Source: Desulfuromonas sp. TF (GTDB lineage: Bacteria; Desulfobacterota; Desulfuromonadia; Desulfuromonadales; ATBO01). From it: a stretch of DNA of 64,000 nt. Made by a program: the position numbers and the translations under genes. Each line of letters begins with the position of its first letter. Positions within the stretch are counted from its first letter, which is position 1. Shown here piece by piece: positions 1 through 64,000 of this stretch. The stretch is taken from the NCBI RefSeq assembly GCF_000472285.1, contig NZ_KI421412.1, positions 135,051-199,050 of the forward strand, given 5' to 3'. The notes under the pieces are model-generated. The model was not told the DNA's origin. It made no database searches and saw nothing but the letters and a program-made list of their open reading frames with translations.

Positions 1-95
1 AACCACAGCAACCGATCCGCCTTTGCAAAGGCGGGTGTCAGGTGCTAAATCCTTCCTGTTGAAGCCTCAGGGCGAACGGGAGAGATGGGGACGGA
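1..95 (+). promoter_or_regulatory. SAM-I (S-box) riboswitch aptamer, 5' end cut by window edge
   Basis: The leader of metX carries conserved S-box blocks in order: GCAACC (8-13), a hairpin CCGCCTTTGCAAAGGCGG (17-34), GGTGCTAAATCC (41-52) and GAGATGGGG (82-90). These match the 3' two thirds of the SAM-I aptamer; the 5' P1/P2 strands lie outside the window. A terminator hairpin follows at 129-165, before metX, so SAM binding should stop transcription of this methionine-pathway gene. The assignment rests on motif order and context; a covariance search was not possible. Confidence 0.85.
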
Positions 96-128
96 GCCTG
101 ACAGATACCGCCGCTACCCCGTATCCGA

Positions 129-165
129 AAGGCCCCTTCTCATCATTGTGGAAGGGGCCTTTTTT
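129..165 (+). terminator. Riboswitch expression-platform terminator upstream of metX
   Basis: The hairpin arms GGCCCCTTC (131-139) and GAAGGGGCC (151-159) are followed by a run of T. It sits between the S-box aptamer and the metX start, the normal place for a SAM-dependent transcription terminator. Confidence 0.88.
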
Positions 166-220
166 ATTTCGAATGAACGGGCGCCTGAGCATGGCGGCCT
201 ATCCAATGATGGGTGGATAA

Positions 221-1336
221 TTGAGCGGAACTGTCGGCATCATTACAACCGAATACGCCGAATTCGATGTGGAGCTGCAGTTGGAGAGCGGGCGTCTGCT
301 CGGCCCCATCAAACTGGCCTATGAAACCTACGGCGAGCTCAATGCCGCCCGCTCCAACGCCATACTGGTGACCCATGCCTGGACAGGCGATGCCCATGCC
401 GCCGGCCGGAATTCCCCCGAAGAGCGCAAGCCCGGCTGGTGGGACGACATGATCGGCCCGGGCAAGGTCCTCGACACCGACCGCTACTTCGTCCTCTGCT
501 CCAATGTCATCGGCTCCTGCAAGGGCTCCACCGGGCCGGCCAGCATCAATCCGCGCACCGGCCGCCCCTACAATCTCTCCTTCCCGGTCGTCATGGTCCG
601 CGACATGGTCCGTGCCCAGAAGCTGCTCCTGGATCACTTAGGGATCGAGTCCCTGCTCACCGTCATCGGCGGCAGCATGGGGGCCATGCAGGCCCTGGAA
701 TGGAGCATCCTCTATCCCGAATCAGTTCGCTCCATCATCCCCATAGCCGGCACCGGCCGGACATCGCCGATGGCGATCGCCCTCAACGCGCTGGCGCGGC
801 AGGCCGTCTTCAACGACCCGATGTGGAAGAAGGGCAATTACAGGCCAGAGCATCCTCCCGCCGACGGCCTCGCCCTGGCCCGGGCTGTCGGGCACATCTC
901 CTTCCTCTCCGACGCCTCCATGCACCTCAAGTTCGGGCGCCGTTTCTCCGTCCGGGACGGGATGTTCGATTTCTTCGGCCAGTTCGAGGTGGAGCGCTAT
1001 CTCGAATACAACGGCAGGAACTTTATCGACCGCTTCGACACCAACTCCTTCCTCTATCTCGCCAAGGCGCTCGATCTCTACGATGTGGCCTGGAATTTCG
1101 ACGGACGGGAAGACGCCCTCTCCCGCATGCGGTGCCCCTCACTGTGGTTCGCCTTCACCTCCGACTGGCTCTATCCCCCGGATCAGACCGAAGAGGTCGT
1201 TGATATCCTTCAGCAGATGGGAAAGCCCGCGGCCTATCACCTGATCGACTCGGACTACGGCCATGACTCCTTTCTCGTGGAACCCGAAAAATTTACTCCC
1301 TATATCGTCGAGTTCCTCGATCGGATGGGCATCTGA
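221..1336 (+). CDS. metX: Homoserine O-acetyltransferase
   Basis: A 371-residue alpha/beta-hydrolase of the MetX family, which acylates homoserine with acetyl-CoA for methionine synthesis in the cytoplasm. The nucleophile elbow is GGSMGAMQ (Ser near residue 152); an Asp follows in the FTSDWLYPP segment and the catalytic His lies in YGHDSF (about 348). Length is normal for bacterial MetX without extra domains. The start is TTG at 221, directly after an in-frame stop, so no upstream extension exists; the ribosome site (GGGTGG) is weak. An S-box riboswitch and terminator precede it, which independently supports a methionine-pathway role. Some MetX-family members use succinyl-CoA and this was not resolved. 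Confidence 0.93.
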
Positions 1337-1466
1337 AATATTCGCGCATTTCCATTTACAGACTGGATGGCCTGAAAACCTTTTGCACCTCTTTGCAGCA
1401 CCCTCTTTACTTTGCCGGCGGTTGCGGAGATAATAAGCCTCTGCCTCAAGCAAAGGAACGCCGACT

Positions 1467-1640
1467 GTGATCAAACCTCCCGCCGTCGATGTATGCAATC
1501 CCTTATGCGGCAAATGCCGGCGTCCGTGCCGGCAGCCGGCCGAAGTCGTCCTGGTCGACTGTCCACGCTTTCTCCCCTATCCTTTCAAGGTAGCGAAACA
1601 TCGCTTCGACCAGCTCGACCTGTTCGCCGACAAATCGTAG
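1467..1640 (+). CDS. Small Cys-rich protein, 57 residues, unknown function
   Basis: A GTG start at 1467 preceded by AAAGGA (1452-1457) opens a 57-codon frame ending at TAG 1638-1640. The N-terminal part carries CNPLCGKCRRPC (spacing CX3C-X2-C-X3-C), then VDCPRFLPYPF, and the protein ends in a charged, aromatic tail (RFDQLDLFADKS). The dense, regular cysteine pattern suggests a zinc or iron-sulfur knuckle, but I do not recognise a family. It lies downstream of metX on the same strand, about 130 bases away, and could be cotranscribed. Evidence for translation is the ribosome site and the non-random composition; homologues would need to be found. Confidence 0.6.
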   Translation: MIKPPAVDVCNPLCGKCRRPCRQPAEVVLVDCPRFLPYPFKVAKHRFDQLDLFADKS

Positions 1641-1718
1641 AGTGCCGGTGGATTCGTTCCGCGAGCCTATTTGTGCGCCGGGGCATTTCGGTTCGGCACC
1701 GGAACGGCAGGGTCCGGC

Positions 1719-2735
1719 TCAGCCTGCATTAAACCGCCTCGCCATATCGGCCACCATACCGGCCAGACCAGCCGTCACCCTCGCCATCGCCGGATAATTC
1801 ACCTTCTCCGGGGTATCCTCGGAGCTGTGGTACCAGGGATATCGGAAGACGGCCGTGTCGGTGACCATGATCGCCGGATAGCCTTCCTGCCAGAAGGACC
1901 AGTGATCGGACCAGTCCACCCCCGTCACCCACGCGGGAGCGGAAAGCCCCTCGGAGGGAAAGTCGCTGCAGCGGCGAAAGGAAGCGAGGCAGCGGCGAAG
2001 CAGGGAGCGGGAGGAGACGTTGCCGACGAAGGCGATGAAGTTGCCTCTCGAAGGGTAGAAGGGACGCAGCAGCAGAGTGGGGTAGGATTGGGTCCCCTTC
2101 TCCCGGCGATAATAGCCGATGGTTTCCAGGCTGAGCATGCCGACGATGTTGTCCCCCCTCTGCCGGGCACGGCGGGCGTACTGAAGACTCCCCATCCTAT
2201 CGGTCATGAAGAGCGGCGGCTCCTCGTTGACGAAGGCGACGAAGCGCACCGTTCGGTCGAGGGGCTTTTTTGCCAGCAGCCGCGCGATCTCGATCAGGGC
2301 GGCAACCCCGGAGGCGTTGTCGTTGGCGCCGGGGGAGGCCGGCGCCGAATCATAGTGGGCTCCGACCAGAATGATTTCCCCCGGCTCGGCGACACCCTCT
2401 ATTTCCACCTCCAGATTTCTCACCGTCTCCCCCTCGACGACGTACTCTTGGGCCTCCACTGGAAAACCTAGATCGTGAAACTCCCTTTCCACGTAGGAGG
2501 CGGCCGCCTCCAGGCTCCCCGGCCGCCATAGGTTGCGCTCGCCGATCTCTCCGCCCAGCACCCGGACGTGCTTCTCCAGACGGACCGCAATATCTCCTCC
2601 ATCTTCTGTGAATGAAAGCTTATCCTTCAAGGGACGGCCGGACATGCCCATCATAGGATAACCCGCGATCAGCAGGAGAATGCCGGTGGACAGAATCCCA
2701 CCGGTACGAAGCCATCGATGCCGTTCAAACGCCAT
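1719..2735 (-). CDS. M28-family zinc aminopeptidase, exported or membrane-anchored
   Basis: This encodes about 338 residues. An N-terminal hydrophobic segment after RHRWLRTGG (ILSTGILLLIAGYPMMG) looks like a signal anchor or signal peptide, so the enzyme probably acts in the periplasm. The M28 co-catalytic metal motifs are visible: VGAHYDSAPASPGANDNASG (His and Asp ligands) and FVNEEPP (catalytic Glu pair), with a later Asp/His-rich segment near DWSDHWSFWQ. The start was set at ATG 2735 because GGGAGG stands just upstream; a longer TTG-started frame to 2795 lacks a good ribosome site. Substrate unknown; peptide scavenging is the usual role. Confidence 0.85.
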   Translation of the reverse strand: MAFERHRWLRTGGILSTGILLLIAGYPMMGMSGRPLKDKLSFTEDGGDIAVRLEKHVRVLGGEIGERNLWRPGSLEAAASYVEREFHDLGFPVEAQEYVVEGETVRNLEVEIEGVAEPGEIILVGAHYDSAPASPGANDNASGVAALIEIARLLAKKPLDRTVRFVAFVNEEPPLFMTDRMGSLQYARRARQRGDNIVGMLSLETIGYYRREKGTQSYPTLLLRPFYPSRGNFIAFVGNVSSRSLLRRCLASFRRCSDFPSEGLSAPAWVTGVDWSDHWSFWQEGYPAIMVTDTAVFRYPWYHSSEDTPEKVNYPAMARVTAGLAGMVADMARRFNAG

Positions 2736-2803
2736 GGCCTCCCTCCCGAATCCCAGAACCAGAATCCAGTATAAACGCGTCAGGTGTTTCGACAACCATT
2801 GTC

Positions 2804-2834
2804 AAAAAAGAAGGCCGACGAAACCTCGCCGGCC
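2804..2834 (-). terminator. Terminator of the glcD-glcF operon
   Basis: Read on the minus strand, GGCCGGCGAGG...CGTCGGCC forms a GC-rich hairpin followed by TTCTTTTTT. It lies about 180 bases after the glcF stop and before the peptidase gene. Confidence 0.7.
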
Positions 2835-3012
2835 AATTCTGGGCATGCTTGGGGGAGCAAGCGCACGCCTTGCATTTCATTTAATCGCCTCCTGAGCAAC
2901 CGGAAACGTTACATTATTTCAAAAGCAAATCCGCACTCAGGAGCCACAGCGGTAATGAAATTTCTTCTCCGTTCTTCGCGACTTCGCGTGAGACTGCTTT
3001 CGGATTCAGGGT

Positions 3013-4314
3013 CTACTCCGGTATCGCCTTCCCGAAGAGTTCCATCACGTGCAGCACTTCCTGCTTCATCCCTGCCTCCCTCAAACCCCAGGCGAGCTGC
3101 AGGTGGCAGCCTGGGTTGGCGGTGACCAGGAGTTCGGCGTCGGTGTCCTTCACGTTCTTCAGCTTGCGGTCGAGAACCTGTCGGCTGTCATCCGAGAACT
3201 TCAGGCCCCAGGTGGCGGCAGAGCCGCAACACCAACTGGACTCCTTCATATCCCTCAGCTCGACCCCGGGAATCTGCCTGATCAGGTCCCGGGGCTGGGT
3301 CGAGATCCCCTGGGCATGGCAAAGGTGGCAGGGTTCATGGTAGGTGACCGAGGCCTCCACAGGTTTCAGCCCCTCGGTGCGCACCCCGGCCTCCGACAGG
3401 AACTCGGAGATGTCCCGGATTTTGCTGCGGAAACGGGTCAGTTTCTCGTGTTCGGCCTGACCCTCGAGAAGCTCCTCGTATTCCTTGAGCGCAGCGCCGC
3501 AGCCGGCGCAATCGGTCACGATGTAATCGACCTCCAGGGACAGGAACAGGTCGAGATTGAACAGGGCGAGCTGCCGGGCTGTCTGGCGGTCCCCTTCGGA
3601 GAGGTGAGGAGCGCCGCAGCACTTGGCCTGCTTCGGGGTGACAACCTCGAACCCCTGGTGAGAGAGCACTCTGACCGTCTGGCGGGAGACGCCGGGATAC
3701 ATCAGGGTCATGACGCAGCCGAGAAAGAAGCCGACCCTCCCGCGCTGCTCTCCTTTGGCCGGAACAACTTCGGGCAACTGCGGCCGCAAGGGGCTTTCGA
3801 GCCGGGGAAGCATACCCTCGGCCTTTTCCATCCAGCCGGGACCGACCTTGAGCACTTTCAGGTGGCGCACCAACCACTGAATGCCGAGACGCTGATAAAG
3901 CCGCGTCGGCAGCATGGAGGCTTCCAACATTTCTGGAGAAGGAAGCATCTTCTCGAGAATGAATGCGCGAAAGGCTTGTCCGGATTTACTCAGAGGATAG
4001 AAGGCCTGAGCCTGACTGCGACAGATTTCCATGACCTCGCCGGCACGCACGCCGGAGGGGCAGGCGGTGGTGCAGGCCCTGCAGTCGAGACAGAAAAAAG
4101 CCTCCTCCTTGATCGCCGGTGTGAACTCGAGCTTTTCCTCCGCCACCGCCCGCGCCAGAGCGACCCGGCCGCGGGGGCTGGAGCGCTCACGGCCGGTCAG
4201 AGCGTAGGTCGGGCAGGTCGGCAGGCAAAAGCCGCAGCGCATGCACTGAAGCACGTCATCGTAGCGAGGGGCATCCTGGGACTTGAAATTGCCTTTTTTA
4301 TCAGGGAGAGACAC
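3013..4314 (-). CDS. glcF: Glycolate/lactate oxidase iron-sulfur subunit (GlcF-like)
   Basis: A 433-residue cytoplasmic electron-transfer subunit. Two [4Fe-4S] ferredoxin motifs occur near the N-terminus (CMRCGFCLPTCP at about 24; CLDCRACTTACP at about 75), followed by two CCG (cysteine-rich) domains ending in CCGAPHLSEGD and SSWCCGSAATW. This is the GlcF/LldE-type layout that passes electrons from a flavin dehydrogenase towards the quinone pool. Its start overlaps the end of the flavoprotein gene by 14 bases, so the two are translationally coupled. The partner substrate may be glycolate or D-lactate; a neighbouring TRAP transporter and a lactate-type operator favour lactate but do not prove it. 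Confidence 0.9.
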   Translation of the reverse strand: MSLPDKKGNFKSQDAPRYDDVLQCMRCGFCLPTCPTYALTGRERSSPRGRVALARAVAEEKLEFTPAIKEEAFFCLDCRACTTACPSGVRAGEVMEICRSQAQAFYPLSKSGQAFRAFILEKMLPSPEMLEASMLPTRLYQRLGIQWLVRHLKVLKVGPGWMEKAEGMLPRLESPLRPQLPEVVPAKGEQRGRVGFFLGCVMTLMYPGVSRQTVRVLSHQGFEVVTPKQAKCCGAPHLSEGDRQTARQLALFNLDLFLSLEVDYIVTDCAGCGAALKEYEELLEGQAEHEKLTRFRSKIRDISEFLSEAGVRTEGLKPVEASVTYHEPCHLCHAQGISTQPRDLIRQIPGVELRDMKESSWCCGSAATWGLKFSDDSRQVLDRKLKNVKDTDAELLVTANPGCHLQLAWGLREAGMKQEVLHVMELFGKAIPE

Positions 4315-5734
4315 GGAAACCCTCCTCGACGTGCGATTTGGTGCAGGGATCTCTATCGTCGAAGATCTTGCCGGGATTGAGGATTCCTTCGGGGTCGAAG
4401 GACTGCTTGATGCGCTTCATGACCTTGACGCCCCCCTCGCCGATCTGGCGGGCGAGATACTCCTTCTTGGCCAGGCCGATGCCGTGCTCCCCGGATACGG
4501 TGCCGCCCCAGGCGAGGACTTGTTCGTAGAGTTCGTTATAGAAGGCGTGGGCTCGCTCCATCTCGTCACGGTCCCGCTCATCGCACAGCACCGTCGGGTG
4601 CAGGTTGCCGTCGCCGGCATGGCCGAAGGTGCCAACCTTGAGCTTGTATTTTTCGGTCAATCGCTCGATCTCAGCGAAGGTTTCGGCCAGGCGCGAGCGG
4701 GGCACGGTGGCGTCTTCCAGCAGGGTGGTCGGAGAGACCCGTGCCAGCGCCGACAGCGCGGTCCGCCGGGCCGCCGCGAGGCTGGCGGCATGCTGTGCAT
4801 TCCTGGCTACGTGAATCTCGGCGGCCTTGACTTCTTCGAGAATTTTCTGCACACCGGCGGCTTCTTCGGCCACCGGCGCGGGGTGGCCGTCGACCTCGAT
4901 CAGCAGCAGCGCGGCCATCTCGCGCGGCAGACCGATCCTGACGTAGTCTTCGACACAGTTGATGGTCGCCCGGTCCATAATCTCCATGGTCGATGGGATG
5001 ATTTTTGCGGCGATGATGCGGGAAACGGCCTCGCCGGCCGTGCGTATGTCGGAGAAGTAGGCGAGGATGGTTCGCTTGTCCTTTGGCGGCGGGACGAGCT
5101 TGACGGTGATTTCGGTGACGATCCCCAAGGTACCTTCGCTGCCCACGAGCAGGTCCTTGAAACCGTAGCCCGCCACGTCCTTGACACTCTTGCCGCCCGT
5201 GGAGATAACGCTCAGGTCGGGAAGGACCCCCTTGAGACCCATCACGTAATCGCGGGTCACGCCGTACTTAAGGCCCCGGAGTCCCCCGGCGTTCTCAGCC
5301 ACGTTCCCCCCCAGGGTGGAGACCTTCTGCGACCCGGGGTCGGGCGGGTAGAAGAGTCCCTTTTCGGCCGTGGCGGTGAAGAGATCGAGAGTGATCACTC
5401 CGGCCTCGGCCGTGGCGGTGAGATTCTCCTCATCGATTTCCAGGATGCGGTTCATCCGCGTCAGACAGAGGACCATTCCCCCTTTGACGGGCACGCTCCC
5501 CCCGGAGAGGCCCGTTCCCGAGCCCCGTGGGACGATGGGCAGCCCCTCGCGCCGGGCGATTCCCATCGCTTCCATCACCTGCTCCGTCGTGGTGGGGTAG
5601 ACCACGACCTCAGGGAGATGATGGACCCCGGGCGTCGAATCGTAGCCCAGGACGAGAAGGTCCTCCTTCTCGTGAAGAACGTTCCTCGCGCCCAGCTTTT
5701 CCCTGAGATGGCCGATGGCGGTCTGGGAGATCAT
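4301..5734 (-). CDS. glcD: FAD-linked 2-hydroxyacid dehydrogenase (GlcD/D-lactate dehydrogenase family)
   Basis: A 477-residue PCMH-type flavoprotein. The FAD-binding half contains VVYPTTTEQV and PRGSGTGLSGGSVP, then GGNVAENAGGLRGLKYG. The C-terminal FAD-oxidase half ends with GHAGDGNLHP and SGEHGIGLAKKEYL, which carry the metal/substrate His residues of this family. It would oxidise glycolate, D-lactate or a similar 2-hydroxyacid and hand electrons to the overlapping GlcF-like subunit. The stop of the upstream stress-protein gene lies one base before its ATG, so the gene is embedded in the operon. Exact substrate cannot be read from sequence. Confidence 0.9.
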   Translation of the reverse strand: MISQTAIGHLREKLGARNVLHEKEDLLVLGYDSTPGVHHLPEVVVYPTTTEQVMEAMGIARREGLPIVPRGSGTGLSGGSVPVKGGMVLCLTRMNRILEIDEENLTATAEAGVITLDLFTATAEKGLFYPPDPGSQKVSTLGGNVAENAGGLRGLKYGVTRDYVMGLKGVLPDLSVISTGGKSVKDVAGYGFKDLLVGSEGTLGIVTEITVKLVPPPKDKRTILAYFSDIRTAGEAVSRIIAAKIIPSTMEIMDRATINCVEDYVRIGLPREMAALLLIEVDGHPAPVAEEAAGVQKILEEVKAAEIHVARNAQHAASLAAARRTALSALARVSPTTLLEDATVPRSRLAETFAEIERLTEKYKLKVGTFGHAGDGNLHPTVLCDERDRDEMERAHAFYNELYEQVLAWGGTVSGEHGIGLAKKEYLARQIGEGGVKVMKRIKQSFDPEGILNPGKIFDDRDPCTKSHVEEGFRVSP

Positions 5735-5735
5735 C

Positions 5736-6245
5736 TTAAAATCCCTCTTCCCGATAGCCGTCCGGGATGCGCACCACCAGCACCGGTTTGTCGGTGCCGT
5801 GCAGCACCTTGTGAGTAGTGGTGCCGAGCATCGCCTCTCCGATGACGGTATGCCGGTGAGATCCCATGACGATCAGGTCGGCATCGATCCGGGTAGCCGC
5901 TTCCAGAACGACCTGGGCGGGCTGTCCCTCCATGACGATGATCTCCCTGATCCGGTCGCATTCCCCGGGGTTTTCAGCGCTATCCATCGTGCAGAGGCGC
6001 TGGATACGCTCCCGCAGACGTTCCTTGACCTGCTCTTGCGCCTGACGATGCAACTCCTCGGTCTGCTCATGGGAAACATGCAGTTCCACCAGGCTCTGGG
6101 CGAAGGGAGACAGGGGTTCCATGCCGTGCACAGCGATTATCCCCGCATCGTACCGGTTCGCCAGACTCATGGCATAGCGATAGACGTAAGGGGCGGCCGG
6201 GCCCAGGCCCGTAGCGTAAAGGATGGTTCGGATGTCCGGCAGCAT
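5736..6245 (-). CDS. Universal stress protein (UspA family)
   Basis: A single-domain Usp of about 169 residues beginning MLPDIRTILYATG. The start at 6245 is chosen because AAGGAG lies 8 bases upstream; a frame opening 12 codons earlier has no such site. The usual ATP loop G-x2-G-x9-G(S/T) is altered: the segment reads GSHRHTVIGEAMLGTTTHK, with Arg at the second Gly position, so nucleotide binding may be weak. It sits between TRAP transporter genes and glcD in one minus-strand operon. Usp proteins are often coupled to TRAP transporters (the TeaD case), which suggests regulation of transport. Confidence 0.85.
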   Translation of the reverse strand: MLPDIRTILYATGLGPAAPYVYRYAMSLANRYDAGIIAVHGMEPLSPFAQSLVELHVSHEQTEELHRQAQEQVKERLRERIQRLCTMDSAENPGECDRIREIIVMEGQPAQVVLEAATRIDADLIVMGSHRHTVIGEAMLGTTTHKVLHGTDKPVLVVRIPDGYREEGF

Positions 6246-6273
6246 GCCTTTTCTCCTTTTTTTAATTTTTGTA

Positions 6274-7614
6274 TCAGCCACCGAAGAAGACCTCGGGAAG
6301 CCAGGTGATGATTTCGGGGAAGGCGATCATGATCCCCAGGCCGATGACCTGGATGGCCACAAAAGGTATGATCCCCCGGTAGATGTCGCCCATGGTGTAT
6401 TCCGGCGGCGCCACCCCTTTGAAATAGAATAACGCATAACCGAAAGGAGGGGTCAGAAATGAGGTCTGCAGGTTGATGCAGACCAGCATGGCGAACCAGA
6501 GAGGGTTGAAATCGAGCTCCATGGCGATGGGAGTAAAGATCGGCACCACCACCAGCAGGATCGCCGCCCAGTCGATGAACATCCCCAGGAAGAACACCAC
6601 CGCCATCATGATCGCCAGGACCACGTAGGGGCTGACATCCATCCCGAGCAAAGCATCGGCCACGACGTCGCCGCCCCCCATGAAGAGAAAGACGACACTG
6701 AACAGCTTGCCGCCGATGAACAGAGCCATGATCATGGCGGTTGTTCGGGCGGTGGAGAGGGAGGCCTGGGTAATGACCTCCCAGGAGAGCTTGCGGTAGG
6801 CAACGGCCAGGATCATGGCGCCGACGCAGCCAAGAGCGGCCGCCTCGGTCGGGGTGGCGACCCCGGCGAGGATCGTCCCCATGACCACCAGGATCAGGCC
6901 GAAGGGGGGAACGAAGTTTTTCGCAGTCATCGTGAACTTCTGGCCGAGAGTGGCTGTGCGCTCACTAATCGGGATTGGAGGGCCGAGCTTGGGATTGATG
7001 GTGCAGCGAATAAGCACATAAACCATGTAGAGACCGGAGAGAACCAGGCCGGGAAGGATGGCGGCGGCGAAGAGATTGCCGACGGAGGTTTCCTTCAACC
7101 CGGTGAGACCGCCGTAAACGACGAGCATGATGCTGGGCGGGATGAGGATTCCCAAGGTACCCGAGGAGCAGACGATGCCGGCTGACATACCACGGTCGTA
7201 GCCACGGCGCAACAAGGCCGGCCCGGCCATCAGCCCCATGGCGACGACGGATGCGCCAATGATGCCGGTGGTGGCGGCGAAAACGGTTGAAACGACGATG
7301 ACCGCCAGTCCCAGACCGCCTCGCAAGCCGCCGAGGACGATGTATAAGGCGTCGAACAGCCCTTCGGAAACCTTTGAGCGGTCAAGGATCTGTGCCATGA
7401 AGATGAAAAGCGGCACTGCCACCAGGGTGTAATTCAGGAAAATACCCCAGGAGTTATTGACAAAAAGGTCGAGCAGTGCGGGAACATTAAAGCCGTTATC
7501 AATCAGGCCGAACAGGGTTGCCACCGCAGCCAGGGTCACCGCCAGGGGATGTCCGAGGGTAATGGCAACCACCAGGGTGACGAACATCAGAACTGTCATG
7601 ATTTCGGGGGTCAT
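6274..7614 (-). CDS. dctM: TRAP transporter large permease subunit
   Basis: A 446-residue, highly hydrophobic DctM protein with about a dozen predicted membrane segments starting at MTVLMFVTLVVAITLGHPLA. Family signatures include SSGTLGILIPPSIMLVVYGG and ATPTEAAALGCVGAMILA, plus the C-terminal LQTSFLTPPFGYALFY. It forms the Na+-driven channel of a tripartite uptake system with DctQ and DctP in the inner membrane. It lies 24 bases after dctQ and just before the stress-protein gene in the same operon. Substrate is set by DctP. Confidence 0.94.
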   Translation of the reverse strand: MTPEIMTVLMFVTLVVAITLGHPLAVTLAAVATLFGLIDNGFNVPALLDLFVNNSWGIFLNYTLVAVPLFIFMAQILDRSKVSEGLFDALYIVLGGLRGGLGLAVIVVSTVFAATTGIIGASVVAMGLMAGPALLRRGYDRGMSAGIVCSSGTLGILIPPSIMLVVYGGLTGLKETSVGNLFAAAILPGLVLSGLYMVYVLIRCTINPKLGPPIPISERTATLGQKFTMTAKNFVPPFGLILVVMGTILAGVATPTEAAALGCVGAMILAVAYRKLSWEVITQASLSTARTTAMIMALFIGGKLFSVVFLFMGGGDVVADALLGMDVSPYVVLAIMMAVVFFLGMFIDWAAILLVVVPIFTPIAMELDFNPLWFAMLVCINLQTSFLTPPFGYALFYFKGVAPPEYTMGDIYRGIIPFVAIQVIGLGIMIAFPEIITWLPEVFFGG

Positions 7615-7638
7615 AAACTTCTCCGGAGCGGACTGCGA

Positions 7639-8136
7639 CTATTCGACGCTGCGCAGGGATCTAAAATCATTAATCAACTTGGAAACACCTTGCAGGAAAA
7701 ACAGAATGAACCCAAGAGCCATAAGTGATTTGTACGGGTAAATTGCCGGGCTCCAGGAAGAAGAGGCATGCTCGGTCATACCCCAGGAGGAACTTGCATA
7801 GACAACCGACCAGATGGAGAGCATCCCGATGGTCGGGATGAAGATAACTATGTTGGCTAAAATCCGCAGAATGGTTCGCGGCCTCTGTGGCAGCCTGGCC
7901 TCGAAAACATCGATGGCCACATGTCCGTCATGTTTGTGGCAATGGCCGAGGGCCAGCATGAAATGGACGCCATAAATGAAGACGGTCAGTTCGAAGGCCC
8001 AAACAGTCGGTGAATTGAAACCGTAGCGCATCAAAACTTCGAAAGAGATCACCCCGATCAGAGGAAGAATCAGGTAGGAATTATAACGACCGAAAAACTC
8101 GTTTAGGGCATCGATAAAACGAGCTATTTGCAGCAT
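7639..8136 (-). CDS. dctQ: TRAP transporter small permease subunit
   Basis: About 165 residues with four predicted membrane helices, typical of DctQ; the segment LPLIGVISFEVLMRYGFNSPTVWAFEL matches the family's helix-loop-helix with a conserved Arg. The ATG at 8136 is preferred over a GTG at 8148 because GAGGT falls at the correct distance. It associates with DctM and is separated from dctP by a strong hairpin. Confidence 0.9.
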   Translation of the reverse strand: MLQIARFIDALNEFFGRYNSYLILPLIGVISFEVLMRYGFNSPTVWAFELTVFIYGVHFMLALGHCHKHDGHVAIDVFEARLPQRPRTILRILANIVIFIPTIGMLSIWSVVYASSSWGMTEHASSSWSPAIYPYKSLMALGFILFFLQGVSKLINDFRSLRSVE

Positions 8137-8180
8137 GGCATACCTCACACAAATCTTTGGGATTTACCTGGAAAAAGCAA

Positions 8181-8210
8181 GGCGGGGGCGTGGGAGCCCC
8201 CGCCGCTTTT
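8181..8210 (-). promoter_or_regulatory. Intercistronic hairpin between dctP and dctQ
   Basis: GGCGGGGGC (8181-8189) pairs perfectly with GCCCCCGCC (8196-8204). On the minus strand it is followed within a few bases by TTGCTTTTTC. It lies 14 bases after the dctP stop. It probably works as a partial terminator or mRNA-stabilising stem that makes the binding protein more abundant than the permeases. Confidence 0.7.
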
Positions 8211-8217
8211 CAGGAAG

Positions 8218-9375
8218 TTACTGCATACGCTTGCCGTTGATGAAATCATCAATCGGCCAGGGGGTCAGACCGCTGCGGACCTCACGCCATTCGGCGAAGT
8301 CCTTCTTGAACTGCTCCTGGGAGTCGAGGGTCTTTTTCACATCGGGGTGCTTGGCTTTAACCTCATCGAGGTATTCCTTCGTCCGCTTGGCGAAGGCGGT
8401 GATCGCCTCGTCGTCCATCTTGACGAACTCGACCTTTTGCTTGAAGAGTTTGATCGCCTCGATGTTCAGCTGCTCCTGCCATGCGTTGGACCACAGCTGC
8501 GTTTCTTTCGCGGCGATGTCAATAATCCACTTCAGGTCGGCCGGAAGCTTGTTGTAGGAATCCTTGTTGATGAAGATGGCGCATTGAACGGAGGGCTGGT
8601 GGACGCCCGGCTCGATGACGTACTTGGTGATCTCGTCAAAGCCCATGGGGTAGTTGATGGCCGGGGAGCTGAATTCGGCGGCATCGATGACGCCGCGCTC
8701 CAGGGCCAGGTAGACCTCGCCGCCGGGCAGAGGAGTGACCGAGGCGCCCAGGGAGTTCATGATGTCCATGTACCAGCCGGGGGTCCGCACTCGCATCCCC
8801 TTGAAATCCGCCATCTTGGTGGCCTTCTTGTTCGAGAAGAAGCCCATTTCCTGGCCGCCGTTTCCGCCGGGCAGTGCGTAAAGATTATAGCGGCCGTACA
8901 GTTCCTGCATCTGCTCCAGGCCGCCGCGCTCATAAAGCCAGATGTTGTAACCTTCGGCATCGAGACCGAAAGGGACGGAAGCGAAGGAGACGAAGTTCTC
9001 GTTCTTGCCCTTCCAGTATCCGGGCCAGTCGTGACCGATATCGGCCGAACCTTTGCTTACGGCGTCAAAGCTCTCCATTGCTCCGACCAGTTCGCCGGCG
9101 GAAAAGAGCTTGATTTCCAGGCGTCCGCCGGAAGCGAGGGCGACTGAGTCGGCGAAGTGCTGGGCCATGTCGTAGAAAAGGAGTCCCTTGGACCAGGGCA
9201 TAACCATTTTCCACTTGAATTCTTCCTTTGAGGGCTTGATGGTTCTCAATTCCTTTTTCACTTCTTCGTGGCGCTTGTCCACACCGAACTTCTCCCGCTT
9301 GGCGGCGAAGGCCTGGGGCGCCATGAGCAGGCTCGCAGCAACCATCAGCCCAACCAGCATTCTGCATCTCTTCAT
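8218..9375 (-). CDS. dctP: TRAP transporter solute-binding protein (DctP family)
   Basis: A 385-residue periplasmic protein with a clear Sec signal peptide (MKRCRMLVGLMVAASLLMAPQAFA). The core carries DctP-family segments FKGMRVRTPGWYMDIMNSLG and GEVYLALERGVIDAAEFSSP; the Arg in RVRTPG is the conserved carboxylate-binding residue. Overall it resembles the TakP/2-oxoacid-binding subgroup, so pyruvate, lactate or a related monocarboxylate is a likely ligand; this is inference. It is first in the operon dctP-dctQ-dctM-usp-glcD-glcF, so ligand uptake and oxidation are probably coupled. The promoter upstream carries an operator shared with the lactate oxidase operon. Confidence 0.92.
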   Translation of the reverse strand: MKRCRMLVGLMVAASLLMAPQAFAAKREKFGVDKRHEEVKKELRTIKPSKEEFKWKMVMPWSKGLLFYDMAQHFADSVALASGGRLEIKLFSAGELVGAMESFDAVSKGSADIGHDWPGYWKGKNENFVSFASVPFGLDAEGYNIWLYERGGLEQMQELYGRYNLYALPGGNGGQEMGFFSNKKATKMADFKGMRVRTPGWYMDIMNSLGASVTPLPGGEVYLALERGVIDAAEFSSPAINYPMGFDEITKYVIEPGVHQPSVQCAIFINKDSYNKLPADLKWIIDIAAKETQLWSNAWQEQLNIEAIKLFKQKVEFVKMDDEAITAFAKRTKEYLDEVKAKHPDVKKTLDSQEQFKKDFAEWREVRSGLTPWPIDDFINGKRMQ

Positions 9376-9451
9376 GTTCTTCCTCCTTCTTCGGTGTTTG
9401 CCTTTGGCCGACCCGCTGTCGGCCTTTCAATTTCCCTAGGTCAGATAAAAA

Positions 9452-9508
9452 ATTGGTAATACCATTTTGCTTTCCGTAAACCCTAGCCTCCTTCCAAATC
9501 CATGTCAA
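9452..9508 (-). promoter_or_regulatory. dctP promoter with PdhR/LldR-like operator
   Basis: On the minus strand TTGACA (plus 9503-9508) is followed after 17 bases by TAGGGT (9480-9485). About a dozen bases further lies the dyad AATGGTATTACCAAT (9452-9466). The dyad differs by one base per arm pair from the perfect ATTGGT-N3-ACCAAT at the lutC promoter and matches the known GntR/FadR-family PdhR consensus. Position downstream of the start site suggests repression. Confidence 0.65.
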
Positions 9509-9565
9509 GAAAAAACAAATATCGTTCTATGGAAATATTTGAAAGATTTCCTGCGCGGCCGAGCC

Positions 9566-10909
9566 TCAGGGATCCCTTTTCGTTTGCACTTTTCCGGATT
9601 CCTCCCTGAGTTCCTTGAGCTTGCGTGCCGCGCTGGCCTGGCTGATCCCAAGGGCCCGCGCGACCCGGCGCGTTGTGCCGTACTGTCGCAGAGCCTGGTG
9701 AAGAATGGTCCGTTCGTGTTCTGCCAAGGCCTCTTTGAGCGAAAGCTCCTCCCTGAATTCACCCTGGCTTTCGCACAGACCGATTCCCCGGGAGGTTACT
9801 TCCTCGGTTCCCGAGGTCACGATGATGCGTTCAATGAAATTTTCCAGTTCCCGGACGTTTCCCGCCCAGGGCAGACCCTGGAGGCAGTCGAGAAGATCGG
9901 GAGAAAAGCGGCGATACCGCCGGTATTTGCGATTGTACTTGTCGACGAAGTAGCGGATCAGCGGAGGAATGTCCTCCGGTCGCTCCCGCAGCGGAGGGAC
10001 GTGGACGGGGACCACGTTGAGCCGGTAAAAGAGGTCTGCCCGGAACTTTCCCGCGGCGACCAGGGAGGCCAGGTCCCGGTTGGTAGCCGCGATGATCCGC
10101 ACGTCCACGGACCGGACGCGTCGACCTCCCACCTTGTAGAATTCCCGGTCCTGGATGACTCCCAGCAACTTGGACTGGACGTGGAGGGGAAGCTCGGAAA
10201 TCTCATCCAGAAAAATCGTCCCTCTGTCGGCGGTTTCAAAGAGCCCCGGCCGGCCCTTGCGGTCGGCTCCGGTAAAGGAGCCCGCCTCGTATCCGAAAAG
10301 TTCCGATTCAATAAGGGTTTCAGGTATGGCCGCGCAGTTGATCTGCAAAAGGGGCATTTCCTTCCCCCGTTCGCTGGTGCGGTGGATGAGGCGGGCGATG
10401 AGGCTTTTCCCGACCCCCGTCTCGCCGGTAATCAGAACGGTCGAATCGGTATTCGCCACCCGCAGGGAGAGGTCGACGACCTCCATCATGCGCTCGCTGC
10501 AGGCGATGATGTCCTCCTCGGACAGCAGATGATCGCGGGCCGTATCGGAATCGATTTTTTTCTGGTAGTTGACCACCGTCAGGTCCCAGATGGTATTGAC
10601 GACATAGCGGATGCGCCCATTCTCATCGAATATAGGCTTCCCCCGAACCAGGAGTTTGCGGCCGGCCCGGGTAGAGTAAGTCACCGTGGCGGGAGCCTTT
10701 CGTTCCAGGACGAGAAGAGTGGCCGATCCGGTGAAAAGGTTGTTCTCTCCCACCATGTCCTGAAGCCTCCTGCCGGCAAGTTCCTCGTTGGAAATTCCGG
10801 ACATCTCCTCAAAGGTGCGGTTCACCCGCAGAGTAACACCCTGGCCGTCGGTGAGATAAATGCCGTTGTAGACATTGTCGAAGACGATTTCGAGAAGTTC
10901 CTTGTCCAT
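9566..10909 (-). CDS. PAS/sigma-54-dependent transcriptional activator
   Basis: A 447-residue enhancer-binding protein. An N-terminal PAS domain (YNGIYLTDGQGVTLRVNRTF) precedes an AAA+ domain with Walker A GETGVGKS, the sigma-54 contact loop GSFTGAD (usual GAFTGA, so Ala to Ser) and Walker B GTIFLDE. The C-terminus is a Fis-type helix-turn-helix (TTRRVARALGISQASAARKL). The start at 10909 is supported by TTAAGG upstream; a longer frame to 11437 runs through the next gene in antisense and is not credible. It is last in the thiolase/CoA-transferase/BDH operon, which has a -24/-12 promoter, so it probably activates its own operon. The PAS ligand is unknown. Confidence 0.92.
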   Translation of the reverse strand: MDKELLEIVFDNVYNGIYLTDGQGVTLRVNRTFEEMSGISNEELAGRRLQDMVGENNLFTGSATLLVLERKAPATVTYSTRAGRKLLVRGKPIFDENGRIRYVVNTIWDLTVVNYQKKIDSDTARDHLLSEEDIIACSERMMEVVDLSLRVANTDSTVLITGETGVGKSLIARLIHRTSERGKEMPLLQINCAAIPETLIESELFGYEAGSFTGADRKGRPGLFETADRGTIFLDEISELPLHVQSKLLGVIQDREFYKVGGRRVRSVDVRIIAATNRDLASLVAAGKFRADLFYRLNVVPVHVPPLRERPEDIPPLIRYFVDKYNRKYRRYRRFSPDLLDCLQGLPWAGNVRELENFIERIIVTSGTEEVTSRGIGLCESQGEFREELSLKEALAEHERTILHQALRQYGTTRRVARALGISQASAARKLKELREESGKVQTKRDP

Positions 10910-10971
10910 GAAAACCTTAAGATGCGTGCAAAGTACCAATGAAAGGACAAACCAACAACTCCGGGTTATCC

Positions 10972-11733
10972 CTACGTTGCCGTCCACCCGCAATCGATGG
11001 TGAAGTCGACTCCGGTCATGCAGGAGGCTGCTTCCGAGCAGAGGAAAAGGACCGCTTCGCCGATCTCGGACGGTTCGATCAGCCTCTTGACCGCGGCTTT
11101 TTTCAGCATGATCGTCTGAATCACCGAATCCCGGGGAATGCCGTGGGTCTTCGCCTGTGCGTCGATCTGGTTGTCGACCAGGGGGGTGCGCACGTAGGCC
11201 GGGCAGATGGCGTTCACAGTGATGCCGTGAGGTCCGCCCTCCAGGGCCGTCGTTTTGGTCAGTCCCATCAGGCCGTGCTTGGCCGAGACGTAGGCGGATT
11301 TGAATTCGCTCGCCCGCAGACCGTGGACGGAGTTGATGTTGATGACGCGCCCCCAGCCCTTTTTCTTCATGTGGGGCCAGGCATAGCGGGTGAGAAGGAA
11401 GGGCGCTGTCAGCATCAGGGAGATCATGAAATCCCACTTGTCCTCCGGGAAATCCTCCACGGGGCTGACGTGCTGAATCCCGGCGTTGTTGACCAGGATG
11501 TCCACCGAGCCGCCGGCGTCGGCGGCCCGTTCAATAAGGTTGCGGCATGCGGAGCGATCCGCCAGATCGGCGGCAACAAAAAGTGCCCCCAGTCGCTCCG
11601 CTTCCGCCACTCCCTTTTCGGCGTTCACGTCGGCCATGACCACCCGGTGCCCCTTCCCGACGAGTGCTTCGGCGACCGCCAGCCCAATCCCGCTGGCGGC
11701 CCCGGTGACTACGGCGACCCGTTTTTCCATCAT
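10972..11733 (-). CDS. bdhA: 3-hydroxybutyrate dehydrogenase (short-chain dehydrogenase)
   Basis: A 253-residue SDR. The NAD-binding motif is TGAASGIG near residue 10, NNAG appears at about 88, and the catalytic set includes Ser in NINSVHG and YVSAKHG (YxxxK). The pattern NAGIQHVSPVEDFP and ICPAYVRTPLVDNQ is typical of bacterial D-3-hydroxybutyrate dehydrogenases, which interconvert 3-hydroxybutyrate and acetoacetate with NAD. GGAG stands 5 bases before the chosen ATG. It lies between the CoA-transferase and the activator genes, which fits a 3-hydroxybutyrate/acetoacetate catabolic operon. Confidence 0.9.
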   Translation of the reverse strand: MMEKRVAVVTGAASGIGLAVAEALVGKGHRVVMADVNAEKGVAEAERLGALFVAADLADRSACRNLIERAADAGGSVDILVNNAGIQHVSPVEDFPEDKWDFMISLMLTAPFLLTRYAWPHMKKKGWGRVININSVHGLRASEFKSAYVSAKHGLMGLTKTTALEGGPHGITVNAICPAYVRTPLVDNQIDAQAKTHGIPRDSVIQTIMLKKAAVKRLIEPSEIGEAVLFLCSEAASCMTGVDFTIDCGWTAT

Positions 11734-11814
11734 GATTCTCCTTTCAAATGAATGACACCTTCGAAAAAGTTCCGAGGAATTTGTCCTGCCAGGCCTTCAA
11801 TACCAGAGCAGATT

Positions 11815-13182
11815 TCAGGCCACGGCCAAGGAATCCGACACCCGGAAAGCACAGCCGGTCGTCTGCCGGATATCCTCCAGACTGGAGAAGGGGGAGATCT
11901 CGATGAGAATCAGTCCCCTCTCGCCGTCGACCTCGAACACCCCCTTGTCGGTGACCAGCAGGTCGACCACCCCTTTTCCGGTGATGGGGAGGGTGCACTC
12001 CTCCAGGATCTTGGGGGTGTCCCCCTTGGCGCAGTGCTCCATCATCACGACCACCCGCTTCACTCCCGAAACGAGGTCCATGCCGCCGCCCGGCCCCTTG
12101 ACCATCTTGCCGGGGATCATCCAGTTGGCCAGGTCTCCGGTGCGGCTGACCTGCATCCCCCCCAGAACGGAAAGATCGATGTGTCCCCCCCGGATCATGG
12201 CGAAGGACTCGGAGGAGTCGAAGTAGCTCGCTCCCGGGAGGGCGGTGATCGTCTGCTTGCCGGCATTGATGAGGTCGGCGTCAATGTCATTTTCTGCCGG
12301 GAAGGGGCCGATGCCGAGGAGGCCGTTCTCCGACTGGAGGGTGATGCGGATCCCTTCCGGGATGAAGTTCGCCACCAGGGTCGGCATACCGATTCCCAGG
12401 TTGATGTAGGCGCCATCCTCGAGTTCCCGGGCGACGCGCCGGGCCATCCACTCCCTCTGCTCGTTGAATCCCTTGGCCGAGATGCCGGCGCCGGAAACGG
12501 TGCGCTGCTCGATGGGCTTCTCGTATCCGGTCCCCAGAAGAATGCGGTCGATGTAGATCCCCGGGACGTGCACGTGGTGGGGATCGAGATCGCCGATCTC
12601 CACGATTTCCTCCACTTCGGCCACCGTCAGTCGCCCTGCCTTGGCGCAGGCAACATTGAAGTTGTTGGCGGTCTTACGCAGGACCAGGTTTCCCGCCCTG
12701 TCGGCTTTCCATGCCTTGATGATGGAGAGGTCCGCGTGGATGCTTTCCTCCAGGACGTACATTTCACCGCCGAACTCCCTGGATTCCTTCTTCTCGGTCA
12801 GAAGGGTGCCGTACCCGGTGCGGGTGAAGAAGGCGGGAATTCCCGCACCTCCCGCACGCAACTTCTCGGCGAGCGTCCCCTGGGGGGTGAGTTCAAGTTC
12901 CAGCTCGCCGGAGAGGAACTGCTTCTCGAAAAGGGCATTCTCCCCCACGTAGGAGGAGATCATTTTTCGAATCTGGCGGGTCTGCAAAAGCAGCCCGAGT
13001 CCGAAATCGTCGACCCCCGCATTGTTGCTGACCACAACGAGGTCCTTCGCCTTCGAGTCCCTGAGGGCCAGAATCAGTTTTTCAGGGATGCCGCAGAGTC
13101 CGAAGCCCCCAGCGGCGACAGTCATGCCGTCCCGGACCAGACCCTCCAACGCCTCAGCCGCATCGGTATATACCGGTTTCAT
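11815..13182 (-). CDS. 3-oxoacid CoA-transferase, A and B subunits fused
   Basis: About 455 residues combining both halves of a family I CoA-transferase. The N-terminal half has the subunit A signature [15 protein letters not shown]; the C-terminal half starts with [14 protein letters not shown] and has the catalytic-Glu motif [12 protein letters not shown] of subunit B. Most bacteria encode these as two genes (scoA/scoB, atoD/atoA); here they are one chain, as in mitochondrial SCOT. AGGAGG precedes ATG 13182, excluding a longer in-frame extension. It would activate acetoacetate with succinyl-CoA or acetyl-CoA, giving acetoacetyl-CoA for the thiolase encoded just upstream. Confidence 0.92.
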
Positions 13183-13213
13183 ACTCGTTCCTCCTTTGAC
13201 GTTTTTCAATTTC

Positions 13214-14389
13214 TTAAACCAGTTCGAAGAGCGCGGCAACCGCCTCGCCACCGCCGATACACAGGGCGGCGATGCCGTAGCGCTCCCGGCGCTTCTTCAT
13301 TTCCCGGATCAGGGTGGCCGTGAGGCGCCCGCCACTGGCGCCGACGGGATGGCCGATGGCCACAGCTCCGCCGTTGACGTTCACTCTCTCGGGATCCAGG
13401 GCGAGCTGGCGTATGGCAATAAGGGGAACGGCGGCGAAGGCCTCATTGATTTCGAAAAGACCGATGTCGGCCGGTTTCAATCCGGCCCTGGCTGACACTT
13501 TGCGGATCGCCTCCACGGGCGCCTCGGCGAAGAGTTCCGGGGCGATGCTGTGGGTGACGGCGGCAACCAGGCGGGCGACAGGCTTCAGGCCCAGATCCTT
13601 CGCCGCGTCCGTGCCGGCCAGAAGGGCCAGGGCGGCGCCGTCGTTGATCGTAGAGGCGTTTCCGGCGGTAATCGTCCCGTCCTTGCGGAAAGCTGGACGA
13701 AGAGAGGAAAGTTTCTCCAGGTCAGCCTTGAAGGGCTCCTCGTCCTCGGCAATCGTGATCTCCCCTTTGCGGGTTTTGCGCACGACCGGCACCAGCTCGT
13801 CTTCGAAGATCCCGCCCTTCAGCGCCTCACGGGCACGAGCATAGGATCGGCTGGCGAAGGCGTCCTGCTCCTCCCGGGAGAGGCCGTGTCCCTGGACCCA
13901 GTCCTCGGTGATCTCTCCCATGTGGCGCCCGGAATAGGGATCGACCAGGCCGTCATGGAGCATCAGGTCGATAAGTGCTCCGTTCCCCATGCGATGGCCG
14001 AAGCGGGCGCCGGGCACTGCATAGGGGGAGAGGGACATGCTCTCCATCCCCCCGGCGATTACCACCCCCGCTTCTCCCAGGCGGATGGCATCGGCGCCCA
14101 GCATGAGCGATTTCAGTCCGCTGCCGCAGACCTTGTTGATGGTCATGGCATGGACGCTGTCGGGGAGGCCGGCCGCCCGGGATGCCTGGCGGGTGGGGGC
14201 CTGGCCACTCCCTCCCTGGAGAACCTGGCCGATGATCACCTCGTCTACGGCGTTGCCGGGCACCGCATGGCGCCGCACCAGTTCGCTGATGACCCGGGCC
14301 GCCAGGTCCGGCGCGGGGACCTCGGACAGATTTCCTCCGAAAGCTCCGAAGGGGGTCCGAAGAGCCTCGATCAAGAAAACGTCTTTCAT
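13214..14389 (-). CDS. Acetyl-CoA acetyltransferase (thiolase)
   Basis: A 391-residue thiolase that interconverts acetoacetyl-CoA and two acetyl-CoA. The acylated Cys is in [11 protein letters not shown], the conserved His in [14 protein letters not shown], and the second catalytic Cys in [10 protein letters not shown]. The last motif usually reads CIGGGQG, so the Gln-Gly is changed to Glu-Ala, a small oddity next to the active site. It is the first gene of the minus-strand operon; a -24/-12 promoter lies about 40 bases upstream of its ATG. With the CoA-transferase and BDH it forms a complete route from 3-hydroxybutyrate to acetyl-CoA. Confidence 0.93.
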
Positions 14390-14429
14390 GATTCACCTCA
14401 TATTGGAAGGGGATTGTGCCCCCTTATTC

Positions 14430-14445
14430 AGCAAAGCGCGTACCA
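14430..14445 (-). promoter_or_regulatory. Sigma-54 (-24/-12) promoter of the thiolase operon
   Basis: The minus strand reads TGGTACGCGCTTTGCT against the consensus TGGCAC-N5-TTGCW, with GG and GC exactly 10 bases apart. It lies about 40 bases before the thiolase ATG, and the same operon encodes a sigma-54 activator. Confidence 0.8.
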
Positions 14446-14575
14446 TAATAAAAAAACGGTTGAAAATCGCGATGTACCGCGCAAAAAGAAAATAAAGGAA
14501 ATTATTTTTGATACAACTTTGAATCTTAAAGTGTTGATGTCAAGTGACTACCCTTAGAATACTTGCTTTTTTGCA

Positions 14576-14603
14576 TTGATTCAATTCTGAATCGTTGATT
14601 CAA
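14576..14603. promoter_or_regulatory. Probable activator-binding sites (two TTGATTCAA copies)
   Basis: TTGATTCAA occurs at 14576-14584 and 14595-14603, and GATTCA/TGAATC form an inverted pair between them. The sites lie 130-160 bases upstream of the -24 element, the usual distance for enhancers bound by Fis-type HTH activators. Binding by the operon's own activator is inferred. Confidence 0.55.
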
Positions 14604-14683
14604 ATTATGGTCGACAGGCTTTCGACTCCACCTGATTTGAGGGCAAAGGAGGACCTCCTGCGGAGAAAAAACGTTTTAGCGGC

Positions 14684-14738
14684 TTGACATCGTTTCCGTT
14701 TTCCCGTAATTTGAAAAAGAATTATTGGTAAGACCAAT
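14684..14738 (+). promoter_or_regulatory. lutC promoter with PdhR/LldR-like operator
   Basis: TTGACA (14684-14689) and TAATTT (14707-14712) are 17 bases apart. The perfect dyad ATTGGTAAGACCAAT follows at 14724-14738, just before the lutC ribosome site. The dyad equals the PdhR consensus ATTGGT-N3-ACCAAT of the GntR/FadR family and is nearly repeated at the dctP promoter, with the same layout. Confidence 0.75.
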
Positions 14739-14753
14739 TTAAAGGATGAGATC

Positions 14754-15314
14754 ATGGCCGTCAATTCCCTCGTTGAGCAATTTTGTGAATCGGCAGAAAA
14801 GGCCGGTGCGGAAGTCCGGAAGGGAAACCTGGAGGACGCGGTTTCCTATATTAAAAGCCGCTGCGGCGGAACCGTCCTGGTACCGTCCTTCCCCAGCGGT
14901 AAGCGGGCAGGGCTCGCGGAGCGGCTAAGCGATGCGGGCTGCAGGGTGGAGCGGGACGATTTCCGCCGGTCCGCCCCGCAGGCGGCCGCCGGGGTGACCG
15001 GGGCCAACTTCGGCCTTGCCGCCACCGGGACGGTCGTTCTGGAGAGCACGGAGGAAGCGATTCGTCTGGCGACCACCCTGCCGGAGCGGCACTTCGTCAT
15101 TCTCGATCCCAATAAAATAATTTCCGACGAACAGGCGGCAGTCCCTGCGATGCGCGCCCTGCACGGGCTGCGGCCGCGCAATTTCGTCGCTTACATCACC
15201 GGTCCCAGCCGCACCGCCGATATCGAGCGTGTCCTCACCATAGGCGTCCACGGCCCGCGGGAACTGCATATATTTCTGGTCGAAGGGCTGTCCGACGATT
15301 TTATGGAGCTTTAA
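14754..15314 (+). CDS. lutC: Lactate utilization protein LutC (LUD domain)
   Basis: A 186-residue LUD-domain protein. Segments TGANFGLAATGTVVLES and the GPSRTADIERVLTIGVHGPR motif are the hallmark of LutC/LldG subunits. AAAGGA stands 8 bases before the ATG. It pairs with the fused LutB-LutA protein encoded 45 bases downstream; together they resemble the DVU3032-DVU3033 lactate oxidase pair of Desulfovibrio. The complex oxidises L-lactate (in some species D-lactate) to pyruvate on the cytoplasmic face. A GntR-type operator overlaps the promoter region, suggesting lactate-responsive control. Confidence 0.93.
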   Translation: MAVNSLVEQFCESAEKAGAEVRKGNLEDAVSYIKSRCGGTVLVPSFPSGKRAGLAERLSDAGCRVERDDFRRSAPQAAAGVTGANFGLAATGTVVLESTEEAIRLATTLPERHFVILDPNKIISDEQAAVPAMRALHGLRPRNFVAYITGPSRTADIERVLTIGVHGPRELHIFLVEGLSDDFMEL

Positions 15315-15359
15315 GACCAGCCCCATGAGACCTATTTTGCACCGCCAGAGGCAAACACC

Positions 15360-17507
15360 ATGAGCAAAGAACGCACCCGCCAATACAAAGATCAAATCGA
15401 CAGGGCTCTCGCCACCCCGAAGCTGCAGGAGGCCCTGCACCGCTTCGCCGATGCCTACGTGCTCGCACGGGAGAACGCCTTCGCCGGCCATGATTTCGAG
15501 GCGCTGCGCGCCGGGATCGCTTCAATGAAGGACGAGGTTCGGGAAAACCGGGAGAGATACCTGCAGCAGTTCATCGCCAATGCCGAGGCGGCGGGCGCCC
15601 GGGTCTTCGTCGCCAAAACCGCCGAGGAGGCCAACGCCTATATCGCCGATCTGGCCAGGGAGAAGGGGGTCAGGCTGGCGGTCAAGAGCAAGAGCATGGC
15701 GAGCGAGGAAATCCACCTGAACCGGGCACTGGAAGCGGCCGGAGTCAAGGCGGTGGAGACTGATCTTGGCGAATGGATTATCCAGCTGGCTGGGCAACGG
15801 CCGAGCCATATGGTGATGCCCGCCATCCACATGTTCAAGGAAGAGGTGGCCGAACTCTTCGGCAAAGAGACCGGCAAAAAAGAGCCGGCCGAAATCAAGC
15901 ATCTGGTCGGGGTGGCCAGGGAGCAGCTGCGCCAGTCCTACCTCGACGCCGACATGGGGATCAGCGGCGCAAATATCGCCGTGGCCGAGACGGGGGGCAT
16001 CGCCCTGCTCACCAACGAGGGAAACGCCCGCCTGGTGACGACCCTGCCCAGAATCCACGTCGCCCTGATCGGAGTGGAGAAGCTGGTGCCGACCCTTGAG
16101 GACGCCGCCGCCGTGGTGCGCGCTCTCCCCAAGAACGCCACCGGTCAGCTCCTCACCTCTTACGTCACCTGGATCCGGGGCGCCGTCCCCTGCGGCGATG
16201 AGGAAAAGGAGCTTCACATCGTCCTTCTCGATAACGGCCGCAGCGCGTTGGCCGAATCCCCCCACTGCCGCGACGCGCTGCGCTGCATTCGCTGCGGCGG
16301 CTGCGCCAACGTCTGCCCCGTGTACCAGACGGTCGGCGGCCACGTTTTCGGCCACATCTATATCGGCGCCATCGGCATCATCCTTACCGCCTTCTTCCAC
16401 GGCCTGGACAAAGCGGCAGAGATCGTCCGGGCCTGTATCGGCTGCCGCGCCTGCGTCGCCGTCTGCCCCAGCCAGATCGACCTGGAGGGCATTATTCTCC
16501 ACCTGCGCGAAGTCATCGGCGATGAAGAGGGGATCGGCACCGGCAAGTCCCTGGTCTTCAGGAAGGTGATGCGCAACCGCAAAATGTTCCATTCACTGAT
16601 CCGCGCCGCCAGCCTGCTGCAGAAACCGGTCACCCGGGGGGAGCGAACCATCCGCCATCTGCCGATGTTCTTCTCGTCCCTGACCGAATGGCGCACCCTG
16701 CCGGCCATCGCCGAAAAACCGCTGCGCGATCTCTTCGACACTATTCCGCAAGCGGTGGAAACGCCCCGGCACCGTGTGGCTTTCTTCGGCGGCTGCGCCA
16801 ACGATTTCCTCTACCCGGAACTGGGCAAGGACCTGGTCAAGGTGATGAACCGCCTGGGAGTGGAAGTCTATTATCCGCAGGAGCAGAACTGCTGCGGCAT
16901 TCCCGCCCTCTACTCGGGAGACAAGGAAACGGCGGTGGAGCTGGCGGAGCAGAACGTCAAGGCCATGCTCGCCGGCAACCCCGATTATGTGCTGACCACC
17001 TGCCCCACCTGCACCATGGCCCTGCAGCGCGATTTCGTCGAGCACCTCCGGGACAACCCCGTGTGGGCGCAGCAGGCCGAGCATCTGTCGGCGATCACCA
17101 TGGACGTCTCCAAATTCATGGATGAGGTTCTGGACGCGTCCGACGTCTTCAAAGGGCTGGCCGATCCGGTGAAGGTCACCTATCACGACTCCTGCCATCT
17201 CAAGCGCGGAGCCGGAGTGTGGGAACAGCCGCGGAACCTCCTCGCGGCCTCGGGCCGGGAGATTGTGGAAATGGATCACTCGGACCGCTGCTGCGGCTTC
17301 GGGGGCTCCTATTCCTTCACCAGCCACCCGAACATCGCCAAAAACATTCTTGCCGACAAAGTGAAAGACATCGAAAAATCAGGCGCCGACTGCGTCGCCA
17401 TGGACTGCCCCGGCTGTCTGATGCAGATCCGCGGCGGCCTGGAAAAACAAGGTTCGACCATCCGCGCCGCCCACACCATCGAGCTGCTGGCTGAGGCGCT
17501 CAACTGA
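15360..17507 (+). CDS. lutB: LutB-LutA fusion, L-lactate oxidase iron-sulfur protein
   Basis: A 715-residue protein, longer than LutB (about 470) because it also contains LutA. Residues about 60-300 form the LUD domain (TGGIALLTNEGNARLVTTLP). Two [4Fe-4S] motifs follow: CIRCGGCANVCP near 309 and CIGCRACVAVCP near 358. The C-terminal third has two CCG domains, with NCCGIPALYSGD near 511 and DRCCGFGGSYSF near 644, matching stand-alone LutA/LldE. The same fusion exists in Desulfovibrio (DVU3033). It should carry electrons from lactate oxidation to the quinone pool. A terminator follows at 17541. Confidence 0.93.
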   Translation: MSKERTRQYKDQIDRALATPKLQEALHRFADAYVLARENAFAGHDFEALRAGIASMKDEVRENRERYLQQFIANAEAAGARVFVAKTAEEANAYIADLAREKGVRLAVKSKSMASEEIHLNRALEAAGVKAVETDLGEWIIQLAGQRPSHMVMPAIHMFKEEVAELFGKETGKKEPAEIKHLVGVAREQLRQSYLDADMGISGANIAVAETGGIALLTNEGNARLVTTLPRIHVALIGVEKLVPTLEDAAAVVRALPKNATGQLLTSYVTWIRGAVPCGDEEKELHIVLLDNGRSALAESPHCRDALRCIRCGGCANVCPVYQTVGGHVFGHIYIGAIGIILTAFFHGLDKAAEIVRACIGCRACVAVCPSQIDLEGIILHLREVIGDEEGIGTGKSLVFRKVMRNRKMFHSLIRAASLLQKPVTRGERTIRHLPMFFSSLTEWRTLPAIAEKPLRDLFDTIPQAVETPRHRVAFFGGCANDFLYPELGKDLVKVMNRLGVEVYYPQEQNCCGIPALYSGDKETAVELAEQNVKAMLAGNPDYVLTTCPTCTMALQRDFVEHLRDNPVWAQQAEHLSAITMDVSKFMDEVLDASDVFKGLADPVKVTYHDSCHLKRGAGVWEQPRNLLAASGREIVEMDHSDRCCGFGGSYSFTSHPNIAKNILADKVKDIEKSGADCVAMDCPGCLMQIRGGLEKQGSTIRAAHTIELLAEALN

Positions 17508-17540
17508 TAAGATCTTCCTCCACCACTCTTTCTCTCCCAT

Positions 17541-17572
17541 GGCCCCGGCCCCTCAAGCCGGGGCATTTTTTT
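17541..17572 (+). terminator. Terminator of the lut operon
   Basis: CCCCGGC and GCCGGGG form a stem around CCCTCAA, followed by CATTTTTTT. It lies about 35 bases after the lutB stop. Confidence 0.85.
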
Positions 17573-17621
17573 GCTGGTCCCGTAAAAAATCTTTGCTCAG
17601 GCTCTGATCTTTTGAATTTAC

Positions 17622-17653
17622 AAAAAAGGGCAGCCCGCGAAGGCTGCCCTTTT
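17622..17653 (-). terminator. Terminator of pckA (bidirectional)
   Basis: AAAAGGGCAGCC and GGCTGCCCTTTT form a near-perfect stem with T runs on both strands. It lies 27 bases beyond the pckA stop, between two converging genes. Confidence 0.88.
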
Positions 17654-17679
17654 GATCTGCTGCGAGTGATGGTTCGAAC

Positions 17680-19290
17680 TTACACCCTCGGTCCCGCCTG
17701 GGTGAAGTTGAAGTCGTCGCCGCCGGCGGTGTATTTCTTGAAGTTCTCCATGAACATCCCGGCCAGCTTGTTGGCGGTGGCGTCGAAGGACTCCTTGTCG
17801 GCCCAGGCGTTGCGAGGATTGAGGATGGCGCTGTCGACTCCGGGCAGGCTCTTGGGGATCCGCAGGCGGAACCAGCGGGTTTCTTCGAATTCGACTGCAT
17901 TGATGCTGCCGTCGAGAATGGCATTGACGCACGCGCGGGTCGCCTTGATGCTCATGCGCTTGCCGACTCCGTGGCCGCCGCCTGTCCATCCGGTGTTGAC
18001 CAGGTAGGCGTTGACGCCGTGCTTCTCCATTTTCTCGCCGAGCAGCTTCGCATAGGCGGTGGGGGGCAGCGGCAGGAACGCTTCGCCGAAGCATGCCGAA
18101 AAGGTCGCCGTCGGCTCCGTGACACCGCGCTCGGTGCCGGCGACCTTGGCGGTGTAGCCGGAGAGAAAGTAGTACATCGCCTGCTCTTTAGTCAGCTTGG
18201 AGACCGGCGGAAGCACGCCGAAGGCGTCGCAGGTGAGAAAGATAATGTTCGTGGGGTGGTCGGCCTTGAGGGACGGCTCGTGGTTCTCGATGTGCTCGAT
18301 GGGATAGGAGACGCGGGTATTCTCGGTCTTGGACTGGTCGTCGAAGTCGATCACCCCGTCCTCGTCGGCGACGACATTCTCCAGCAGGGCGTTGCGACGG
18401 ATGGCCGAATAGATTTCCGGCTCGCTTTCGGCGGACAGGTTGATGCATTTGGCATAGCACCCCCCCTCGAAGTTGAAGATGCCGTCATCGTCCCAGCCGT
18501 GCTCGTCGTCGCCGATGAGCTTGCGGGCGGCGTCGGTGGAGAGGGTGGTCTTTCCCGTCCCGGAGAGGCCGAAGAAGAGACAGACGTCCCCGTCCTTGCC
18601 GACGTTGGCCGAGCAGTGCATGGAGAGGATGCCCTGCAGGGGGAGCCAGTAGTTCATCATGGTGAAGATCCCCTTCTTCATCTCCCCGCCGTACCAGGTG
18701 CCGCCGATGATGGCGACATTTTTCTCGATGTTGAAGATGATGAAGACCTCGGAGTTGAGGCCGTGGCGTTCCCAGTTTTTATTCGGCAGATTGCTGGCTT
18801 TGTAGACGGTGAAGTCGGGAGCGAAGGCGGCCTGATCTTCGGCGCCGGGAGAGATGAACATGTTCTTCACGAAATGAGATTGCCAGGCGAATTCGGTGAC
18901 GAAGCGGACAGATTTGCGGGTTTTTTCATTTGCGCCGCAGAAGCCGTCGGTCACGTAGAGATCCTTGCCGGAAAGATATTCCGTAACTTCGGCGAAGAGT
19001 TCATCAAAGATCTCGGGAGCAACCGGCTGGTTGATTTTACCCCAGGCGATGTTCCTGAAGGAGGGGAGTTGATGGACAAAGTACTTGTCCTTGGGCGAGC
19101 GGCCGGTGAATTTACCAGTGTCCACCATCATGGTGCCGTTTTCCGAGACGCTGCCTTCGGCATTTCTGCTCTCATGCTCGAAGAGCTCGTCATAGCCCAG
19201 ATTGTGGAAAATTGTCCCGACGCTTTTCAGGCCCAAAGCTTCGGCGTCAATTGATTTTTCCTTGTCTCCCATAGCTGTCGACTCCTGCAT
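17680..19290 (-). CDS. pckA: Phosphoenolpyruvate carboxykinase (ATP)
   Basis: A 536-residue ATP-type PEP carboxykinase. Key motifs are [14 protein letters not shown] (oxaloacetate site), WYGGEMKKG (metal/phosphate), the P-loop [12 protein letters not shown] and the FEGGCYAK segment. It converts oxaloacetate to PEP for gluconeogenesis, needed for growth on lactate, acetate or aromatics. GGGAG stands before the first ATG; a second in-frame ATG six codons later is possible. It is monocistronic, with a terminator downstream and about 390 bases of gene-free DNA upstream. Confidence 0.95.
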
Positions 19291-19680
19291 TTTTGCTCCC
19301 TATCGTTTGTCTTCTTCCACCCGGGTCCAAGGCCGGCATATCTGGCCGGCCTCACCATTCACTCTCATTCGCGGTCGGCCAACCCGCCCGCTTCAAATTT
19401 TATATTCGCCCATAATGACTGTTTCCGGCCGTTTTTGCCCCTCCGGCACTGATAAGTAATAAGCCGAAAACTCGTCTACCGGCAGGGCATTCCCGCTCGA
19501 TGCGCCGGCAAGACTGCGGATTAATGCAAGAACCGGGTCATCATCAAGTCTCAAACGTCGTATTATTATCAAATTTAACTTCAATAAAAAAGAAAAAAAG
19601 TTTAAATAAAAATGTGCGGTTTGCAAAAAGGAAAAGGCAAAAAGTGGTGTTCGGCTAACGTTTTATGAGTATTTAATTTT
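19291..19680. other. Gene-free AT-rich stretch upstream of pckA
   Basis: This 390-base gap presumably holds the pckA promoter. A 77-codon minus-strand frame (19393-19626) is present but has biased, low-complexity composition at its start and no clear ribosome site. I could not support any gene, RNA or recognisable operator here. Confidence 0.5.
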
Positions 19681-19683
19681 TCC

Positions 19684-20076
19684 TCATGGGCGAATTCGAA
19701 TATATGCGACCAGTTGCCAGATCTGTTCATCGGTGAAATGCGGCCCCCAGGCGGGCATGATCGAGCCGCGCGAGAGATAGGGCTCGACCGTCTTGCCCTT
19801 GGCGATCCGCCAGAAAAGGTAGGCGGGATCAACCGACCGATAACGGATCGCCTCGAAGGTGGAGGCTGGGGAGTTGAATTCGGCACTCAGGCTGCGCCCC
19901 TCCTCCAGAGTTCCATGACATAGAACGCAGTGCTCCCGGAAAAGCTCCCGTCCCGCTTCCACATTGATCTGCATTTGCAGGAAGTCCTCCGGGGGCGTGC
20001 GCTCGGGGTAGGAGATCGACTCGCCGCAGGCGGTCAACAGCAGCAGCAAGGAAAGCAGTAATGGTGTCCGCTTCAT
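19684..20076 (-). CDS. c-type cytochrome lipoprotein, single heme
   Basis: About 130 residues. The N-terminus is a lipoprotein signal (MKRTPLLLSLLLLLTAC), and one heme site CVLCH follows near residue 50, with a distal Met candidate in GSIMPAWGP. The form is a small cytochrome c of the Cytochrome_CBB3/c-551 type, anchored on the periplasmic side. GGAGATAAG supports the start at 20076; an upstream in-frame extension has no good site. It is 80 bases after the hydrogenase maturation protease gene on the same strand, so it may be cotranscribed with hya and accept hydrogenase electrons; this is inferred from position. Confidence 0.85.
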   Translation of the reverse strand: MKRTPLLLSLLLLLTACGESISYPERTPPEDFLQMQINVEAGRELFREHCVLCHGTLEEGRSLSAEFNSPASTFEAIRYRSVDPAYLFWRIAKGKTVEPYLSRGSIMPAWGPHFTDEQIWQLVAYIRIRP

Positions 20077-20156
20077 TCTTATCTCCAGCCTGCCGGCGTG
20101 CCGCCAAGAGAAAAGGGGCCGCCTCCAAACGACCCCCACCACTATACCAAAATGGA

Positions 20157-20645
20157 TTAAAATTGCTCAGGCGGATGTCGCAAATCAACCCCCCAGGCGC
20201 GCAGCTCTTCAAGGACCCCCGCCAGGACTTTATCCGTGGCGGCAGTTACCGCTGGAGTGAGATCCAGTCCCATTTCAACCGTACCCGGCTGCACTCCCCA
20301 TACGACAAGTTCGGACGGAAGGTGACCCTGCAGCTCGGCGACCGCCAGCAGGTCCTGAACCCCCATCTGATGCACGGAAAGTTTGCTCGCAAAGGCCCGC
20401 GGGACTTCTTCCCCCTCGAGGCGAAAGACAGCTCCCGGCTCGGCGTCCATCTCGAGAGCGTCGATAATGAGCAGGCGATCGATCCCCTCCAGCCGCGGGA
20501 GGAGGTCAAGACCGAGGGTGCCGCCGTCAAGAACGGCAACCCCGGAAGAAAAACGGAAGCGCGTTTGCAGCATTTCGGCCATTCTTGAGCCGAAACCATC
20601 GTCGGACATCAATGCGTTGCCGAGGCCAAGGACCAGGATGCTCAA
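20157..20645 (-). CDS. hyaD: Hydrogenase maturation protease (HyaD/HybD family)
   Basis: A 162-residue endopeptidase that removes the C-terminal tail of the hydrogenase large subunit after Ni insertion. The motif GLGNALMSDDGFG matches GxGNxLxxDEGxG, with Asp in place of the usual Glu; the other metal ligands are an Asp near IIDALEMDAEPG and the His in SVHQMG. Its ATG overlaps the stop of the cytochrome b gene by 4 bases (ATGA), so it is translationally coupled. Its substrate is presumably the HyaB-like subunit encoded two genes upstream, which still has its cleavable tail. Confidence 0.92.
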   Translation of the reverse strand: MSILVLGLGNALMSDDGFGSRMAEMLQTRFRFSSGVAVLDGGTLGLDLLPRLEGIDRLLIIDALEMDAEPGAVFRLEGEEVPRAFASKLSVHQMGVQDLLAVAELQGHLPSELVVWGVQPGTVEMGLDLTPAVTAATDKVLAGVLEELRAWGVDLRHPPEQF

Positions 20646-21298
20646 TGCAGATCCTCCGGTTCAACGAACTTGTACCCCCCGAAGATGCTGCTCAGGGTGC
20701 CGTTCTTCTCCTTGACATCCATCAGCCAGGAACTGTAGACGTGATGGATGGAAAAGCCGATGAGCAGCCACATGATGATATGGTGGGTCAGCCGCATACT
20801 CTGTGCCCCGAAAGCGACCAGCAGGGGTCCAAAGACCGTGGCCCAGAAACCACCCGGAGCGAACTGGCCGTAAAGGACAAAGCCCGTGACGATCTGCAGA
20901 AGGAAAAGAGCAAAGATCACCAGGTAAGCCATGGCCGCCAGCGCATTGTGTCCCACCACATCGGGGGTCTTTTTTTCCAGAAAGGTATAGAACTTGAAGG
21001 TTTCGATCATCCCTTTTCTTCCCTCCCGCGAAGCCCATGGAAAAAACACCCTCCAGGAGGCATATCTGTTGCCCATGAATGCCCAGATGATCCGGACGAT
21101 CACCGAGACCGTGAAGAGATAGGCAAAGACGAAGTGAATGAAGCGGTTCCACCCCATGATGTACTGTGCCGTTTCGGTGGCGGTATAGAAGGGATGGCCG
21201 ATGTAGAAGCCCGTCACCGACAGAACCGTGATGGAGAGGACATTGATCCAGTGCGTCAGCCTGACCGGCCATTCCCACACATAGCGTATCTCGAGCAT
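20642..21298 (-). CDS. hyaC: Hydrogenase cytochrome b subunit
   Basis: About 218 residues with four predicted membrane helices and His residues spaced for two b hemes (RLTHWINVL, IGHPFYTAT, MRLTHHIIMWLLIGFSIHH). It anchors the [NiFe] hydrogenase to the membrane and transfers electrons to quinone. GGAGG precedes ATG 21298; another ATG four codons upstream is possible. It is separated from the large-subunit gene by about 90 bases that hold a heptamer inverted repeat, and overlaps hyaD. Confidence 0.92.
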   Translation of the reverse strand: MLEIRYVWEWPVRLTHWINVLSITVLSVTGFYIGHPFYTATETAQYIMGWNRFIHFVFAYLFTVSVIVRIIWAFMGNRYASWRVFFPWASREGRKGMIETFKFYTFLEKKTPDVVGHNALAAMAYLVIFALFLLQIVTGFVLYGQFAPGGFWATVFGPLLVAFGAQSMRLTHHIIMWLLIGFSIHHVYSSWLMDVKEKNGTLSSIFGGYKFVEPEDLH

Positions 21299-21314
21299 GA
21301 CAACCTCCAAGGGA

Positions 21315-21386
21315 GCGGGACGCGGGACGCGGGATGCGGAACGCGAAGAGCTTGCTCCTCGTACCGCGTCCCTCGTCCCGCGCCCC
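21315..21386. repeat. Heptamer inverted-repeat array (GGGACGC type)
   Basis: The left arm (21315-21345) holds about four tandem 7-bp units (GGGACGC, GGGACGC, GGGATGC, GGAACGC). The right arm (21363-21386) is the approximate reverse complement (ACCGCGTCCCTCGTCCCGCG). The whole can fold into a long hairpin inside the hya operon, between the hyaB stop and hyaC start. Confidence 0.85.
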
Positions 21387-21389
21387 GGT

Positions 21390-23102
21390 TTACAGCGCCC
21401 TGACCTTTATGATCTCCGTCCTCTTGCCGTCGAGCACGTGCACCGCGCAGGCAAGGCAGGGATCGAAGGAGTGGATGGTGCGCAGGATCTCCAGCGGCTG
21501 GTGTTCATCGGCAATAGGGGTGCCGATAAGCGCCGCCTCATAAGGGCCCATCTGCCCCATGGGATCGCGGGGACCGGCGTTCCAGGTCGAGGGAACAACC
21601 GCCTGGAAATTGGCGATGGTGCCGTTCTCGATGCGGATCCAGTGGCCGAGCGCCCCGCGCGGCGCTTCGTGGTAGCCGAATCCCCGGGACTCCTTCGGCC
21701 AGGTGGAGGGGTCCCAGAATTCGCTGTTGTGCACTTCGAGAATGCCCCGGCCCATGTTGTCCGCGAGCTGCTTCAGCCATATTTCATTCTTCTGAGCCAG
21801 GAGGAGCGTTTCGATCCCCCTGGCGGCGGTGCGGCCGAGGGTGGAAAAGAGCGCCTCGGGGCCGACCCCCAACTTGCCAAGGACGAAATTGACCGTGTCC
21901 TGAACTTCCTTGTGCCCTCCCGCATAAGCCACAACCATACGGGCCAGCGGCCCGACTTCCATCGGCTGATCCATATAGCGGGGAGCTTTGACCCAGGAAT
22001 ATTTCTCCTCGGTGTTGAGGAACTCATAGGGAGGTTTGGGGCCGGTGTACTTGTGATTGGTCTCGCCATCGTAGGGGTGCAGGCCCTTGTCGTCGCCGCC
22101 GGAGTAGGTGTACCAGGATTTGGTGACGTACTCGGCGATCCTGGTCTCATCCATCTCCATGACATTGGAGATGTCCTTGCCCATGATCACGCCCCGGGGA
22201 AAGTAGAAGCTTTCCGGGCCGCCGCTGTTGTCCATGGGGAAATCGCCATAGGTAAGGAAGTTCCCCACGCCGCCGCCGATGCCGGCCCATTCCTTGTAGA
22301 AGGAAGCCACCGCCAGCAGATCCGGGATGTAGACCTGCTCGACGAAGCCCCGTGCTTTCTTCAGCAGCTTGCCGATGTAGGCAACCTTGTCGGCGTTGAT
22401 GGCGTTCTGGCTGTCGGGATCGACCGGAATCGACATTCCGCCGACCAGGAAGGTCTGGGGATGGGGATTCTTCGAGCCTAGGATGGCGTGGATCTTGATG
22501 ATGTCCTTCTGCCACTCGAGAGCCTCCAGATAGTGGGCCACCGCCATCAGATTGGCTTCGGGCGGAAGGCGGTAGGCGCTGTGACCCCAGTAGGCGTTCT
22601 GGAAGGGGCCGAGGCGGCCGGTTCCGACGAAGGCGGCGATACGGTCCTTGATCCCCTGGAAGTAGGCAGTCCCGGAAATCGGCCAGTTGGAGATCGATTG
22701 GGCAAGCTGGGCCGTCTTTTTCGGATCGGCCTGAAGAGCGCTGGTGATGTCGACCCAGTCGAGGGCGTGGAGGTGATAGAAGTGGATCACGTGATCCTGG
22801 ACGTTCTGAATTCCCATGATCAGGTTGCGGATGAGGCGGGCATTGTCCGGAATCCGGATTTTGAGAGCGTCCTCCACGCAGCGGATGCTGGCCATGGAAT
22901 GAACGGTGGTGCAGACCCCGCAGAAGCGCTGGGTGAAGTGATGGGCGTCACGGGGATCGCGTCCCTTCAGGATCGTTTCGATACCGCGGAAGGCGGTCGA
23001 AGAGCTCCAGGCGTCGACGATCTTGCCCCCCTCGACCTGGGCCTCTATGCGCAGGTGCCCCTCGATACGGGTTACCGGATCAACAGCAATTTTCTTGGCC
23101 AT
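21390..23102 (-). CDS. hyaB: [NiFe] uptake hydrogenase large subunit
   Basis: A 570-residue group 1 [NiFe] hydrogenase catalytic subunit. The L1 motif is RFCGVCTTVH (Phe in place of the common Ile) and the L2 motif is DPCLACAVH near the C-terminus, supplying the four Ni-Fe cysteines. Fifteen residues after the His (VLDGKRTEIIKVRAL) form the tail removed by the maturation protease. The protein rides out with the Tat-exported small subunit and oxidises H2 in the periplasm. AGGAGG precedes the ATG; it follows hyaA by three bases. Confidence 0.96.
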   Translation of the reverse strand: MAKKIAVDPVTRIEGHLRIEAQVEGGKIVDAWSSSTAFRGIETILKGRDPRDAHHFTQRFCGVCTTVHSMASIRCVEDALKIRIPDNARLIRNLIMGIQNVQDHVIHFYHLHALDWVDITSALQADPKKTAQLAQSISNWPISGTAYFQGIKDRIAAFVGTGRLGPFQNAYWGHSAYRLPPEANLMAVAHYLEALEWQKDIIKIHAILGSKNPHPQTFLVGGMSIPVDPDSQNAINADKVAYIGKLLKKARGFVEQVYIPDLLAVASFYKEWAGIGGGVGNFLTYGDFPMDNSGGPESFYFPRGVIMGKDISNVMEMDETRIAEYVTKSWYTYSGGDDKGLHPYDGETNHKYTGPKPPYEFLNTEEKYSWVKAPRYMDQPMEVGPLARMVVAYAGGHKEVQDTVNFVLGKLGVGPEALFSTLGRTAARGIETLLLAQKNEIWLKQLADNMGRGILEVHNSEFWDPSTWPKESRGFGYHEAPRGALGHWIRIENGTIANFQAVVPSTWNAGPRDPMGQMGPYEAALIGTPIADEHQPLEILRTIHSFDPCLACAVHVLDGKRTEIIKVRAL

Positions 23103-23105
23103 CGT

Positions 23106-24221
23106 TTATTCCTCCTTTTTCACCTTATCGGATTCATCACCCTTGCGGAGAGCGCTGATCACCCCATGGGCGCCGAAGGCCACGGCGGTTGCTGCAGCCA
23201 GCCCGATGCCGATCTTGTCGACGGTCGCTTCGATTCCGAAACCGGGGACCTTCGGCAGACGCCGGTAGAAGGGAGTCATGGCGTCCCAGAACTGCGGTTC
23301 GGAGCAGCCGATGCAGCCGTGACCGGCCATGACCGGCCAGCTCACCCCTTCGTTGTAGCGCACCGTCGGACAGTTGTGGAAGGTTTCCGGGCCCTTGCAG
23401 CCGAGCTTGTACAGGCAATACCCCTTCCGATGACCCGGATCGCCGAATTTTTCCGCATACTGCCCCGCGTCGAAGTGGGAGCGGCGTTCGCAGTTGTCGT
23501 GAATCCGCTTGCCGTAGGCGAAAAGAGGACGGTTCAAACCATCGACCGCGGGAAGCTTTCCGAAGGTGATGAAGTGGACGATCGCCGCAGTGAGGTTTTC
23601 TGCGTTGAGCGGGCAGCCCGGCAGGTTGAGCACGGTGGCGCCGGGGACGGCCTTCCGCACCCCCACCGCCCCGGTCGGGTTCGGAGCGGCGGCGGGAATA
23701 TTGCCGAAGGTGGCGCAGCTGCCCACGGCGATCGTAACAGCCGCATTGCCGCAGACCTTCCTGGCGATGTTTAGAGCGCTCTCGCCGCCGATGGTGCAGT
23801 AGACGCCGCCGTCCTTCATCGGTATCGACCCCTCCACCACGGCGATGTATTTTCCCTTGTACTTCTCGATGGCCTCGTTCTTGGCCTGCTCCGCCTGGTG
23901 GCCCGCGGCGGCCATGATCACCTCGGCATATTCGATGGAGAGATGATCCAGAATCAGCTCCGCCGCCGTGGGCGCGTTGGCGCGCAGCAGGGCCTCCGAG
24001 TCGCCGCTGCAGCTCTGGAATTCCAGCCAGATGACCGGCGGCCGGTTGTCGGCTTCCAGCGCTTCGGCGATCTTCGGAATGAAACTGACGGGAAGAGCCA
24101 GGGTGGCAGCCATGGTCGAACAGAATTTCATGAACTCGCGGCGGCCGACTCCCCTCTCCTCCCATCTCTGAAGCATCTCCTCCGGCAGGGAGACCGGTTC
24201 CGGGGTGTTTTCATTTTTCAT
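23106..24221 (-). CDS. hyaA: [NiFe] uptake hydrogenase small subunit, Tat-exported
   Basis: A 371-residue subunit with a twin-arginine signal (VGRREFMKFCSTMAATLALP) and iron-sulfur ligands beginning with WLEFQSCSGD for the proximal cluster and CKGPETFHNC...GHGCIGCSEP further on. A C-terminal membrane helix (GIGLAAATAVAFGAHGVISAL) anchors it, as in membrane-bound group 1 enzymes. It passes electrons from the Ni-Fe site to the cytochrome b subunit. It heads the operon hyaA-hyaB-hyaC-hyaD, with a promoter candidate 100-130 bases upstream. Confidence 0.96.
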   Translation of the reverse strand: MKNENTPEPVSLPEEMLQRWEERGVGRREFMKFCSTMAATLALPVSFIPKIAEALEADNRPPVIWLEFQSCSGDSEALLRANAPTAAELILDHLSIEYAEVIMAAAGHQAEQAKNEAIEKYKGKYIAVVEGSIPMKDGGVYCTIGGESALNIARKVCGNAAVTIAVGSCATFGNIPAAAPNPTGAVGVRKAVPGATVLNLPGCPLNAENLTAAIVHFITFGKLPAVDGLNRPLFAYGKRIHDNCERRSHFDAGQYAEKFGDPGHRKGYCLYKLGCKGPETFHNCPTVRYNEGVSWPVMAGHGCIGCSEPQFWDAMTPFYRRLPKVPGFGIEATVDKIGIGLAAATAVAFGAHGVISALRKGDESDKVKKEE

Positions 24222-24323
24222 GGACTCTCCTCCTTTCCAGTTTCAACCGATTGCAGAACGCCTTTCCTTATATTTGCCATTTATAAGTAGATCTGGCTTC
24301 GTTAAATTTATTTATATAACAAA

Positions 24324-24352
24324 GTTTTATTACCTTGTCTGCATGCTGTCAA
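24324..24352 (-). promoter_or_regulatory. Candidate sigma-70 promoter of the hya operon
   Basis: On the minus strand TTGACA (plus 24347-24352) and TAAAAC (24324-24329) are 17 bases apart, about 100 bases before hyaA. The rest of the 24222-24609 gap is AT-rich and shows nothing else I can name. Confidence 0.5.
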
Positions 24353-24609
24353 GCAAATATCCGGGTCCATGCGTATTCCGTCACAATCAACAGCTCACCC
24401 TTTAAACATTATGAAATTTTTAAAAACTATATGTCTTCCTGTCCCTTTAACAACCGAGCGCCTTCTTTTTTTCCGACCCATCTAAAAACTTGTCTGCAGA
24501 CCTGATGTTCGCCTTCAACGGGGCTCGCGAGGTCGCCCCGGACCCACGCCTTGTGCCGAAAGAGAAATGGTATACTGAAACCAGGAGATACCGAGAAAGG
24601 AGGAATTTT

Positions 24610-25167
24610 ATGCCAAACAAGGGCATTCACGGAAGTCAGGTCAGCGATAGAAAAGGGCGTAAATTCGAAAGCGAGACCGACCAGAAGCGGGGCCGCAACC
24701 GGCGCAATCTCGATCCTTACGTCATGGACGAAGGACGGCCGGAACCTGCGGTATGCATCCGATGTCACGCCGTTTACAAGAACAAGCACTGGTATTTCGA
24801 GGAAAACGAATTCAAATATCTCCGGGAAAACCGTGAGGCCGTCGAGACCGCCTGCCCCGCCTGCCAGAAGATCACCCAGTCCTACCCCGAGGGCGTAGTC
24901 ACCCTTCGCGGCGATTATCTCTGGCATCACGAGGAGGAGATTCGCAACATCCTGAAGAACGAGGAGAACAAGGCGATGGCCAAGAACCCCCTGGAGCGCA
25001 TCATGCGTATGGAGCGCGAAGGGGACAACCTGGTCATTGAAACGACCGAGGAAAAGCTGGCCGAGCATCTGGGGCGGGCATTGAACAAGGCGCACCAGGG
25101 AGAACTCAAGATAGACTGGAGCGATGAGCATTCTCTCTGTCGGGTGACTTGGGAACGATCGGCCTGA
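24610..25167 (+). CDS. Zinc-ribbon protein (BCAM0308-like), unknown role
   Basis: A 185-residue, strongly charged soluble protein. After a basic N-terminus (MPNKGIHGSQVSDRKGRKF) it has two Cys pairs, CIRCHAVY and CPACQK, that form a zinc ribbon, followed by an alpha-rich region and a C-terminal alpha/beta segment (LVIETTEEKLAEHLGRAL). The pattern resembles the BCAM0308 family of unknown function. AGGAGG precedes the ATG. It is the first gene of a run with archease and the RNA ligase RtcB, which suggests an RNA-related role; that is inferred only from position and zinc-ribbon architecture. Confidence 0.75.
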   Translation: MPNKGIHGSQVSDRKGRKFESETDQKRGRNRRNLDPYVMDEGRPEPAVCIRCHAVYKNKHWYFEENEFKYLRENREAVETACPACQKITQSYPEGVVTLRGDYLWHHEEEIRNILKNEENKAMAKNPLERIMRMEREGDNLVIETTEEKLAEHLGRALNKAHQGELKIDWSDEHSLCRVTWERSA

Positions 25168-25232
25168 CAGCATATGGAGAAGAGCGGAGGGGGACGGATA
25201 CCACGGATCTCATCCGCTGTTGTGGAAGGCGC

Positions 25233-25646
25233 ATGGGGAGATACCGCATTCTGGAACATACCGCCGATATGGGGATCGAAGCCGCCGGAGAGACTCTGGA
25301 TGAGCTTCTGGTCCAGGCGGCCCGGGGAATGATGGAGATCATCAGTGGGGCCGAGGCGCTCCCCCATGAGGAGAGAAGTGTCGAAATCACGGCCGGCGAG
25401 GGAGAAGAACTCCTGGTGAACTGGCTGAACGAAATCCTCTTTCTCTTCGATTCCGGGGGCTTCTTTCCTGCCGAATTCGTCATCGAACAGGCAACGGAAA
25501 ACCGGATAAGGGCCCGGATCCTCGGGGAGCCCTTCGACCCGGATCGGCACCCCATCGATCGGGAGATCAAGGCCGCGACCTATCACCAGCTCCGGCTCGA
25601 GCATGGGGAGAAGGGATGGCTGGCCCGAGTCTATCTCGATTTGTGA
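25233..25646 (+). CDS. Archease
   Basis: A protein of about 137 residues starting MGRYRILEHTADMGIEA, the diagnostic archease N-terminus with a metal-binding Asp. The acidic segment EELLVNWLNEILFLFD and the C-terminal DREIKAATYHQLRLEH complete the family pattern. Archease activates RtcB by promoting guanylylation and multiple turnover. GGAAGG precedes the chosen ATG; a longer in-frame extension overlaps the previous gene and is less likely. rtcB starts 15 bases downstream. Confidence 0.93.
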   Translation: MGRYRILEHTADMGIEAAGETLDELLVQAARGMMEIISGAEALPHEERSVEITAGEGEELLVNWLNEILFLFDSGGFFPAEFVIEQATENRIRARILGEPFDPDRHPIDREIKAATYHQLRLEHGEKGWLARVYLDL

Positions 25647-25661
25647 TTGGGAAGGAAGCAT

Positions 25662-27110
25662 ATGAGCATCACGGTGGAGAAAATTGACGCCTGCCGCTGG
25701 CGCATTCCCCGCACGGGGAAAATGCGCGCCGAAGGGCTTGTCTTTGCCTCCGAGGCGCTGATGCGGGTCCTGCAGCGCGAGGAGCAGCAAGCCCTGGAGC
25801 AGGTGCGGAATGTGGCCACCCTCCCGGGGCTCGTCGGTCCCTCCATCGCCATGCCGGATATCCACTGGGGGTACGGCTTCCCCATCGGCGGGGTGGCCGC
25901 CTTCGACCTGGAAGAGGGGGTCGTCTCTCCCGGAGGCGTCGGCTACGATATCAACTGCGGGGTACGTCTGTTGCGGTCCGCCCTGTCGGCGGCCGAGATC
26001 CGTCCCCGCCTCAAGGAACTGGCCGATGCTCTCTTCCGCAACGTCCCCTCAGGGGTCGGTTCCCAGCGGCGGGACCTGAAGCTCTCCTCCCAGGCGGAAA
26101 GGCAGGTCCTGAAAAAAGGCGCCCGCTGGGCCGTGGAACAGGGTTTCGGCAGCGAGGAGGACTTGCGGCACATCGAAGAGGGTGGCGCCATCCCCGGCGC
26201 AGAACTGGAGTTCGTCTCGGATCGGGCTCTCGAGCGGGGCCGAACGCAGCTGGGCACTCTCGGCTCCGGCAACCATTTTCTCGAGGTGCAGCAGGTCGAA
26301 AGAATCCACGACCAGGAGGCCGCCGAGGCCCTTGGACTCCACGAAGGGCAGCTCACGGTCACCATTCACACCGGCAGCAGGGGGCTCGGGCACCAGGTCT
26401 GCGACGACTATCTGCGGGTCATGCTGCAGGCCAGCCGCAAATACGGAATAGAGCTCCCCGACCGTCAGCTCTGCTGCGCTCCGCTGAGGAGCCCTGAGGC
26501 CACCCAGTACATGGGCGCCATGGCCTGCGCCGCCAATTTCGCCTTCGCCAACCGCCAGCTGATCACCTCCTGGGTGCGGGAATCCTTCGAACAGGTCCTC
26601 GGCCTCGGCCCCTCCGATCTGCGCCTTTCGGTCATTTACGACGTCTGCCACAACATCGCCAAATGGGAGACCCACAGGTTCCAGGGGAAGGAGCGGCGCC
26701 TTTGCGTCCACCGCAAGGGAGCCACCCGGGCCTTCCCCCCTGGGCACCCGGAAACCCCCGAAGCGTACAGGAATGTGGGGCAGCCGGTGCTCATCCCCGG
26801 AGACATGGGCCGCTATTCCTATGTCCTGGTCGGGACCAGCGGCGCTTTCGATGAGACGTTCGGCTCCACCTGTCACGGAGCCGGACGGGTGCTCTCCCGC
26901 CACGCCGCGAAGAAACAGGCCAGGGGACGCAACATCGAAGCGGAACTAGCCGCCCAGGGGATCCTCATCCGCGCCGCAGGCCGTGCCACGGTGGCCGAGG
27001 AGATATCCGAGGCGTACAAGGACGTCATGGAAGTGGTGGGAGTGGTGCAGCAGGCGGGGATAGGCAAAATAGTGGCACGGCTGAGACCGATGGCGGTTAT
27101 CAAAGGCTAG
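25662..27110 (+). CDS. rtcB: RNA-splicing ligase RtcB
   Basis: A 482-residue GTP-dependent RNA ligase joining 2',3'-cyclic phosphate and 5'-OH ends. Manganese and GMP motifs are intact: YDINCGVRLLRS (Cys ligand), GTLGSGNHFLEVQ, HTGSRGLGHQVC, VCHNIAKWE, HRKGATRAFPPGHP and GSTCHGAGRVLSR, in which the His is guanylylated. GGAAGGA sits before ATG 25662. It lies directly behind archease, its known activator. The module likely repairs or heals cleaved RNA such as tRNA. A heptamer inverted repeat follows the stop. Confidence 0.96.
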   Translation: MSITVEKIDACRWRIPRTGKMRAEGLVFASEALMRVLQREEQQALEQVRNVATLPGLVGPSIAMPDIHWGYGFPIGGVAAFDLEEGVVSPGGVGYDINCGVRLLRSALSAAEIRPRLKELADALFRNVPSGVGSQRRDLKLSSQAERQVLKKGARWAVEQGFGSEEDLRHIEEGGAIPGAELEFVSDRALERGRTQLGTLGSGNHFLEVQQVERIHDQEAAEALGLHEGQLTVTIHTGSRGLGHQVCDDYLRVMLQASRKYGIELPDRQLCCAPLRSPEATQYMGAMACAANFAFANRQLITSWVRESFEQVLGLGPSDLRLSVIYDVCHNIAKWETHRFQGKERRLCVHRKGATRAFPPGHPETPEAYRNVGQPVLIPGDMGRYSYVLVGTSGAFDETFGSTCHGAGRVLSRHAAKKQARGRNIEAELAAQGILIRAAGRATVAEEISEAYKDVMEVVGVVQQAGIGKIVARLRPMAVIKG

Positions 27111-27166
27111 AGGACAGATGACGGAGGACGGAGAAGCGCCCGACTTCTTCCGTCCTCCGTCCTCTG
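27110..27166. repeat. Heptamer inverted-repeat array (GACGGAG type)
   Basis: The left arm holds GACGGAG twice (27119-27132) after a related unit (GGACAGAT). The right arm (27145-27165) is CTTCTTCCGTCCTCCGTCCTC, the reverse complement. The stem is about 17-20 bp, in the gap between rtcB and the next gene. Confidence 0.82.
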
Positions 27167-27184
27167 CAGTCCTCAGGAGGTTCC

Positions 27185-28081
27185 ATGAAAGTTTTCCTCA
27201 CCGGCGGCACCGGGTTCGTGGGAAGTGAAGTGCTGCGGCAACTGGTCGTGGCGGGACACACGGTGCGCTGCCTCGTCCGGCCGGGTTCGGAAAAAAAACT
27301 CGCCGTCCATCAGGGAGTGCAGATCCATCCGGGAGACGCCACCGAGCCGGACACCCTGGAAGAGGCCCTTGACGGGTGCGATGCGGTCATTCACCTTGTG
27401 GGGATCATTCGTGAGTTTCCAGGCCGCGGCATCACCTTCGAAAAGCTGCACTTCGAGGCCACCCGCAACGTGGCGGCGGAGGCCGAGATCCAGCGGGTGA
27501 AGCGGTTCGTGCATATGAGCGCCAACGGCACCCGTGAGAAAGCCGTCTCTTCCTATCACCGGACCAAGTGGCGAGCCGAGGAGACCGTACGGAAATCTTC
27601 CCTGTCCTGGACCATCTTCCGTCCCAGCCTCATCTTCGGCCCCGGGGACGCCTTCGTCAACATGCTGGCCGACATGATGCGCAAGCTGCCTGTCATGCCT
27701 GTCATAGGCGACGGCCGCTACCGGATGAGTCCGGTGGCGGTGGAGGACGTCGCCGCCTCCTTCGTCAGATCTCTTGCCTTGCCGGAGACCATCGGCAGGA
27801 CCTTTCACTGCTGCGGTCCGGTGAGCTACAGCTACAACGAGGTGCTCGATCTGATCGGCGAGGCTCTCGGGAAAAACCGGGTGTCCAAAGTTCATCAACC
27901 TGTCGGCCTGATGAAACCGGTCGTCTCCCTGCTCGAAAACTTCTCCGCCTTCCCCCTCACCACCAGCCAGATGACCATGCTGCTGGAGGGGAACGAATGC
28001 GACCCGAAGGAGTGGGCGGAGGTCTTCGGAATCGCGCCGAAGTCGTTTCCGCAGGGGATACGAAGCTATCTGAAACCTTGA
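27185..28081 (+). CDS. NAD(P)-binding epimerase/dehydratase family protein (NDUFA9-like)
   Basis: A 298-residue extended-SDR protein with the Rossmann motif TGGTGFVGSEV at the N-terminus. The region FVHMSANGTREKAVSSYHRTKWRAEE keeps a Tyr-x-x-x-Lys arrangement (YHRTK). It matches the complex I NDUFA9-type subgroup, whose members often have quinone- or carotenoid-related roles. AGGAGG lies just before the ATG, in the tail of the preceding repeat array. No partner gene adjacent to it clarifies its substrate. Confidence 0.8.
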   Translation: MKVFLTGGTGFVGSEVLRQLVVAGHTVRCLVRPGSEKKLAVHQGVQIHPGDATEPDTLEEALDGCDAVIHLVGIIREFPGRGITFEKLHFEATRNVAAEAEIQRVKRFVHMSANGTREKAVSSYHRTKWRAEETVRKSSLSWTIFRPSLIFGPGDAFVNMLADMMRKLPVMPVIGDGRYRMSPVAVEDVAASFVRSLALPETIGRTFHCCGPVSYSYNEVLDLIGEALGKNRVSKVHQPVGLMKPVVSLLENFSAFPLTTSQMTMLLEGNECDPKEWAEVFGIAPKSFPQGIRSYLKP

Positions 28082-28291
28082 TGCTGCGCCTGCGCCTGAT
28101 AGAATCGAAACCGATCCGGAAAGAGTTCCTGCAATGGTATGGATTCTAATCTCCGTCGTTTCTGAAGCTCTTTAATGGCACCTCGCCTGACATGCTCCAG
28201 CAGATCCGGATTAGATGGAAATGGTAACTTGCTGTTGACGTGATAAACTATCAGCATTCTTGCGTTGATTGCTGCCTTGTCCGGAGGGATC

Positions 28292-28930
28292 ATGTCTCTG
28301 ACCGTTGTATTGGCCGACCCTCATCCCATTTTTCTGCTTGGCATAGAACATTTATTTTCATCCGAGCCTGATCTGCAGGTGGTCGCACGCTGCAATACCG
28401 CCGGCGATACCCTCAAGACTGTGCGCAGCCATCGCCCCGACCTGCTGGTTCTCGACGTTCACTTCCCGGACCGAAGCGGTCTGCAGCTCATTCGCGAGTT
28501 GAAAGGGTATTCCCTGCCCACCCGCTCCATCCTTCTTACATCCATAATAGACGACACGCTGGCCCTGGAAGCCCTGCGCCTGGGGGTACCGGGTGTGGTG
28601 CTGAAAACCATGCCGCCCCACCTGCTGCCCCAATGTCTGCGCAAGGTGGCTGCCGGCGGCCAGTGGCTGGAAAAAGAGTCGGTCGGCCACGCCGTTGAAA
28701 AGATGCTGCGGCGGGAAGCCGGGGCCCGCCGGCTCGCCAACATCCTCACGCCCCGAGAGATCGAGACCGTGCACCTGGTCGCCAAAGGACAGAGCAACCG
28801 GGAGATCGCCGATAAGTTGGGACTACGCGAAGGAACGGTGAAAATCCACCTTCACAACGTTTACAAGAAGCTCGGGATCGAAAACCGGGTGGATTTGACC
28901 CTGTATGCTCAGAAGAGAGGGCTGGTGTGA
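28292..28930 (+). CDS. LuxR/NarL-family response regulator
   Basis: A 212-residue two-component regulator. The receiver domain has acidic residues at VVLADPHP, the phospho-acceptor Asp in LLVLDVHFPD and the conserved Lys in VLKTMPPH. A LuxR-type HTH follows (LTPREIETVHLVAKGQSNRE, then GTVKIHLHNVYKKLGI). GGAGGG stands before ATG 28292. No histidine kinase gene is adjacent, so it is an orphan here. Targets unknown. Confidence 0.9.
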   Translation: MSLTVVLADPHPIFLLGIEHLFSSEPDLQVVARCNTAGDTLKTVRSHRPDLLVLDVHFPDRSGLQLIRELKGYSLPTRSILLTSIIDDTLALEALRLGVPGVVLKTMPPHLLPQCLRKVAAGGQWLEKESVGHAVEKMLRREAGARRLANILTPREIETVHLVAKGQSNREIADKLGLREGTVKIHLHNVYKKLGIENRVDLTLYAQKRGLV

Positions 28931-28944
28931 AATGCCGTGGCTAG

Positions 28945-28974
28945 AAAAAAGGCCGCTCCTGCTTCGGAGCGGCC
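28945..28974 (-). terminator. Terminator of the secreted-protein gene
   Basis: GGCCGCTCC and GGAGCGGCC form a 9-bp perfect stem. Read on the minus strand it is followed by TTTTTT. It lies 36 bases beyond the stop of the gene ending at 29011. Confidence 0.85.
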
Positions 28975-29010
28975 TGACCGGGTCATATTGCCGGCGGCTG
29001 CCGTCCTAGA

Positions 29011-30102
29011 TCACTTGGAGTTCCCTTGGACGGTCACCATGAAGGGAAGTTGCACCGGCGCCGGATTCGGGCCAGCCAACCACAGGTAGGTGCCGGAAGA
29101 ACATGAAGAAGAGGCGGTTTCCAACACCGCCGCAAGAAAGTCGAAGGTGCCGTCCTCAGGCAAGGCGGTTGTCACATTCGAACCGATGCGCATGTGCACC
29201 GTGGCCAGAAATGTCTGACCGGCCGGTACCGTCACATTCCCCAGGCAGAGCTGCTGCCCCTGCGGTGTCCCGGTGCCAAAAGAACCGAGGCTGGTGGTCG
29301 GCTCCTCGTAAATGCCCGTAGTCTGGTAGGTGAAGACCGCGTTGCCGGGGTTCCCTGCCGGGCTGGTTTCGAATCTGCTGTCAAGTGCGATCTGCAGGTC
29401 AAAGGTCTGGGCATCGCTGCAGTTGTTGGCAATCAAGATGTTGTCGGAAAGCTGCGGAGGATTAGTATTTTGGATGTTGCCGTTTTTCACCTTAACCTCA
29501 ATGGGGGCGGAGGCCGTCGCTGTGGCGAGCATCCTGGTGAAGTCCTGATCGGTAATAAAGTCAACCACCTTCAGGCAGGCGGTCGGATGCAACAGGATAA
29601 CCTTGACCACGATCGTGGTGATGGTATCGAGATGGGCATTGTTGCCGCTTCCGGGGCTGGCTTCCAGCTGCAATACGCCGGTCAAGGTCGTCTCGTCGTC
29701 GTCCGGGGCCCCCGAAGGGATGGTCACTGTAACGCCCGTCGAACCCACCGCCCCCGGCCCGTTCACACCGAAGCTGGGGGTAGCCGGGGTCAATTCCAGG
29801 CTGGCATCCCCGCTCTGTTTCTGGGTGAGATTCAGGGTAAGAGGGTAAGCCGTTTCAGGGTTGCCGGACCTTGCCGCGATGTCAAGATTGAGATCAAAGC
29901 TGTTGAAAAATCCCGTAGTGAATGCCAATGCGTTCACCGTGTAGACAACATGAATCGTCCCATTTGCCAAACCGTTGGGGGTGACTATAGCGTCGGGTTC
30001 GGTCACCTCCGCCCTTACCATATCCTTTGCCCATCCCACTCCGCACCAGCCGGCCATCAGTAACACCAACGCCAGAATTGTGATCATTCCCTTTCTTCTC
30101 AT
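29011..30102 (-). CDS. Secreted protein of unknown function
   Basis: About 363 residues with a Sec signal peptide (MITILALVLLMAGWCGVGWA). The mature part is rich in Thr, Val, Asn and Gly, with long beta-prone stretches (IHVVYTVNALAFTTGFFNSF) and few charged residues; four of its cysteines could form disulfides (HPTACLKV, ANNCSDAQ, QLCLGNV, SSSCSSG). It looks like an extracellular or outer-surface beta-sandwich protein, but I recognise no family. AGGAGG sits before ATG 30102, excluding a longer in-frame frame to 30204. It has its own terminator and lies next to a PilZ gene, so a link to surface structures is possible. Confidence 0.7.
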   Translation of the reverse strand: MRRKGMITILALVLLMAGWCGVGWAKDMVRAEVTEPDAIVTPNGLANGTIHVVYTVNALAFTTGFFNSFDLNLDIAARSGNPETAYPLTLNLTQKQSGDASLELTPATPSFGVNGPGAVGSTGVTVTIPSGAPDDDETTLTGVLQLEASPGSGNNAHLDTITTIVVKVILLHPTACLKVVDFITDQDFTRMLATATASAPIEVKVKNGNIQNTNPPQLSDNILIANNCSDAQTFDLQIALDSRFETSPAGNPGNAVFTYQTTGIYEEPTTSLGSFGTGTPQGQQLCLGNVTVPAGQTFLATVHMRIGSNVTTALPEDGTFDFLAAVLETASSSCSSGTYLWLAGPNPAPVQLPFMVTVQGNSK

Positions 30103-30228
30103 CTTTGCCTCCTTTTTGATAATGACCCTTCCAAACCCGCGTCCCGTGAACAACAAGGTTCCTCGTCCCTTTTCAAATCCATATCCCTCTCTCCGGCCTT
30201 TCACCGGCGACCTGTCTCCTCCCGCAAC

Positions 30229-30519
30229 TCAAGCGGCGCTCTGAAAATCGCTGATGCTGGCCGCCACGCCCACCCTTTCCCCAACCTCTTCCACCCGCAC
30301 CACCTTCCCCTGGCAGCGGAGATGCACAGGCTCTCCGGGGAAGACATAATCGAGTTCCAGGATGAGGCTGATGGGCATGCCCGGTGAAAACGGCTGCTCG
30401 GTGAAGAAGTAGACTCCGGACTGGCTGACATCCCGGGTAACGCCGGATCCCGGATCCAGATGCACCGGCACTTCTATCCGAATCCGCTTCGCACTTCTCT
30501 TTGTCTCAAACATTTTCAT
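30229..30519 (-). CDS. PilZ-domain protein
   Basis: A 96-residue single PilZ domain. The c-di-GMP motifs are recognisable: RxxxR as KRSAKRIRIEVP and (D/N)xSxxG as DVSQSGVYFF. It probably binds c-di-GMP and acts on a partner protein. A second ATG two codons downstream is an alternative start. It lies about 125 bases before the secreted protein gene on the same strand and could be its operon leader. Confidence 0.85.
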   Translation of the reverse strand: MKMFETKRSAKRIRIEVPVHLDPGSGVTRDVSQSGVYFFTEQPFSPGMPISLILELDYVFPGEPVHLRCQGKVVRVEEVGERVGVAASISDFQSAA

Positions 30520-30539
30520 CTCTCCATCCTATGTATTCC

Positions 30540-31060
30540 AAAGTCTAAAACCTTCTGTCGAAAAGAAAATTAATCCGAGGATAAAGCTTTATATAACTTT
30601 AGATTCAGATTTGCTTGGAAAGTGATTCGCGTGACAGCGGGCAAAATGGCGAAAACGCGCATCTCGTGTGCCCCTTGCGTGAAGTTGAATTGCGCTGAAG
30701 ATTTAGGTCAAAAGATGGAGGGTGAAACGGGAGGAGTCGGTAGTCGCCCCTGGTGCATATTCTGGCGATTCACGAAACGCGATTAAGCGGAGCGAGACAG
30801 AATACCACATGGTGGTGTGCGGATTATCCTGATGGTGGGGACCGGAATCCATCTTTCGGATGGCAGAAGAAGGCAAGGGTGAGGCATTAAAACCTCACCC
30901 TTCTCATTCCATTTTTTTTGCTCCTAAGTGGGGGAAGCCCTTAAGGGAGCCGCCCTTTGCCTGCCACCCCAACCCTGCCGGCTGCACGATCCCTCGTCAT
31001 CAACCTCAAACGCCGGCCTCTTCGCCGGCGGCTATCCCTTCGAGGGACGCCGCCCCCCCT
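30540..31060. other. Gene-free stretch with two hairpins
   Basis: About 520 bases hold no supportable gene. AAGGGTGAGG and CCTCACCCTT (about 30876-30901) form a 10-bp stem, and GCCGGC-CTCTTC-GCCGGC (about 31014-31031) forms another just after the cytochrome gene's stop. Neither has a convincing T tail in the needed direction. The left half should contain the PilZ promoter. Confidence 0.55.
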
Positions 31061-32899
31061 CTACCCCCAGATAAAGGCGGAAAAAATCAGAAAGGCCAGA
31101 AGAAGCCCCGTAAACAGGGCGAGAAACCCGAATCCCTTGAGGATGAAATCGTAAAGGATGCCGCTTGATTTGCGGACCCGGAAGTTCTCGGTCACGCCGA
31201 GCTCCTCGTACCTTCTCCACTGCTCGCCGCGCTCCAGAATGAGTTCCTCCTTGGAAATCTCGCCATTGAAGATGACGAAATCCATGGGGAATTTCTCCGG
31301 GCGCCCGTGGGTGTTGAAGAAGTGAACCGTGAAGATGAAGCCGGTGGCCAGCAGGGCCTCGTCCGAATGGATGATCGTCGCCACGTTCAGAAGCCATCCG
31401 GGAAGAAAACGGCAGAAGAACTCGGGAAACCACAGCAGCAGCCCGGATCCTCCAATGGCGAACATCCCCCAGAAAACCGCGAAGAAATCAAACTTCTCCC
31501 AGTAGGTCCAGCGCTCGAACTGAGGCTTGGGTCCCCGGAACAGAAACCACCGGATCATGCCGCGGACGTCCCGCAAGTCCTTGGTGTTGGGCATGAGGCT
31601 GTCGGGACCGAAAAGCCGCTGCAGCCAGTTGCCCGGGATGTCCCGACGGATGAACAGAAATTGAAAGCTCATGGCGAGAGCGACGAAAAAATAATAGAAG
31701 GTGAGGACCGCGCACGCTCGGTGGAGAAGGCCGGCATTCTGAACGCCGCCGTAAAAAGACATCATGGCCCGAGCCCAGGAGTGCTCGCTGAATTTGAGGG
31801 GAAGACCGGTCAGTGAGAGGCCGAGAAAGCTGACGATGACGATCAGATGCAGGACGATATGGCGCTTTCGAAATCGGCGATAGGCCTTGTGCCCGTCCGG
31901 CAGGGGCTTGATCTTCCCCTCCGCGAGTTCGACTGCCCGATGCCTGTTTTCCACAAAGCCCCGGAACATCCAGAAGAGAGTATGGAACCAGAAGACGGCG
32001 AAAACCGCCACGACCAGTGCCGTCATCAGGACAAACGTCCAGAAAAGAACAGGATAGTTCCGACGGTCACTATGGTCGCCGTGTACGTAGAATTCCGTAA
32101 ACCGGGTCGTGACCTCCGAATGGCACTGGCGGCAGGTTTCAACCAGGTTATCCGGGTTGATGCTGGAGTCGGGATCGTCTTCGGGCAGAATGTTGTGGGC
32201 GGAATGGCAGTCGACGCAGCCGGCCACCTGCCGCCCGGATCCGAGGCGATAGCTCTTGCCGTGATAGCTTTCAAAATACGTGTCCACCGCCATGGGGAAT
32301 ACCCCGTTGCGCTCCATCATCTCCCCGTCGCCATGACAATCGAGACAGACCCGGGTGTGAAACAGTCGGAATTGTTCGGTGTCCGGGGCCTCCAGCGGCT
32401 TTATTTCATGGAGATTGTGGCAGTCGTGGCAGGCCGCCGAATCGGGATTCCCCTCCCGGACCGCCTTCCCGTGAACCGACGCCTCGTATCGCTCAGCGTC
32501 ATGGCATCCTCCGCAAACTTCCACCACCCTGCCCTTTGCGCCGTCCCACGGGCGCATTTCATGGATGTCGGCATGACAGGCCGAGCAGCCGATGTCGCTG
32601 AGCATGTGCACGCTGGCATAATGTGCGGCGGACTCGTCCTTGTGGCAGCGGGCGCAGCGGACAGGTTTGATCTCGATTTCTCCCGCAAGGTGCTTGCCCA
32701 GATCCGTGATTTCCACATGGCAGCTGGTGCAGGCGTTCGGGCTGTGAACAGAACGGGCGAAGGCGTCCGAATCAATGGAATCGGCATGACATTCGAGACA
32801 TTGCATCGGATCGACAGCGAGGGTCGAAGCGGCCCCGGCAACGGTGGAATGGGACAGGGCGACGATCAGGAACAGCATCAATCGGTTAGCCGTACGCAT
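31061..32899 (-). CDS. cbcL: Nonaheme cytochrome c fused to membrane cytochrome b (CbcL-like)
   Basis: About 612 residues. After a signal sequence (LMLFLIVALSHSTVAGAA) the periplasmic half has nine CXXCH heme sites (CLECH, CTSCH, CARCH, CSACH, CGGCH, CHDCH, CLDCH, CVDCH, CRQCH). The C-terminal half is a b-type cytochrome with several membrane helices (LFWTFVLMTALVVAVFAVFW and others) and His residues for b hemes. This matches Geobacter CbcL, which takes electrons from menaquinol for low-potential metal reduction. The start at 32899 has GGAGAG at the right distance; an upstream in-frame extension is unlikely. The gene stands alone. Confidence 0.85.
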   Translation of the reverse strand: MRTANRLMLFLIVALSHSTVAGAASTLAVDPMQCLECHADSIDSDAFARSVHSPNACTSCHVEITDLGKHLAGEIEIKPVRCARCHKDESAAHYASVHMLSDIGCSACHADIHEMRPWDGAKGRVVEVCGGCHDAERYEASVHGKAVREGNPDSAACHDCHNLHEIKPLEAPDTEQFRLFHTRVCLDCHGDGEMMERNGVFPMAVDTYFESYHGKSYRLGSGRQVAGCVDCHSAHNILPEDDPDSSINPDNLVETCRQCHSEVTTRFTEFYVHGDHSDRRNYPVLFWTFVLMTALVVAVFAVFWFHTLFWMFRGFVENRHRAVELAEGKIKPLPDGHKAYRRFRKRHIVLHLIVIVSFLGLSLTGLPLKFSEHSWARAMMSFYGGVQNAGLLHRACAVLTFYYFFVALAMSFQFLFIRRDIPGNWLQRLFGPDSLMPNTKDLRDVRGMIRWFLFRGPKPQFERWTYWEKFDFFAVFWGMFAIGGSGLLLWFPEFFCRFLPGWLLNVATIIHSDEALLATGFIFTVHFFNTHGRPEKFPMDFVIFNGEISKEELILERGEQWRRYEELGVTENFRVRKSSGILYDFILKGFGFLALFTGLLLAFLIFSAFIWG

Positions 32900-33123
32900 C
32901 ATCTCTCCATTCGTTCGGGTCACCCTCTTCGAGGAGCTCAATTTGTCCCGCGGCACCCCTCGGTGAGGCGTCATTCGGCAGGTCGACCAGTATAAAAAAT
33001 TATCATGAAGTCGGATACTGTCAAACCTTGCTCCGGCACGAAGGCGGCACCTTGTTCGCCGCCTCTCCTGTGCTAATCTGGACATGAGAGAGTTTTCGTG
33101 GGAAACCGAGAAAGGAGAATACA

Positions 33124-33471
33124 ATGGGCGCAAGCGAACAGGTAGCCTTCAACATCAATGCGGAACTCTATGAGAACGATTTCGGAGAACTGGCGGTCAA
33201 GGTCCCGGGAGAGAAGGCATTCCGCAATATCGGCCTGGAAGAAGGCGCTCGTTTCCAGAAAGATATCTTTTCGCTGCTGGAAGAGAACAGGCGTCCGGTC
33301 GGATGGTCGGAAATGCCTTCCCACGAACTCTCCGGGGGAAAATGGCGATGCGTCGCCCGGCTTGGCTATCTGAACGGCGACCCCTCCCGTCCTGCGGTCG
33401 AATTCGAGAGCGGCCGTGAGGAACTTGGCTCTCAGGCGAAATCTTATCTCACGGACGCCGGTCCCGGCTGA
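33124..33471 (+). CDS. Hypothetical protein, 115 residues
   Basis: A small soluble protein with a good ribosome site (AAAGGAG, 7 bases before the ATG). It begins MGASEQVAFNINAELYENDF and has no membrane segment, cysteine pattern or motif that I recognise. The composition is balanced and coding-like. It lies about 100 bases before radA on the same strand and diverges from the cytochrome gene. Function unknown. Confidence 0.7.
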   Translation: MGASEQVAFNINAELYENDFGELAVKVPGEKAFRNIGLEEGARFQKDIFSLLEENRRPVGWSEMPSHELSGGKWRCVARLGYLNGDPSRPAVEFESGREELGSQAKSYLTDAGPG

Positions 33472-33571
33472 ACCATACAACAGGGAGAGAGTTGTACCCA
33501 TCAAGGCGTTGGTCGTTGACACTCTCTTCGGCAGCACATAAAATGACCTCCTTTGGCCAAAGGGGGGATTT

Positions 33572-34924
33572 TTGAAACAGAAGACGATCTATACCTGCCA
33601 GCAGTGCGGCTATCAGAGTCCCAAGTGGCTGGGAAAGTGTCCCGACTGCCAGAAATGGAACACCCTGGCCGAGGAGGCCATCGTGTTGACCCGGGGGAAA
33701 GGCCGCTCACCTGTTCCGGCCGGGAAGCCCCAGCGTCTGCATGAAGTGGCGGGAACTGAGGAGGACCGCATACGCTGCGGCATTGCGGAATTCGATCGGG
33801 TCCTGGGAGGCGGAGTGGTCCCCGGCTCCTTCGCCCTGATCGGAGGCGATCCGGGGATCGGCAAATCGACTCTCCTTCTTCAGAGTATTGCGCGCCTGGC
33901 GGAATCCGCACCGGCCCTCTACGTCACCGCCGAAGAGTCGACCCGGCAGGTCAAGCTGCGCGCCGAACGACTGGGGGTTGCGGCAAAGGATCTGTTTCTG
34001 CTGGCCGAAACTTCCCTGGAAGCGATTCTCGAGAGGGTGCGTGAACTAGGACCCGGGTTCCTGGTGGTCGACTCCATTCAGACCATATTCACCTCAGCCC
34101 TCGAATCGGCCCCGGGAAGCGTCAGCCAGGTGCGTGAATGCGCCGGACGGCTGATGCAGGTGGCCAAGGGGGACGGCATTCCCACCTTCATCGTCGGCCA
34201 CGTCACCAAGGACGGATCCATCGCCGGGCCGCGCATGCTCGAACACATGGTCGATACCGTCCTCTATTTCGAAGGGGATGCGGGTCATCCCTATCGCATC
34301 CTGAGGGCGGTGAAGAACCGCTTCGGCTCCACAAACGAGATCGGCGTCTTCGAGATGAAGGAGAGCGGACTGGCCGAAGTCGCCAACCCCTCGGAGCTCT
34401 TCCTCGCCGAGCGCCCCGAAGGAGCGGCCGGCAGCGCCGTCGTCTCCTCGCTGGAGGGGAGCCGTCCGATCCTGGTGGAACTGCAGGCGCTGGTCTCCGG
34501 CTCCTCTTTCGGAACGCCGCGGCGCACCACCATCGGGATCGATCACAACCGGGTTTCCCTGCTGGTGGCCGTGCTCGAGAAGAAAGTCGGTCTATCGCTG
34601 CTGTCTCAGGACGTTTTCCTTAATGTCGCCGGCGGGGTGCGTCTCGACGAACCGGCCGCCGATCTCGGGGTGATCGCCGCCCTGGCTTCCAGCCATCTCA
34701 ATCGGCCGTTGCCGCCGCGGACCATCGTTTTCGGCGAGGTCGGTCTGGCCGGGGAGGTGCGCGCCGTCTCCCGCCCCGAATTGCGCATCAATGAAGCGGC
34801 CCGCCTCGGATTCGACCGCTGCCTGCTCCCTGCCGGCAACCTCAAGAACCTTGAGCCGCCTCCCGGAATCGCGCTGGTCGGCGTCCGCAGCGCCGAAGAG
34901 GCGCTGGAAGGAATGTTCGAGTAG
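33572..34924 (+). CDS. radA: DNA repair protein RadA (Sms)
   Basis: A 450-residue RecA-like branch-migration ATPase. It opens with a C4 zinc finger (CQQCGYQSPKWLGKCPDC), has Walker A GGDPGIGKST, the family motif KNRFGSTNEIG and a C-terminal Lon-protease-like domain (NRVSLLVAVLEKKVGLSLLS). It processes recombination intermediates. The start is TTG at 33572, with AGGGGGG upstream and the canonical N-terminus MKQKTIYTC. moaC follows 69 bases downstream. Confidence 0.96.
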   Translation: MKQKTIYTCQQCGYQSPKWLGKCPDCQKWNTLAEEAIVLTRGKGRSPVPAGKPQRLHEVAGTEEDRIRCGIAEFDRVLGGGVVPGSFALIGGDPGIGKSTLLLQSIARLAESAPALYVTAEESTRQVKLRAERLGVAAKDLFLLAETSLEAILERVRELGPGFLVVDSIQTIFTSALESAPGSVSQVRECAGRLMQVAKGDGIPTFIVGHVTKDGSIAGPRMLEHMVDTVLYFEGDAGHPYRILRAVKNRFGSTNEIGVFEMKESGLAEVANPSELFLAERPEGAAGSAVVSSLEGSRPILVELQALVSGSSFGTPRRTTIGIDHNRVSLLVAVLEKKVGLSLLSQDVFLNVAGGVRLDEPAADLGVIAALASSHLNRPLPPRTIVFGEVGLAGEVRAVSRPELRINEAARLGFDRCLLPAGNLKNLEPPPGIALVGVRSAEEALEGMFE

Positions 34925-34993
34925 GATCGGGATCGGACGACCTCTATGATTCCTGCTCCCATACCTCAAAGGTTTTCATTCTGGAGAGAGATA

Positions 34994-35479
34994 ATGAGCA
35001 CAGACAAGCTGACGCATTTCGACAGTGAAGGAAAGGCCATCATGGTTGAGGTGGGGGAGAAGTCCGCCACCCGTCGGATCGCCGTGGCCCGGGGAGAGGT
35101 GCGCATGAAGGAGGAAACGCTTCGGCGCATCCTGGACCGCTCCGTGGAGAAGGGCGATGTTTTCGCCGTGGCGCGCATCGCAGGAATCATGGCAGCCAAG
35201 AAGACGCCGGAGATTATCCCCCTGTGCCATCCTCTGGCCCTGACGTCGGCGGCCGTCGAATTCCATCCTTTTCCCGGGGAGGGACGGGTCGAGGTCGAGG
35301 CGACGGTCAAGGTCACCGGAACCACCGGGGTCGAAATGGAGGCCCTCTGCGCGGTTTCTGCTGCGGCCCTGACCATCTATGACATGTGCAAGGCGGTGGA
35401 CAAGGGAATGGTCATCGGTGAAATCCGACTGCTCGAAAAGCACGGCGGCAAAAGCGGCACCTATCTTCGCCAGGAATGA
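34994..35479 (+). CDS. moaC: Cyclic pyranopterin monophosphate synthase MoaC
   Basis: A 161-residue MoaC acting with MoaA in the first step of molybdenum cofactor synthesis. Motifs include [25 protein letters not shown] and the C-terminal [20 protein letters not shown] with the catalytic Lys and Asp. GGAGAG stands before ATG 34994; an in-frame extension to 34946 is not needed. Molybdenum cofactor is required by the hydroxybenzoyl-CoA-reductase-like enzyme encoded 4 kb downstream. Confidence 0.96.
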
Positions 35480-35562
35480 TGGCCCCCCCCAGGGGTTGCA
35501 TCGCGTTTTTTTTCTGGTAGAATTCCCGCCGGGTTGCGAATGCGGCCTTTGAAAGGAGTACC

Positions 35563-36087
35563 GTGAACGTACTGCAGACATTCTCGATCCGCAAGTCTTT
35601 CCTGATCCCGCTGGGTCTGCTGCTGGCCCAGTGCGTGATCCTTTTCATTCTCTGCCTGGTGCAGGGACAGCCGCTGGCAAAAACCCTCATTCTGGGCTTT
35701 ATCATCCTTCCGGTGGCGGTCCTTTTTGCGGAGAGCTTCAATCGGCGAACGGTGGTCAACAACGAAAAGGTGACCGTTTTTAAATTCCTCCGGCGGAAGA
35801 TGCTCAAGTTTTCCGAGATAACCGCGGTGGAGACGGTGATGGTGCGAAAGCGAGCCTTTCTGACCCTCTGCGCCGGGGATGATTTCCTCATCCTTTCTAA
35901 TGCCTACGCCGATTTTCCCGCCATGGTAGATGCCCTGCTTTCGCGGGTGCCGCCGGATACGGTGAGCGAAGAAACGAAGAAGTTGGCGGCAGCCCCGCCG
36001 ACAAAGAGCACCGACATCGTTTCGTGCTGGCTTGGGGTGCTGCTGCTGGCTTTCATCCTCTATATCCAACTGGGCGGAAGACTCTGA
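35563..36087 (+). CDS. Membrane protein of unknown function
   Basis: A 174-residue protein with a GTG start preceded by GAAAGGAG. Two N-terminal membrane helices (LIPLGLLLAQCVILFILCLV and LILGFIILPVAVLFAESF) are followed by a soluble PH-like beta segment (VTVFKFLRRKMLKFSEITAV) and a C-terminal helix (CWLGVLLLAFILYIQL). I do not recognise the family; the layout resembles small membrane proteins with a bacterial PH domain. Flanked by moaC and the DksA-type gene, it has no obvious partner. Confidence 0.75.
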   Translation: MNVLQTFSIRKSFLIPLGLLLAQCVILFILCLVQGQPLAKTLILGFIILPVAVLFAESFNRRTVVNNEKVTVFKFLRRKMLKFSEITAVETVMVRKRAFLTLCAGDDFLILSNAYADFPAMVDALLSRVPPDTVSEETKKLAAAPPTKSTDIVSCWLGVLLLAFILYIQLGGRL

Positions 36088-36174
36088 AGGAACTCTCAAA
36101 AGACCCATTTACGTTGACTTTTAGGCCAATCTCCTTTAAATTGACCTAATTCTCAAATCACAAGGGAGTCCCGC

Positions 36175-36531
36175 ATGGATAAGGCAAAGCTCGAGGAATT
36201 CCAGAAGATTCTCCAGGGACAACTGGATGAGTTATTGCGCGAGGCCGGAAAAACCGTTTCTGAAATGACGGACGAAAAAAGCAACTTTCCCGATCCGACG
36301 GACAGGGCTTCTCTCGAATCGGACCGGAATTTCGAGCTGCGAATCAGGGACCGGGAACGAAAGCTGATCATGAAGATCCGGGAAGCGCTGGAGAGGATAG
36401 AAAACGGCGAATTTGGAATCTGTGAGAGCTGCGAAGAAATGATCGGCGAAGCCCGCTTGAAAGCCCGCCCCGTAACCACTCTCTGCATCGACTGCAAAAC
36501 CGAACAGGAGCGTCAGGAGAAGATCGGCTGA
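36175..36531 (+). CDS. dksA: DksA/TraR-family zinc-finger regulator
   Basis: A 118-residue protein with an N-terminal coiled coil, the acidic tip motif DPTDRASLESDRNFELR and a C4 zinc finger (CESCEE and CIDCKT). These are the parts of DksA that enter the RNA polymerase secondary channel and modulate rRNA and stress promoters with ppGpp. At 118 residues it is shorter than E. coli DksA (151) and belongs to the compact form seen in delta-proteobacteria. A histidine kinase gene follows closely. Confidence 0.9.
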   Translation: MDKAKLEEFQKILQGQLDELLREAGKTVSEMTDEKSNFPDPTDRASLESDRNFELRIRDRERKLIMKIREALERIENGEFGICESCEEMIGEARLKARPVTTLCIDCKTEQERQEKIG

Positions 36532-36556
36532 ACAGAGCGCGATGCCGGAGCCAGCT

Positions 36557-38890
36557 ATGAGCCGCGATCCTTTTGAAGTGCTGCACAGCGTCGTCCGTAT
36601 CGCGAATCAGATGGCATTCGACTACCCGCGCGGTTTCAAAAGCATTCTGCGCTACCTGCGCAGAGCCCTTGGACTTGAAGAAGCCGTCTTTCTGCTCCTC
36701 GACAGCCGGAAACAGATTTTTTCACAATCCGTCCAAGCTACCGGCACCGATCTGTTTCTTCCCCGCCACACGCCCTGCGAAAATACCCCCGAAGGGACCT
36801 CCCTGAAACGCCATAAACCCCTGCGGTCCGGGTCCTGTCTCCATCTACCTGTCTACAATCAAAGCCGTGACTTCGGGGTTCTGTCCCTCCGGACCACTCC
36901 CGCCTCTCCTTTATCCGAAGGCTCGCAGCCCGTTCTTCAGGGAGTCTGCGATCAGCTCGCCTCCATGGTCCAGTATGGCCTGATCTCCGGAGAGGAGCGG
37001 CGACGGGTGACGCAGTTGACCCTGCTTTCCGACCTGGGCCGGGAGCTGACGAGAGCGCAGACCCTGAGGGAGCTCATGCAGGTGGCCGTCCGCACCATCC
37101 ACAAACATTTCGAGGTCGACTGCGTCATCCTCCGTCCGGTGCACGGAGAAACTCTCCTCGGGCGCAGCCTGATTCGGATCAGCCCGTCTTCGCGAGGACT
37201 GCGCCGCGTATTCCTGGATCTTGAAGAAGAACTTTCGGTTCAGGTGCTCAGCGAAGGCAGGCCGGTTTACCGCCAGGGTTCCACCAGAGGCAGGGAAGCC
37301 TCTCCAGCTTCCAGCATGACCCTGGTGACTGTTCCCCTCAAGATCCAGGATCAGGTGCTGGGCACCCTGTCCCTCTTCGGCACCGAAGACGCAAAGGGCA
37401 TACCACTTGCTGCCGACCGGGAAGCAAGGAGACTTTGCGCCTCGGTCGGTTCGCTTGTGGCGCATGCCCTGGAGCGGGTGATCGGCAAGGAACGGCTGAC
37501 GTCCCTCTCGGCGGACAACGACCGCAAACTTCGCGAGACCACCCTTCTATATCGAACCTCCAGGGCAATGCATAGTACGTTGCGCCTGAATGAGCTGATG
37601 CACCTCATCCTGTCGGCGGCGGCTTTGCCGGAGGGGGGCGGTTTTGAAAGGGCCATGCTCTTCATGATCAATGAGAGGAGCGGCACCCTGCAGGGGATGC
37701 TGGGTGTCACCGCAAAAACGGCCGCCCTCGTTCTGCCCCCGCAGCAGGGCTCTCTTACGTGGGAGAGTCCCGAATTCGGTGAGGACATCCGGATCGCTCA
37801 GAGCCGCTCCCGTTTCTGCCGTCAGGTGATGAGGCAGCGTCTGCCTTTCAACCCCGCGGACAATGCGCTGGCACGGGCCGCCTTCCAAGAGAGGGTTCTC
37901 CTGGTCACCCGTCCGGCGTCAGAGCCTCCTTCCGGGGCGGCTCTGGCCGAGGAACTGCAACTGGCCCCCTATGCCTGCGCGCCAATGCTGGGGAGGGACA
38001 GGGCTTTGGGGGTGCTGGTGGTGGACAATCCGGATTCGGAGGAAGAGATCGCCGCGGACCGGCTGCGTTTTCTGGAGCTTTTCGCGAGTCTGGCAGGCGC
38101 AGCCATGGAAAACTCCATGCTGCTGAATCGACTTGAAACAGCCCATCAGGATCTGAGGGAAACCCAGGAAAAGCTGATTCAGGGGGAAAAGATGGCTGGA
38201 CTCGGGGAAATGGCGGCCTCGGTGGCCCACGAGCTCAGAAATCCCCTGGTGGCCATCGGGGGATTTGCCCAGCGACTGAACCGGCTTGCCACCGGCAGCA
38301 GGGAGCGCGAGTATTCTTCGATCGTCGTGCGGGAGGTGCGCCGCATGGAAGAAATGCTCGCCAACATCCTTGCCTTTTCCAAAAAGCAGATGCTCTGCGT
38401 CGCGCCCTGCGATGTTGTCGACATCATCGAGGAGGCCCTCTCCCTGGAGGCCGATGCCCTCAACCGCAGGGCGATCCGGCTGGTGACCGACATCGCCAAG
38501 GACTTGCCGCCGATCCGGGGGGACGAACAGAAACTGCGTCAGGTCATGATCAATCTGATCGCCAACTCACTGCAAGTGATGCCCGCGGGCGGAACGCTCA
38601 CCCTTCGGGCCTACCCGGATGCACTGCGGGGCGACAAGGCCGTCGCCGTGGAAGTGGAAGACACAGGCGGTGGAATTTCCGCCGAAATCATGCGCAACAT
38701 CTTCAATCCCTTCTTTACGACCAAGGATGAAGGCACAGGGCTGGGGCTCTCCATCTCCCACCGGATAATTGAACACCATGGCGGCGAAATCGAGGTGCAG
38801 AATCGGGAAAGGGGCGCCCTTTTCATCCTTCGCCTTCCCGTCGATACTCTCCGGCACCTTTCCGTTGACAAAAAGAGACTGTTTGGTTAA
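36557..38890 (+). CDS. GAF-domain sensor histidine kinase
   Basis: About 777 residues with no membrane segment. Three GAF-like regions start near MSRDPFEVLHSVVRIANQMA, LTLLSDLGRELTRAQTLREL and LLYRTSRAMHSTLRLNELMH. The kinase core has the H box VAHELRNPLVAIGGF, N box NLIANSLQVM, and G boxes VEDTGGGI and GTGLGLSISHRII. There is no receiver domain and no adjacent regulator gene, so the partner is unknown. GGAG precedes ATG 36557; another ATG five codons upstream is less well placed. The kinase is cytoplasmic and probably senses a small ligand or redox state. Confidence 0.92.
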   Translation: MSRDPFEVLHSVVRIANQMAFDYPRGFKSILRYLRRALGLEEAVFLLLDSRKQIFSQSVQATGTDLFLPRHTPCENTPEGTSLKRHKPLRSGSCLHLPVYNQSRDFGVLSLRTTPASPLSEGSQPVLQGVCDQLASMVQYGLISGEERRRVTQLTLLSDLGRELTRAQTLRELMQVAVRTIHKHFEVDCVILRPVHGETLLGRSLIRISPSSRGLRRVFLDLEEELSVQVLSEGRPVYRQGSTRGREASPASSMTLVTVPLKIQDQVLGTLSLFGTEDAKGIPLAADREARRLCASVGSLVAHALERVIGKERLTSLSADNDRKLRETTLLYRTSRAMHSTLRLNELMHLILSAAALPEGGGFERAMLFMINERSGTLQGMLGVTAKTAALVLPPQQGSLTWESPEFGEDIRIAQSRSRFCRQVMRQRLPFNPADNALARAAFQERVLLVTRPASEPPSGAALAEELQLAPYACAPMLGRDRALGVLVVDNPDSEEEIAADRLRFLELFASLAGAAMENSMLLNRLETAHQDLRETQEKLIQGEKMAGLGEMAASVAHELRNPLVAIGGFAQRLNRLATGSREREYSSIVVREVRRMEEMLANILAFSKKQMLCVAPCDVVDIIEEALSLEADALNRRAIRLVTDIAKDLPPIRGDEQKLRQVMINLIANSLQVMPAGGTLTLRAYPDALRGDKAVAVEVEDTGGGISAEIMRNIFNPFFTTKDEGTGLGLSISHRIIEHHGGEIEVQNRERGALFILRLPVDTLRHLSVDKKRLFG

Positions 38891-38906
38891 TGTAAGCCGC
38901 ATTCAA

Positions 38907-38982
38907 GGGGCTGTAGCTCAGCTGGGAGAGCGATGCGTTCGCAACGCATAGGTCGACGGTTCGATCCCGTTCAGCTCCACCA
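38907..38982 (+). tRNA. tRNA-Ala (anticodon CGC)
   Basis: The 76-base cloverleaf folds completely: acceptor GGGGCTG/CAGCTCC, D stem GCTC/GAGC, anticodon stem ATGCG/CGCAT with loop TTCGCAA (anticodon CGC), T stem GACGG/CCGTT with one G-T pair and loop TTCGATC, and an encoded ACCA end. The G3-U70 wobble in the acceptor is the alanine identity element, confirming the assignment. Confidence 0.97.
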
Positions 38983-38991
38983 ATAAAAAAC

Positions 38992-39030
38992 AGGCACTTG
39001 CGGTATGATCCGCAAGTGCCTTTTCTTTTT
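38992..39030 (+). terminator. Terminator after tRNA-Ala
   Basis: AGGCACTTGCGG and CCGCAAGTGCCT form a 12-bp perfect stem with a 6-base loop, followed by TTTTCTTTTT. It lies 9 bases after the tRNA. Confidence 0.95.
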
Positions 39031-39180
39031 CATAGCTCGCTTGCCAGAAATAGTTAACAAGATTTATTTTTCTGCGCTACCCGCCTCCTGTTTCCAGCAG
39101 ACCGCGGACCGCTTGGCGTCGGCGATCTACGTAAAGCGCCTTTTCTAAGTACCCTCAACCAACGTAGTTCGCTTTACCAT

Positions 39181-39200
39181 TTGTACGCAATTGTATGCGA
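39181..39200 (+). promoter_or_regulatory. Tandem 10-bp repeat upstream of hcrB, candidate operator
   Basis: TTGTACGCAA is followed directly by TTGTATGCGA, two near-identical units one helical turn apart, 44 bases before the hcrB ATG. GATAAT follows immediately and could be a -10 element. The rest of the gap 39031-39243 shows nothing I can name. Regulator unknown. Confidence 0.4.
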
Positions 39201-39243
39201 TAATCTGTTTGCTTCCAAGCACCCAGCCGAATGGAGACACGAC

Positions 39244-40251
39244 ATGATTCCGTATGACTTCGACTATGAACGCCCCGACACACTGGATAAAGCGGCAGCT
39301 CTCCTGCGCCGGTCCGGAACCAGCGCCCGGCTGTTGGCCGGGGGCACGGATCTGCTTCCCAACATGCGGATAGGGATTTTACAGCCGGCATTACTGGTCA
39401 GTCTGGGAGGCATCGAACCATTGCCGCCGGAAATCGGGCCGGACGGTTCGATCCGAATCGATGCGCTGACCCGCCTGGCCAGCCTGGTGAACTCGGACTT
39501 TATTCGGAGCCGGGTCCCTATGCTGGCCGAGAGCGCCCATGCGGTTGGGGGAAACCAGATCCGACAGATGGGGACGCTTGGCGGCAACCTGTGCCAGGAA
39601 ACCCGTTGCCTGTACCTCAACCAGGCTCATGACTTCCAGTTCACCGCACCCTGCTACAAGCGTGGCGGCGACTGCTGCTATCCCTATCCAGGCAATCGGA
39701 ACGACACGTGCTGGTCGGTGTACATGTCCGACATCGCGCCTGCCTTGATTGCCCTTGGAGCGGAAATAGAAATCCTGGGTAAAGCCGGTATCCGCAGGAT
39801 TCGGGCGGAAGCGCTCTTCAGCGGCAACGCTTTGAATCCTTTGACGCTTGCCCGTGCGGAGATCATCCGCTCGATCGTTGTGCCGCCGACCCCACCGTAT
39901 TTCGGCTGGGGCTATCACAAATCGACCATTCGGGGTGGATTAGAGTTTGCCATGGCCAATATGGCTGTGGCGCTCCACCTGGAAGCCGATGGCAAAACCT
40001 GCGCGAGCGCCAAGGTCGTCGTGGGCGCCGTTTCAGAAGGTCCCTTGCAGGCATCGGTTGCGGCCCGGACGTTGGTCGGCCAGGTCCTGGACGTCCAGAG
40101 AATGTCGAAAGCGGCGGATGACGCCAGCGCGGAGATCAACCCGCTGCCCCATCACGGCCTTACCAGAAATTACCTGAAAGAAAATATCCGGGTGCATCTG
40201 CGGCGTACTTTCACTGCGGCCTTCGACCGCGCACGCGGACAGAGCGTTTAA
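39244..40251 (+). CDS. hcrB: 4-hydroxybenzoyl-CoA reductase-like FAD/[4Fe-4S] subunit
   Basis: About 335 residues of the xanthine-dehydrogenase FAD subunit family. FAD motifs are LLAGGTDLLPNMR and NQIRQMGTLGGNLCQETR. Between the FAD and C-terminal domains lies an insertion with cysteines in TRCLYLNQ, APCYKRGGDCCYPYPG and DTCWSV. This matches the extra loop that carries a [4Fe-4S] cluster in 4-hydroxybenzoyl-CoA reductase and is absent from xanthine dehydrogenases. That enzyme removes the phenolic hydroxyl to give benzoyl-CoA. GGAG lies 9 bases before the ATG. Other Mo-hydroxylases remain possible. Confidence 0.82.
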   Translation: MIPYDFDYERPDTLDKAAALLRRSGTSARLLAGGTDLLPNMRIGILQPALLVSLGGIEPLPPEIGPDGSIRIDALTRLASLVNSDFIRSRVPMLAESAHAVGGNQIRQMGTLGGNLCQETRCLYLNQAHDFQFTAPCYKRGGDCCYPYPGNRNDTCWSVYMSDIAPALIALGAEIEILGKAGIRRIRAEALFSGNALNPLTLARAEIIRSIVVPPTPPYFGWGYHKSTIRGGLEFAMANMAVALHLEADGKTCASAKVVVGAVSEGPLQASVAARTLVGQVLDVQRMSKAADDASAEINPLPHHGLTRNYLKENIRVHLRRTFTAAFDRARGQSV

Positions 40252-40309
40252 GACATTTCGTTTTTCCGGACTCCCTTCCCGGGACAATGACAACCGAGGA
40301 GATTCCTTG

Positions 40310-40858
40310 ATGAACACTTTGAATACGGCGCCGTTCCTGAAGACAGGCCTCCCGGCCACAACTGAGTCGAAGGCGAGAACGCGACTCGTCACCTTGAGAA
40401 TCAACGGAGAGTGGCACGAGGTCTGCGTTCGCCCAAGGCATACGCTGCTCGAGGTGATCCGGGAGAAGGTCGGCTTGACGGGGACCAAGGGGAGCTGTGC
40501 GACGGGCGCCTGCGGCGCCTGTACCGTTCTGCTGTCCGGTCGACCGGTGCTGTCCTGCATCACGCTCGCCGTGGAATGCGACGGCAAGGAAGTCCGTACC
40601 GTGGAGGATCTGGCCCAAGGTGGGAACCTCAGCGCAATCCAGGAGGCGTTCCTTGATCAGGGGGCGGTTCAGTGCGGTTTCTGCACGCCGGGGATGCTGA
40701 TGTCGGCCACGGCCCTGCTGGAACACACTCCCAAGCCGTCGCTGCCGGAGATCAAGAAAGCTCTGGAAGGCAACCTCTGCCGGTGCACCGGGTACAACGC
40801 GATCGTCGATGCCGTTCTGCAGGCCTCGGACCAGGGCGTGACGCCCGTCATGAAATAA
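40310..40858 (+). CDS. hcrC: 4-hydroxybenzoyl-CoA reductase-like [2Fe-2S] subunit
   Basis: A protein of about 182 residues with a plant-type [2Fe-2S] domain (GSCATGACGACTVLLSGRPV) and a second, four-helix [2Fe-2S] domain (CGFCTPGMLMSA and GNLCRCTGY), the standard small subunit of molybdenum hydroxylases. A 20-residue unstructured N-terminal extension precedes the domain. GAGGAG stands before ATG 40310. It lies between the flavin and molybdenum subunit genes and relays electrons between them. Confidence 0.88.
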   Translation: MNTLNTAPFLKTGLPATTESKARTRLVTLRINGEWHEVCVRPRHTLLEVIREKVGLTGTKGSCATGACGACTVLLSGRPVLSCITLAVECDGKEVRTVEDLAQGGNLSAIQEAFLDQGAVQCGFCTPGMLMSATALLEHTPKPSLPEIKKALEGNLCRCTGYNAIVDAVLQASDQGVTPVMK

Positions 40859-40872
40859 GCGAGGAAGAGCCC

Positions 40873-43227
40873 ATGAACGAATTGAATTACGTCGGAAAGA
40901 GCTTGCGTCGCAAGGACGGCCCGGACAAGGTCACCGGGCGGGCGGTATACAGCGAGGACGTCAAACTCCCTAACATGCTGATCGGCCGCATCCTGCGCAG
41001 CCCCCACCCCCACGCCCGGATTCTCGGCATCGACACGTCGAAGGCGAGCGCACTGCCCGGCGTCAAGGCGGTGATCACCGTCGAGGATACCAAGGGGATC
41101 AAGCATGGATTCGTGGAAACGCCGCGCTATCCGCCGGACCAGGAAGTCCTGGCCCGGGGGAAGGTGGTGCACGTGGGTGAGGAGATCGCCGCCGTAGCTG
41201 CCGTGGATGCGCTGACCGCCCACCAGGCGCTGCAATTGATTGAAGTCGAGTATGAAATCCTGCCGGCGGTGTTCGATCCGGAAAAGGCCATGGATGCGCA
41301 GGCGCCGCAAATCCATCCGAGCCATCCCAAGATTGCCGAAAAAGAGCCCTACGCCAACATCGGCGGCAAGACCGAAGGCGGCTGGGGGGACGTGGCGCAG
41401 GGATTCGCCGAATCCGATTACGTGCGAGAGGACCGCTTCGAGAGCCAGCTGCGCACCCACGGGTACCTGGAGCCCCACGTCACCCTGGCCCACTGGGAGA
41501 GCGACAAGCTGAACATCTGGACCTCCTCCATGGGGACCTTCATCAAGCGGGCGAAGCTGGCCAAGGTCCTGGACCTGCCGCATTCCTCGGTGCGGGTCCA
41601 CAAGACCTACGTGGGGGGCACCTTCGGCGGCAAGATCGACCTGTACTCCCACGAATACTGCGCCGCCAGGCTGTCGATGCTCACCGGCCGTCCGGTGCGC
41701 ATCGTGGCGAGCCGCGAGGAGATCTTCTCCGCCTATCGCCACGCCCAGCCGCTGATCGTCGAGGTCAAGACGGGGGTGAAAAAGGACGGTACCATCGTCG
41801 CCCAGCAGGTGCGGGTGATCAACAACGGCGGAGCCTACCGGGGAAGCGGCGTGGTGGTCATCTTCCTGGCCTGGGGCTTCACCATGGCGCCCTACCGCTG
41901 CCCCAACCTGAAGTACGAGGGTTACTCCGTCTACACAAACCACACGGTGCGGGCCCCTCAGCGCGGTCACGGCTGCCCCAAGGTGCGCTTCGCCATCGAG
42001 TCTCAGCTCGACATGATCGCCGAAGAGCTCGGCATCGATCCGATCACCATCCGGCTGCGCAACGCCCGCCACCCCGGCGAGGATCTGCCGAACGGGGATA
42101 ACGTGCACCGGGGCGGGCTGGTGGAATGCATCCGGATGGCCGCCGAGAAGTCCGACCTGCTCAGTAAATATGGGCAGGCCCGCAAGTCACCCCAGACCGG
42201 GCGCCTCCGCCGGGGGATCGGCATCGGCGTCAGCGCCTACTTCGGCGGTTCGCTGATCTACCCCAACGGCTCGGGCGTCATCGTCAAGATGAACGACGAC
42301 GGAACGGCCGTTGTCCTCACCGGCGCCATCGACGTGGGGCAAGGGGCGGAGACCGTCATCGCCCAGATCGTCGCCGAGGAGCTCGCCATCGGTATGGACG
42401 ATATCAAGATCATCGCTTCCGATACCGACATCACGCCCCAGGACATCGGCGCCTGGATCAGCGGCATGACCTACGTCACCGGCAATGCCGCCCGCCAGGC
42501 CGCTGGCAACGCCCGTGAAAAACTGCTGCAGGTGGCCTCGGAGCAGATGAAGACGCCGGTCGAGGACCTGTGGATCGAGGACAAGGCCGTCTTCAACAGG
42601 CGCGACCCGCAGCAGCGCCTGTCCTACGCCCAACTCTTTACCGCCAGTGTCGCCACCCACCGCGGCGACACAATCATCGGCGAGGGCTTCTGGCGCACCA
42701 TGCGCGATGAACCGACCCATCCCAGCCTGGCGACCACCAAGGGGCGCTGGACGGAAAATTACGCCTTCAGCGCCCAGGTGGCGGAGGTAGAGGTAGATAT
42801 CGAGACAGGCGAGGCGAAGTTGATCAAAGCGTTGACCGTGCATGACTGCGGATTTCCGGTCAACCCGGCACTGGTCAAGGGGCAAGTCGACGGCCAGGTG
42901 TCCATGGCGCTGGGCCACGCCTTCATGGAAGAGGTGATCACGAAGAACGGTTACACCTTAAATCCGAACTGGCTGGACTACCGCATGCCGACCATTCACA
43001 ACATGGCTGAATCGGAAGACGCCGACGTGATCACCGAGGAGTACCGGGTCGGCCAGCCCTACCGCACCAAGGAAGTCGGCGAAGGGCTTATTTCAGGGAT
43101 TCTCGCCGCCATGGCCAACGCCGTCTACGACGCCACCGGCGTGCGGCTCCATGAGACCCCCTTCAGCCCGGAGCGGATCCTCAACGGGCTGAAAAAACTC
43201 GAACAGGAAAAGCAAAGGGTTAGCTGA
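40873..43227 (+). CDS. hcrA: 4-hydroxybenzoyl-CoA reductase-like molybdopterin subunit
   Basis: A 784-residue catalytic subunit. The molybdenum-cofactor region includes YVGGTFGGKIDLYSHEY, QRGHGCPKVRFAIESQ, GAIDVGQGAETVIAQI and the terminal KEVGEGLISG, whose Glu corresponds to the base of the family. The QRGHG form, rather than the RGxG of xanthine dehydrogenases, fits 4-hydroxybenzoyl-CoA reductases. GAGGAAGAG precedes the ATG 14 bases after hcrC. moaC at 35 kb provides part of the cofactor pathway. The terminator hairpin starts within its last codons. Confidence 0.86.
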   Translation: MNELNYVGKSLRRKDGPDKVTGRAVYSEDVKLPNMLIGRILRSPHPHARILGIDTSKASALPGVKAVITVEDTKGIKHGFVETPRYPPDQEVLARGKVVHVGEEIAAVAAVDALTAHQALQLIEVEYEILPAVFDPEKAMDAQAPQIHPSHPKIAEKEPYANIGGKTEGGWGDVAQGFAESDYVREDRFESQLRTHGYLEPHVTLAHWESDKLNIWTSSMGTFIKRAKLAKVLDLPHSSVRVHKTYVGGTFGGKIDLYSHEYCAARLSMLTGRPVRIVASREEIFSAYRHAQPLIVEVKTGVKKDGTIVAQQVRVINNGGAYRGSGVVVIFLAWGFTMAPYRCPNLKYEGYSVYTNHTVRAPQRGHGCPKVRFAIESQLDMIAEELGIDPITIRLRNARHPGEDLPNGDNVHRGGLVECIRMAAEKSDLLSKYGQARKSPQTGRLRRGIGIGVSAYFGGSLIYPNGSGVIVKMNDDGTAVVLTGAIDVGQGAETVIAQIVAEELAIGMDDIKIIASDTDITPQDIGAWISGMTYVTGNAARQAAGNAREKLLQVASEQMKTPVEDLWIEDKAVFNRRDPQQRLSYAQLFTASVATHRGDTIIGEGFWRTMRDEPTHPSLATTKGRWTENYAFSAQVAEVEVDIETGEAKLIKALTVHDCGFPVNPALVKGQVDGQVSMALGHAFMEEVITKNGYTLNPNWLDYRMPTIHNMAESEDADVITEEYRVGQPYRTKEVGEGLISGILAAMANAVYDATGVRLHETPFSPERILNGLKKLEQEKQRVS

Positions 43228-43252
43228 CCGTTTGGTCGCTAACCCTTTTTTC
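43215..43252 (+). terminator. Terminator of the hcr operon
   Basis: GGGTTAGC and GCTAACCC pair, extended inward by TGACC/GGTC, and the stem is followed by TTTTTT. The left arm contains the hcrA stop codon. Confidence 0.9.
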
Positions 43253-43317
43253 AGTTCTGTTTAACTAGCTTTGAGTTTGCCCCTTACAGCGGGGAACCCA
43301 TCCTCCATCCTTCCGGA

Positions 43318-44118
43318 TCAGCGGTCCTCCCATTTGGCGGAACGCTTTTCGATGAAGGCCGTCAGCCCCTCGACGGCATCGTGGGTGGCCATCAGGTCTT
43401 CGAGATACAGCCGCTCAACTTCGTCGAGCTTCTTCACGATGCGCTCAACGGCATCGGCCCGGGAGGCGTGCACGGCGAGACGCAGAGAGCTGGCGCTCAG
43501 CGGCGCCAGATGTTTCTCGAAATAGGCGAGCGCCGCCTGCTCCGGGTCCTCGGCAATCTCGTTGACCAGTCCGAGACGGTGAGCCTCTTCTCCGTCGATA
43601 CTGCGTCCCGAGAAAAGCAGGTCGTCGGCCTGGGCCTGGCCGATGCGCTCCGGCAACAGGCAGGAGCCCGCAGGAGCGAAGACCGCGAGCTTGATCTCGG
43701 GCTGCCCCAGCACCGCGCCGGGGGCGGCGAAGATCAGGTGGCCCGCCGATACCACCTCGAGGCCCCCACCCAGACACTGGCCGCGCACGGCAACCAGGAC
43801 CGGAACCGGGCTTTTCAGAAGTTGCTTGATCAGAGCATGCAGTTCCTGAAGCATCTGGGCACAGGATTCCGGAAGGTGTTCTTCCACACTGGCGCCGAAA
43901 CTGAAGTGGGGCCCTTCGGCATCGAGAAGCACTCCCCGAAGCGATGGGCTCGACAGATGCTCGGTGAGAGCCGCCTGCAGTGCCGCGATCATGGCGGCGT
44001 CGACGATGTTGGCCTTCGGACGGGCCAGGCGCAGGCGCAGCAGCTTGCCTTCATGCTCCAGCCAGACTTTGAGGGGGGAGGCGCCCGGTTCGGGGTTTTT
44101 TGCGTTTTCGACACTCAT
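43318..44118 (-). CDS. dch: Cyclohexa-1,5-diene-1-carbonyl-CoA hydratase
   Basis: About 266 residues of the crotonase fold. The segment LRLARPKANIVDAAMIAAL and the oxyanion/CoA-binding region GQCLGGGLEVVSAGHLIFAA resemble the dienoyl-CoA hydratase of the benzoyl-CoA pathway (Dch in Thauera, BamR in Geobacter). It adds water to the dienoyl-CoA made by benzoyl-CoA reductase. GGAG supports ATG 44118; a seven-codon longer form is possible. It lies 24 bases after the dehydrogenase gene that performs the next step, and converges on the hcr operon. A general enoyl-CoA hydratase is the fallback. Confidence 0.85.
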   Translation of the reverse strand: MSVENAKNPEPGASPLKVWLEHEGKLLRLRLARPKANIVDAAMIAALQAALTEHLSSPSLRGVLLDAEGPHFSFGASVEEHLPESCAQMLQELHALIKQLLKSPVPVLVAVRGQCLGGGLEVVSAGHLIFAAPGAVLGQPEIKLAVFAPAGSCLLPERIGQAQADDLLFSGRSIDGEEAHRLGLVNEIAEDPEQAALAYFEKHLAPLSASSLRLAVHASRADAVERIVKKLDEVERLYLEDLMATHDAVEGLTAFIEKRSAKWEDR

Positions 44119-44142
44119 CTGAACATCTCCTTTATGCAAGCA

Positions 44143-45216
44143 TCATGAATTGGGAACCAGGATGGCGCGCCGGGTCAGCTTGTGGGCGTGGGCTTCTGCA
44201 AAGACCTCGTTGATTTTTTCGAGAGGATGGCGCTCGATGAAAGGAGCCAGCGCAATCTTGCCATCGAGTACCAGGTCGAGCGCCGCGGGATAGAGTTCGG
44301 TCAGGCATCCCCAGTTGCCGAGGGCCCTGGCATGGAAGGCCATCAGGTTGGAGAGGCGCAGATTCACCTTGTCCATGGTGAACCCCACCACCGACAGGGT
44401 GGCTCCGAAGGTAAGCAGGCCGTAGGCGGTCTCCTGACCGGGGGCGGTGCCGGAGCACTCGAAGATCTTCCATCCGGTGCCGGGCAGTCCCTTCTCCTTG
44501 ACGAATCCCTGGATCGCCTTCTTGAGTTCGCGCGCATCGAGCTCTCGAACGTTGAGAGTCAGCGCTGCGCCGTATTTGGCCATATTGTCGAGTTTTGCCT
44601 TGTCCACATCGAGAGCGACCACGGTGGCCCCCAGGGCATTCGCGATCTGCACGGCGTAGCCGCCGACCCCTCCGACTCCCACCACAATGGCCAGATCGCC
44701 GGGCTTTACCTCGGCCTGCACCGCCGCCTGATAAGGAGTGGTCACGGCGTCGGCCACCACCGAGACATCGGCCAGCTGCAGCCCTGCTTTAGCCAGCCGC
44801 TGCTCGTCCACAGGGCACAGCCCCTTGGCCGGAACGCGGATGTGGGTGGCAAATCCTCCGTGGATGTCGTTACCGGGCATCTGCTGGCTGCGGCAGATGG
44901 TGCCGTGTCCGGAGGCGCAGAGTTCACACTCCCCGCAAGGTATCACGGCGGGAATGATCACGGCCTTCCCCTGCCACTGCTCGGCCCCGGCTCCGGCGGC
45001 GACTACGCGGCCGCTGATTTCGTGGCCGAGCGTCAAGGGCAATTCATGGTTGACGCGCACGCCGTCGTAATAGAAGCCCAGGTCCGTGTGGCAGACCCCG
45101 CAGCCGGCCACCTCGACCACGACTTCCCCGGCGGACGGTGGAAACGGGTCGAATTCTGCCTTCGTCTTGGGCTCACCTACTGCCGTCATTTGCCAACGAT
45201 GCGGTGCATTGCTCAT
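44143..45216 (-). CDS. had: 6-hydroxycyclohex-1-ene-1-carbonyl-CoA dehydrogenase
   Basis: A 357-residue zinc-dependent medium-chain dehydrogenase. Catalytic zinc ligands are in [10 protein letters not shown] and GHEISGRV; the structural zinc site is [15 protein letters not shown]; the NAD fold has [16 protein letters not shown]. The N-terminal [15 protein letters not shown] and the residues around FDPFPP agree with Had/BamQ, which oxidises the hydrated ring product. It is upstream of the dch-like gene in a two-gene minus-strand operon. Other alcohol dehydrogenases share the motifs, so the name depends on context and overall similarity. Confidence 0.85.
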
Positions 45217-45549
45217 TGATCTTCCTCCTTCATCTTCTTTGAGTAAATCCTTCTGGATTCGGCAGGGGAGCCGCCTTGAGAGGGTGGCGCACTCCGCACG
45301 AGATGTTGAATGCTGACAACCCCTCTGACCGGGGAATGGGCAGAATGTGGGGCCGGTTATTCGGTAAACAAGTACCGCAATACTTTTTGGTTGTCAAGAG
45401 AATAAGTTTCAAAGATACTTAAGAGGCGACCGCATTCGGGTGGAAGATGACCACCGCGGCATTAGAAAATGATATTATACCAGGATCTGAACTAAGCTGG
45501 ATTTTAGTTCCCCCCACAGGAATTTTGAGGTGGGCAGAAAGGCATTGGA
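45217..45549. other. Intergenic region between divergent had and the sigma-54 activator
   Basis: On the minus strand TTGACA (plus 45392-45397) is followed after 17 bases by TACTTG, a weak promoter for had-dch. GAACTAA/TTAGTTC (about 45487-45508) form a small hairpin on the activator side. I found no -24/-12 element with correct spacing for either gene. Confidence 0.45.
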
Positions 45550-47352
45550 GTGAATTGCAGCGAGAAAAGAGGCGGATGCCCCCCACGCGGAGAGTCCCTG
45601 TCTGCATCGGACGAAATAGGTTTTATCCGACTGGACACGGGTCTCGGCATCGTATCCCTCGATGAACAGGCCGGTTGCCTGATGGGCCTCTCCCCCGAAA
45701 CCCTCCTGGGACAGAGATTCGACGCGGTTGCCGACCTGGCCAACATGAGCAACCTGATCAAAAACGGCATCAGTTTCAGCAACCAGGTCATCACCGTCGG
45801 ATCACGGCGCATCGTCTGCAATTATGTGCCGATTGTGGAGGATGATCTGGTCGTAGGCGGGACGCTTTCGCTTCACAAGGCGCTTCATGAGGATGTCGCG
45901 ACGTCTTCCGACGAACTGAAGGAGATTCTCCGTTCGGCGAATGCTTTCATGAACTACGATCACGACGGCATCATCGTGGTAGATCGTGATGGAATCGTGG
46001 TGCTGGTTAACCAGGCCTTCGCCAAACTTCTCGATTCCAATCCTCAAGCCATTATCGGCAAGCACGTTGATAAAGCCTACCTTGATTCGCAGCCTTCCCA
46101 CTTGTCGACCGTCATGGAGACAGGCAAGCCGGAAATCGGCATTACCCATTACTTCAATGGCAAACAGGTTTACGCCAGCCGTTTCCCACTTATCAAGGAC
46201 GGCAAAGTCATCGGCTGCATGGGCAAGATCCTCTTTAATGACGTGCGGGAGATCGGCCGCATCGCCAACCACCTGCGGGCTTCATCGGCAACACGGGAAC
46301 CGCGCCGCAATGTGACGGGGGAAGAATCTCTCTTCAAGTACGACGTAAACAGCATTGTCGGTCAAAGCAGAAAGATCACCGAGTCTAAGGAAACCCTCCT
46401 GCGCGTGGCCCAGAAAAACTCCAATGTCCTTCTGAGAGGGGAAAGCGGGACCGGCAAGGAGCTTTTTGCGCACGCTCTCCACGCCGCCAGCAGTCGGCGA
46501 TACGCGCCGTTCGTCAAGATGAACTGTGCGGCCATCCCGGAGCACCTGTTGGAGTCGGAACTATTCGGTTACGCAGAGGGAGCTTTTACCGGCGCAAGAA
46601 GGGGGGGGCAGATCGGCAAGTTCGAGCAGGCCCACACCGGGACCATTTTCCTGGATGAGATTGGGGATATGCCGCTGTACATGCAGGCCAAAATGCTGCG
46701 TGTATTGCAGGAGAAAGAGCTGACACAGCTTGGTTGCACGACGCCAAAGGCGGTGGATGTCCGAGTGGTTGCGGCGACTAACAGCAATCTGGAACAGTTG
46801 GTCGTGGAAGGAAAATTCCGGGAAGACCTCTACTACCGCCTGAAGGTGGTGACTATCTCCATTCCCCCTCTTCGTGATCGGATGGAAGATATCTATTCCC
46901 TTACGAAAAGTTTCATAGATCAGTTCAATTCCGAATTCGGGCTCCATGTCAAGGGGCTCGACCCGGAAGCTTGGGCCACCATCAAGGGTCACGTCTGGCC
47001 GGGGAATATTCGTGAATTACGAAATGTGATTGAAAGCTCCTTTAACTTGGTCACCGGGCCGCTGATCGGGAGAAAACATCTGCCCGAAAAGCTTGCAAAT
47101 CTTATCCTCCGCGATGACAATCGGACGGAAAGTGCGTCCCATCACAACATCGAGGATTACATCACTGCCAGCCTGGGCAAGAAGAACCTCAACCAGATCA
47201 TGGACGATTTCGAAAAGGTACTCGTTACTACCGCCGTCGAGCTCAGCCAGGGGAATAAACTCCAAGCTGCCCGGATTCTGGGAATCTCAAGACAATGGCT
47301 TTACAGGAAGCTGCAAAAACATAATGAAAAGGACGATTCTGACCGATCCTGA
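45550..47352 (+). CDS. Sigma-54-dependent activator with two PAS-like domains
   Basis: A protein of about 600 residues. Two PAS-like regions (around FIRLDTGLGIVSLDEQAGCL and DHDGIIVVDRDGIVVLVNQA) lead into an AAA+ domain with Walker A GESGTGKE, the sigma-54 loop GAFTGA and Walker B GTIFLDE. A Fis-type HTH ends the protein (NKLQAARILGISRQWLYRKL). The start is GTG at 45550 with no strong ribosome site, so the N-terminus is uncertain. It stands next to had-dch and the acyl-CoA transferase whose -24/-12 promoter lies downstream. It is probably a sensor of an aromatic or acyl-CoA intermediate; the ligand is unknown. Confidence 0.9.
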   Translation: MNCSEKRGGCPPRGESLSASDEIGFIRLDTGLGIVSLDEQAGCLMGLSPETLLGQRFDAVADLANMSNLIKNGISFSNQVITVGSRRIVCNYVPIVEDDLVVGGTLSLHKALHEDVATSSDELKEILRSANAFMNYDHDGIIVVDRDGIVVLVNQAFAKLLDSNPQAIIGKHVDKAYLDSQPSHLSTVMETGKPEIGITHYFNGKQVYASRFPLIKDGKVIGCMGKILFNDVREIGRIANHLRASSATREPRRNVTGEESLFKYDVNSIVGQSRKITESKETLLRVAQKNSNVLLRGESGTGKELFAHALHAASSRRYAPFVKMNCAAIPEHLLESELFGYAEGAFTGARRGGQIGKFEQAHTGTIFLDEIGDMPLYMQAKMLRVLQEKELTQLGCTTPKAVDVRVVAATNSNLEQLVVEGKFREDLYYRLKVVTISIPPLRDRMEDIYSLTKSFIDQFNSEFGLHVKGLDPEAWATIKGHVWPGNIRELRNVIESSFNLVTGPLIGRKHLPEKLANLILRDDNRTESASHHNIEDYITASLGKKNLNQIMDDFEKVLVTTAVELSQGNKLQAARILGISRQWLYRKLQKHNEKDDSDRS

Positions 47353-47539
47353 CCCCCCCTGGCCTCCCATTATCGATCCCCAGCTGAAAACCTGTTTTAT
47401 CGAATATCGAAGGCCGAATACACCGGTGCCCGGCTGCATTCAGTCAACACTCTGTACAATCAGTAAACAATTCACAGCAAACACAACATCCCGGATATTC
47501 AGTATTTTCCATCGGTTGATCCCACCTTCGTCTCCCGTC

Positions 47540-47557
47540 TGTCAATGATCATTGACA
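47540..47557. promoter_or_regulatory. Perfect 18-bp palindrome, likely activator-binding site
   Basis: TGTCAATGATCATTGACA is a perfect palindrome 111 bases upstream of the -24 element of the acyl-CoA transferase promoter and about 190 bases after the activator's stop. Position and symmetry fit an enhancer site for the adjacent Fis-type activator. The remainder of the 47353-47823 gap holds only the promoter. Confidence 0.65.
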
Positions 47558-47667
47558 CGGCAAGCCCAAACGAACCCACCGCCCACCATCCTAGAATATC
47601 CTTAATCCCCAGTCTAATCAATGACTTAAGCAAGAAAGAAGTCGACATCTTAAAAAATAACATTGTT

Positions 47668-47683
47668 TGGTATCAGCCTTGCT
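47668..47683 (+). promoter_or_regulatory. Sigma-54 (-24/-12) promoter of the acyl-CoA transferase gene
   Basis: TGGTATCAGCCTTGCT matches TGGCAC-N5-TTGCW with the required 10 bases between GG and GC. It lies about 140 bases before the ATG and directly downstream of a sigma-54 activator gene and a perfect palindrome. Confidence 0.8.
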
Positions 47684-47823
47684 ATGCCTTAGAGCACGAC
47701 GTGTGAGGCCCGGACAGCAAAAAACGCAGAGTGGGACGCCCGGGTGCATATTCCGAGTTACGACAGGCGGACTCAGGTGACAAGCCTGCCGTCAAAAAAG
47801 AAAACCCAAGGGAGGCGAATAGA

Positions 47824-49137
47824 ATGACAAATCTATCAATCACCAGAGGAAACTTTAAACAGGCCTATCAGCAAAAACTCTGCACACCGGCAGAAGCTGC
47901 GTCAACAGTGAAGTCAAGAGACCATCTCTGTTTTCCTCTCGGGGTCGGAGAACCGACCCTCATGGTCAGGGCGCTGGCGGCTCGCAAACATGAGTTGGAG
48001 GGTGTTGTCGTCAATCAGCAGCATCATCTCTGTTCCGATTATTTTACAGAGGACTCGGTTCCACACATCAAGGTTAACGCCTGGTTCATCAGCCACGTGT
48101 CTCGCGAAGCGGTTCAGAAGGGTTGGGCTGACTTTGTTCCCAATCACTTTCACGAAGTTCCCAAACTGCTGCGTGACTACTGGCCCGTCGACGTGGCGGG
48201 GACGGTCGTGTCCCCCATGGATGAGTATGGCTACTTTACCTGCAGTCTCTCCGTCGGCTACACCATGGAGGCTGTGAGGAAAGCAAGGAAGGTCGTGGTG
48301 CAGGTGAACCCCAATGCTCCCCGCACGCACGGCAACTGTCACATTCACATCTCCGAGGTCGACCATATCATCGAATGCGACGAGCCGCTGAAGGAACTGG
48401 ATATCCCTCCGGTTTCCACGGTAGAAGAGGCCATCGGAGGGTACATTGCGGAACGCATAAAGGATGGCTCAACCTTGCAGCTCGGCTGGGGAGGCATACC
48501 TAATGCAGTCTGCACTGCATTGCTCAAGAAGAGGGATTTGGGGGTACACACGGAGTTGATTTCCGACGGTATCGCCGATCTCATGCTCGCCGGCGCGGTC
48601 AACAATTCACGCAAAACAATCAATCGCGGCAAGACCCTCGGAACCTTTGCCCTTGGAACAAAGCGCCTCTTCGAATTCATGCATGAAAACCCCGTAGTCG
48701 AGATGCATCCGGTTGATTATGTCAACGATCCTTGTGTGATCGGACAGATCGACAATATGGTTTCCATCAATGCCACCATCCAGGTCGATCTTCTCGGTCA
48801 GTGCTGTTCAGAATCCTTTGGGCATCTGCAGTGGAGCGGCACTGGCGGCCAGGCCGACTTCGCTCGGGGCGCCAACCGATCTCGCGGCGGCAAAGGCTTC
48901 ATCTGCACGGCAGCGACCGCCAAGAACGGAAAAGTCTCATGTATCGTGCCGACCCTCGCGCCAGGAGCCTCCGTCACCACAAGCAAGAACGATGTAGACC
49001 ATGTAGTGACCGAATTCGGGGTCGCCAAGCTCCGGGGACAGACCGCCAGACAACGCGCCTTGAACCTGATCAACATCGCCCATCCGGATTTCCGTGGAGA
49101 GCTCATGGAGGCGGCGCGGAAAATGAACCGTATTTAG
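47824..49137 (+). CDS. Acetyl-CoA hydrolase/transferase family CoA-transferase
   Basis: A 437-residue protein of the Cat/4-hydroxybutyrate CoA-transferase family. Recognisable parts are the N-terminal FPLGVGEPTLMVRALA, LQLGWGGIPNAVCTALL and HTELISDGIADLMLAG, the last with a Glu that fits the usual catalytic position; the C-terminal half has IVPTLAPGASVTTSKNDVDH. It moves CoA between a carboxylate and acetyl-CoA. GGAGG is 9 bases before the ATG. The sigma-54 promoter and neighbouring aromatic genes suggest it activates a growth substrate, but the acid cannot be identified. Confidence 0.86.
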   Translation: MTNLSITRGNFKQAYQQKLCTPAEAASTVKSRDHLCFPLGVGEPTLMVRALAARKHELEGVVVNQQHHLCSDYFTEDSVPHIKVNAWFISHVSREAVQKGWADFVPNHFHEVPKLLRDYWPVDVAGTVVSPMDEYGYFTCSLSVGYTMEAVRKARKVVVQVNPNAPRTHGNCHIHISEVDHIIECDEPLKELDIPPVSTVEEAIGGYIAERIKDGSTLQLGWGGIPNAVCTALLKKRDLGVHTELISDGIADLMLAGAVNNSRKTINRGKTLGTFALGTKRLFEFMHENPVVEMHPVDYVNDPCVIGQIDNMVSINATIQVDLLGQCCSESFGHLQWSGTGGQADFARGANRSRGGKGFICTAATAKNGKVSCIVPTLAPGASVTTSKNDVDHVVTEFGVAKLRGQTARQRALNLINIAHPDFRGELMEAARKMNRI

Positions 49138-49200
49138 ATGACGACATGCTTAAAGATAAGGCGTGCGAAGGCGGTCACGCGAAATTCAAGGATTCGACCC

Positions 49201-49992
49201 ATGGCTAGTTACGAAAAAAATTCTGCATACAACATCCTCTCTGTTTCCCATGCCATCGATCTCCTTGAGCAGTTCCTTGGAAACATGGACGAACTCGGGT
49301 TGGCCGATCTGAGCCGATCTCTGCAGCTTCCCCAAACCAGGGTTTCCAGATTGCTGTCCACTCTGAGATCGCGCAACTTTATCGAGCAGGACCCCGTGAC
49401 GGAAAAGTACCGCCTCGGCTTCAAAACCTTTGAGTTGAGCAAAGCGGCTATTCGACAGTTGAGCACTCTTGATATATCGCGTTCCATCATGGAGTCGCTG
49501 GTCAGGGAATGCAACGAGACGGCCTGCATGTCCTTTCTGAAAGATTCGTGTATCGTCAACCTGGGCGTTGTCGAAAGTAAACATCCCCTGCGGGTGATGC
49601 CGCGAATAGGTTCGCAGCTTCCTGCCTACTGCACAGCGGGCGGCAAGTCACAGATCGCCTTTTTTGAGGAGGAGACACTCAGGAGGTATGTCCTTGACTG
49701 CCAGTTTCAACAATACACGCCATACACCATTACCGACCGTCAGCAGTTGGAGACTCACCTCCGGAAGATTGCACACAAGGGGTACGCCGTTCAACTCGAC
49801 GAGCTGGAAATAGGGCTAAGAAGTGTAGGAGCACCTATTCGGGATAATACCTCAAGGATTGTCGGGGCAATTACCCTCCTGGGACCGTCTCTTCGGTTCA
49901 GCGATGGACGTATCGCTAGTGAACTTGTTCCGCTCGTAACCCGGGGAGCAGCGGATATTTCTGCAAGACTCGGATATTTACAAGCGTCATGA
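49201..49992 (+). CDS. IclR-family transcriptional regulator
   Basis: About 263 residues. The winged HTH (ADLSRSLQLPQTRVSRLLST) is followed by the IclR effector domain, with CTAGGKSQIAF and the C-terminal APIRDNTSRIVGAITLLGPS. IclR proteins commonly control aromatic or acetate catabolism through small carboxylic ligands. The ATG at 49201 has AAGGA at 9 bases; a longer frame from 49138 is possible. It starts 63 bases after the acyl-CoA transferase and is probably cotranscribed with it. Confidence 0.9.
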   Translation: MASYEKNSAYNILSVSHAIDLLEQFLGNMDELGLADLSRSLQLPQTRVSRLLSTLRSRNFIEQDPVTEKYRLGFKTFELSKAAIRQLSTLDISRSIMESLVRECNETACMSFLKDSCIVNLGVVESKHPLRVMPRIGSQLPAYCTAGGKSQIAFFEEETLRRYVLDCQFQQYTPYTITDRQQLETHLRKIAHKGYAVQLDELEIGLRSVGAPIRDNTSRIVGAITLLGPSLRFSDGRIASELVPLVTRGAADISARLGYLQAS

Positions 49993-50219
49993 AGGTGAAA
50001 TGATGGAGGGGCCACCAGACGGAGCCCGAAGAGAGAATTCGACAAAAAAAAGCGCGTCGGCCAGGAGGGAGAACCAACGCGCAAACATTCGGGAGTATCA
50101 GGAGCGAAGAAGGTTTGATATCTTGGTTTTAAATATAACCGCAGTGGTCATCTTTTGCAAGAAAAAATATTTCTCCCCAGTGAATTTCTTCCGGGCGATT
50201 CCCTACCGATCACGAGAGG

Positions 50220-51419
50220 TCAGAAATCGCTGGTCATGATGAAAAGAGGCTGCCGGAGAAACGTTTCGTATCTCGGGCGGAAGCGGCCGACGTTGTAGTA
50301 TTTGCTGACGTCGACGATCTTTTTGTGGCCGGTGACCACATCAATGGGCATGTTGTCATAGCAACCGTTGTGAATGCTGATGAGGCGCCCGGAGGTCCCC
50401 TGCAGGACGAGATCGAAGGCGATGTTGCCGAAGGCCATGGGGACGATGGAGTCGAGGGCGTCGGGATCGCCGCAGCGGACCAGGTATCCGAGACGCTGAT
50501 TGAGCACATTGATGCGCCGCCCGTTGTTGAAACGCGGTGAGAGCTCCTTGAGCTGGGCCGAAACCTTGTCCCCGACCCCCCCCAGCTTGCGGTGCCCGTA
50601 CTGGTCCACTTCCGCGCTTTCGAAAGACATCTCCTGCTCGTGCAGCATTTTGGCCCCTTCGGAAACCAGCACAACCGCGTATTTGCTGGGGTGGCGGTTT
50701 CGGTCCTGGACCAGGATCTCCGTGAGCTCCTCGACCTCGAAAGGATGCTCGGGGATCAGGCAGCGGTCGGCGGCTCCCGCCATCGTGGGGAGCAGGGCGG
50801 TGAAGCCGGCATAGCGGCCGAAGACCTCGATGACCAGAAGCCGCTCATGGGAGCCGGCCGAGGTCCGCAGGCGGTGCGTCAGCTCGATGGTGCGGGTGAC
50901 GCAGGTGGAGAATCCGATGCAGTAGTCGGTGCCGGGCACGTCGTTGTCCATGGTCTTGGGGATGGCCACCACCTTGACCCCTTCCTCGTGCAGACGCTCG
51001 GCATAGCTCAGGGTGTCGTCCCCTCCGATGGGGATGAGAAAATCGATCCCCAGGAATTCCAGGTTCTTGAGGACCTCGGGAGTGATGTCGTTGATTTCGT
51101 CGGCGTACTTGTCCCTGAGGTGCGGCGGCACGATTCCGCTTGGGAGGTGGCTCGGCCGGGTGCGCGAGGTGTGGAGGAAGGTCCCTCCCGTTCTCCCCGC
51201 CCGGTTGACGATGTCCTCGGTCAGCACCTGCACATTGCTGCTGTTGTCGAAATCCTTCTCGGGGACCAAGTCGACGAGCCCCGCCCACCCCCGGCGAATC
51301 CCCAGAACCCGGTATCCTTCACGCAGGGCGCGAATGGTGACGGCGCGGATGGCCGGATTGAGCCCCGGCACATCGCCTCCGCCCGTCAGAATGCCGATAG
51401 TGCCTTTGTAAGGTGCCAT
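50220..51419 (-). CDS. pfkA: 6-phosphofructokinase, pyrophosphate-type signature
   Basis: A 399-residue phosphofructokinase. The nucleotide loop is GILTGGGDVPGLN. The phosphate-donor site reads GGDDT rather than GGDGS, and the catalytic loop reads PKTMDND rather than PGTIDND. Asp and Lys at these two positions are the known markers of PPi-dependent enzymes, so reversible PPi-linked phosphorylation of fructose 6-phosphate is likely. GGAGAGA precedes the ATG. It is a single gene, divergent from sixA. Donor specificity would need assay. Confidence 0.9.
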   Translation of the reverse strand: MAPYKGTIGILTGGGDVPGLNPAIRAVTIRALREGYRVLGIRRGWAGLVDLVPEKDFDNSSNVQVLTEDIVNRAGRTGGTFLHTSRTRPSHLPSGIVPPHLRDKYADEINDITPEVLKNLEFLGIDFLIPIGGDDTLSYAERLHEEGVKVVAIPKTMDNDVPGTDYCIGFSTCVTRTIELTHRLRTSAGSHERLLVIEVFGRYAGFTALLPTMAGAADRCLIPEHPFEVEELTEILVQDRNRHPSKYAVVLVSEGAKMLHEQEMSFESAEVDQYGHRKLGGVGDKVSAQLKELSPRFNNGRRINVLNQRLGYLVRCGDPDALDSIVPMAFGNIAFDLVLQGTSGRLISIHNGCYDNMPIDVVTGHKKIVDVSKYYNVGRFRPRYETFLRQPLFIMTSDF

Positions 51420-51546
51420 ATCGTCTCTCCTTGCTGGTTTCAGCGATCATCCTGTGTCAATACTAGACAACCTCTGGCATAATGCAACAATGTCCCAAGA
51501 GGATGTTCTCACCACGATTAGGAACCCCGCATAAGGAGGGCGAGAA

Positions 51547-52038
51547 ATGGAACTTTATCTCATGCAGCACGGCCGGGCGGTGCCGGAAGAGGAGAATCCG
51601 GAGCAGCCGCTGAGCCGGGAGGGGGTGGCGCAGATCCAGGCGACGGCGGCCGCGATGAAACGGATGGGAATCGCCTTCGACGTCATCGTCTGCAGCCCGA
51701 AGAAACGCTCCCGCCAGAGCGCTGCCCTGGTCGCCGAGGGGGTGAACTACCCTTACAGCGACATCGTGGAGACGGAGACGGTCAAGGCGACGGCTCCGCC
51801 TGATGAGGCCGTTTCTTTCCTGCGCGGATTCGGGAGGGAGAAAAGGGTGCTGGTCGCCGGGCACCTGCCGTCCCTCGCCCGCATCGCCTCCCTGCTGCTG
51901 GGCGGCGACACCTCAGTGCGGGTCCGTTTCGAGAACGGCGGCCTGTGCCGCATCGACGCGGCGGAGTTGAAACCCGGAGAGGGGGAGCTGGTGTTTCTGA
52001 TTCCGGCGGAGCAGATGAAGATGCTGGCGGGGAAATAG
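51547..52038 (+). CDS. sixA: Phosphohistidine phosphatase SixA-like
   Basis: A 163-residue histidine-phosphatase fold protein. The N-terminal active-site motif is LMQHGRA, with Gln in the Arg position of the usual RHG; the second His is in VAGHLPS, and VCSPKKRSRQSA carries the conserved Arg region. SixA removes phosphate from phosphohistidine in phosphorelay proteins. AGGAGG stands before the ATG. The Gln substitution may weaken or retune activity, although the catalytic His is kept. Confidence 0.85.
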   Translation: MELYLMQHGRAVPEEENPEQPLSREGVAQIQATAAAMKRMGIAFDVIVCSPKKRSRQSAALVAEGVNYPYSDIVETETVKATAPPDEAVSFLRGFGREKRVLVAGHLPSLARIASLLLGGDTSVRVRFENGGLCRIDAAELKPGEGELVFLIPAEQMKMLAGK

Positions 52039-52144
52039 AGCCATCAGGTCCGAACCAAGAGGCACAGAGAAAACCATTCACACCTTGGACCGGCTTTCCT
52101 CTGTGGTCTCAGTATCTCTGTGGTAAATGCTTTGTGTCAGGTTT

Positions 52145-53158
52145 TCAGCAGATCCTGGGCAGCTGCTCCCCCGAAAGCATCTCGATGGCCCGCAGGCCGC
52201 CGATGGCGGTGCGCATGAAAACCTTGCCGGAGGAGGCGCCGGTGACTTCTCCGATGATCGCCGTCCCCTTCCCCTCGGGACGATGCCGCATGGCTGCCAG
52301 AACTCCTTCGGCGGCCTCGGGTGCGACCACGGCCAGCAGCTTTCCTTCATTGGCGACGTAAAGCGGGTCGAGGCCGAGGATGGCGCAGGCGCCGCCTACG
52401 GCGTCGCTCACCGGCAGGGAGGATTCGTCCAGAGTGATGTCGATCTCCGACTGGAGGGCGATTTCCTTGAGGGTGGTGGCCACGCCCCCGCGGGTGGGGT
52501 CGCGCAGGGCGTGGACGGCGCTCCCCCCGGCGGCGAGGATGGCGACGACGAGGTGGTGGAGGGAGGCGCTGTCGGTCCGGATGTCGGATTGCAGATCAAG
52601 CCCCTCGCGGCTGGCCAGGACGGCCATGCCGTGGTCGCCGATGGTGCCGTTGATGAGGATCTTGTCCCCCAAACGGGCGCCGCTGCCGCGGATGTCGAAC
52701 TCGTGGTCGAAGACGCCGATCCCGGAGGTGTTGATGAAGATCTTGTCGGCCTTCCCCCGGGGGACGACCTTGGTGTCGCCGGTGACGATGGCCACGCCGG
52801 CGGTTTCGGCCGCCTCCTTCATGCTGGAGAGGATGGTCCGCAGATCGGCAAGGGGGAGGCCTTCCTCCAGGATCAGCCCGACGCTGATCGCCAGCGGGCG
52901 GGCGCCGCTCATGGCCAGGTCGTTGATCGTGCCGTTGACGGCCAGATCGCCGATGTTCCCCCCGGGGAAGAAGATCGGATCGACCACGTAGGAGTCGGTG
53001 GTGAAGGCGAGCCGCCCGCCGCCGTGGGTCAGAACCGCGGCGTCGTTCTGGTCCCGCCGGGCCACTCCGGAGAGGGCGGGGATGATGATCTCGTCGAGAA
53101 GCTGGTGACTGAGTTTCCCGCCGCTGCCGTGGCCGAGGAGGATGATGTCGGATTTCAT
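52145..53158 (-). CDS. hypE: Hydrogenase maturation factor HypE
   Basis: A 337-residue AIR-synthase-like protein that dehydrates a thiocarboxamide on its own C-terminal Cys to the cyanide ligand for the Ni-Fe site. It starts with the HypE signature LLGHGSGGKLSHQLL and ends PRIC, with the required terminal cysteine. The ATP-binding region includes TRGGVATTLKEIA. It is the last hyp gene on this strand and follows hypD after a heptamer repeat array. Its HypF partner is not in the window. Confidence 0.96.
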   Translation of the reverse strand: MKSDIILLGHGSGGKLSHQLLDEIIIPALSGVARRDQNDAAVLTHGGGRLAFTTDSYVVDPIFFPGGNIGDLAVNGTINDLAMSGARPLAISVGLILEEGLPLADLRTILSSMKEAAETAGVAIVTGDTKVVPRGKADKIFINTSGIGVFDHEFDIRGSGARLGDKILINGTIGDHGMAVLASREGLDLQSDIRTDSASLHHLVVAILAAGGSAVHALRDPTRGGVATTLKEIALQSEIDITLDESSLPVSDAVGGACAILGLDPLYVANEGKLLAVVAPEAAEGVLAAMRHRPEGKGTAIIGEVTGASSGKVFMRTAIGGLRAIEMLSGEQLPRIC

Positions 53159-53177
53159 TGAAAAGCTCCGAAAAGCG

Positions 53178-53267
53178 GTGATCAGTGATCAGTGATCGGT
53201 GATCAGTGATCGGTGATCGGCAATTCACAAAACCAATAACTGATCACCGATCACCTGTCACTGGTTA
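53178..53267. repeat. Heptamer inverted-repeat array 1 (GTGATCA/GTGATCG), hypD-hypE gap
   Basis: The left arm (53178-53220) is about six 7-bp units GTGATCA or GTGATCG in tandem. The right arm (53237-53267) has the reverse complement pattern (TGATCACCGATCACC) bounded by AATAAC/GGTTATT. It fills the gap between hypD and hypE and is dense in GATC sites. Confidence 0.88.
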
Positions 53268-53269
53268 TT

Positions 53270-54361
53270 TCAGGTTCCGTACTTGTACTCCGCCGCGCAG
53301 GTCCCCTCGCTGGAGACCATGCATGCGCCGACGGGGTTCTCGGGGGTGCAGGCGGTGCGGAAGAGGGGGCACTGCCTCGGCGTGACCTTCCCCTTGAGGA
53401 TCTCGCCGCAGGCGCACCCCTGGTGCTCCCTGGGCTCTTCCACCTCGACGGGGAGGCGGGTTGCGGCGTCGAAGGCGGCGTATTCCGGGCGCAGGCCCAG
53501 GCCGCTGCCGGGGATGACGCCGATGCCTCGCCAGCGGGCGTCGCAGGGCTCGAAGACCCGGTAGAGGACCTCGCGGGCCTTGGGGTTCCCTCCCGCCTTG
53601 ACCACCCGGCTGTACTGAATCTCCACCTTCGCCTCTCCGGCGACGACCTGCCGGGCGAGCATCTCCACCCCCTGCAGCATGTCCAGGGGCTCGAAGCCGG
53701 TCACGACAGAGGGGACCTTGTGGTCGCGGGCGAGAGGCTCGTACGCCTCCGCGCCGATGATGGCGCTGACGTGGGCGGGGCAGAGATAGCCGTCGACCTG
53801 CAGCCCGGGGTCGTCGGCGAGGATGGCCATGGGGCCGGGGATGGTCTTGTGGGCGCAGAGGACGAAATAGTTGTCCAGCCCTCGCCGCTGCGCCTCGATG
53901 ACCGAGCCGGCGATCGTCGGAGCAGTCGTCTCGAAGCCGACGCCGAGAAAAACCACCGACCTGTCCGGATGCTTCGCCGCCAGGGCGACGGCATCAAGGG
54001 GGGAGTAGACGATGCGCACGTCGGCGCCGGCGGCCTGCTCGTTCACCAGGCTGCTCGTCGAGCCGGGAACCCGCACCATGTCCCCGAAGGTGGCGATGAC
54101 GGTGCCGGGGCGGCGGGCGAGGGCCACGGCATGATCGACGTAGTCCACGGGAGTGACGCAGACCGGGCAGCCGGGGCCGGAGATCAGCCGGATCTTCTCC
54201 GGCAGCAGGCTGCGGATGCCGTGCTGATAGATGGCCATGGTGTGGGTCCCGCAGACTTCCATGAAGGTCATGGAGCCGGCGTGATCCCGGACGGTATCGG
54301 CAATCCTTTCGAGGAGGTGTTTGGCGACATCGGGGTTACGGAATTCTCTAGTATATGTCAT
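53270..54361 (-). CDS. hypD: Hydrogenase maturation factor HypD
   Basis: A 363-residue iron-sulfur scaffold. Characteristic blocks are MEVCGTHTMAIYQHGIRSLL, GPGCPVCVTP, GFETTAPTIA and the C-terminal cysteine cluster ACGEILKG...QCPLFRTACTPENPVGACM. With HypC it assembles the Fe(CN)2CO group. Its ATG overlaps the hypC stop by 4 bases, so HypC and HypD are translationally coupled. Confidence 0.96.
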   Translation of the reverse strand: MTYTREFRNPDVAKHLLERIADTVRDHAGSMTFMEVCGTHTMAIYQHGIRSLLPEKIRLISGPGCPVCVTPVDYVDHAVALARRPGTVIATFGDMVRVPGSTSSLVNEQAAGADVRIVYSPLDAVALAAKHPDRSVVFLGVGFETTAPTIAGSVIEAQRRGLDNYFVLCAHKTIPGPMAILADDPGLQVDGYLCPAHVSAIIGAEAYEPLARDHKVPSVVTGFEPLDMLQGVEMLARQVVAGEAKVEIQYSRVVKAGGNPKAREVLYRVFEPCDARWRGIGVIPGSGLGLRPEYAAFDAATRLPVEVEEPREHQGCACGEILKGKVTPRQCPLFRTACTPENPVGACMVSSEGTCAAEYKYGT

Positions 54362-54588
54362 TCCGGCATTGCCCCCCGGGCTAACAGCTCTCGGAAGATC
54401 TGCAGGGTCTCCCGGGCGTTCTCCTCGTCCAGCTTCTCGATGGCGAACCCGGCGTGGATGATGACGAAATCCCCCACGGACACGCCGTCGACCATCATCA
54501 GACTCGCCTCCCTCCGGACGCCGTCGATCTCGCAGACCGCCGTCTCCCCGTCAATGCTCATCACCTGCATAGGTACGCCTAGACACAT
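54358..54588 (-). CDS. hypC: Hydrogenase maturation chaperone HypC
   Basis: A 76-residue chaperone beginning MCLGVPMQV, whose Cys2 holds the iron complex after Met removal. The central beta barrel is typical (VSVGDFVIIHAGFAIEKLD). It carries the Fe ligand group between HypD and the hydrogenase large subunit. GGGAGC lies before the ATG. The upstream gap to hypB holds a heptamer array. Confidence 0.96.
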   Translation of the reverse strand: MCLGVPMQVMSIDGETAVCEIDGVRREASLMMVDGVSVGDFVIIHAGFAIEKLDEENARETLQIFRELLARGAMPE

Positions 54589-54609
54589 CGCAAGCTCCCT
54601 TTGGAAATC

Positions 54610-54722
54610 GGTGATCAGTGATCGGTGATCAGTGATCGGTGATCGGTAAAAGCTCTAACGGATCACTGATCACGGATCACTGATCACCAGTTACTAATCA
54701 CTGATCACCAGTTACCAATCAC
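54610..54722. repeat. Heptamer inverted-repeat array 2 (GTGATCA/GTGATCG), hypB-hypC gap
   Basis: The left arm (54610-54646) repeats GTGATCA/GTGATCG units. The right arm (54661-54722) repeats the complementary ATCACTG/ATCACCA units and runs into the end of hypB. The same heptamer occurs at 53.2 kb, so one hyp operon contains two copies. Confidence 0.88.
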
Positions 54723-55489
54723 CGTCCTTTTCTTTTCACTCCCTCAGCCAGCCACTCATACCAGGCGTCCATCCCCTCGCCGCTGTGGCAGGAGAGCTCG
54801 AAGATGCGGATGCCCGGATTGACCCGGCGGGCGAAGTCCTTGCATTTCTCCATGTCGAAGCGCAGGTAGGGGAGCAGGTCGATCTTGTTGATCAGCATCA
54901 CGTCGGCGGCGTGAAACATGTTGGGGTACTTGACCGGCTTGTCCTCTCCCTCGGTGACGGAAAGGACGGCGACCTTGTGGTCCTCGCCCAGGTCGAAGGA
55001 GGCGGGGCAGACCAGGTTGCCGACGTTCTCGATCATCAGCAGGTCGGCGGCGTCGAGATCGAAATGCTCCACGCCGTGGCCGACCATGTGGGCGTCCAGG
55101 TGGCAGCCGGCGCCGGTGTTGATCTGCCGCACCGGCACCCCCGTGGCGGCGATGCGCTCGGCATCGTTGGAGGTCTGCTGGTCCCCTTCCAGAACGGCGA
55201 AGGAGTGCCGGCCGCCGAGGTCGGTGAGGGTCCGCTCCAGGATCGACGTCTTTCCCGAGCCGGGGGAGCTGACCAGGTTGAGGACGAAGAGCCCCTTCTC
55301 GGAGAAGAGCGCCCGGTTGCCCGCGGCCAGCCGGTTGTTCTTGCCGAGAATGTCCTCCTCGATGCGGATCGTTTTAGCGCCGGCGTCGTGCCCGTGCTCG
55401 TGCTCGTGGTGACCATGACCGTGGGAATGACCGTGGTCATGATCGTGATGGTGATGCTGCGCGGGCTCGCAGCCGCAGTCGGTGCACAT
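54719..55489 (-). CDS. hypB: Hydrogenase nickel incorporation GTPase HypB
   Basis: A 256-residue Ni-binding GTPase. The N-terminus has the high-affinity site CTDCGC followed by a His-rich stretch (residues about 12-33, His/Asp/Gly repeats) that stores nickel. The G domain has P-loop [20 protein letters not shown] and NKIDLLP. It inserts nickel with HypA. The start is ATG 55489; an in-frame open region continuing to 56374 overlaps hypA and repeats and is not coding. It starts 3 bases after the hypA stop. Confidence 0.95.
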
Positions 55490-55491
55490 GT

Positions 55492-55833
55492 CTAGTCGAC
55501 CTCCATTTCCTTGATGCGCAGCTCCTCGCCCTGCAGGATTTCCAGGGCGAAAGCGTCGCAGGACGGGCAGGCGAAGCTGTAGCGGTCGATACCGGTCTCT
55601 CGGCGGCAGTCGCCGCATCGGGCGCGGCCCGGGATGCTTTCGATGATCAGCTTGCTTTCTTCCAGCAGGGTCCCCCGGGAGCAGGCTTCGAAGGCGAATT
55701 CGACCGCTTCGGGAACGACCCCCGAGAGCTCGCCTATTTCGACGGTCAGGGACAGAACTTTCCGGGCGCCGCCCTCCATGGCGTGCCTTTCGGCGATTTC
55801 GATGATGCTCTGTGTGATTCCGAGTTCGTGCAT
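55492..55833 (-). CDS. hypA: Hydrogenase nickel chaperone HypA
   Basis: A 113-residue metallochaperone. It opens with [10 protein letters not shown], whose His2 and Glu3 help bind nickel, and carries a zinc site with CGDCRRE and CPSCDAF. It partners HypB, which follows within 3 bases. It heads the hypA-B-C-D-E operon; upstream lies the repeat-rich region. Confidence 0.95.
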
Positions 55834-56020
55834 TCGCCGCTTGTCTTTCGAGGGGTTTTGGAGATGAGAAACGATCCACCGATTCTACCGCAGAAACACA
55901 AGAGAACAAGCTTTTTCCATGCCGAACTCGTTTGCATTTGGCGTAGCGATTTCTTTTCCGACCACCATCTGCACGGTAAGTAAGCCGCTGCCATTGACCA
56001 GGTCGTTGCTTCGTGGCAGC

Positions 56021-56302
56021 GAAGAGGGGCCTGATCTTTTCCGCCCCCCTCAGGAGCGGGAATTTTTTCTGAAAACGGGAACTGCACCGCCAGTGCGAGC
56101 CTCGATGTTGGAGACCCATTGCGAGAAGCTCCCGTCTGACACCGGTGCGGATAAGCAAGCGGTAGTAATCCGCAGCTCTCTCGTTGATAACCACAACGAT
56201 CGGCGCAGACATGCTCCACGCCAGTGGCAGGCCCTTTTCTGCATACTCTCTCTTAGGCCAGTAAAAGAGGACGGCGCCGTCAGGGGCGCAACCCCCGGGT
56301 CT
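56021..56302 (+). repeat. R1 repeat, copy A
   Basis: A copy of a ~240-280-bp repeat with four other copies in this window. It has the core CCATTGCGAG, the invariant CTCCACGCCAGTGG (about 56215-56228) and a hairpin around GGCCAG with one mismatch in its stem (CTCTCTTA/TAAAAGAG), then GGGGCGCAACCCCC. With copy D it shares about 50 extra bases at the left end (GGGGCCTGATCT). No credible gene lies in it. Confidence 0.8.
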
Positions 56303-56317
56303 TGATGTGCCTGTTTT

Positions 56318-56465
56318 TTCTTTGACACTCTTTATGGATAAATTGTACCCTCTGGCTTTATTTGCATTGGACATGGGGGCTGTGCTGAGGTCGAAAGAGA
56401 GGGAAGTGAGAATTTTGAACCGCCTTTGCCGGTGATATGCGGCAGGGGCGGTTTTTTGCGTTATA
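56318..56465 (+). ncRNA. R2 unit copy 1, candidate small RNA
   Basis: A promoter-like pair, TTGACA (56322-56327) and TACCCT (56346-56351) with 18-base spacing, is followed after about 70 bases by a 12-bp hairpin CCGCCTTTGCCG/CGGCAGGGGCGG (56420-56451) and TTTTTT. The unit is nearly repeated at 56948-57094 with promoter, spacing and hairpin kept. No reading frame of substance lies between. This is compatible with a ~100-nt small RNA, inferred from structure only. Confidence 0.5.
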
Positions 56466-56734
56466 GGATTGAGCGGTTCGAATCCCTAAGATCTCCTCGG
56501 CTCATGCCCGCCGAAGCCTTGGCGAAGGCGGGTGCTTCTGGCCATTGGGGCTGAAGGTGGGGAGGGATATTGGGAATGATACGCGGTCGATCGGAAGTCA
56601 ACAAGTCACCAGCTCCAAGTCACCAGCGTCCCCACTGAATTCCCAGACTCGTTGGGCACTATAGGAAAGGGTCGATGAGTCTCACAGGCGGTAATTCTGA
56701 CAGTGATAAACTCGCTGTGCTTTCGATGCCTGCA

Positions 56735-56944
56735 CGCGAGGTGCAGACATGAGGTCGGTGAACCATTGCGAGAGGTCCCCGTTTACAGCCGGTGCCGATA
56801 AGTGTGCTGTGGTGATCTGCGGCGCGTTGTTAATGACCCCGGAGATCGGCACAGGAGTGCTCCACGCCAGTGGCAGGGTCCTTTCTTTGGTGACTTTCTT
56901 TGGACCAGCAAAGAAAGTCACCCGGCCGCCGGCCGGGACCGGCG
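56735..56944 (+). repeat. R1 repeat, copy B
   Basis: It shares the CCATTGCGAGAGG core and CTCCACGCCAGTGGCAGG. The hairpin is different in sequence from other copies: TGACTTTCTTTG (56891-56902) pairs perfectly over 12 bp with CAAAGAAAGTCA (56909-56920) around GACCAG. A GC-rich second stem (CCGGCCGCCGGCCGGG) follows. It directly precedes R2 copy 2. Confidence 0.8.
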
Positions 56945-56947
56945 AAT

Positions 56948-57094
56948 TTCTTTGACACTCTTTATGGATAAATTGTAACCTCTGGCTTTATTTGCATTGT
57001 GCATTGGGGATGGGATGAGATTGAGAGAGGGAAGACAGATTTGAACCGCCTTTGCCGGTGATGTGCCGGCAGGGGCGATTTTTTTGCGTTATAA
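56948..57094 (+). ncRNA. R2 unit copy 2, candidate small RNA
   Basis: TTGACA (56952-56957) and TAACCT (56976-56981) have the same 18-base spacing as copy 1, and the hairpin CGCCTTTGCCGG/CCGGCAGGGGCG (57047-57077) with a T run follows. Compared with copy 1 the hairpin is shifted by one pair at each end, yet keeps a 12-bp stem. The middle of the unit diverges more than its ends. Confidence 0.5.
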
Positions 57095-57229
57095 CCCTTA
57101 CACGCCGATTTTCGGCATCAAAAATAACCCTGTAAGCACAGGGGCAACAGGGAACCAGAACACACTCTCCCCGTCGCACACCGCCCCGAACCCTCCATCT
57201 ACTCCAACTCTCACCAAAAAGCATCCCCC

Positions 57230-57739
57230 ATGTCCGAAACAATCATCATCCTCAACTACCGCCTCACCAGGGAACTCTGGCAACAGTTCCTGGATGCCCA
57301 TTTCAGCAGCAACCCCACGCTCAAAATGCGCTACCTGTGGGGCGTACTCTGCATCATGATCGGCGCGCTCGGTTTCGGCGGGTTCTATCACTCGCCCGTC
57401 ATCGCCTCGCTGCTTCTTGCCACCGGCCTGTTCGCTGTTTTGTCAAAACACCTGCTGGTCGCCAAATCCCTGCGTACAGCCTGCCGTCACCCCTTCTTCG
57501 GCGAAGAGCTGACCGTGGCGATTTCGCAGGACGAGCTCTCGGTGCGCAGCGGGACGTCCGGTTACCGCCAGCCCTGGAATAATTTCGTAGGTTACCGGAA
57601 ACGGGCTCCCGGTTTCCTGCTCTATCACGACCGGAGCGCCTTCTTCTTCGTCCCCGAGGGCGTCATGAGCGCCGGTCAGGCCAGGCGATTCAAGGATATT
57701 CTCGATGCGGCCGGTGTGCCGGACCTCTCCGGAAGCTGA
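57230..57739 (+). CDS. YcxB-like membrane protein
   Basis: A 169-residue protein with two membrane helices (LWGVLCIMIGALGFGGFYH and VIASLLLATGLFAVLS) and a C-terminal PH-like beta domain (DELSVRSGTSGYRQPWNNFV, FFFVPEGVM). This is the layout of the YcxB family of unknown function. There is no strong ribosome site before the ATG. It is isolated between repeat clusters and starts 56 bases before the SDR gene on the same strand. Confidence 0.75.
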   Translation: MSETIIILNYRLTRELWQQFLDAHFSSNPTLKMRYLWGVLCIMIGALGFGGFYHSPVIASLLLATGLFAVLSKHLLVAKSLRTACRHPFFGEELTVAISQDELSVRSGTSGYRQPWNNFVGYRKRAPGFLLYHDRSAFFFVPEGVMSAGQARRFKDILDAAGVPDLSGS

Positions 57740-57794
57740 TAGGGATGTTGATTTAGGATATACTTTTCCCCTCAGCTTCCGAAAGGAGCCCCCC

Positions 57795-58619
57795 ATGTCC
57801 TCCCTCCAAGGCAAAACCCTCTTCATCACCGGCGCCAGCCGGGGCGTCGGCAAGGCCATCGCCCTGCGGGCAGCCGCCGACGGCGCCAACATCGTCATCG
57901 CCGCCAAATCGGTGCGCTCCCGCGACCGCCTCCCCGGCACGATCTATTCAGCCGCCGAGGAGATCGAAGCCGCCGGCGGGCGAGCCCTGCCGGTGCAGAC
58001 CGACATCCGCGACGAGGAGCAGATCCGGCACGCCGTCGAGAAGGGGGTGGAGGCCTTCGGCGGGATCGACATCCTCGTCAACAACGCCAGCGCCATCTCC
58101 CTGACCGGCACCCGCGAAACCCCCCTCAAGCGCTTCGACCTGATGTTCGGGGTCAACGTGCGCGGCACCTTCGCCTGCTCGCAGGCCTGCCTACCCCACC
58201 TGGAAAGGGCCGCCAACCCCCACATCCTCAACCTCTCCCCGCCGCTGAACATGAACCCCCGCTGGTTCCGGGACCATGTCGCCTACACCATGTCCAAGTA
58301 CGGGATGAGCCTATGCGTACTGGGAATGGCGGAAGAATTCCGCCCGGCCGGAATCGCCGTCAACGCCCTCTGGCCCCGCACCGTCATCGCCACCGCCGCC
58401 CTCGCCATGCTCGGCGGCGCCGTCAAACCCGAGCAGTGCCGCACCCCCGAAATCCTCGCCGACGCCGCCCACGCCATCCTCACCCGCGACAGCCGCCAGT
58501 GCACCGGCAACTTCTTCATCGACGACGAGGTACTGGCCGAGGATGGGATCACCGATCTCGATCGGTACGCCGTCCAGCCGGGCGAGCCCCTCTTCCCCGA
58601 TCTCTTCCTGGATACCTGA
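57795..58619 (+). CDS. Short-chain dehydrogenase (HSDL2-like)
   Basis: A 274-residue SDR. The Rossmann motif is TGASRGVGKAI, NNASAISLTGT replaces the usual NNAG, and the catalytic segment is YTMSKYG (YxxxK). The region KSVRSRDRLPGTIYSAAEEI and the tail PGEPLFPDLFLD resemble the HSDL2/SDR12C-type family. GAAAGGAG precedes ATG 57795. Substrate unknown. It is bounded downstream by R1 copies. Confidence 0.85.
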   Translation: MSSLQGKTLFITGASRGVGKAIALRAAADGANIVIAAKSVRSRDRLPGTIYSAAEEIEAAGGRALPVQTDIRDEEQIRHAVEKGVEAFGGIDILVNNASAISLTGTRETPLKRFDLMFGVNVRGTFACSQACLPHLERAANPHILNLSPPLNMNPRWFRDHVAYTMSKYGMSLCVLGMAEEFRPAGIAVNALWPRTVIATAALAMLGGAVKPEQCRTPEILADAAHAILTRDSRQCTGNFFIDDEVLAEDGITDLDRYAVQPGEPLFPDLFLDT

Positions 58620-58660
58620 CCACCCTTTTGGCATCCGGTCCCTCGCGTACGGGTTTTTCA

Positions 58661-58893
58661 CTCAAAACGGGAACTCCGCTGCCAGTGCGGCCATTGATGC
58701 CGGTGAACCATTGTGCGAGGTCTCCGTTCAAAACCGGTGCAGAGAGGCATGTCGCGATTATTCGCAGCGCCATCGTTGATGATCCCGGAGATTGGCAAAA
58801 TAGTGCTCCACGCCAGTGGCAGGCCCTTTTCTGAATACTCTTTTAGGCCAGTAAAAGAGTATTTCGCCGTCGGGGGGCGAGACCCCCGGGTTT
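58661..58893 (+). repeat. R1 repeat, copy C
   Basis: The shared core and CTCCACGCCAGTGGCAGGCCC are present. The hairpin AATACTCTTTTA/TAAAAGAGTATT (58834-58863) is a perfect 12-bp stem around GGCCAG, followed by CGGGGG-GCGAGA-CCCCCG. Overlapping frames on either strand here look like repeat-derived noise. Confidence 0.85.
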
Positions 58894-59009
58894 CGGTGTT
58901 GGCATCTTCGGACCAGAAATCAAGATCGCAGACGCTGCCCCCCCCAATGCCTCATGTCTTCCTCGAGCCGCAGAGCCCGTCCCTGCGGGGATGCCCGAAG
59001 CGCCTGAGA

Positions 59010-59098
59010 GCCCGGGAGATCCCCGCCTTCCTTTCTTTTTATCCCGCCGAAAAGAAAGGAAGCAAAGAAACGGCGGCCACTGGCGTGGAGCATGAAAG
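59010..59098 (-). repeat. R1 repeat, partial inverted copy E
   Basis: On the minus strand CTCCACGCCAGTGG (plus 59077-59090) is followed by a hairpin, plus arms CTTCCTTTCTTTT (59027-59039) and AAAAGAAAGGAAG (59050-59062), a perfect 13-bp stem with a stem sequence unlike copies A, C and D. It sits between copies C and D in opposite orientation; the upstream core is not recognisable. Confidence 0.75.
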
Positions 59099-59100
59099 AC

Positions 59101-59375
59101 GGGGGCCTGATCTCTTCCGGCCCCCTCGGGCGCGAGGTTTTCACCGAAATGGGAACTGCACTGCCGGGGAGTAACTCGACGTTGGAGACCCATTGCGCGA
59201 GGTTTCCGTTTAGCACCGGTGAGGATAAGCACGCCGCAGTCAACGGCAAAGCTGATGTTGATGACTCTAAAGATCGGCGTAGGCGTGCTCCACGCCAGTG
59301 GCAGGCCCTTTTCTGCATACTCTTTTAGGCCTGTAAAAGAGTATGTCGCCGTCGGGGGGCGAGACCCCCGGGTTT
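59101..59375 (+). repeat. R1 repeat, copy D
   Basis: The complete repeat includes the left extension seen in copy A, the core CCATTGCGCGAGG, CTCCACGCCAGTGGCAGGCCC and the hairpin CATACTCTTTTA/TAAAAGAGTATG (59316-59345), again a perfect 12-bp stem. Compared with copy C the outermost A-T pair is C-G, a compensatory change. Confidence 0.85.
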
Positions 59376-59492
59376 GCCTCTCTTCCCCGATCTTTTTCTG
59401 GAAACCGGATCATCCTCCCGCCAAACCACCGTAGCAGGTGCATCAGAGAACATGCCGGGAACGGCTGCGCCTAATCCCGGCCTGCAGTGGTC

Positions 59493-62400
59493 TCAGGCTT
59501 CCGCTTCCACAGCCGCCCCCGCCGCTTCCCGCCCCCGGTCCTTCGAATGATCCCGGGCCACCAGCATGTAGATCGACGGGATGACGAAGAGGGTGAAGAG
59601 GGTGCCGACGGCCATGCCTCCGACCAGCACGAGACCGATGGAGTTCCGGGCCTCGGCACCGGCGCCGGTCACCAGGGTGAGGGGGAAGTGGCCGGCGATG
59701 GTGGCGGCGCTGGTCATGAGGATGGGGCGCAGGCGCGTCATGGAGGCCTCCCGCACCGCTTCCAGCTTGGCATGGCCCCGCAGCTGGAGCTGGTTGGCGA
59801 ACTCGACGATCAGGATGCCGTTCTTCGACACCAGCCCGACCAGGGTCACCAGTCCAACCTGCGAGTAGATGTTGAGAGTGGTCGTCCACCCTTGGGTCCA
59901 GAAGGGGACGCTCGGGTCCGGGATCTTCAGGAAGGTGAAAAGGAGGGCGCCGAACATCGCCAGGGGAACCGATCCGGCGAGGATGACGAAGGGGTCTCGG
60001 AAGCTGTTGAACTGGGCCGCCAGGACCAGGAAGATAAGAATGATGGCCAGGGTGAATGCGGGGAGGAACTTGTTCCCCTCGGTCCGCAGCTGCCGGGACT
60101 CCCCCGTATAGTCGATCACGTAGCCGTCGGGGAGGACTTCGGCGGCGGCCTCCTCCAGGAAATTCAGGGCCTCGTCGAGGGGGCGCACGGCCACCCCGCT
60201 GATCTTCACCGCATTGAGCTGCTGAAAGCGGTTGAGGGAGCGCGGCACGACGGTGTTGCGGATGGTGGCGACGGTGGAGAGGGGGATCAGCTCGTTTTCA
60301 GGCCCGGTGATATAGATGCTGCGGAGCTGGTCCGGGTTGAGGCGGTCCGTCCGCTGAATCTGCGGGATGACCTTGTAGCTTCTGCCGGCGATGTCGAAGC
60401 GGTTGACGAAATCGCCGCCGACCATCGCGCCGAGGTCGGAGCCGACCTGCTCCAGGTCCAGGCCGAGATCGGCCACCTTGTCGCGGTCAATGACGAACTC
60501 CGCCTGCGGCTGGTCGATCTTGACGTCGATCAGCGGCGGGAAGGCGAACATTCCGCTCTGCATCGCCTGGAACTGGATCTGCTCGGCAAATTGCAGGATA
60601 CGGTCGGTTTCCGCCGTGGAGGCGAGGACGAACTCCACCGGGAACTGTCCCCCACCGGGGAGCGCCGGCGGCGTCACCGGGAACATCCGGATGCCGGGGA
60701 TGGCGGAGAGCTTCTGCTGTACTTCGGGAAGGATGTCGAAGATGGTGCGCTCGCGTTCGTCCCAGGGTTCGGTGACCAGGCCGCCGAAGCCCGAAGAGGG
60801 GAAGGTGATCTGGAAGGTGAATTCGGTCTCCGGTACGCTGAGAAAGGCCCGGTTGGCCGCCGCGGCGTAGCGGCTGGTCTGGTCGAGAGTCGAATTGGCC
60901 GCCGCGTCGAGGATGCCGAAGATGACTCCCTGGTCCTCGGTGGGGGCCAGTTCCCTGGGGGACATGATGAACATGGGAACGGTGAGCAGGGAGACGGCAA
61001 TCCATACCAGGTAAACGGCAGGACGGAAACGGAGTGTTCCGTCGAGGAGGCGGCCATAGACGCCGCGCAGGCGCCGGAAGTCGCGGGCGATCCTTCCGGC
61101 CAGCCCGTGCTCCTCGATCCCCGGTTTGAGCAGTTTGGCCGACATGACCGGCGACAGGGTCAGGGCGACGATCCCGGAGATGGTCACCGCCCCGGCCAGG
61201 GTGAAGGCGAATTCGCGGAAGAGCGAGCCGGTGAGCCCCCCCTGCAGGCCGATGGGGAGGTAGACCGCCGCCAGGGTGACGGTCATGGCGATGATCGGCC
61301 CGATCAGTTCCCGGGCGCCGAGCAGGGCGGCGTCGAGGGGTGAGCGCCCCTCGCTCAGATGGCGCTCGACGTTCTCCACCACCACGATGGCGTCGTCGAC
61401 CACCAGACCCACGGAGAGGACGATGGCCAGCAGGGTGAGCAGGTTGACGGTGAAGCCGAAAGCCTGCATCAGGAAGACCGCGCCGATCAGCGACAGGGGG
61501 ATCGCCACCACCGGGACGAAGACGGAGCGGAAAGAGCCCAGAAAGAGGAAGATGACGATAACGACGATGAGCAGGGTCTCGCTCAGAGTCTTGAGCACCT
61601 CGTGAATGGCGTTGTCGATGTACTCGGTGGCGTCGTAGGCGACGCGCGCCTCCAGACCGCCGGGAAGGTCCTTCTGGATGGCCGCCATCTCGGTGCGCAC
61701 GCGCTTGATCACATCGAGGGCGTTGGCGTTGGGCAGAGGCCAGATGCCCATGAAAACCGCTGTCTGGCCGGAGAAGCGCACCTCCGCGTCGTAGTCCTCC
61801 GCGCCCAGGACGACCTCGGCGATGTCCCCAAGCCGCACGATGGCCCCGTTCTCTTCGCGAACGACCAGGCGCTCGAAGTCGCGAGGATCGCTCAGGTTGG
61901 TGTCGGCGGTCAGGTTGACCTGGATCAGGGATCCCTTGCTCCGGCCGACCGCGGAGAGGAAGTTGTTGGCGGCCAGCGCCCGGCGCACCTGCGCCGGGCT
62001 GACGCCCATGGCCGCCATGCGTTCGGGTTTGAGCCAGATGCGCATGGCGAAGGTCCGGGCGCCGAGGATATCGGCGCGCTGCACCCCTTCCAGGGCCGAT
62101 AGGCGCGGCTGCACGATGCGCACGAGATAATCGGTGATTTCGTTCTGTCGGAGGATGTCGGAGCTGAAGCTGAGATAGGCCGAGGCGAACTCGCTGTCGG
62201 CCGATTCGATGTTGATGATCGGCACCTCGGCCTCGGGAGGGAGATCGGCCCGGACCTGGTCGACCTTGGAGCTGATCTCCGCCAGTGCCTTGGTCGAATC
62301 GTAGTTGAGCTTCAGGCGGACCTTGATGGTCGACAGGCCCAAGGCACTCTGAGACTCGATGTAATCGATGCCGTCGGCGGCGGCGATGGCCCGCTCCAGG

Positions 62401-62597
62401 GGGGTGGTGATGAAGCCGCGCACCAGGTCGGCGCTGGCGCCGACGTAAACGGTGGTGACGGTGACCGAAGCGTTTTCGCTGGTGGGGTACTGGCGCACAT
62501 TGAGGGTGCGAATCGCCTGCAGACCGGCGATGATGATGACCAGGTTGACCACCAGAGCGAGAACGGGACGGCGTATGAAAAGGTCGGTGATTTTCAT
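59493..62597 (-). CDS. RND efflux transporter, HAE-1 family inner-membrane pump
   Basis: A 1034-residue AcrB-type protein with 12 membrane helices in two halves. The N-terminus is MKITDLFIRRPVLALVVNLV; the proton-relay Asp pair is in GLVVDDAIVVVENVERHL; the periplasmic porter domains carry PTSENASVTVTTVYVGASAD. It exports drugs, dyes or solvents with its adaptor through an outer-membrane channel not found in this window. It overlaps the adaptor gene by 4 bases. A weak hairpin (GCCGGGA/TCCCGGC) follows the stop. Confidence 0.95.
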   Translation of the reverse strand: MKITDLFIRRPVLALVVNLVIIIAGLQAIRTLNVRQYPTSENASVTVTTVYVGASADLVRGFITTPLERAIAAADGIDYIESQSALGLSTIKVRLKLNYDSTKALAEISSKVDQVRADLPPEAEVPIINIESADSEFASAYLSFSSDILRQNEITDYLVRIVQPRLSALEGVQRADILGARTFAMRIWLKPERMAAMGVSPAQVRRALAANNFLSAVGRSKGSLIQVNLTADTNLSDPRDFERLVVREENGAIVRLGDIAEVVLGAEDYDAEVRFSGQTAVFMGIWPLPNANALDVIKRVRTEMAAIQKDLPGGLEARVAYDATEYIDNAIHEVLKTLSETLLIVVIVIFLFLGSFRSVFVPVVAIPLSLIGAVFLMQAFGFTVNLLTLLAIVLSVGLVVDDAIVVVENVERHLSEGRSPLDAALLGARELIGPIIAMTVTLAAVYLPIGLQGGLTGSLFREFAFTLAGAVTISGIVALTLSPVMSAKLLKPGIEEHGLAGRIARDFRRLRGVYGRLLDGTLRFRPAVYLVWIAVSLLTVPMFIMSPRELAPTEDQGVIFGILDAAANSTLDQTSRYAAAANRAFLSVPETEFTFQITFPSSGFGGLVTEPWDERERTIFDILPEVQQKLSAIPGIRMFPVTPPALPGGGQFPVEFVLASTAETDRILQFAEQIQFQAMQSGMFAFPPLIDVKIDQPQAEFVIDRDKVADLGLDLEQVGSDLGAMVGGDFVNRFDIAGRSYKVIPQIQRTDRLNPDQLRSIYITGPENELIPLSTVATIRNTVVPRSLNRFQQLNAVKISGVAVRPLDEALNFLEEAAAEVLPDGYVIDYTGESRQLRTEGNKFLPAFTLAIILIFLVLAAQFNSFRDPFVILAGSVPLAMFGALLFTFLKIPDPSVPFWTQGWTTTLNIYSQVGLVTLVGLVSKNGILIVEFANQLQLRGHAKLEAVREASMTRLRPILMTSAATIAGHFPLTLVTGAGAEARNSIGLVLVGGMAVGTLFTLFVIPSIYMLVARDHSKDRGREAAGAAVEAEA

Positions 62598-63724
62598 TCG
62601 TTCTCTGGAGTGGGCTGGTGCTTGAACTCCGGCTCCAGGGTGTTGTCGACGACGACGGACTGGCCGTTGCGCAGCTTGAACGCTCCGGTGCTCACGACGT
62701 ATTCCCCCTCTTTCAGCCCTGAAAGCACCGCGACGAAATCTCCCTGTTTCTCTCCCAGCCGCACCAGCTGCTGGCGCAGCACCAGTGCCGTCTCGCCGGT
62801 CTCCTCATCTTTCTTTTCCTCGACAACGAAGACCGAATCGCTGTAGGGAGCGTACAGCACCGCCGTGGCCGGGATGGTCAATACCTCGCTTTGTTGGGGC
62901 AGTACTACCGCCACGTTTGCGAACATGCCGGGGCGCAGCCGCTCGCCGGGATTGTCCGCCGTGGCCTGAACGCGGATGTTGCGGGTGGCGGCATCGACCT
63001 GGGGGTTGATCGCGGTGATCCGCCCCTCGATCGTCTCGCCGGGGAGGGCATCGGTGGTCACCCGCACGGGAAGACCTATTCCGATCCGCCCCAGTTGCTG
63101 CTGGGGGAGAAGAAAGTTGGCGAAAATCGGGTTGAGGGCCTGCAGCGAGACGATATCATCCCCTTCCTGGAGAATCTCTCCGAGATTGACCAGGCGGATG
63201 CCGAGCCGGCCTGCGAAGGGCGCCCGGATAGTTTTCTTGGCAATGGTGGCGCGAATCTCGTCGGCCGCGGCGACGGCCACCCGGTATTCCGATTCAGCTC
63301 TGTCGTATTCGGCCTGGGAGATGAATTTCTCCCTCAGAAGCTCGCCCGCTCGTCTGAAATTGTTCTTCGCCAGCGCGACGGCGGCTTCCGCTCCCGGCAA
63401 CCGGGCTCTCTCCGAGGAGGTGTCCTGCTCCAGCAGGATGTCGCCTCGGGCGGCCATCTCGCCCGACTCGAAGCCGAGCTTCACGACTTTGCCCGGCAGC
63501 TCCGCCGATACTGTCACTCCCTGGACCGCTTCGAGAGATCCCACGGCGGTCAACAACGATTCCCACGATTCAGTCCGCACTTCGGCAGTGGTCACGGTTT
63601 CGGGAGGCGGGACAAAGCTCTCTCCCGCTTCGATCATCCTGCCGATCTGCAGCGCCTTGATCCCGCCGAGGATCGCGACCACCGCAATGACGCCCAGCAG
63701 GGAGAGGAAGATTCGCTTCTTCAT
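62594..63724 (-). CDS. RND efflux membrane-fusion (adaptor) protein
   Basis: A 376-residue periplasmic adaptor. An N-terminal membrane anchor (FLSLLGVIAVVAILGGIKAL) is followed by a lipoyl/barrel-sandwich domain (GKVVKLGFESGEMAARGDIL), a short coiled-coil hairpin (AEAAVALAKNNFRRAGELLR), the second lipoyl half (IRAPFAGRLGIRLVNLGEIL) and the beta-barrel domain. It bridges the RND pump and the outer-membrane channel. It is first of the two genes; a regulator gene may lie beyond the window edge. Confidence 0.93.
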   Translation of the reverse strand: MKKRIFLSLLGVIAVVAILGGIKALQIGRMIEAGESFVPPPETVTTAEVRTESWESLLTAVGSLEAVQGVTVSAELPGKVVKLGFESGEMAARGDILLEQDTSSERARLPGAEAAVALAKNNFRRAGELLREKFISQAEYDRAESEYRVAVAAADEIRATIAKKTIRAPFAGRLGIRLVNLGEILQEGDDIVSLQALNPIFANFLLPQQQLGRIGIGLPVRVTTDALPGETIEGRITAINPQVDAATRNIRVQATADNPGERLRPGMFANVAVVLPQQSEVLTIPATAVLYAPYSDSVFVVEEKKDEETGETALVLRQQLVRLGEKQGDFVAVLSGLKEGEYVVSTGAFKLRNGQSVVVDNTLEPEFKHQPTPENE

Positions 63725-63851
63725 GAGTCCTTCGATTTAAGGAGGTAAAAATGGAAGCGGCTCCGGCATCCGGAGCCGATTGTATACTCAACGTTAAGTT
63801 AAGCTCAAACGGGAGTCGACGCAAGGGGCATTTTTCGCCCATCTCCTTAAT

Positions 63852-63879
63852 TTGACAGTCAATCGTCCTTTGATACAGT
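63852..63879 (+). promoter_or_regulatory. Candidate promoter reading off the window edge
   Basis: TTGACA (63852-63857) and TACAGT (63874-63879) are 16 bases apart. A short reading frame (63889-63948, 19 codons) follows but is too short to name. Transcription would diverge from the efflux operon, as is common for its regulator genes. Confidence 0.4.
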
Positions 63880-64000
63880 GCCGGCAGGATGAGAAAGGGA
63901 CCGGAGGAGCACTGGCGGGTCCGGCCGGAGGATCTGGCGGCGCGATAGCGCGAAGGATTTGGAAATAGGGGGACGGGCACCCTGCGGGAGCCGGTCCCCC

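Follow-up and report, generated by a model that had tools for sequence, protein, structure and literature searches.

Pseudoknot-bearing repeat ends in Desulfuromonas sp. TF look like parts of a wider family of short mobile elements

Repeat copies and genes at the locus

The window, a stretch of 64,000 nucleotides from a contig of Desulfuromonas sp. TF, carries five copies (A to E) of a repeat on either side of two protein-coding genes. All five contain the 14-nt motif CTCCACGCCAGTGG, which is found exactly at 56214, 56860, 58806 and 59288 on the plus strand and at 59077-59090 on the minus strand. In the following list, S1 and S2 are stems of the pseudoknot described below, L1 is a linker, and hp0 and hp2 are the hairpins before and after it.

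56026..56301, plus strand: copy A, body and alpha-type end, partly decayed; motif/hp0 56214-56227, S1 about 56229-56234, L1 56235-56240, S2 56242-56255 / 56262-56274 (broken), hp2 about 56282-56296
56741..56949, plus strand: copy B, body and beta-type end; motif/hp0 56860-56873, S1 about 56875-56881, L1 (TTTCTTT) 56882-56888, S2 56889-56902 / 56909-56922, loop partner of S1 about 56901-56907, hp2 56928-56943
57230-57736: gene for a YcxB-like protein, between copies B and C
57795-58616: gene for a short-chain dehydrogenase, between copies B and C
58640..58893, plus strand: copy C, body and alpha-type end; motif 58806-58819, S1 about 58821-58826, L1 (TTTTCT) 58827-58832, S2 58834-58845 / 58852-58863, loop 58846-58851, hp2 58872-58887
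59008..59375, no strand assigned: composite E-D, two ends facing outward
59008..59094, minus strand: copy E, inverted gamma-type end, left end of the composite; motif 59077-59090, S1 59071-59076, L1 59063-59070, S2 59050-59062 / 59027-59039, loop partner of S1 59044-59049
59101..59375, plus strand: copy D, made up of a central GGGGCC hairpin, a body and an alpha-type end, and forming the right end of the composite; motif 59288-59301, S1 about 59302-59308, L1 59309-59314, S2 59316-59327 / 59334-59345, loop 59328-59333, hp2 59354-59369

The five motif copies reported in an earlier note on this DNA are real: 0.62 matches with up to two mismatches are expected, and none of 100 shuffles reaches five. 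The further copies that the note proposed to look for also exist, with 15 occurrences of the motif in the genome against none for a reversed control. The motif is not invariant as had been thought, since other ends of the same genome have CTCCCGGCAGGGCC or CCAGCGCAGCGCAGG in its place, and the two genes listed above lie within the 3.3 kb that had been called gene-poor. The quoted S2 stems are indeed perfect in B (14 bp), C (12 bp), D (12 bp) and E (13 bp), but that of copy A has decayed (CATACTCTCTCTTA versus TAAAAGAGGACGG). Two other perfect stems of at least 12 bp with loops of 4-10 occur in the window, at 17624 and 38992, and both look like terminators.

Fuller composites of about 435-450 nt are found elsewhere in the genome (C1:396.6k, 400.0k and 401.2k; C8:65.3k), along with about eight beta ends and nine long alpha-type matches. 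Rfam 15 gives a single match in window positions 55000-60000, at 14.2 bits versus a gathering score of 50. Among twelve other loci it recovers only an SRP RNA (L190, 563-661), which lies away from the end.

Architecture of the ends

The hairpin beside the motif is an H-type pseudoknot in which the loop of S2 pairs with bases just past the motif. Each end, read outward, appears to run from an optional hp0 stem-loop through the pseudoknot to a G+C-rich hairpin. The idea that a structure has been kept is supported for a single-stranded fold, but the pseudoknot had been missed as a plain hairpin. Compensatory change needs a similar correction. The stems fall into three end types, alpha (C and D), beta (B) and gamma (E), and a comparison of one type with another does not trace change in a single lineage. 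Inside a type, stems do show compensatory change, for example in beta (GGTGAC/GTCACC, GGTTCC/GGAACC and GGATAC/GTATCC).

Over 74 distinct loops, the longest perfect S1-loop helix averages 4.27 versus 2.07 in shuffles (maximum 2.78 of 1000). Of the 183 rows behind this figure, 7 came from BLAST with the beta end and the others were picked by the letters of L1 and S2. This comparison includes the G296/G275 type (28 and 1 copies), whose T-rich loop and scant S1 pairing lower the observed mean; the type is excluded from the covariation and hp0 rows. A second set of 18 loops, which takes in two loci from a Herbaspirillum sampled before, averages 4.33 versus 2.01 (0 of 2000 shuffles). In the alpha ends of this genome S1 is 4-6 bp long, and within one genome (G187) both TGCA/TGCA and TGTG/CACA occur as S1-loop letters.

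In an alignment of 66 ungapped rows, restricted to loops of 8, the covariation score of the S1-loop pairing is 0.298 versus 0.101 in shuffles that ignore relatedness (0 of 500), and the best slid register reaches 0.099. S1 is formed in 76.4% of cells, and four of five S1 pairs change on both sides. By this score, which exceeds its controls, the chance-level covariation that the earlier note named as a refutation did not occur, but two coarser measures do not rise above shuffles: the number of pairs changed on both sides (8 versus 6.8; 89 of 500) and the number of further pair types (22 versus 20.7; 140 of 500). Energy folding, which is blind to pseudoknots, yields z-scores of -3.7 for B, -1.1 for C, -1.5 for D, -0.7 for E and -2.8 for Caballeronia.

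Two candidate structures were rejected. A hairpin is present at hp0 in 115 of 167 rows versus 85 of 170 shuffled, so hp0 is optional rather than a defining part; C-GNA-G loops occur there in 13 of 167 versus 2 of 170. A hairpin spanning the whole element was set aside, with outer arms that covary weakly within an element (16 of 1000).

Wobble pairs nearly all favour one strand. In loci L071-L190, from which the count is drawn, one free S2 pair is T.G or G.T in 75 of 125 cases and never A.C or C.A. At a second free pair wobbles are nearly absent (1 of 125). Three A.C pairs fall at a neighbouring S2 pair that is fixed by the scan. Because interleaved inverted repeats covary and the wobbles lie almost wholly on one strand, a folded single strand is indicated. 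The pyrimidine linker L1 may lie along the purine strand of S2 and form a triple helix on this stem. Parallel and antiparallel registers both exceed their own shuffles, the parallel fitting better in 23 of 64 pairs and the antiparallel in 15, with 26 tied; for L028 and L068 the parallel register stands at 7 versus 5.

Layout, mobility and distribution

Neighbouring ends form 49 outward pairs, 12 inward pairs and five same-way pairs, from loci that overlap a little, and 45 of the 49 outward pairs span 239-594 bp. In Caballeronia genome G373, all 14 full ends found with one end query make seven outward pairs of 509-621 bp. The units have inverted ends and measure about 0.45-0.62 kb. A gene-bearing version was sought and rejected: just four outward pairs exceed 750 bp (L134, 854; L062, 1319, with a known gene inside; L074, 5796; L119, 5882), and nothing recurs among them. 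In this sample of 14 full G373 ends and 49 outward pairs, no autonomous copy was seen.

The longest reading frame per unit has a median of 127 amino acids versus 105 in shuffles (32 units), which makes the non-coding status less sure; sampled frames include VTFFAAAKKVTKES. Such hairpins have been annotated as small spurious proteins. All three loci with local annotation have their units between genes. By rough ORF calls, which omit units less than 300 bases from a locus end, 43 of 102 units lie within frames of at least 100 amino acids, and these are taken as spurious.

Comparison of related Caballeronia genomes reveals presence and absence at matching sites. A 618-bp element of C. arvi is absent from G363, where its flanks are directly joined. 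A second element is present in G363, G378 and G374 and absent from G391, G379 and G373, where the flanks lie 13-32 bases apart. The one clean empty site allows a possible 3-nt target-site duplication, TTC, and the other sites are too diverged.

The repeats look like members of a broader family of short non-coding mobile elements that apparently has no name as yet. Ends built in a similar way but with other letters are found in Beta- and Gammaproteobacteria, Desulfuromonadales and Ilyobacter. A pattern scan for pseudoknot ends finds at least 120 stretches, and one strict pattern is present in 20 of 274 proteobacterial genomes, sometimes in many copies. A single Caballeronia replicon has the element in 20-25 places. 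BLAST matches per Caballeronia genome number 26-134, counting flanks, pieces and both strands; G373 gives 26-28 such matches versus only seven full elements. A phage origin was discarded when the beta end matched no phage record; among 2.9 million viral contigs, 16 stretches have the pattern. Among the open-licence papers that full-text searches listed, none describes the family; in one of these listings the short word TTTCTTTGG was the only term to occur.

Proposed mechanism, alternatives and known systems

We favour, with a probability of about 0.6, a non-autonomous, non-coding element of about 450-620 bp, similar to REPINs and MITEs, in which each end functions as a folded single strand. 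The repeats in the window would be ends and halves of this element. An enzyme acting in trans would recognise the folded single strand of each end, as ssDNA or RNA, and move the element, which probably has no host role; the ends would include the putative triple helix. The earlier suggestion of REP-like mobile hairpins agrees with the layout and with the presence and absence at matching sites. Its companion, a RAYT-type transposase, is not supported as a partner: at 13 Y1_Tnp (PF01797) loci in ten host genomes, the surrounding 1.5 kb or so never holds a pseudoknot end, and the near-motif matches (up to two changes) at two of them, L213 and L218, are without a pseudoknot. The 13 matches cover 10 of 10 host genomes; a control set gives matches in 5 of 14. 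The survey covered ten genomes, all of which carry the repeat, so 10 of 10 is no evidence of association.

The ends might instead work as host RNA, in 3'-end stabilising or regulatory structures that resemble the triple-helix ENE elements of some transposon RNAs and are kept for expression and not for movement. The frequent wobble at one S2 pair, which would be U.G in RNA, fits this idea, and the layout would place a knot near the 3' end of either transcribed strand. Part of the text of PMC12501189 likewise describes plant retrotransposon RNA protected by a triple helix with its poly(A) tail. We nevertheless judge this role unlikely: copies vary in presence between related species, and single ends have no clear bias in the orientation of flanking genes (++ 15, +- 14, -- 12 and -+ 10 by rough ORF calls). 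A MITE of the ordinary kind, belonging to a DDE insertion sequence and having double-stranded inverted repeats bound by transposase and internal palindromes as protein sites, would account for the inverted ends, unit size, copy number in the Caballeronia replicon and empty matching sites. It is somewhat less probable still, because the interleaved repeats covary, with letters changing even within G187, and the wobbles favour one strand. Transcription terminators gathered between genes are very improbable. In their favour, positions 55900-59500 have 12 terminator-like sites where 3.9 would be expected, and hp2 or partial stems of the copies account for several of these; paired ends also lie more often between convergent genes (+- 12, ++ 7, -- 4 and -+ 4 by rough ORF calls). 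Against them, the listed Caballeronia pairs have no T run after hp2, and termination requires neither the pairing of S1 with the loop nor units of about 620 bp with paired ends.

Movement of the element as a folded single strand could extend further. It is a doubtful but conceivable generalisation that mobile elements in several bacterial phyla move in this way through triple-helix pseudoknots whose letters drift while the fold is kept. Such movement might even be RNA-templated, as in SINEs, with either transcribed strand carrying a recognition knot near its 3' end. Conserved pseudoknots at element ends define a family that can be searched for and that may lead to its enzyme. Should the triple helix be borne out, a tertiary nucleic-acid fold would define a bacterial transposable element.

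The closest known systems share parts of this organisation. Like the REP, BIME and REPIN palindromes, which are preserved by complementary changes according to part of the text of PMC2817692, the elements have many copies per genome and inverted pairs of palindromic ends between genes. They differ in having ends of about 90 nt, each a pseudoknot with a following hairpin, in place of simple palindromes headed by GTAG or GTGG, larger units, and no RAYT-type gene beside the ends at the 13 loci. When the listed ends are read by eye, the GTAG or GTGG head that this portion of the source places 5' of the palindrome is not seen. The layout is also that of MITEs, being short, bounded by terminal inverted repeats and, less surely, non-coding. 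Chunjie of Geobacter uraniireducens, for example, is a short intergenic inverted-repeat element according to the review PMC10969869, and is compared here by description; the main text of that review does not contain the word 'pseudoknot'. Eukaryotic ENEs also place a triple helix in transposon sequence, with the RNA tail taking part in the portion of PMC12501189 that describes them, whereas the proposed third strand here is the pseudoknot linker, in bacteria and at both ends of the element.

Anatomy of the repeat ends

The count of five motif copies that the earlier note gave for the window is borne out by five exact occurrences of the 14-nt sequence. The copies and their end types are as follows:

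56026-56301, plus strand: copy A, alpha end
56741-56949, plus strand: copy B, beta end
58640-58893, plus strand: copy C, alpha end
59008-59094, minus strand: copy E, gamma end
59101-59375, plus strand: copy D, alpha end

Perfect stems are present in the four copies for which they had been quoted, while that of copy A is decayed. The 3.3-kb repeat region, described as gene-poor, contains genes for a YcxB-like protein and a short-chain dehydrogenase as well. Genes for HypD, a CobW/HypB/UreG-type domain and HypA (53270-55900, minus strand) lie immediately left of copy A. Additional copies were anticipated beyond the window, and these were found. The exact motif occurs 15 times in the 4.40-Mb Desulfuromonas sp. 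TF genome (reversed control, 0) and in none of 57 other genomes searched from the same order. Copy D as a query yields 31 genome matches, nine of them long alpha-type copies; there are also about eight beta ends and about nine gamma ends, some of the latter truncated.

Alignment of the copies separates three end types downstream of the motif, which can itself fold as CCAC-GCCA-GTGG (CCC-GGCA-GGG in other copies). In every type, base pairing is possible between the loop of the long stem and the bases directly 3' of the motif (S1), and the fold predicted from these letters is an H-type pseudoknot. A G+C-rich hairpin follows on its 3' side.

Pairings in the three end types (S1 with loop; linker with stem purines in the parallel sense)
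Beta: GGTCC/GGACC; TTTCTTT matches AAAGAAA
Gamma: CCGCCG/CGGCGG; TTTTCTTT matches AAAAGAAA (linker TTTCTTT in copy E)
Alpha: only GGCC/GGCC, up to CAGGCC/GGCCTG; TTTTCT matches AAAAGA

In the fuller composites, which measure about 435-450 nt, a gamma end and an alpha end face in opposite directions; copies E and D of the window form a shortened version. In an energy fold of copy B (56858-56952), the S1 strand GGTCC pairs alternatively with GGGACC of the G+C-rich hairpin, a possible two-state switch in this copy.

Copies A and B are each followed by a second repeat, about 140 nt long (56317-56465 and 56947-57093), which in the window closes with a terminator-like hairpin, GAACCGCC...GGGGCGGTTTTTT. 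It recurs on contig C1 (sampled locus L016, 6862-6993 and 7966-8095). The sole other perfect stems in the window of at least 12 bp with loops of 4-10 (17624-17653 and 38992-39021) look like intrinsic terminators, the latter apparently behind a tRNA gene.

Covariation and the linker

Because rows for covariation were picked for the letters of linker and stem (BLAST with the beta end supplied 7 of the 183 in the first set), those columns carry no weight as evidence; the selection left S1, the loop and part of the upper stem free. S1-loop pairing far exceeds shuffles in the first row set and again in the second, which includes two loci from a Herbaspirillum sampled before. In a 66-row ungapped alignment, 92.7% of cells are paired (76.4% in the S1 helix), and four of five S1 pairs are altered on both sides. 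By shuffle statistics that ignore relatedness, many of the rows being from Caballeronia, the covariation score and the count of cells changed on both sides lie above all 500 shuffles and all slid registers; two coarser measures, the numbers of doubly changed pairs (89/500) and of further pair types (140/500), are no better than in shuffles. A direct example comes from a single element in genome G569 (locus L274), whose two ends carry GCACG/CGTGC and GCGTG/CACGC respectively. Of the two free pairs in the upper stem, one is T.G or G.T in 75 of 125 cases and never A.C, and the second shows a single wobble; three A.C occur in further rows at a pair fixed by the scan. We take the folding strand to be the outward-reading one.

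A scan without fixed letters, across loci mostly chosen by letters, returned 127 pseudoknots. Scored over 64 distinct pairs of linker and stem, the parallel register reaches 6.38 against 5.73 shuffled (0/2000), and the antiparallel register is likewise above shuffles (6.23 against 5.80, 0/2000). The parallel register is better in 23 pairs, the antiparallel in 15, and 26 are tied. With a leading C or G assigned to S1, the antiparallel register is still better in 5 of its 15 and the parallel in 23. Loci L028 and L068 are the clearest parallel cases (7 versus 5). Judged by these matches, a linker-stem triple helix is likely rather than shown.

Relatives and paired ends

The beta end has matches in 8 records, which comprise replicons of Caballeronia, Variovorax and Paraburkholderia and the Fusobacteriota plasmid pILYOP01. 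Of 297 genomes from the phylum, 6 contain the pattern TTTCTTTGNNNNCTTTCTTTN{5,12}AAAGAAAG, as do 20 of 274 from the class of a Herbaspirillum; reversed, the pattern matches nothing in either list. With a stricter pattern, named genomes yield at least 120 stretches, and two assemblies titled Desulfuromonadales are among those genomes. Seven loci of Betaproteobacterial type can be aligned with one another at 78-93% identity across about 200-240 nt; L150 and L152 align less well. The matches in G296 and G275, two of the six phylum genomes, appear to belong to a different, terminator-like type. In G296 the same TTTCTTTG...CTTTCTTT letters recur in 28 hairpins that have a T-rich loop and scant S1 pairing (for example, L070 at 2332, 2431 and 2531); three stand in a row at about 100-bp spacing and some adjoin apparent tRNA genes. 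These are probably a separate, terminator-like family.

Of the pairs of ends, 49 face outward (45 at 239-594 bp spacing), 12 inward and 5 the same way. All 14 full ends found in Caballeronia genome G373 form outward pairs, seven in number, of 509-621 bp, and one Caballeronia replicon has the element at 23-25 places. A 618-bp C. arvi element is absent from G363, where the flanks are joined with a possible TTC duplication, and from G391, which has about 100 nt of other sequence at that site. A second element is found in G363, G378 and G374 and is absent from G391, G379 and G373, with flanks separated by 13-32 bases; it is seemingly absent from G361 as well, where the left flank alone aligned. 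Individual absences may reflect precise loss.

Proposed mechanism and known systems

The pairing of ends, their spread and their presence or absence between genomes suggest a mobile element, and the covariation together with the one-strand wobbles suggests that a folded single strand is recognised. We infer that the ends of the element would be recognised in this form. The wobbles and the triple-helix idea would favour RNA as that strand; the REP-like layout would favour single-stranded DNA. End orientation relative to genes is without clear bias, which would disfavour a plain 3'-UTR role. As for the RAYT-type transposase partner that had been suggested, Y1 transposases would suit the layout, yet none of 13 loci with such a gene has an adjoining end.

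Rfam gave no matching family for the repeat stretch of the window or for 12 further loci, and no description of the repeat family was among the papers listed by full-text searches. The element resembles REPINs and MITEs in the way it works. However, it differs from REPINs in lacking both the RAYT flank and the REPIN head, and from MITEs in having no identified autonomous partner and only a candidate target duplication, TTC.

At locus L062 (3079-4398; genome G000, contig C7, 215.0-216.4k), a gene lies between two beta ends that face outward and stand 1.3 kb apart. The sequence of this gene reads like that of an RluA-type pseudouridine synthase, which may be cargo or may lie there by chance.

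Follow-up and report, generated by a model that had tools for sequence, protein, structure and literature searches.

Paired promoter-to-terminator units in Desulfuromonas sp. TF as probable members of a class-wide family of attenuator-like leaders

Within the 64,000-nt stretch of Desulfuromonas sp. TF DNA analysed here (the window), two units of about 145 bp, R2a and R2b, start 630 nt apart and each run from a promoter-like block to a hairpin and T run (Table 1). A sequence-only reading of this locus had described them as candidate small-RNA genes, duplicated together with the R1 repeat that precedes each. Both promoter-to-terminator units were found again in our analysis, and their likeness goes far beyond chance given the blastn comparison (86–87% identity, E = 1.5 × 10−44). 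The TTGACA-N18-TAnCCT core is common to both, and the pattern of divergence is also as first described: R2a and R2b show one difference in the first ~54 bases, on the promoter side, diverge with indels in the middle and are conserved again in the hairpin, whose 12-bp core is offset by one pair at either end between the copies (CCGCCTTTGCCG/CGGCAGGGGCGG in R2a, CGCCTTTGCCGG/CCGGCAGGGGCG in R2b).

Table 1 Features of the R2a and R2b loci, in window coordinates
Feature	Position	Strand	Basis
R1a, interspersed repeat upstream of R2a	56073..56318	+	
R2a unit, from promoter-like block through a leader lacking ATG to the terminator	56318..56459	+	sequence
R2a promoter-like TTGACA-N18-TACCCT (TTGACA 56322-56327, 18 nt, TACCCT 56346-56351)	56322..56351	+	
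R2a terminator hairpin and T run (hairpin from 56419)	56419..56458	+	terminator scan
R1b, diverged R1 copy upstream of R2b	56750..56945	+	
R2b unit, attenuator-like leader	56947..57085	+	
R2b promoter-like TTGACA-N18-TAACCT (TTGACA 56952-56957, 18 nt, TAACCT 56976-56981)	56952..56981	+	
R2b tiny frame MRLREGRQI (ATG at 57015, UGA ending at 57044), G-rich SD-like block GGGGATGGG upstream	57015..57044	+	
R2b terminator hairpin and T run (hairpin from 57045)	57045..57085	+	terminator scan
YcxB-like gene, probable downstream gene of R2b	57230..57739	+	

While both hairpins were detected by the terminator scan, neither promoter was called by a generic promoter scan, which misses them because the weak −10 element (TACCCT or TAACCT) matches at only 3/6 positions. 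A σ54 promoter, suggested by TGGC...TGC near the start site, was rejected since 8, not 10, bases lie between GG and GC (by eye). The earlier statement that no reading frame fits proved wrong for R2b, where an ATG opens a frame of nine codons that ends in UGA directly before the stem; R2a has CTG at the position of this ATG.

R1, the repeat beside the units, is about 230 nt long and recurs in the window (58665-58893 and 59147-59375); genome-wide there are as many as 19 copies, complete or partial. Its 3′ 80 nt consist of a hairpin (ATACTCTTTTAGGCC...AAAAGAGTAT) plus GGGGGGCGAAACCCCC; matches to R1 occur in 60 of the 134 genomes of the order, and the 3′ 80 nt are present in many of them. That each R2 copy follows an R1 copy holds beyond the window pair, and the association is real, because all four close R2 copies of this genome lie about 15–110 nt downstream of an R1. 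A recent duplication of R1 and R2 as a block is nevertheless not supported by the alignments: identity between R1a and R1b is only 63%, and R1a shares more with all the other R1 copies compared (71–78%), against 86% between R2a and R2b. Possible histories are that the elements arrived independently, that R2 underwent gene conversion or that R1 was replaced. No transposase was seen beside the window copies.

The units are also more numerous than the two first counted. By blastn, the genome (4.4 Mb, 17 contigs) contains four close copies, R2a, R2b, R2c and R2d, the last two lying 1.1 kb apart on the other strand, about 208 kb from the window pair, and a clear homologue is present in a relative from another family of the order. 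A profile built from these five sequences and searched through the order added weaker relatives, including further units in the same genome, and was followed by two rounds of covariance models, bringing the related units in the genome to about 19 (19 units at E < 0.002). The sequence-only reading had suggested looking for conserved units in related genomes, and these are present in 125 of 277 genomes of the class (E ≤ 0.001), 49 of the 125 belonging to other orders. The other classes of the phylum entered only as background, through 395 genomes sampled evenly from the phylum; about 378 genomes from these classes gave nine weak matches, the best at 2.9 × 10−5, so that the family is essentially restricted to one class. 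Plasmids gave no match to the unit, and the exact pattern GAGGGTGGGATGAG-N-ACCGCT, searched across named genomes, returned nine scattered, unrelated organisms, about the number expected by chance. One rubrerythrin-like match (L020) coincides with the start of a protein-coding gene and was taken as a chance match of the first model.

What follows the units bears on their function. Taking as the downstream gene the longest ORF that lies within 900 nt after the unit, a crude rule that mis-assigns some, we found it on the same strand in 76 of 92 non-redundant units and on the opposite strand in 16 (P = 1.6 × 10−10 against one half, a lenient null as neighbouring genes are often co-directional anyway). 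The downstream gene starts within 60 nt of the T run in 26 of these 92 units and within 150 nt in 44; the 26 closest leave little room for another promoter, and at several units only 15–24 nt separate the T run from the start codon. R2c lies 20 nt before the gene for a zinc-ribbon membrane protein, and the homologue of this gene in another family (57% identical protein) has a unit 21 nt upstream. A unit is likewise found within about 25 nt of DUF2726 genes from three genera, and R2d lies 49 nt before a SnoaL-like gene. Judged by this same-strand excess and by the closeness of the 26 genes, most units are attenuator-like 5′ leaders, the attenuator layout being given by a terminator that stands between promoter and gene.

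We therefore regard it as probable that the units form a class-wide family of 5′ leaders, in which a σ70-type promoter, a tiny frame and a terminator precede the gene and ribosomes would set the read-through. The evidence is much stronger for the cis leader and terminator layout than for the ribosome step. Comparison of the sequences establishes a terminator with covariation, a same-strand gene, in many cases scant room for a second promoter, and a spread to unrelated accessory genes among which defence genes are over-represented. Applied to the window, this reading makes R2b the probable leader of the YcxB-like gene. The window pair also supplies points against it, in that the YcxB-like gene starts about 145 nt from R2b, and R2a is followed by only about 250 nt of non-coding sequence and then the next R1. 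R2a is probably a decayed leader copy that has lost its ATG and has no gene downstream, although it may yet turn out to be an orphan small RNA.

The small-RNA explanation first proposed, in which R2a and R2b are duplicated stand-alone genes for trans-acting RNAs of ~100 nt whose target-pairing middle is diverging, draws on the complete promoter-to-terminator units, on the conserved ends around a diverged middle and on the missing gene behind R2a. Part of it carries over, as terminated transcripts of ~100 nt are still expected. The stand-alone part fares worse: a cis leader fits better than a trans-acting RNA because related units lead same-strand genes at most loci, the gaps are as short as 15–24 nt in several, and orthologous genes keep the unit. 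Moreover, the middle varies in length, has an SD-like block and a start codon and contains no conserved pairing region, and the R2 units have no Rfam match at gathering score (nor, for seven loci, any at E ≤ 1). We consider this explanation unlikely.

We examined the anatomy of the family from promoter to terminator. An exact TTGACA occurs in 56 of 96 units compared with 0.7 after shuffling, a contrast to be read with the fact that TTGACA is part of the search model, and is followed after 16–18 nt by a −10 of the form TAAYCT or TATCTT. Directly before the ATG lies a G-rich Shine-Dalgarno-like block (consensus GGAGGGTGGG), the start codon mostly stands 25–40 nt before the terminator with a purine-rich stretch between, and the terminator begins [AG]CCGCY. 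The hairpin covaries, with both sides changed in 9 of 12 pairs, and 94.8% of its cells are paired as against 39–53% with the partner strand slid. Ahead of the hairpin, it is the start region that is also conserved. The best Shine-Dalgarno energies were −9.0 in the first set of units versus −5.7 after shuffling (sd 0.4); for the second set, 41 further units, they were −8.3 versus −5.2 (sd 0.4), although both motif and start codon were in the search models and their presence in the matches is partly by construction.

Conservation of the start region bears on another explanation, that the units are portable expression cassettes, each a promoter with an insulating terminator, or remnants of repeat shuffling, giving constant low read-through and no regulation. 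The downstream genes are indeed diverse and unrelated, R1 repeats adjoin all four close copies, and units often come in pairs 0.3–4 kb apart on one strand, both in this genome (C1 399862/400968, C17 132946/133675 and C5 166563/167666, with unrelated genes between in a cassette-like array) and elsewhere (G026:C101 4016/4283; G237:C57; G201:C84; G132:C180). However, a passive stop would not need the region between promoter and terminator that is kept across orders, nor would it need the whole leader that orthologous genes retain, and we find such unregulated cassettes improbable. In one of the pairs in this genome (L040 and L041; C5 166563, 167697), the two units are nearly identical and share the predicted peptide MFERERVNG, one preceding a RelE-like toxin gene and the other, 1.1 kb on, a gene of unknown function.

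That the units are genes for tiny proteins of 8–17 residues, each with its own promoter and terminator, is very improbable: there is a Shine-Dalgarno-like block, a start codon and a short frame (MRFREDNGKNR and MAFGRKKEF, for example), and two copies in one genome (G049) differ by two synonymous changes, but the peptides are not conserved between lineages, indels shift the frames, many frames run into the hairpin and changes show no third-position excess (24, 22 and 29 by codon position, P = 0.19), and a conserved peptide is not supported. The position of the stop codon gave divided results. An in-frame stop at the hairpin foot was enriched in the first set (23 of 35 versus 6 and 9 in the other frames, P = 1 × 10−5; 17 of 29 without the model seeds, P = 0.004) and was not enriched in the second (19 of 41 versus 15 and 18, P = 0.56); the pooled value (P = 0.0009) owes its strength to the first set, and as a general rule the feature failed out of sample.

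Returning to the leader reading, we asked what might set read-through. Complementarity between leader and the 5′ arm of the hairpin showed no excess (mean z +0.26) and RNAalifold returned the terminator only, with no alternative stem; thus there is no visible RNA anti-terminator. By eye, the leader peptides contain no run of codons for one sensed amino acid. Because no complementary anti-terminator was found, we infer that read-through may be controlled by ribosomes, and because the peptides are not conserved by codon position, we propose that hairpin formation would depend on whether the leader is translated and not on which peptide it encodes. Most transcripts would stop at the terminator and yield an RNA of ~100 nt. 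A ribosome on the tiny frame would cover the 5′ arm of the hairpin and let RNA polymerase pass, whereas failed initiation or early departure of the ribosome would let the hairpin form. We put forward this dependence of read-through on translation of the tiny frame tentatively, as somewhat less than an even bet.

In the leaders of the two zinc-ribbon genes (L038, which is R2c, and L048 in G028), the frame by eye reads through the terminator and overlaps the start codon of the gene, as GTGA in R2c and ATGA in G028. At these two loci, on which the observation rests, such an overlap would also couple translation of the frame to that of the gene.

The genes behind the units are mostly accessory. 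They include PDDEXK_3 (GxxExxY-type) nucleases, ORF6N, RelE, HNH and AlbA_2 proteins, several types of restriction system and uncharacterised secreted proteins, and the defence-type matches among them extend to a ThsB-like TIR protein and a Drt8-like reverse transcriptase. PADLOC models at E < 1 × 10−22 matched 12 of 71 downstream genes and none of 71 control genes, which were taken from ten related genomes at 20 arbitrarily chosen 6-kb stretches (P = 0.0003); with the two ORF6N proteins set aside as no more than candidates for defence, the counts are 10 and 0 (P = 0.0014). Multihaem cytochromes occur among the control genes and may point to Geobacter-like relatives. Many downstream genes are not of the defence type, so the leader is not specific to defence. 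In a more far-reaching version of the leader reading, the translation-gated terminator, shared across the class, would act as a safety catch for accessory and anti-phage genes that have been shuffled. The tiny frame would sense disturbed translation, for instance in phage infection, and alter read-through to genes for restriction, TIR proteins, reverse transcriptases and toxins. We hold this version to be distinctly improbable. One type of leader before unrelated accessory genes, with defence over-represented, would point to a common layer of control in the class. It supplies an explicit model with which these genomes can be searched and their accessory and defence operons predicted, and it opens to experiment the question of how expression of costly defence genes is held down. 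At one locus (L072, 1624-2169), the beginning of the ORF after the unit matches the final 36 residues of BrxC, of BREX systems, and a Schlafen AlbA_2 domain follows; this unit is perhaps inside or next to a BREX operon.

The arrangement of promoter, short frame, intrinsic terminator and gene is that of ribosome-mediated transcription attenuators, such as the trp and his leader peptides and the antibiotic-inducible uORF attenuators, among them those before ABC-F genes. The R2 family differs from these in having no regulatory codon run, no detected mutually exclusive anti-terminator stem and no conserved peptide, and in placing one leader family before many unrelated accessory genes. In that last respect it resembles the mobile attenuators and attenuator regulons of Enterobacteria and bacilli, where one genome carries related terminators, derived mainly from insertion sequences or prophages, directly before genes that are not homologous (Naville and Gautheret 2010, PMC2965389); in the R2 family, however, promoter and start region are conserved along with the terminator, across one class. 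The toiL leader of the Escherichia coli topAI-yjhQ locus also has a short upstream frame, which ties a toxin-antitoxin locus to translation state and stress, but acts by masking a ribosome-binding site and via Rho, with no intrinsic terminator (PMC12121999), whereas the R2 family has one. A GC-IGR screen of 26 genomes likewise describes conserved leaders with short upstream frames; the uORF motifs considered here precede one kind of gene each, and Geobacter and Deltaproteobacteria go unmentioned in that paper (PMC8632094). We found no description of the R2 leader in the literature outside subscription papers, and the R2 family is apparently an undescribed family of attenuator-like leaders.

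Elsewhere in the window, at positions 54601-54724 and between two hydrogenase-maturation-like genes, GTGATCAGTGATC recurs in direct and inverted orientation about every 14 bp.
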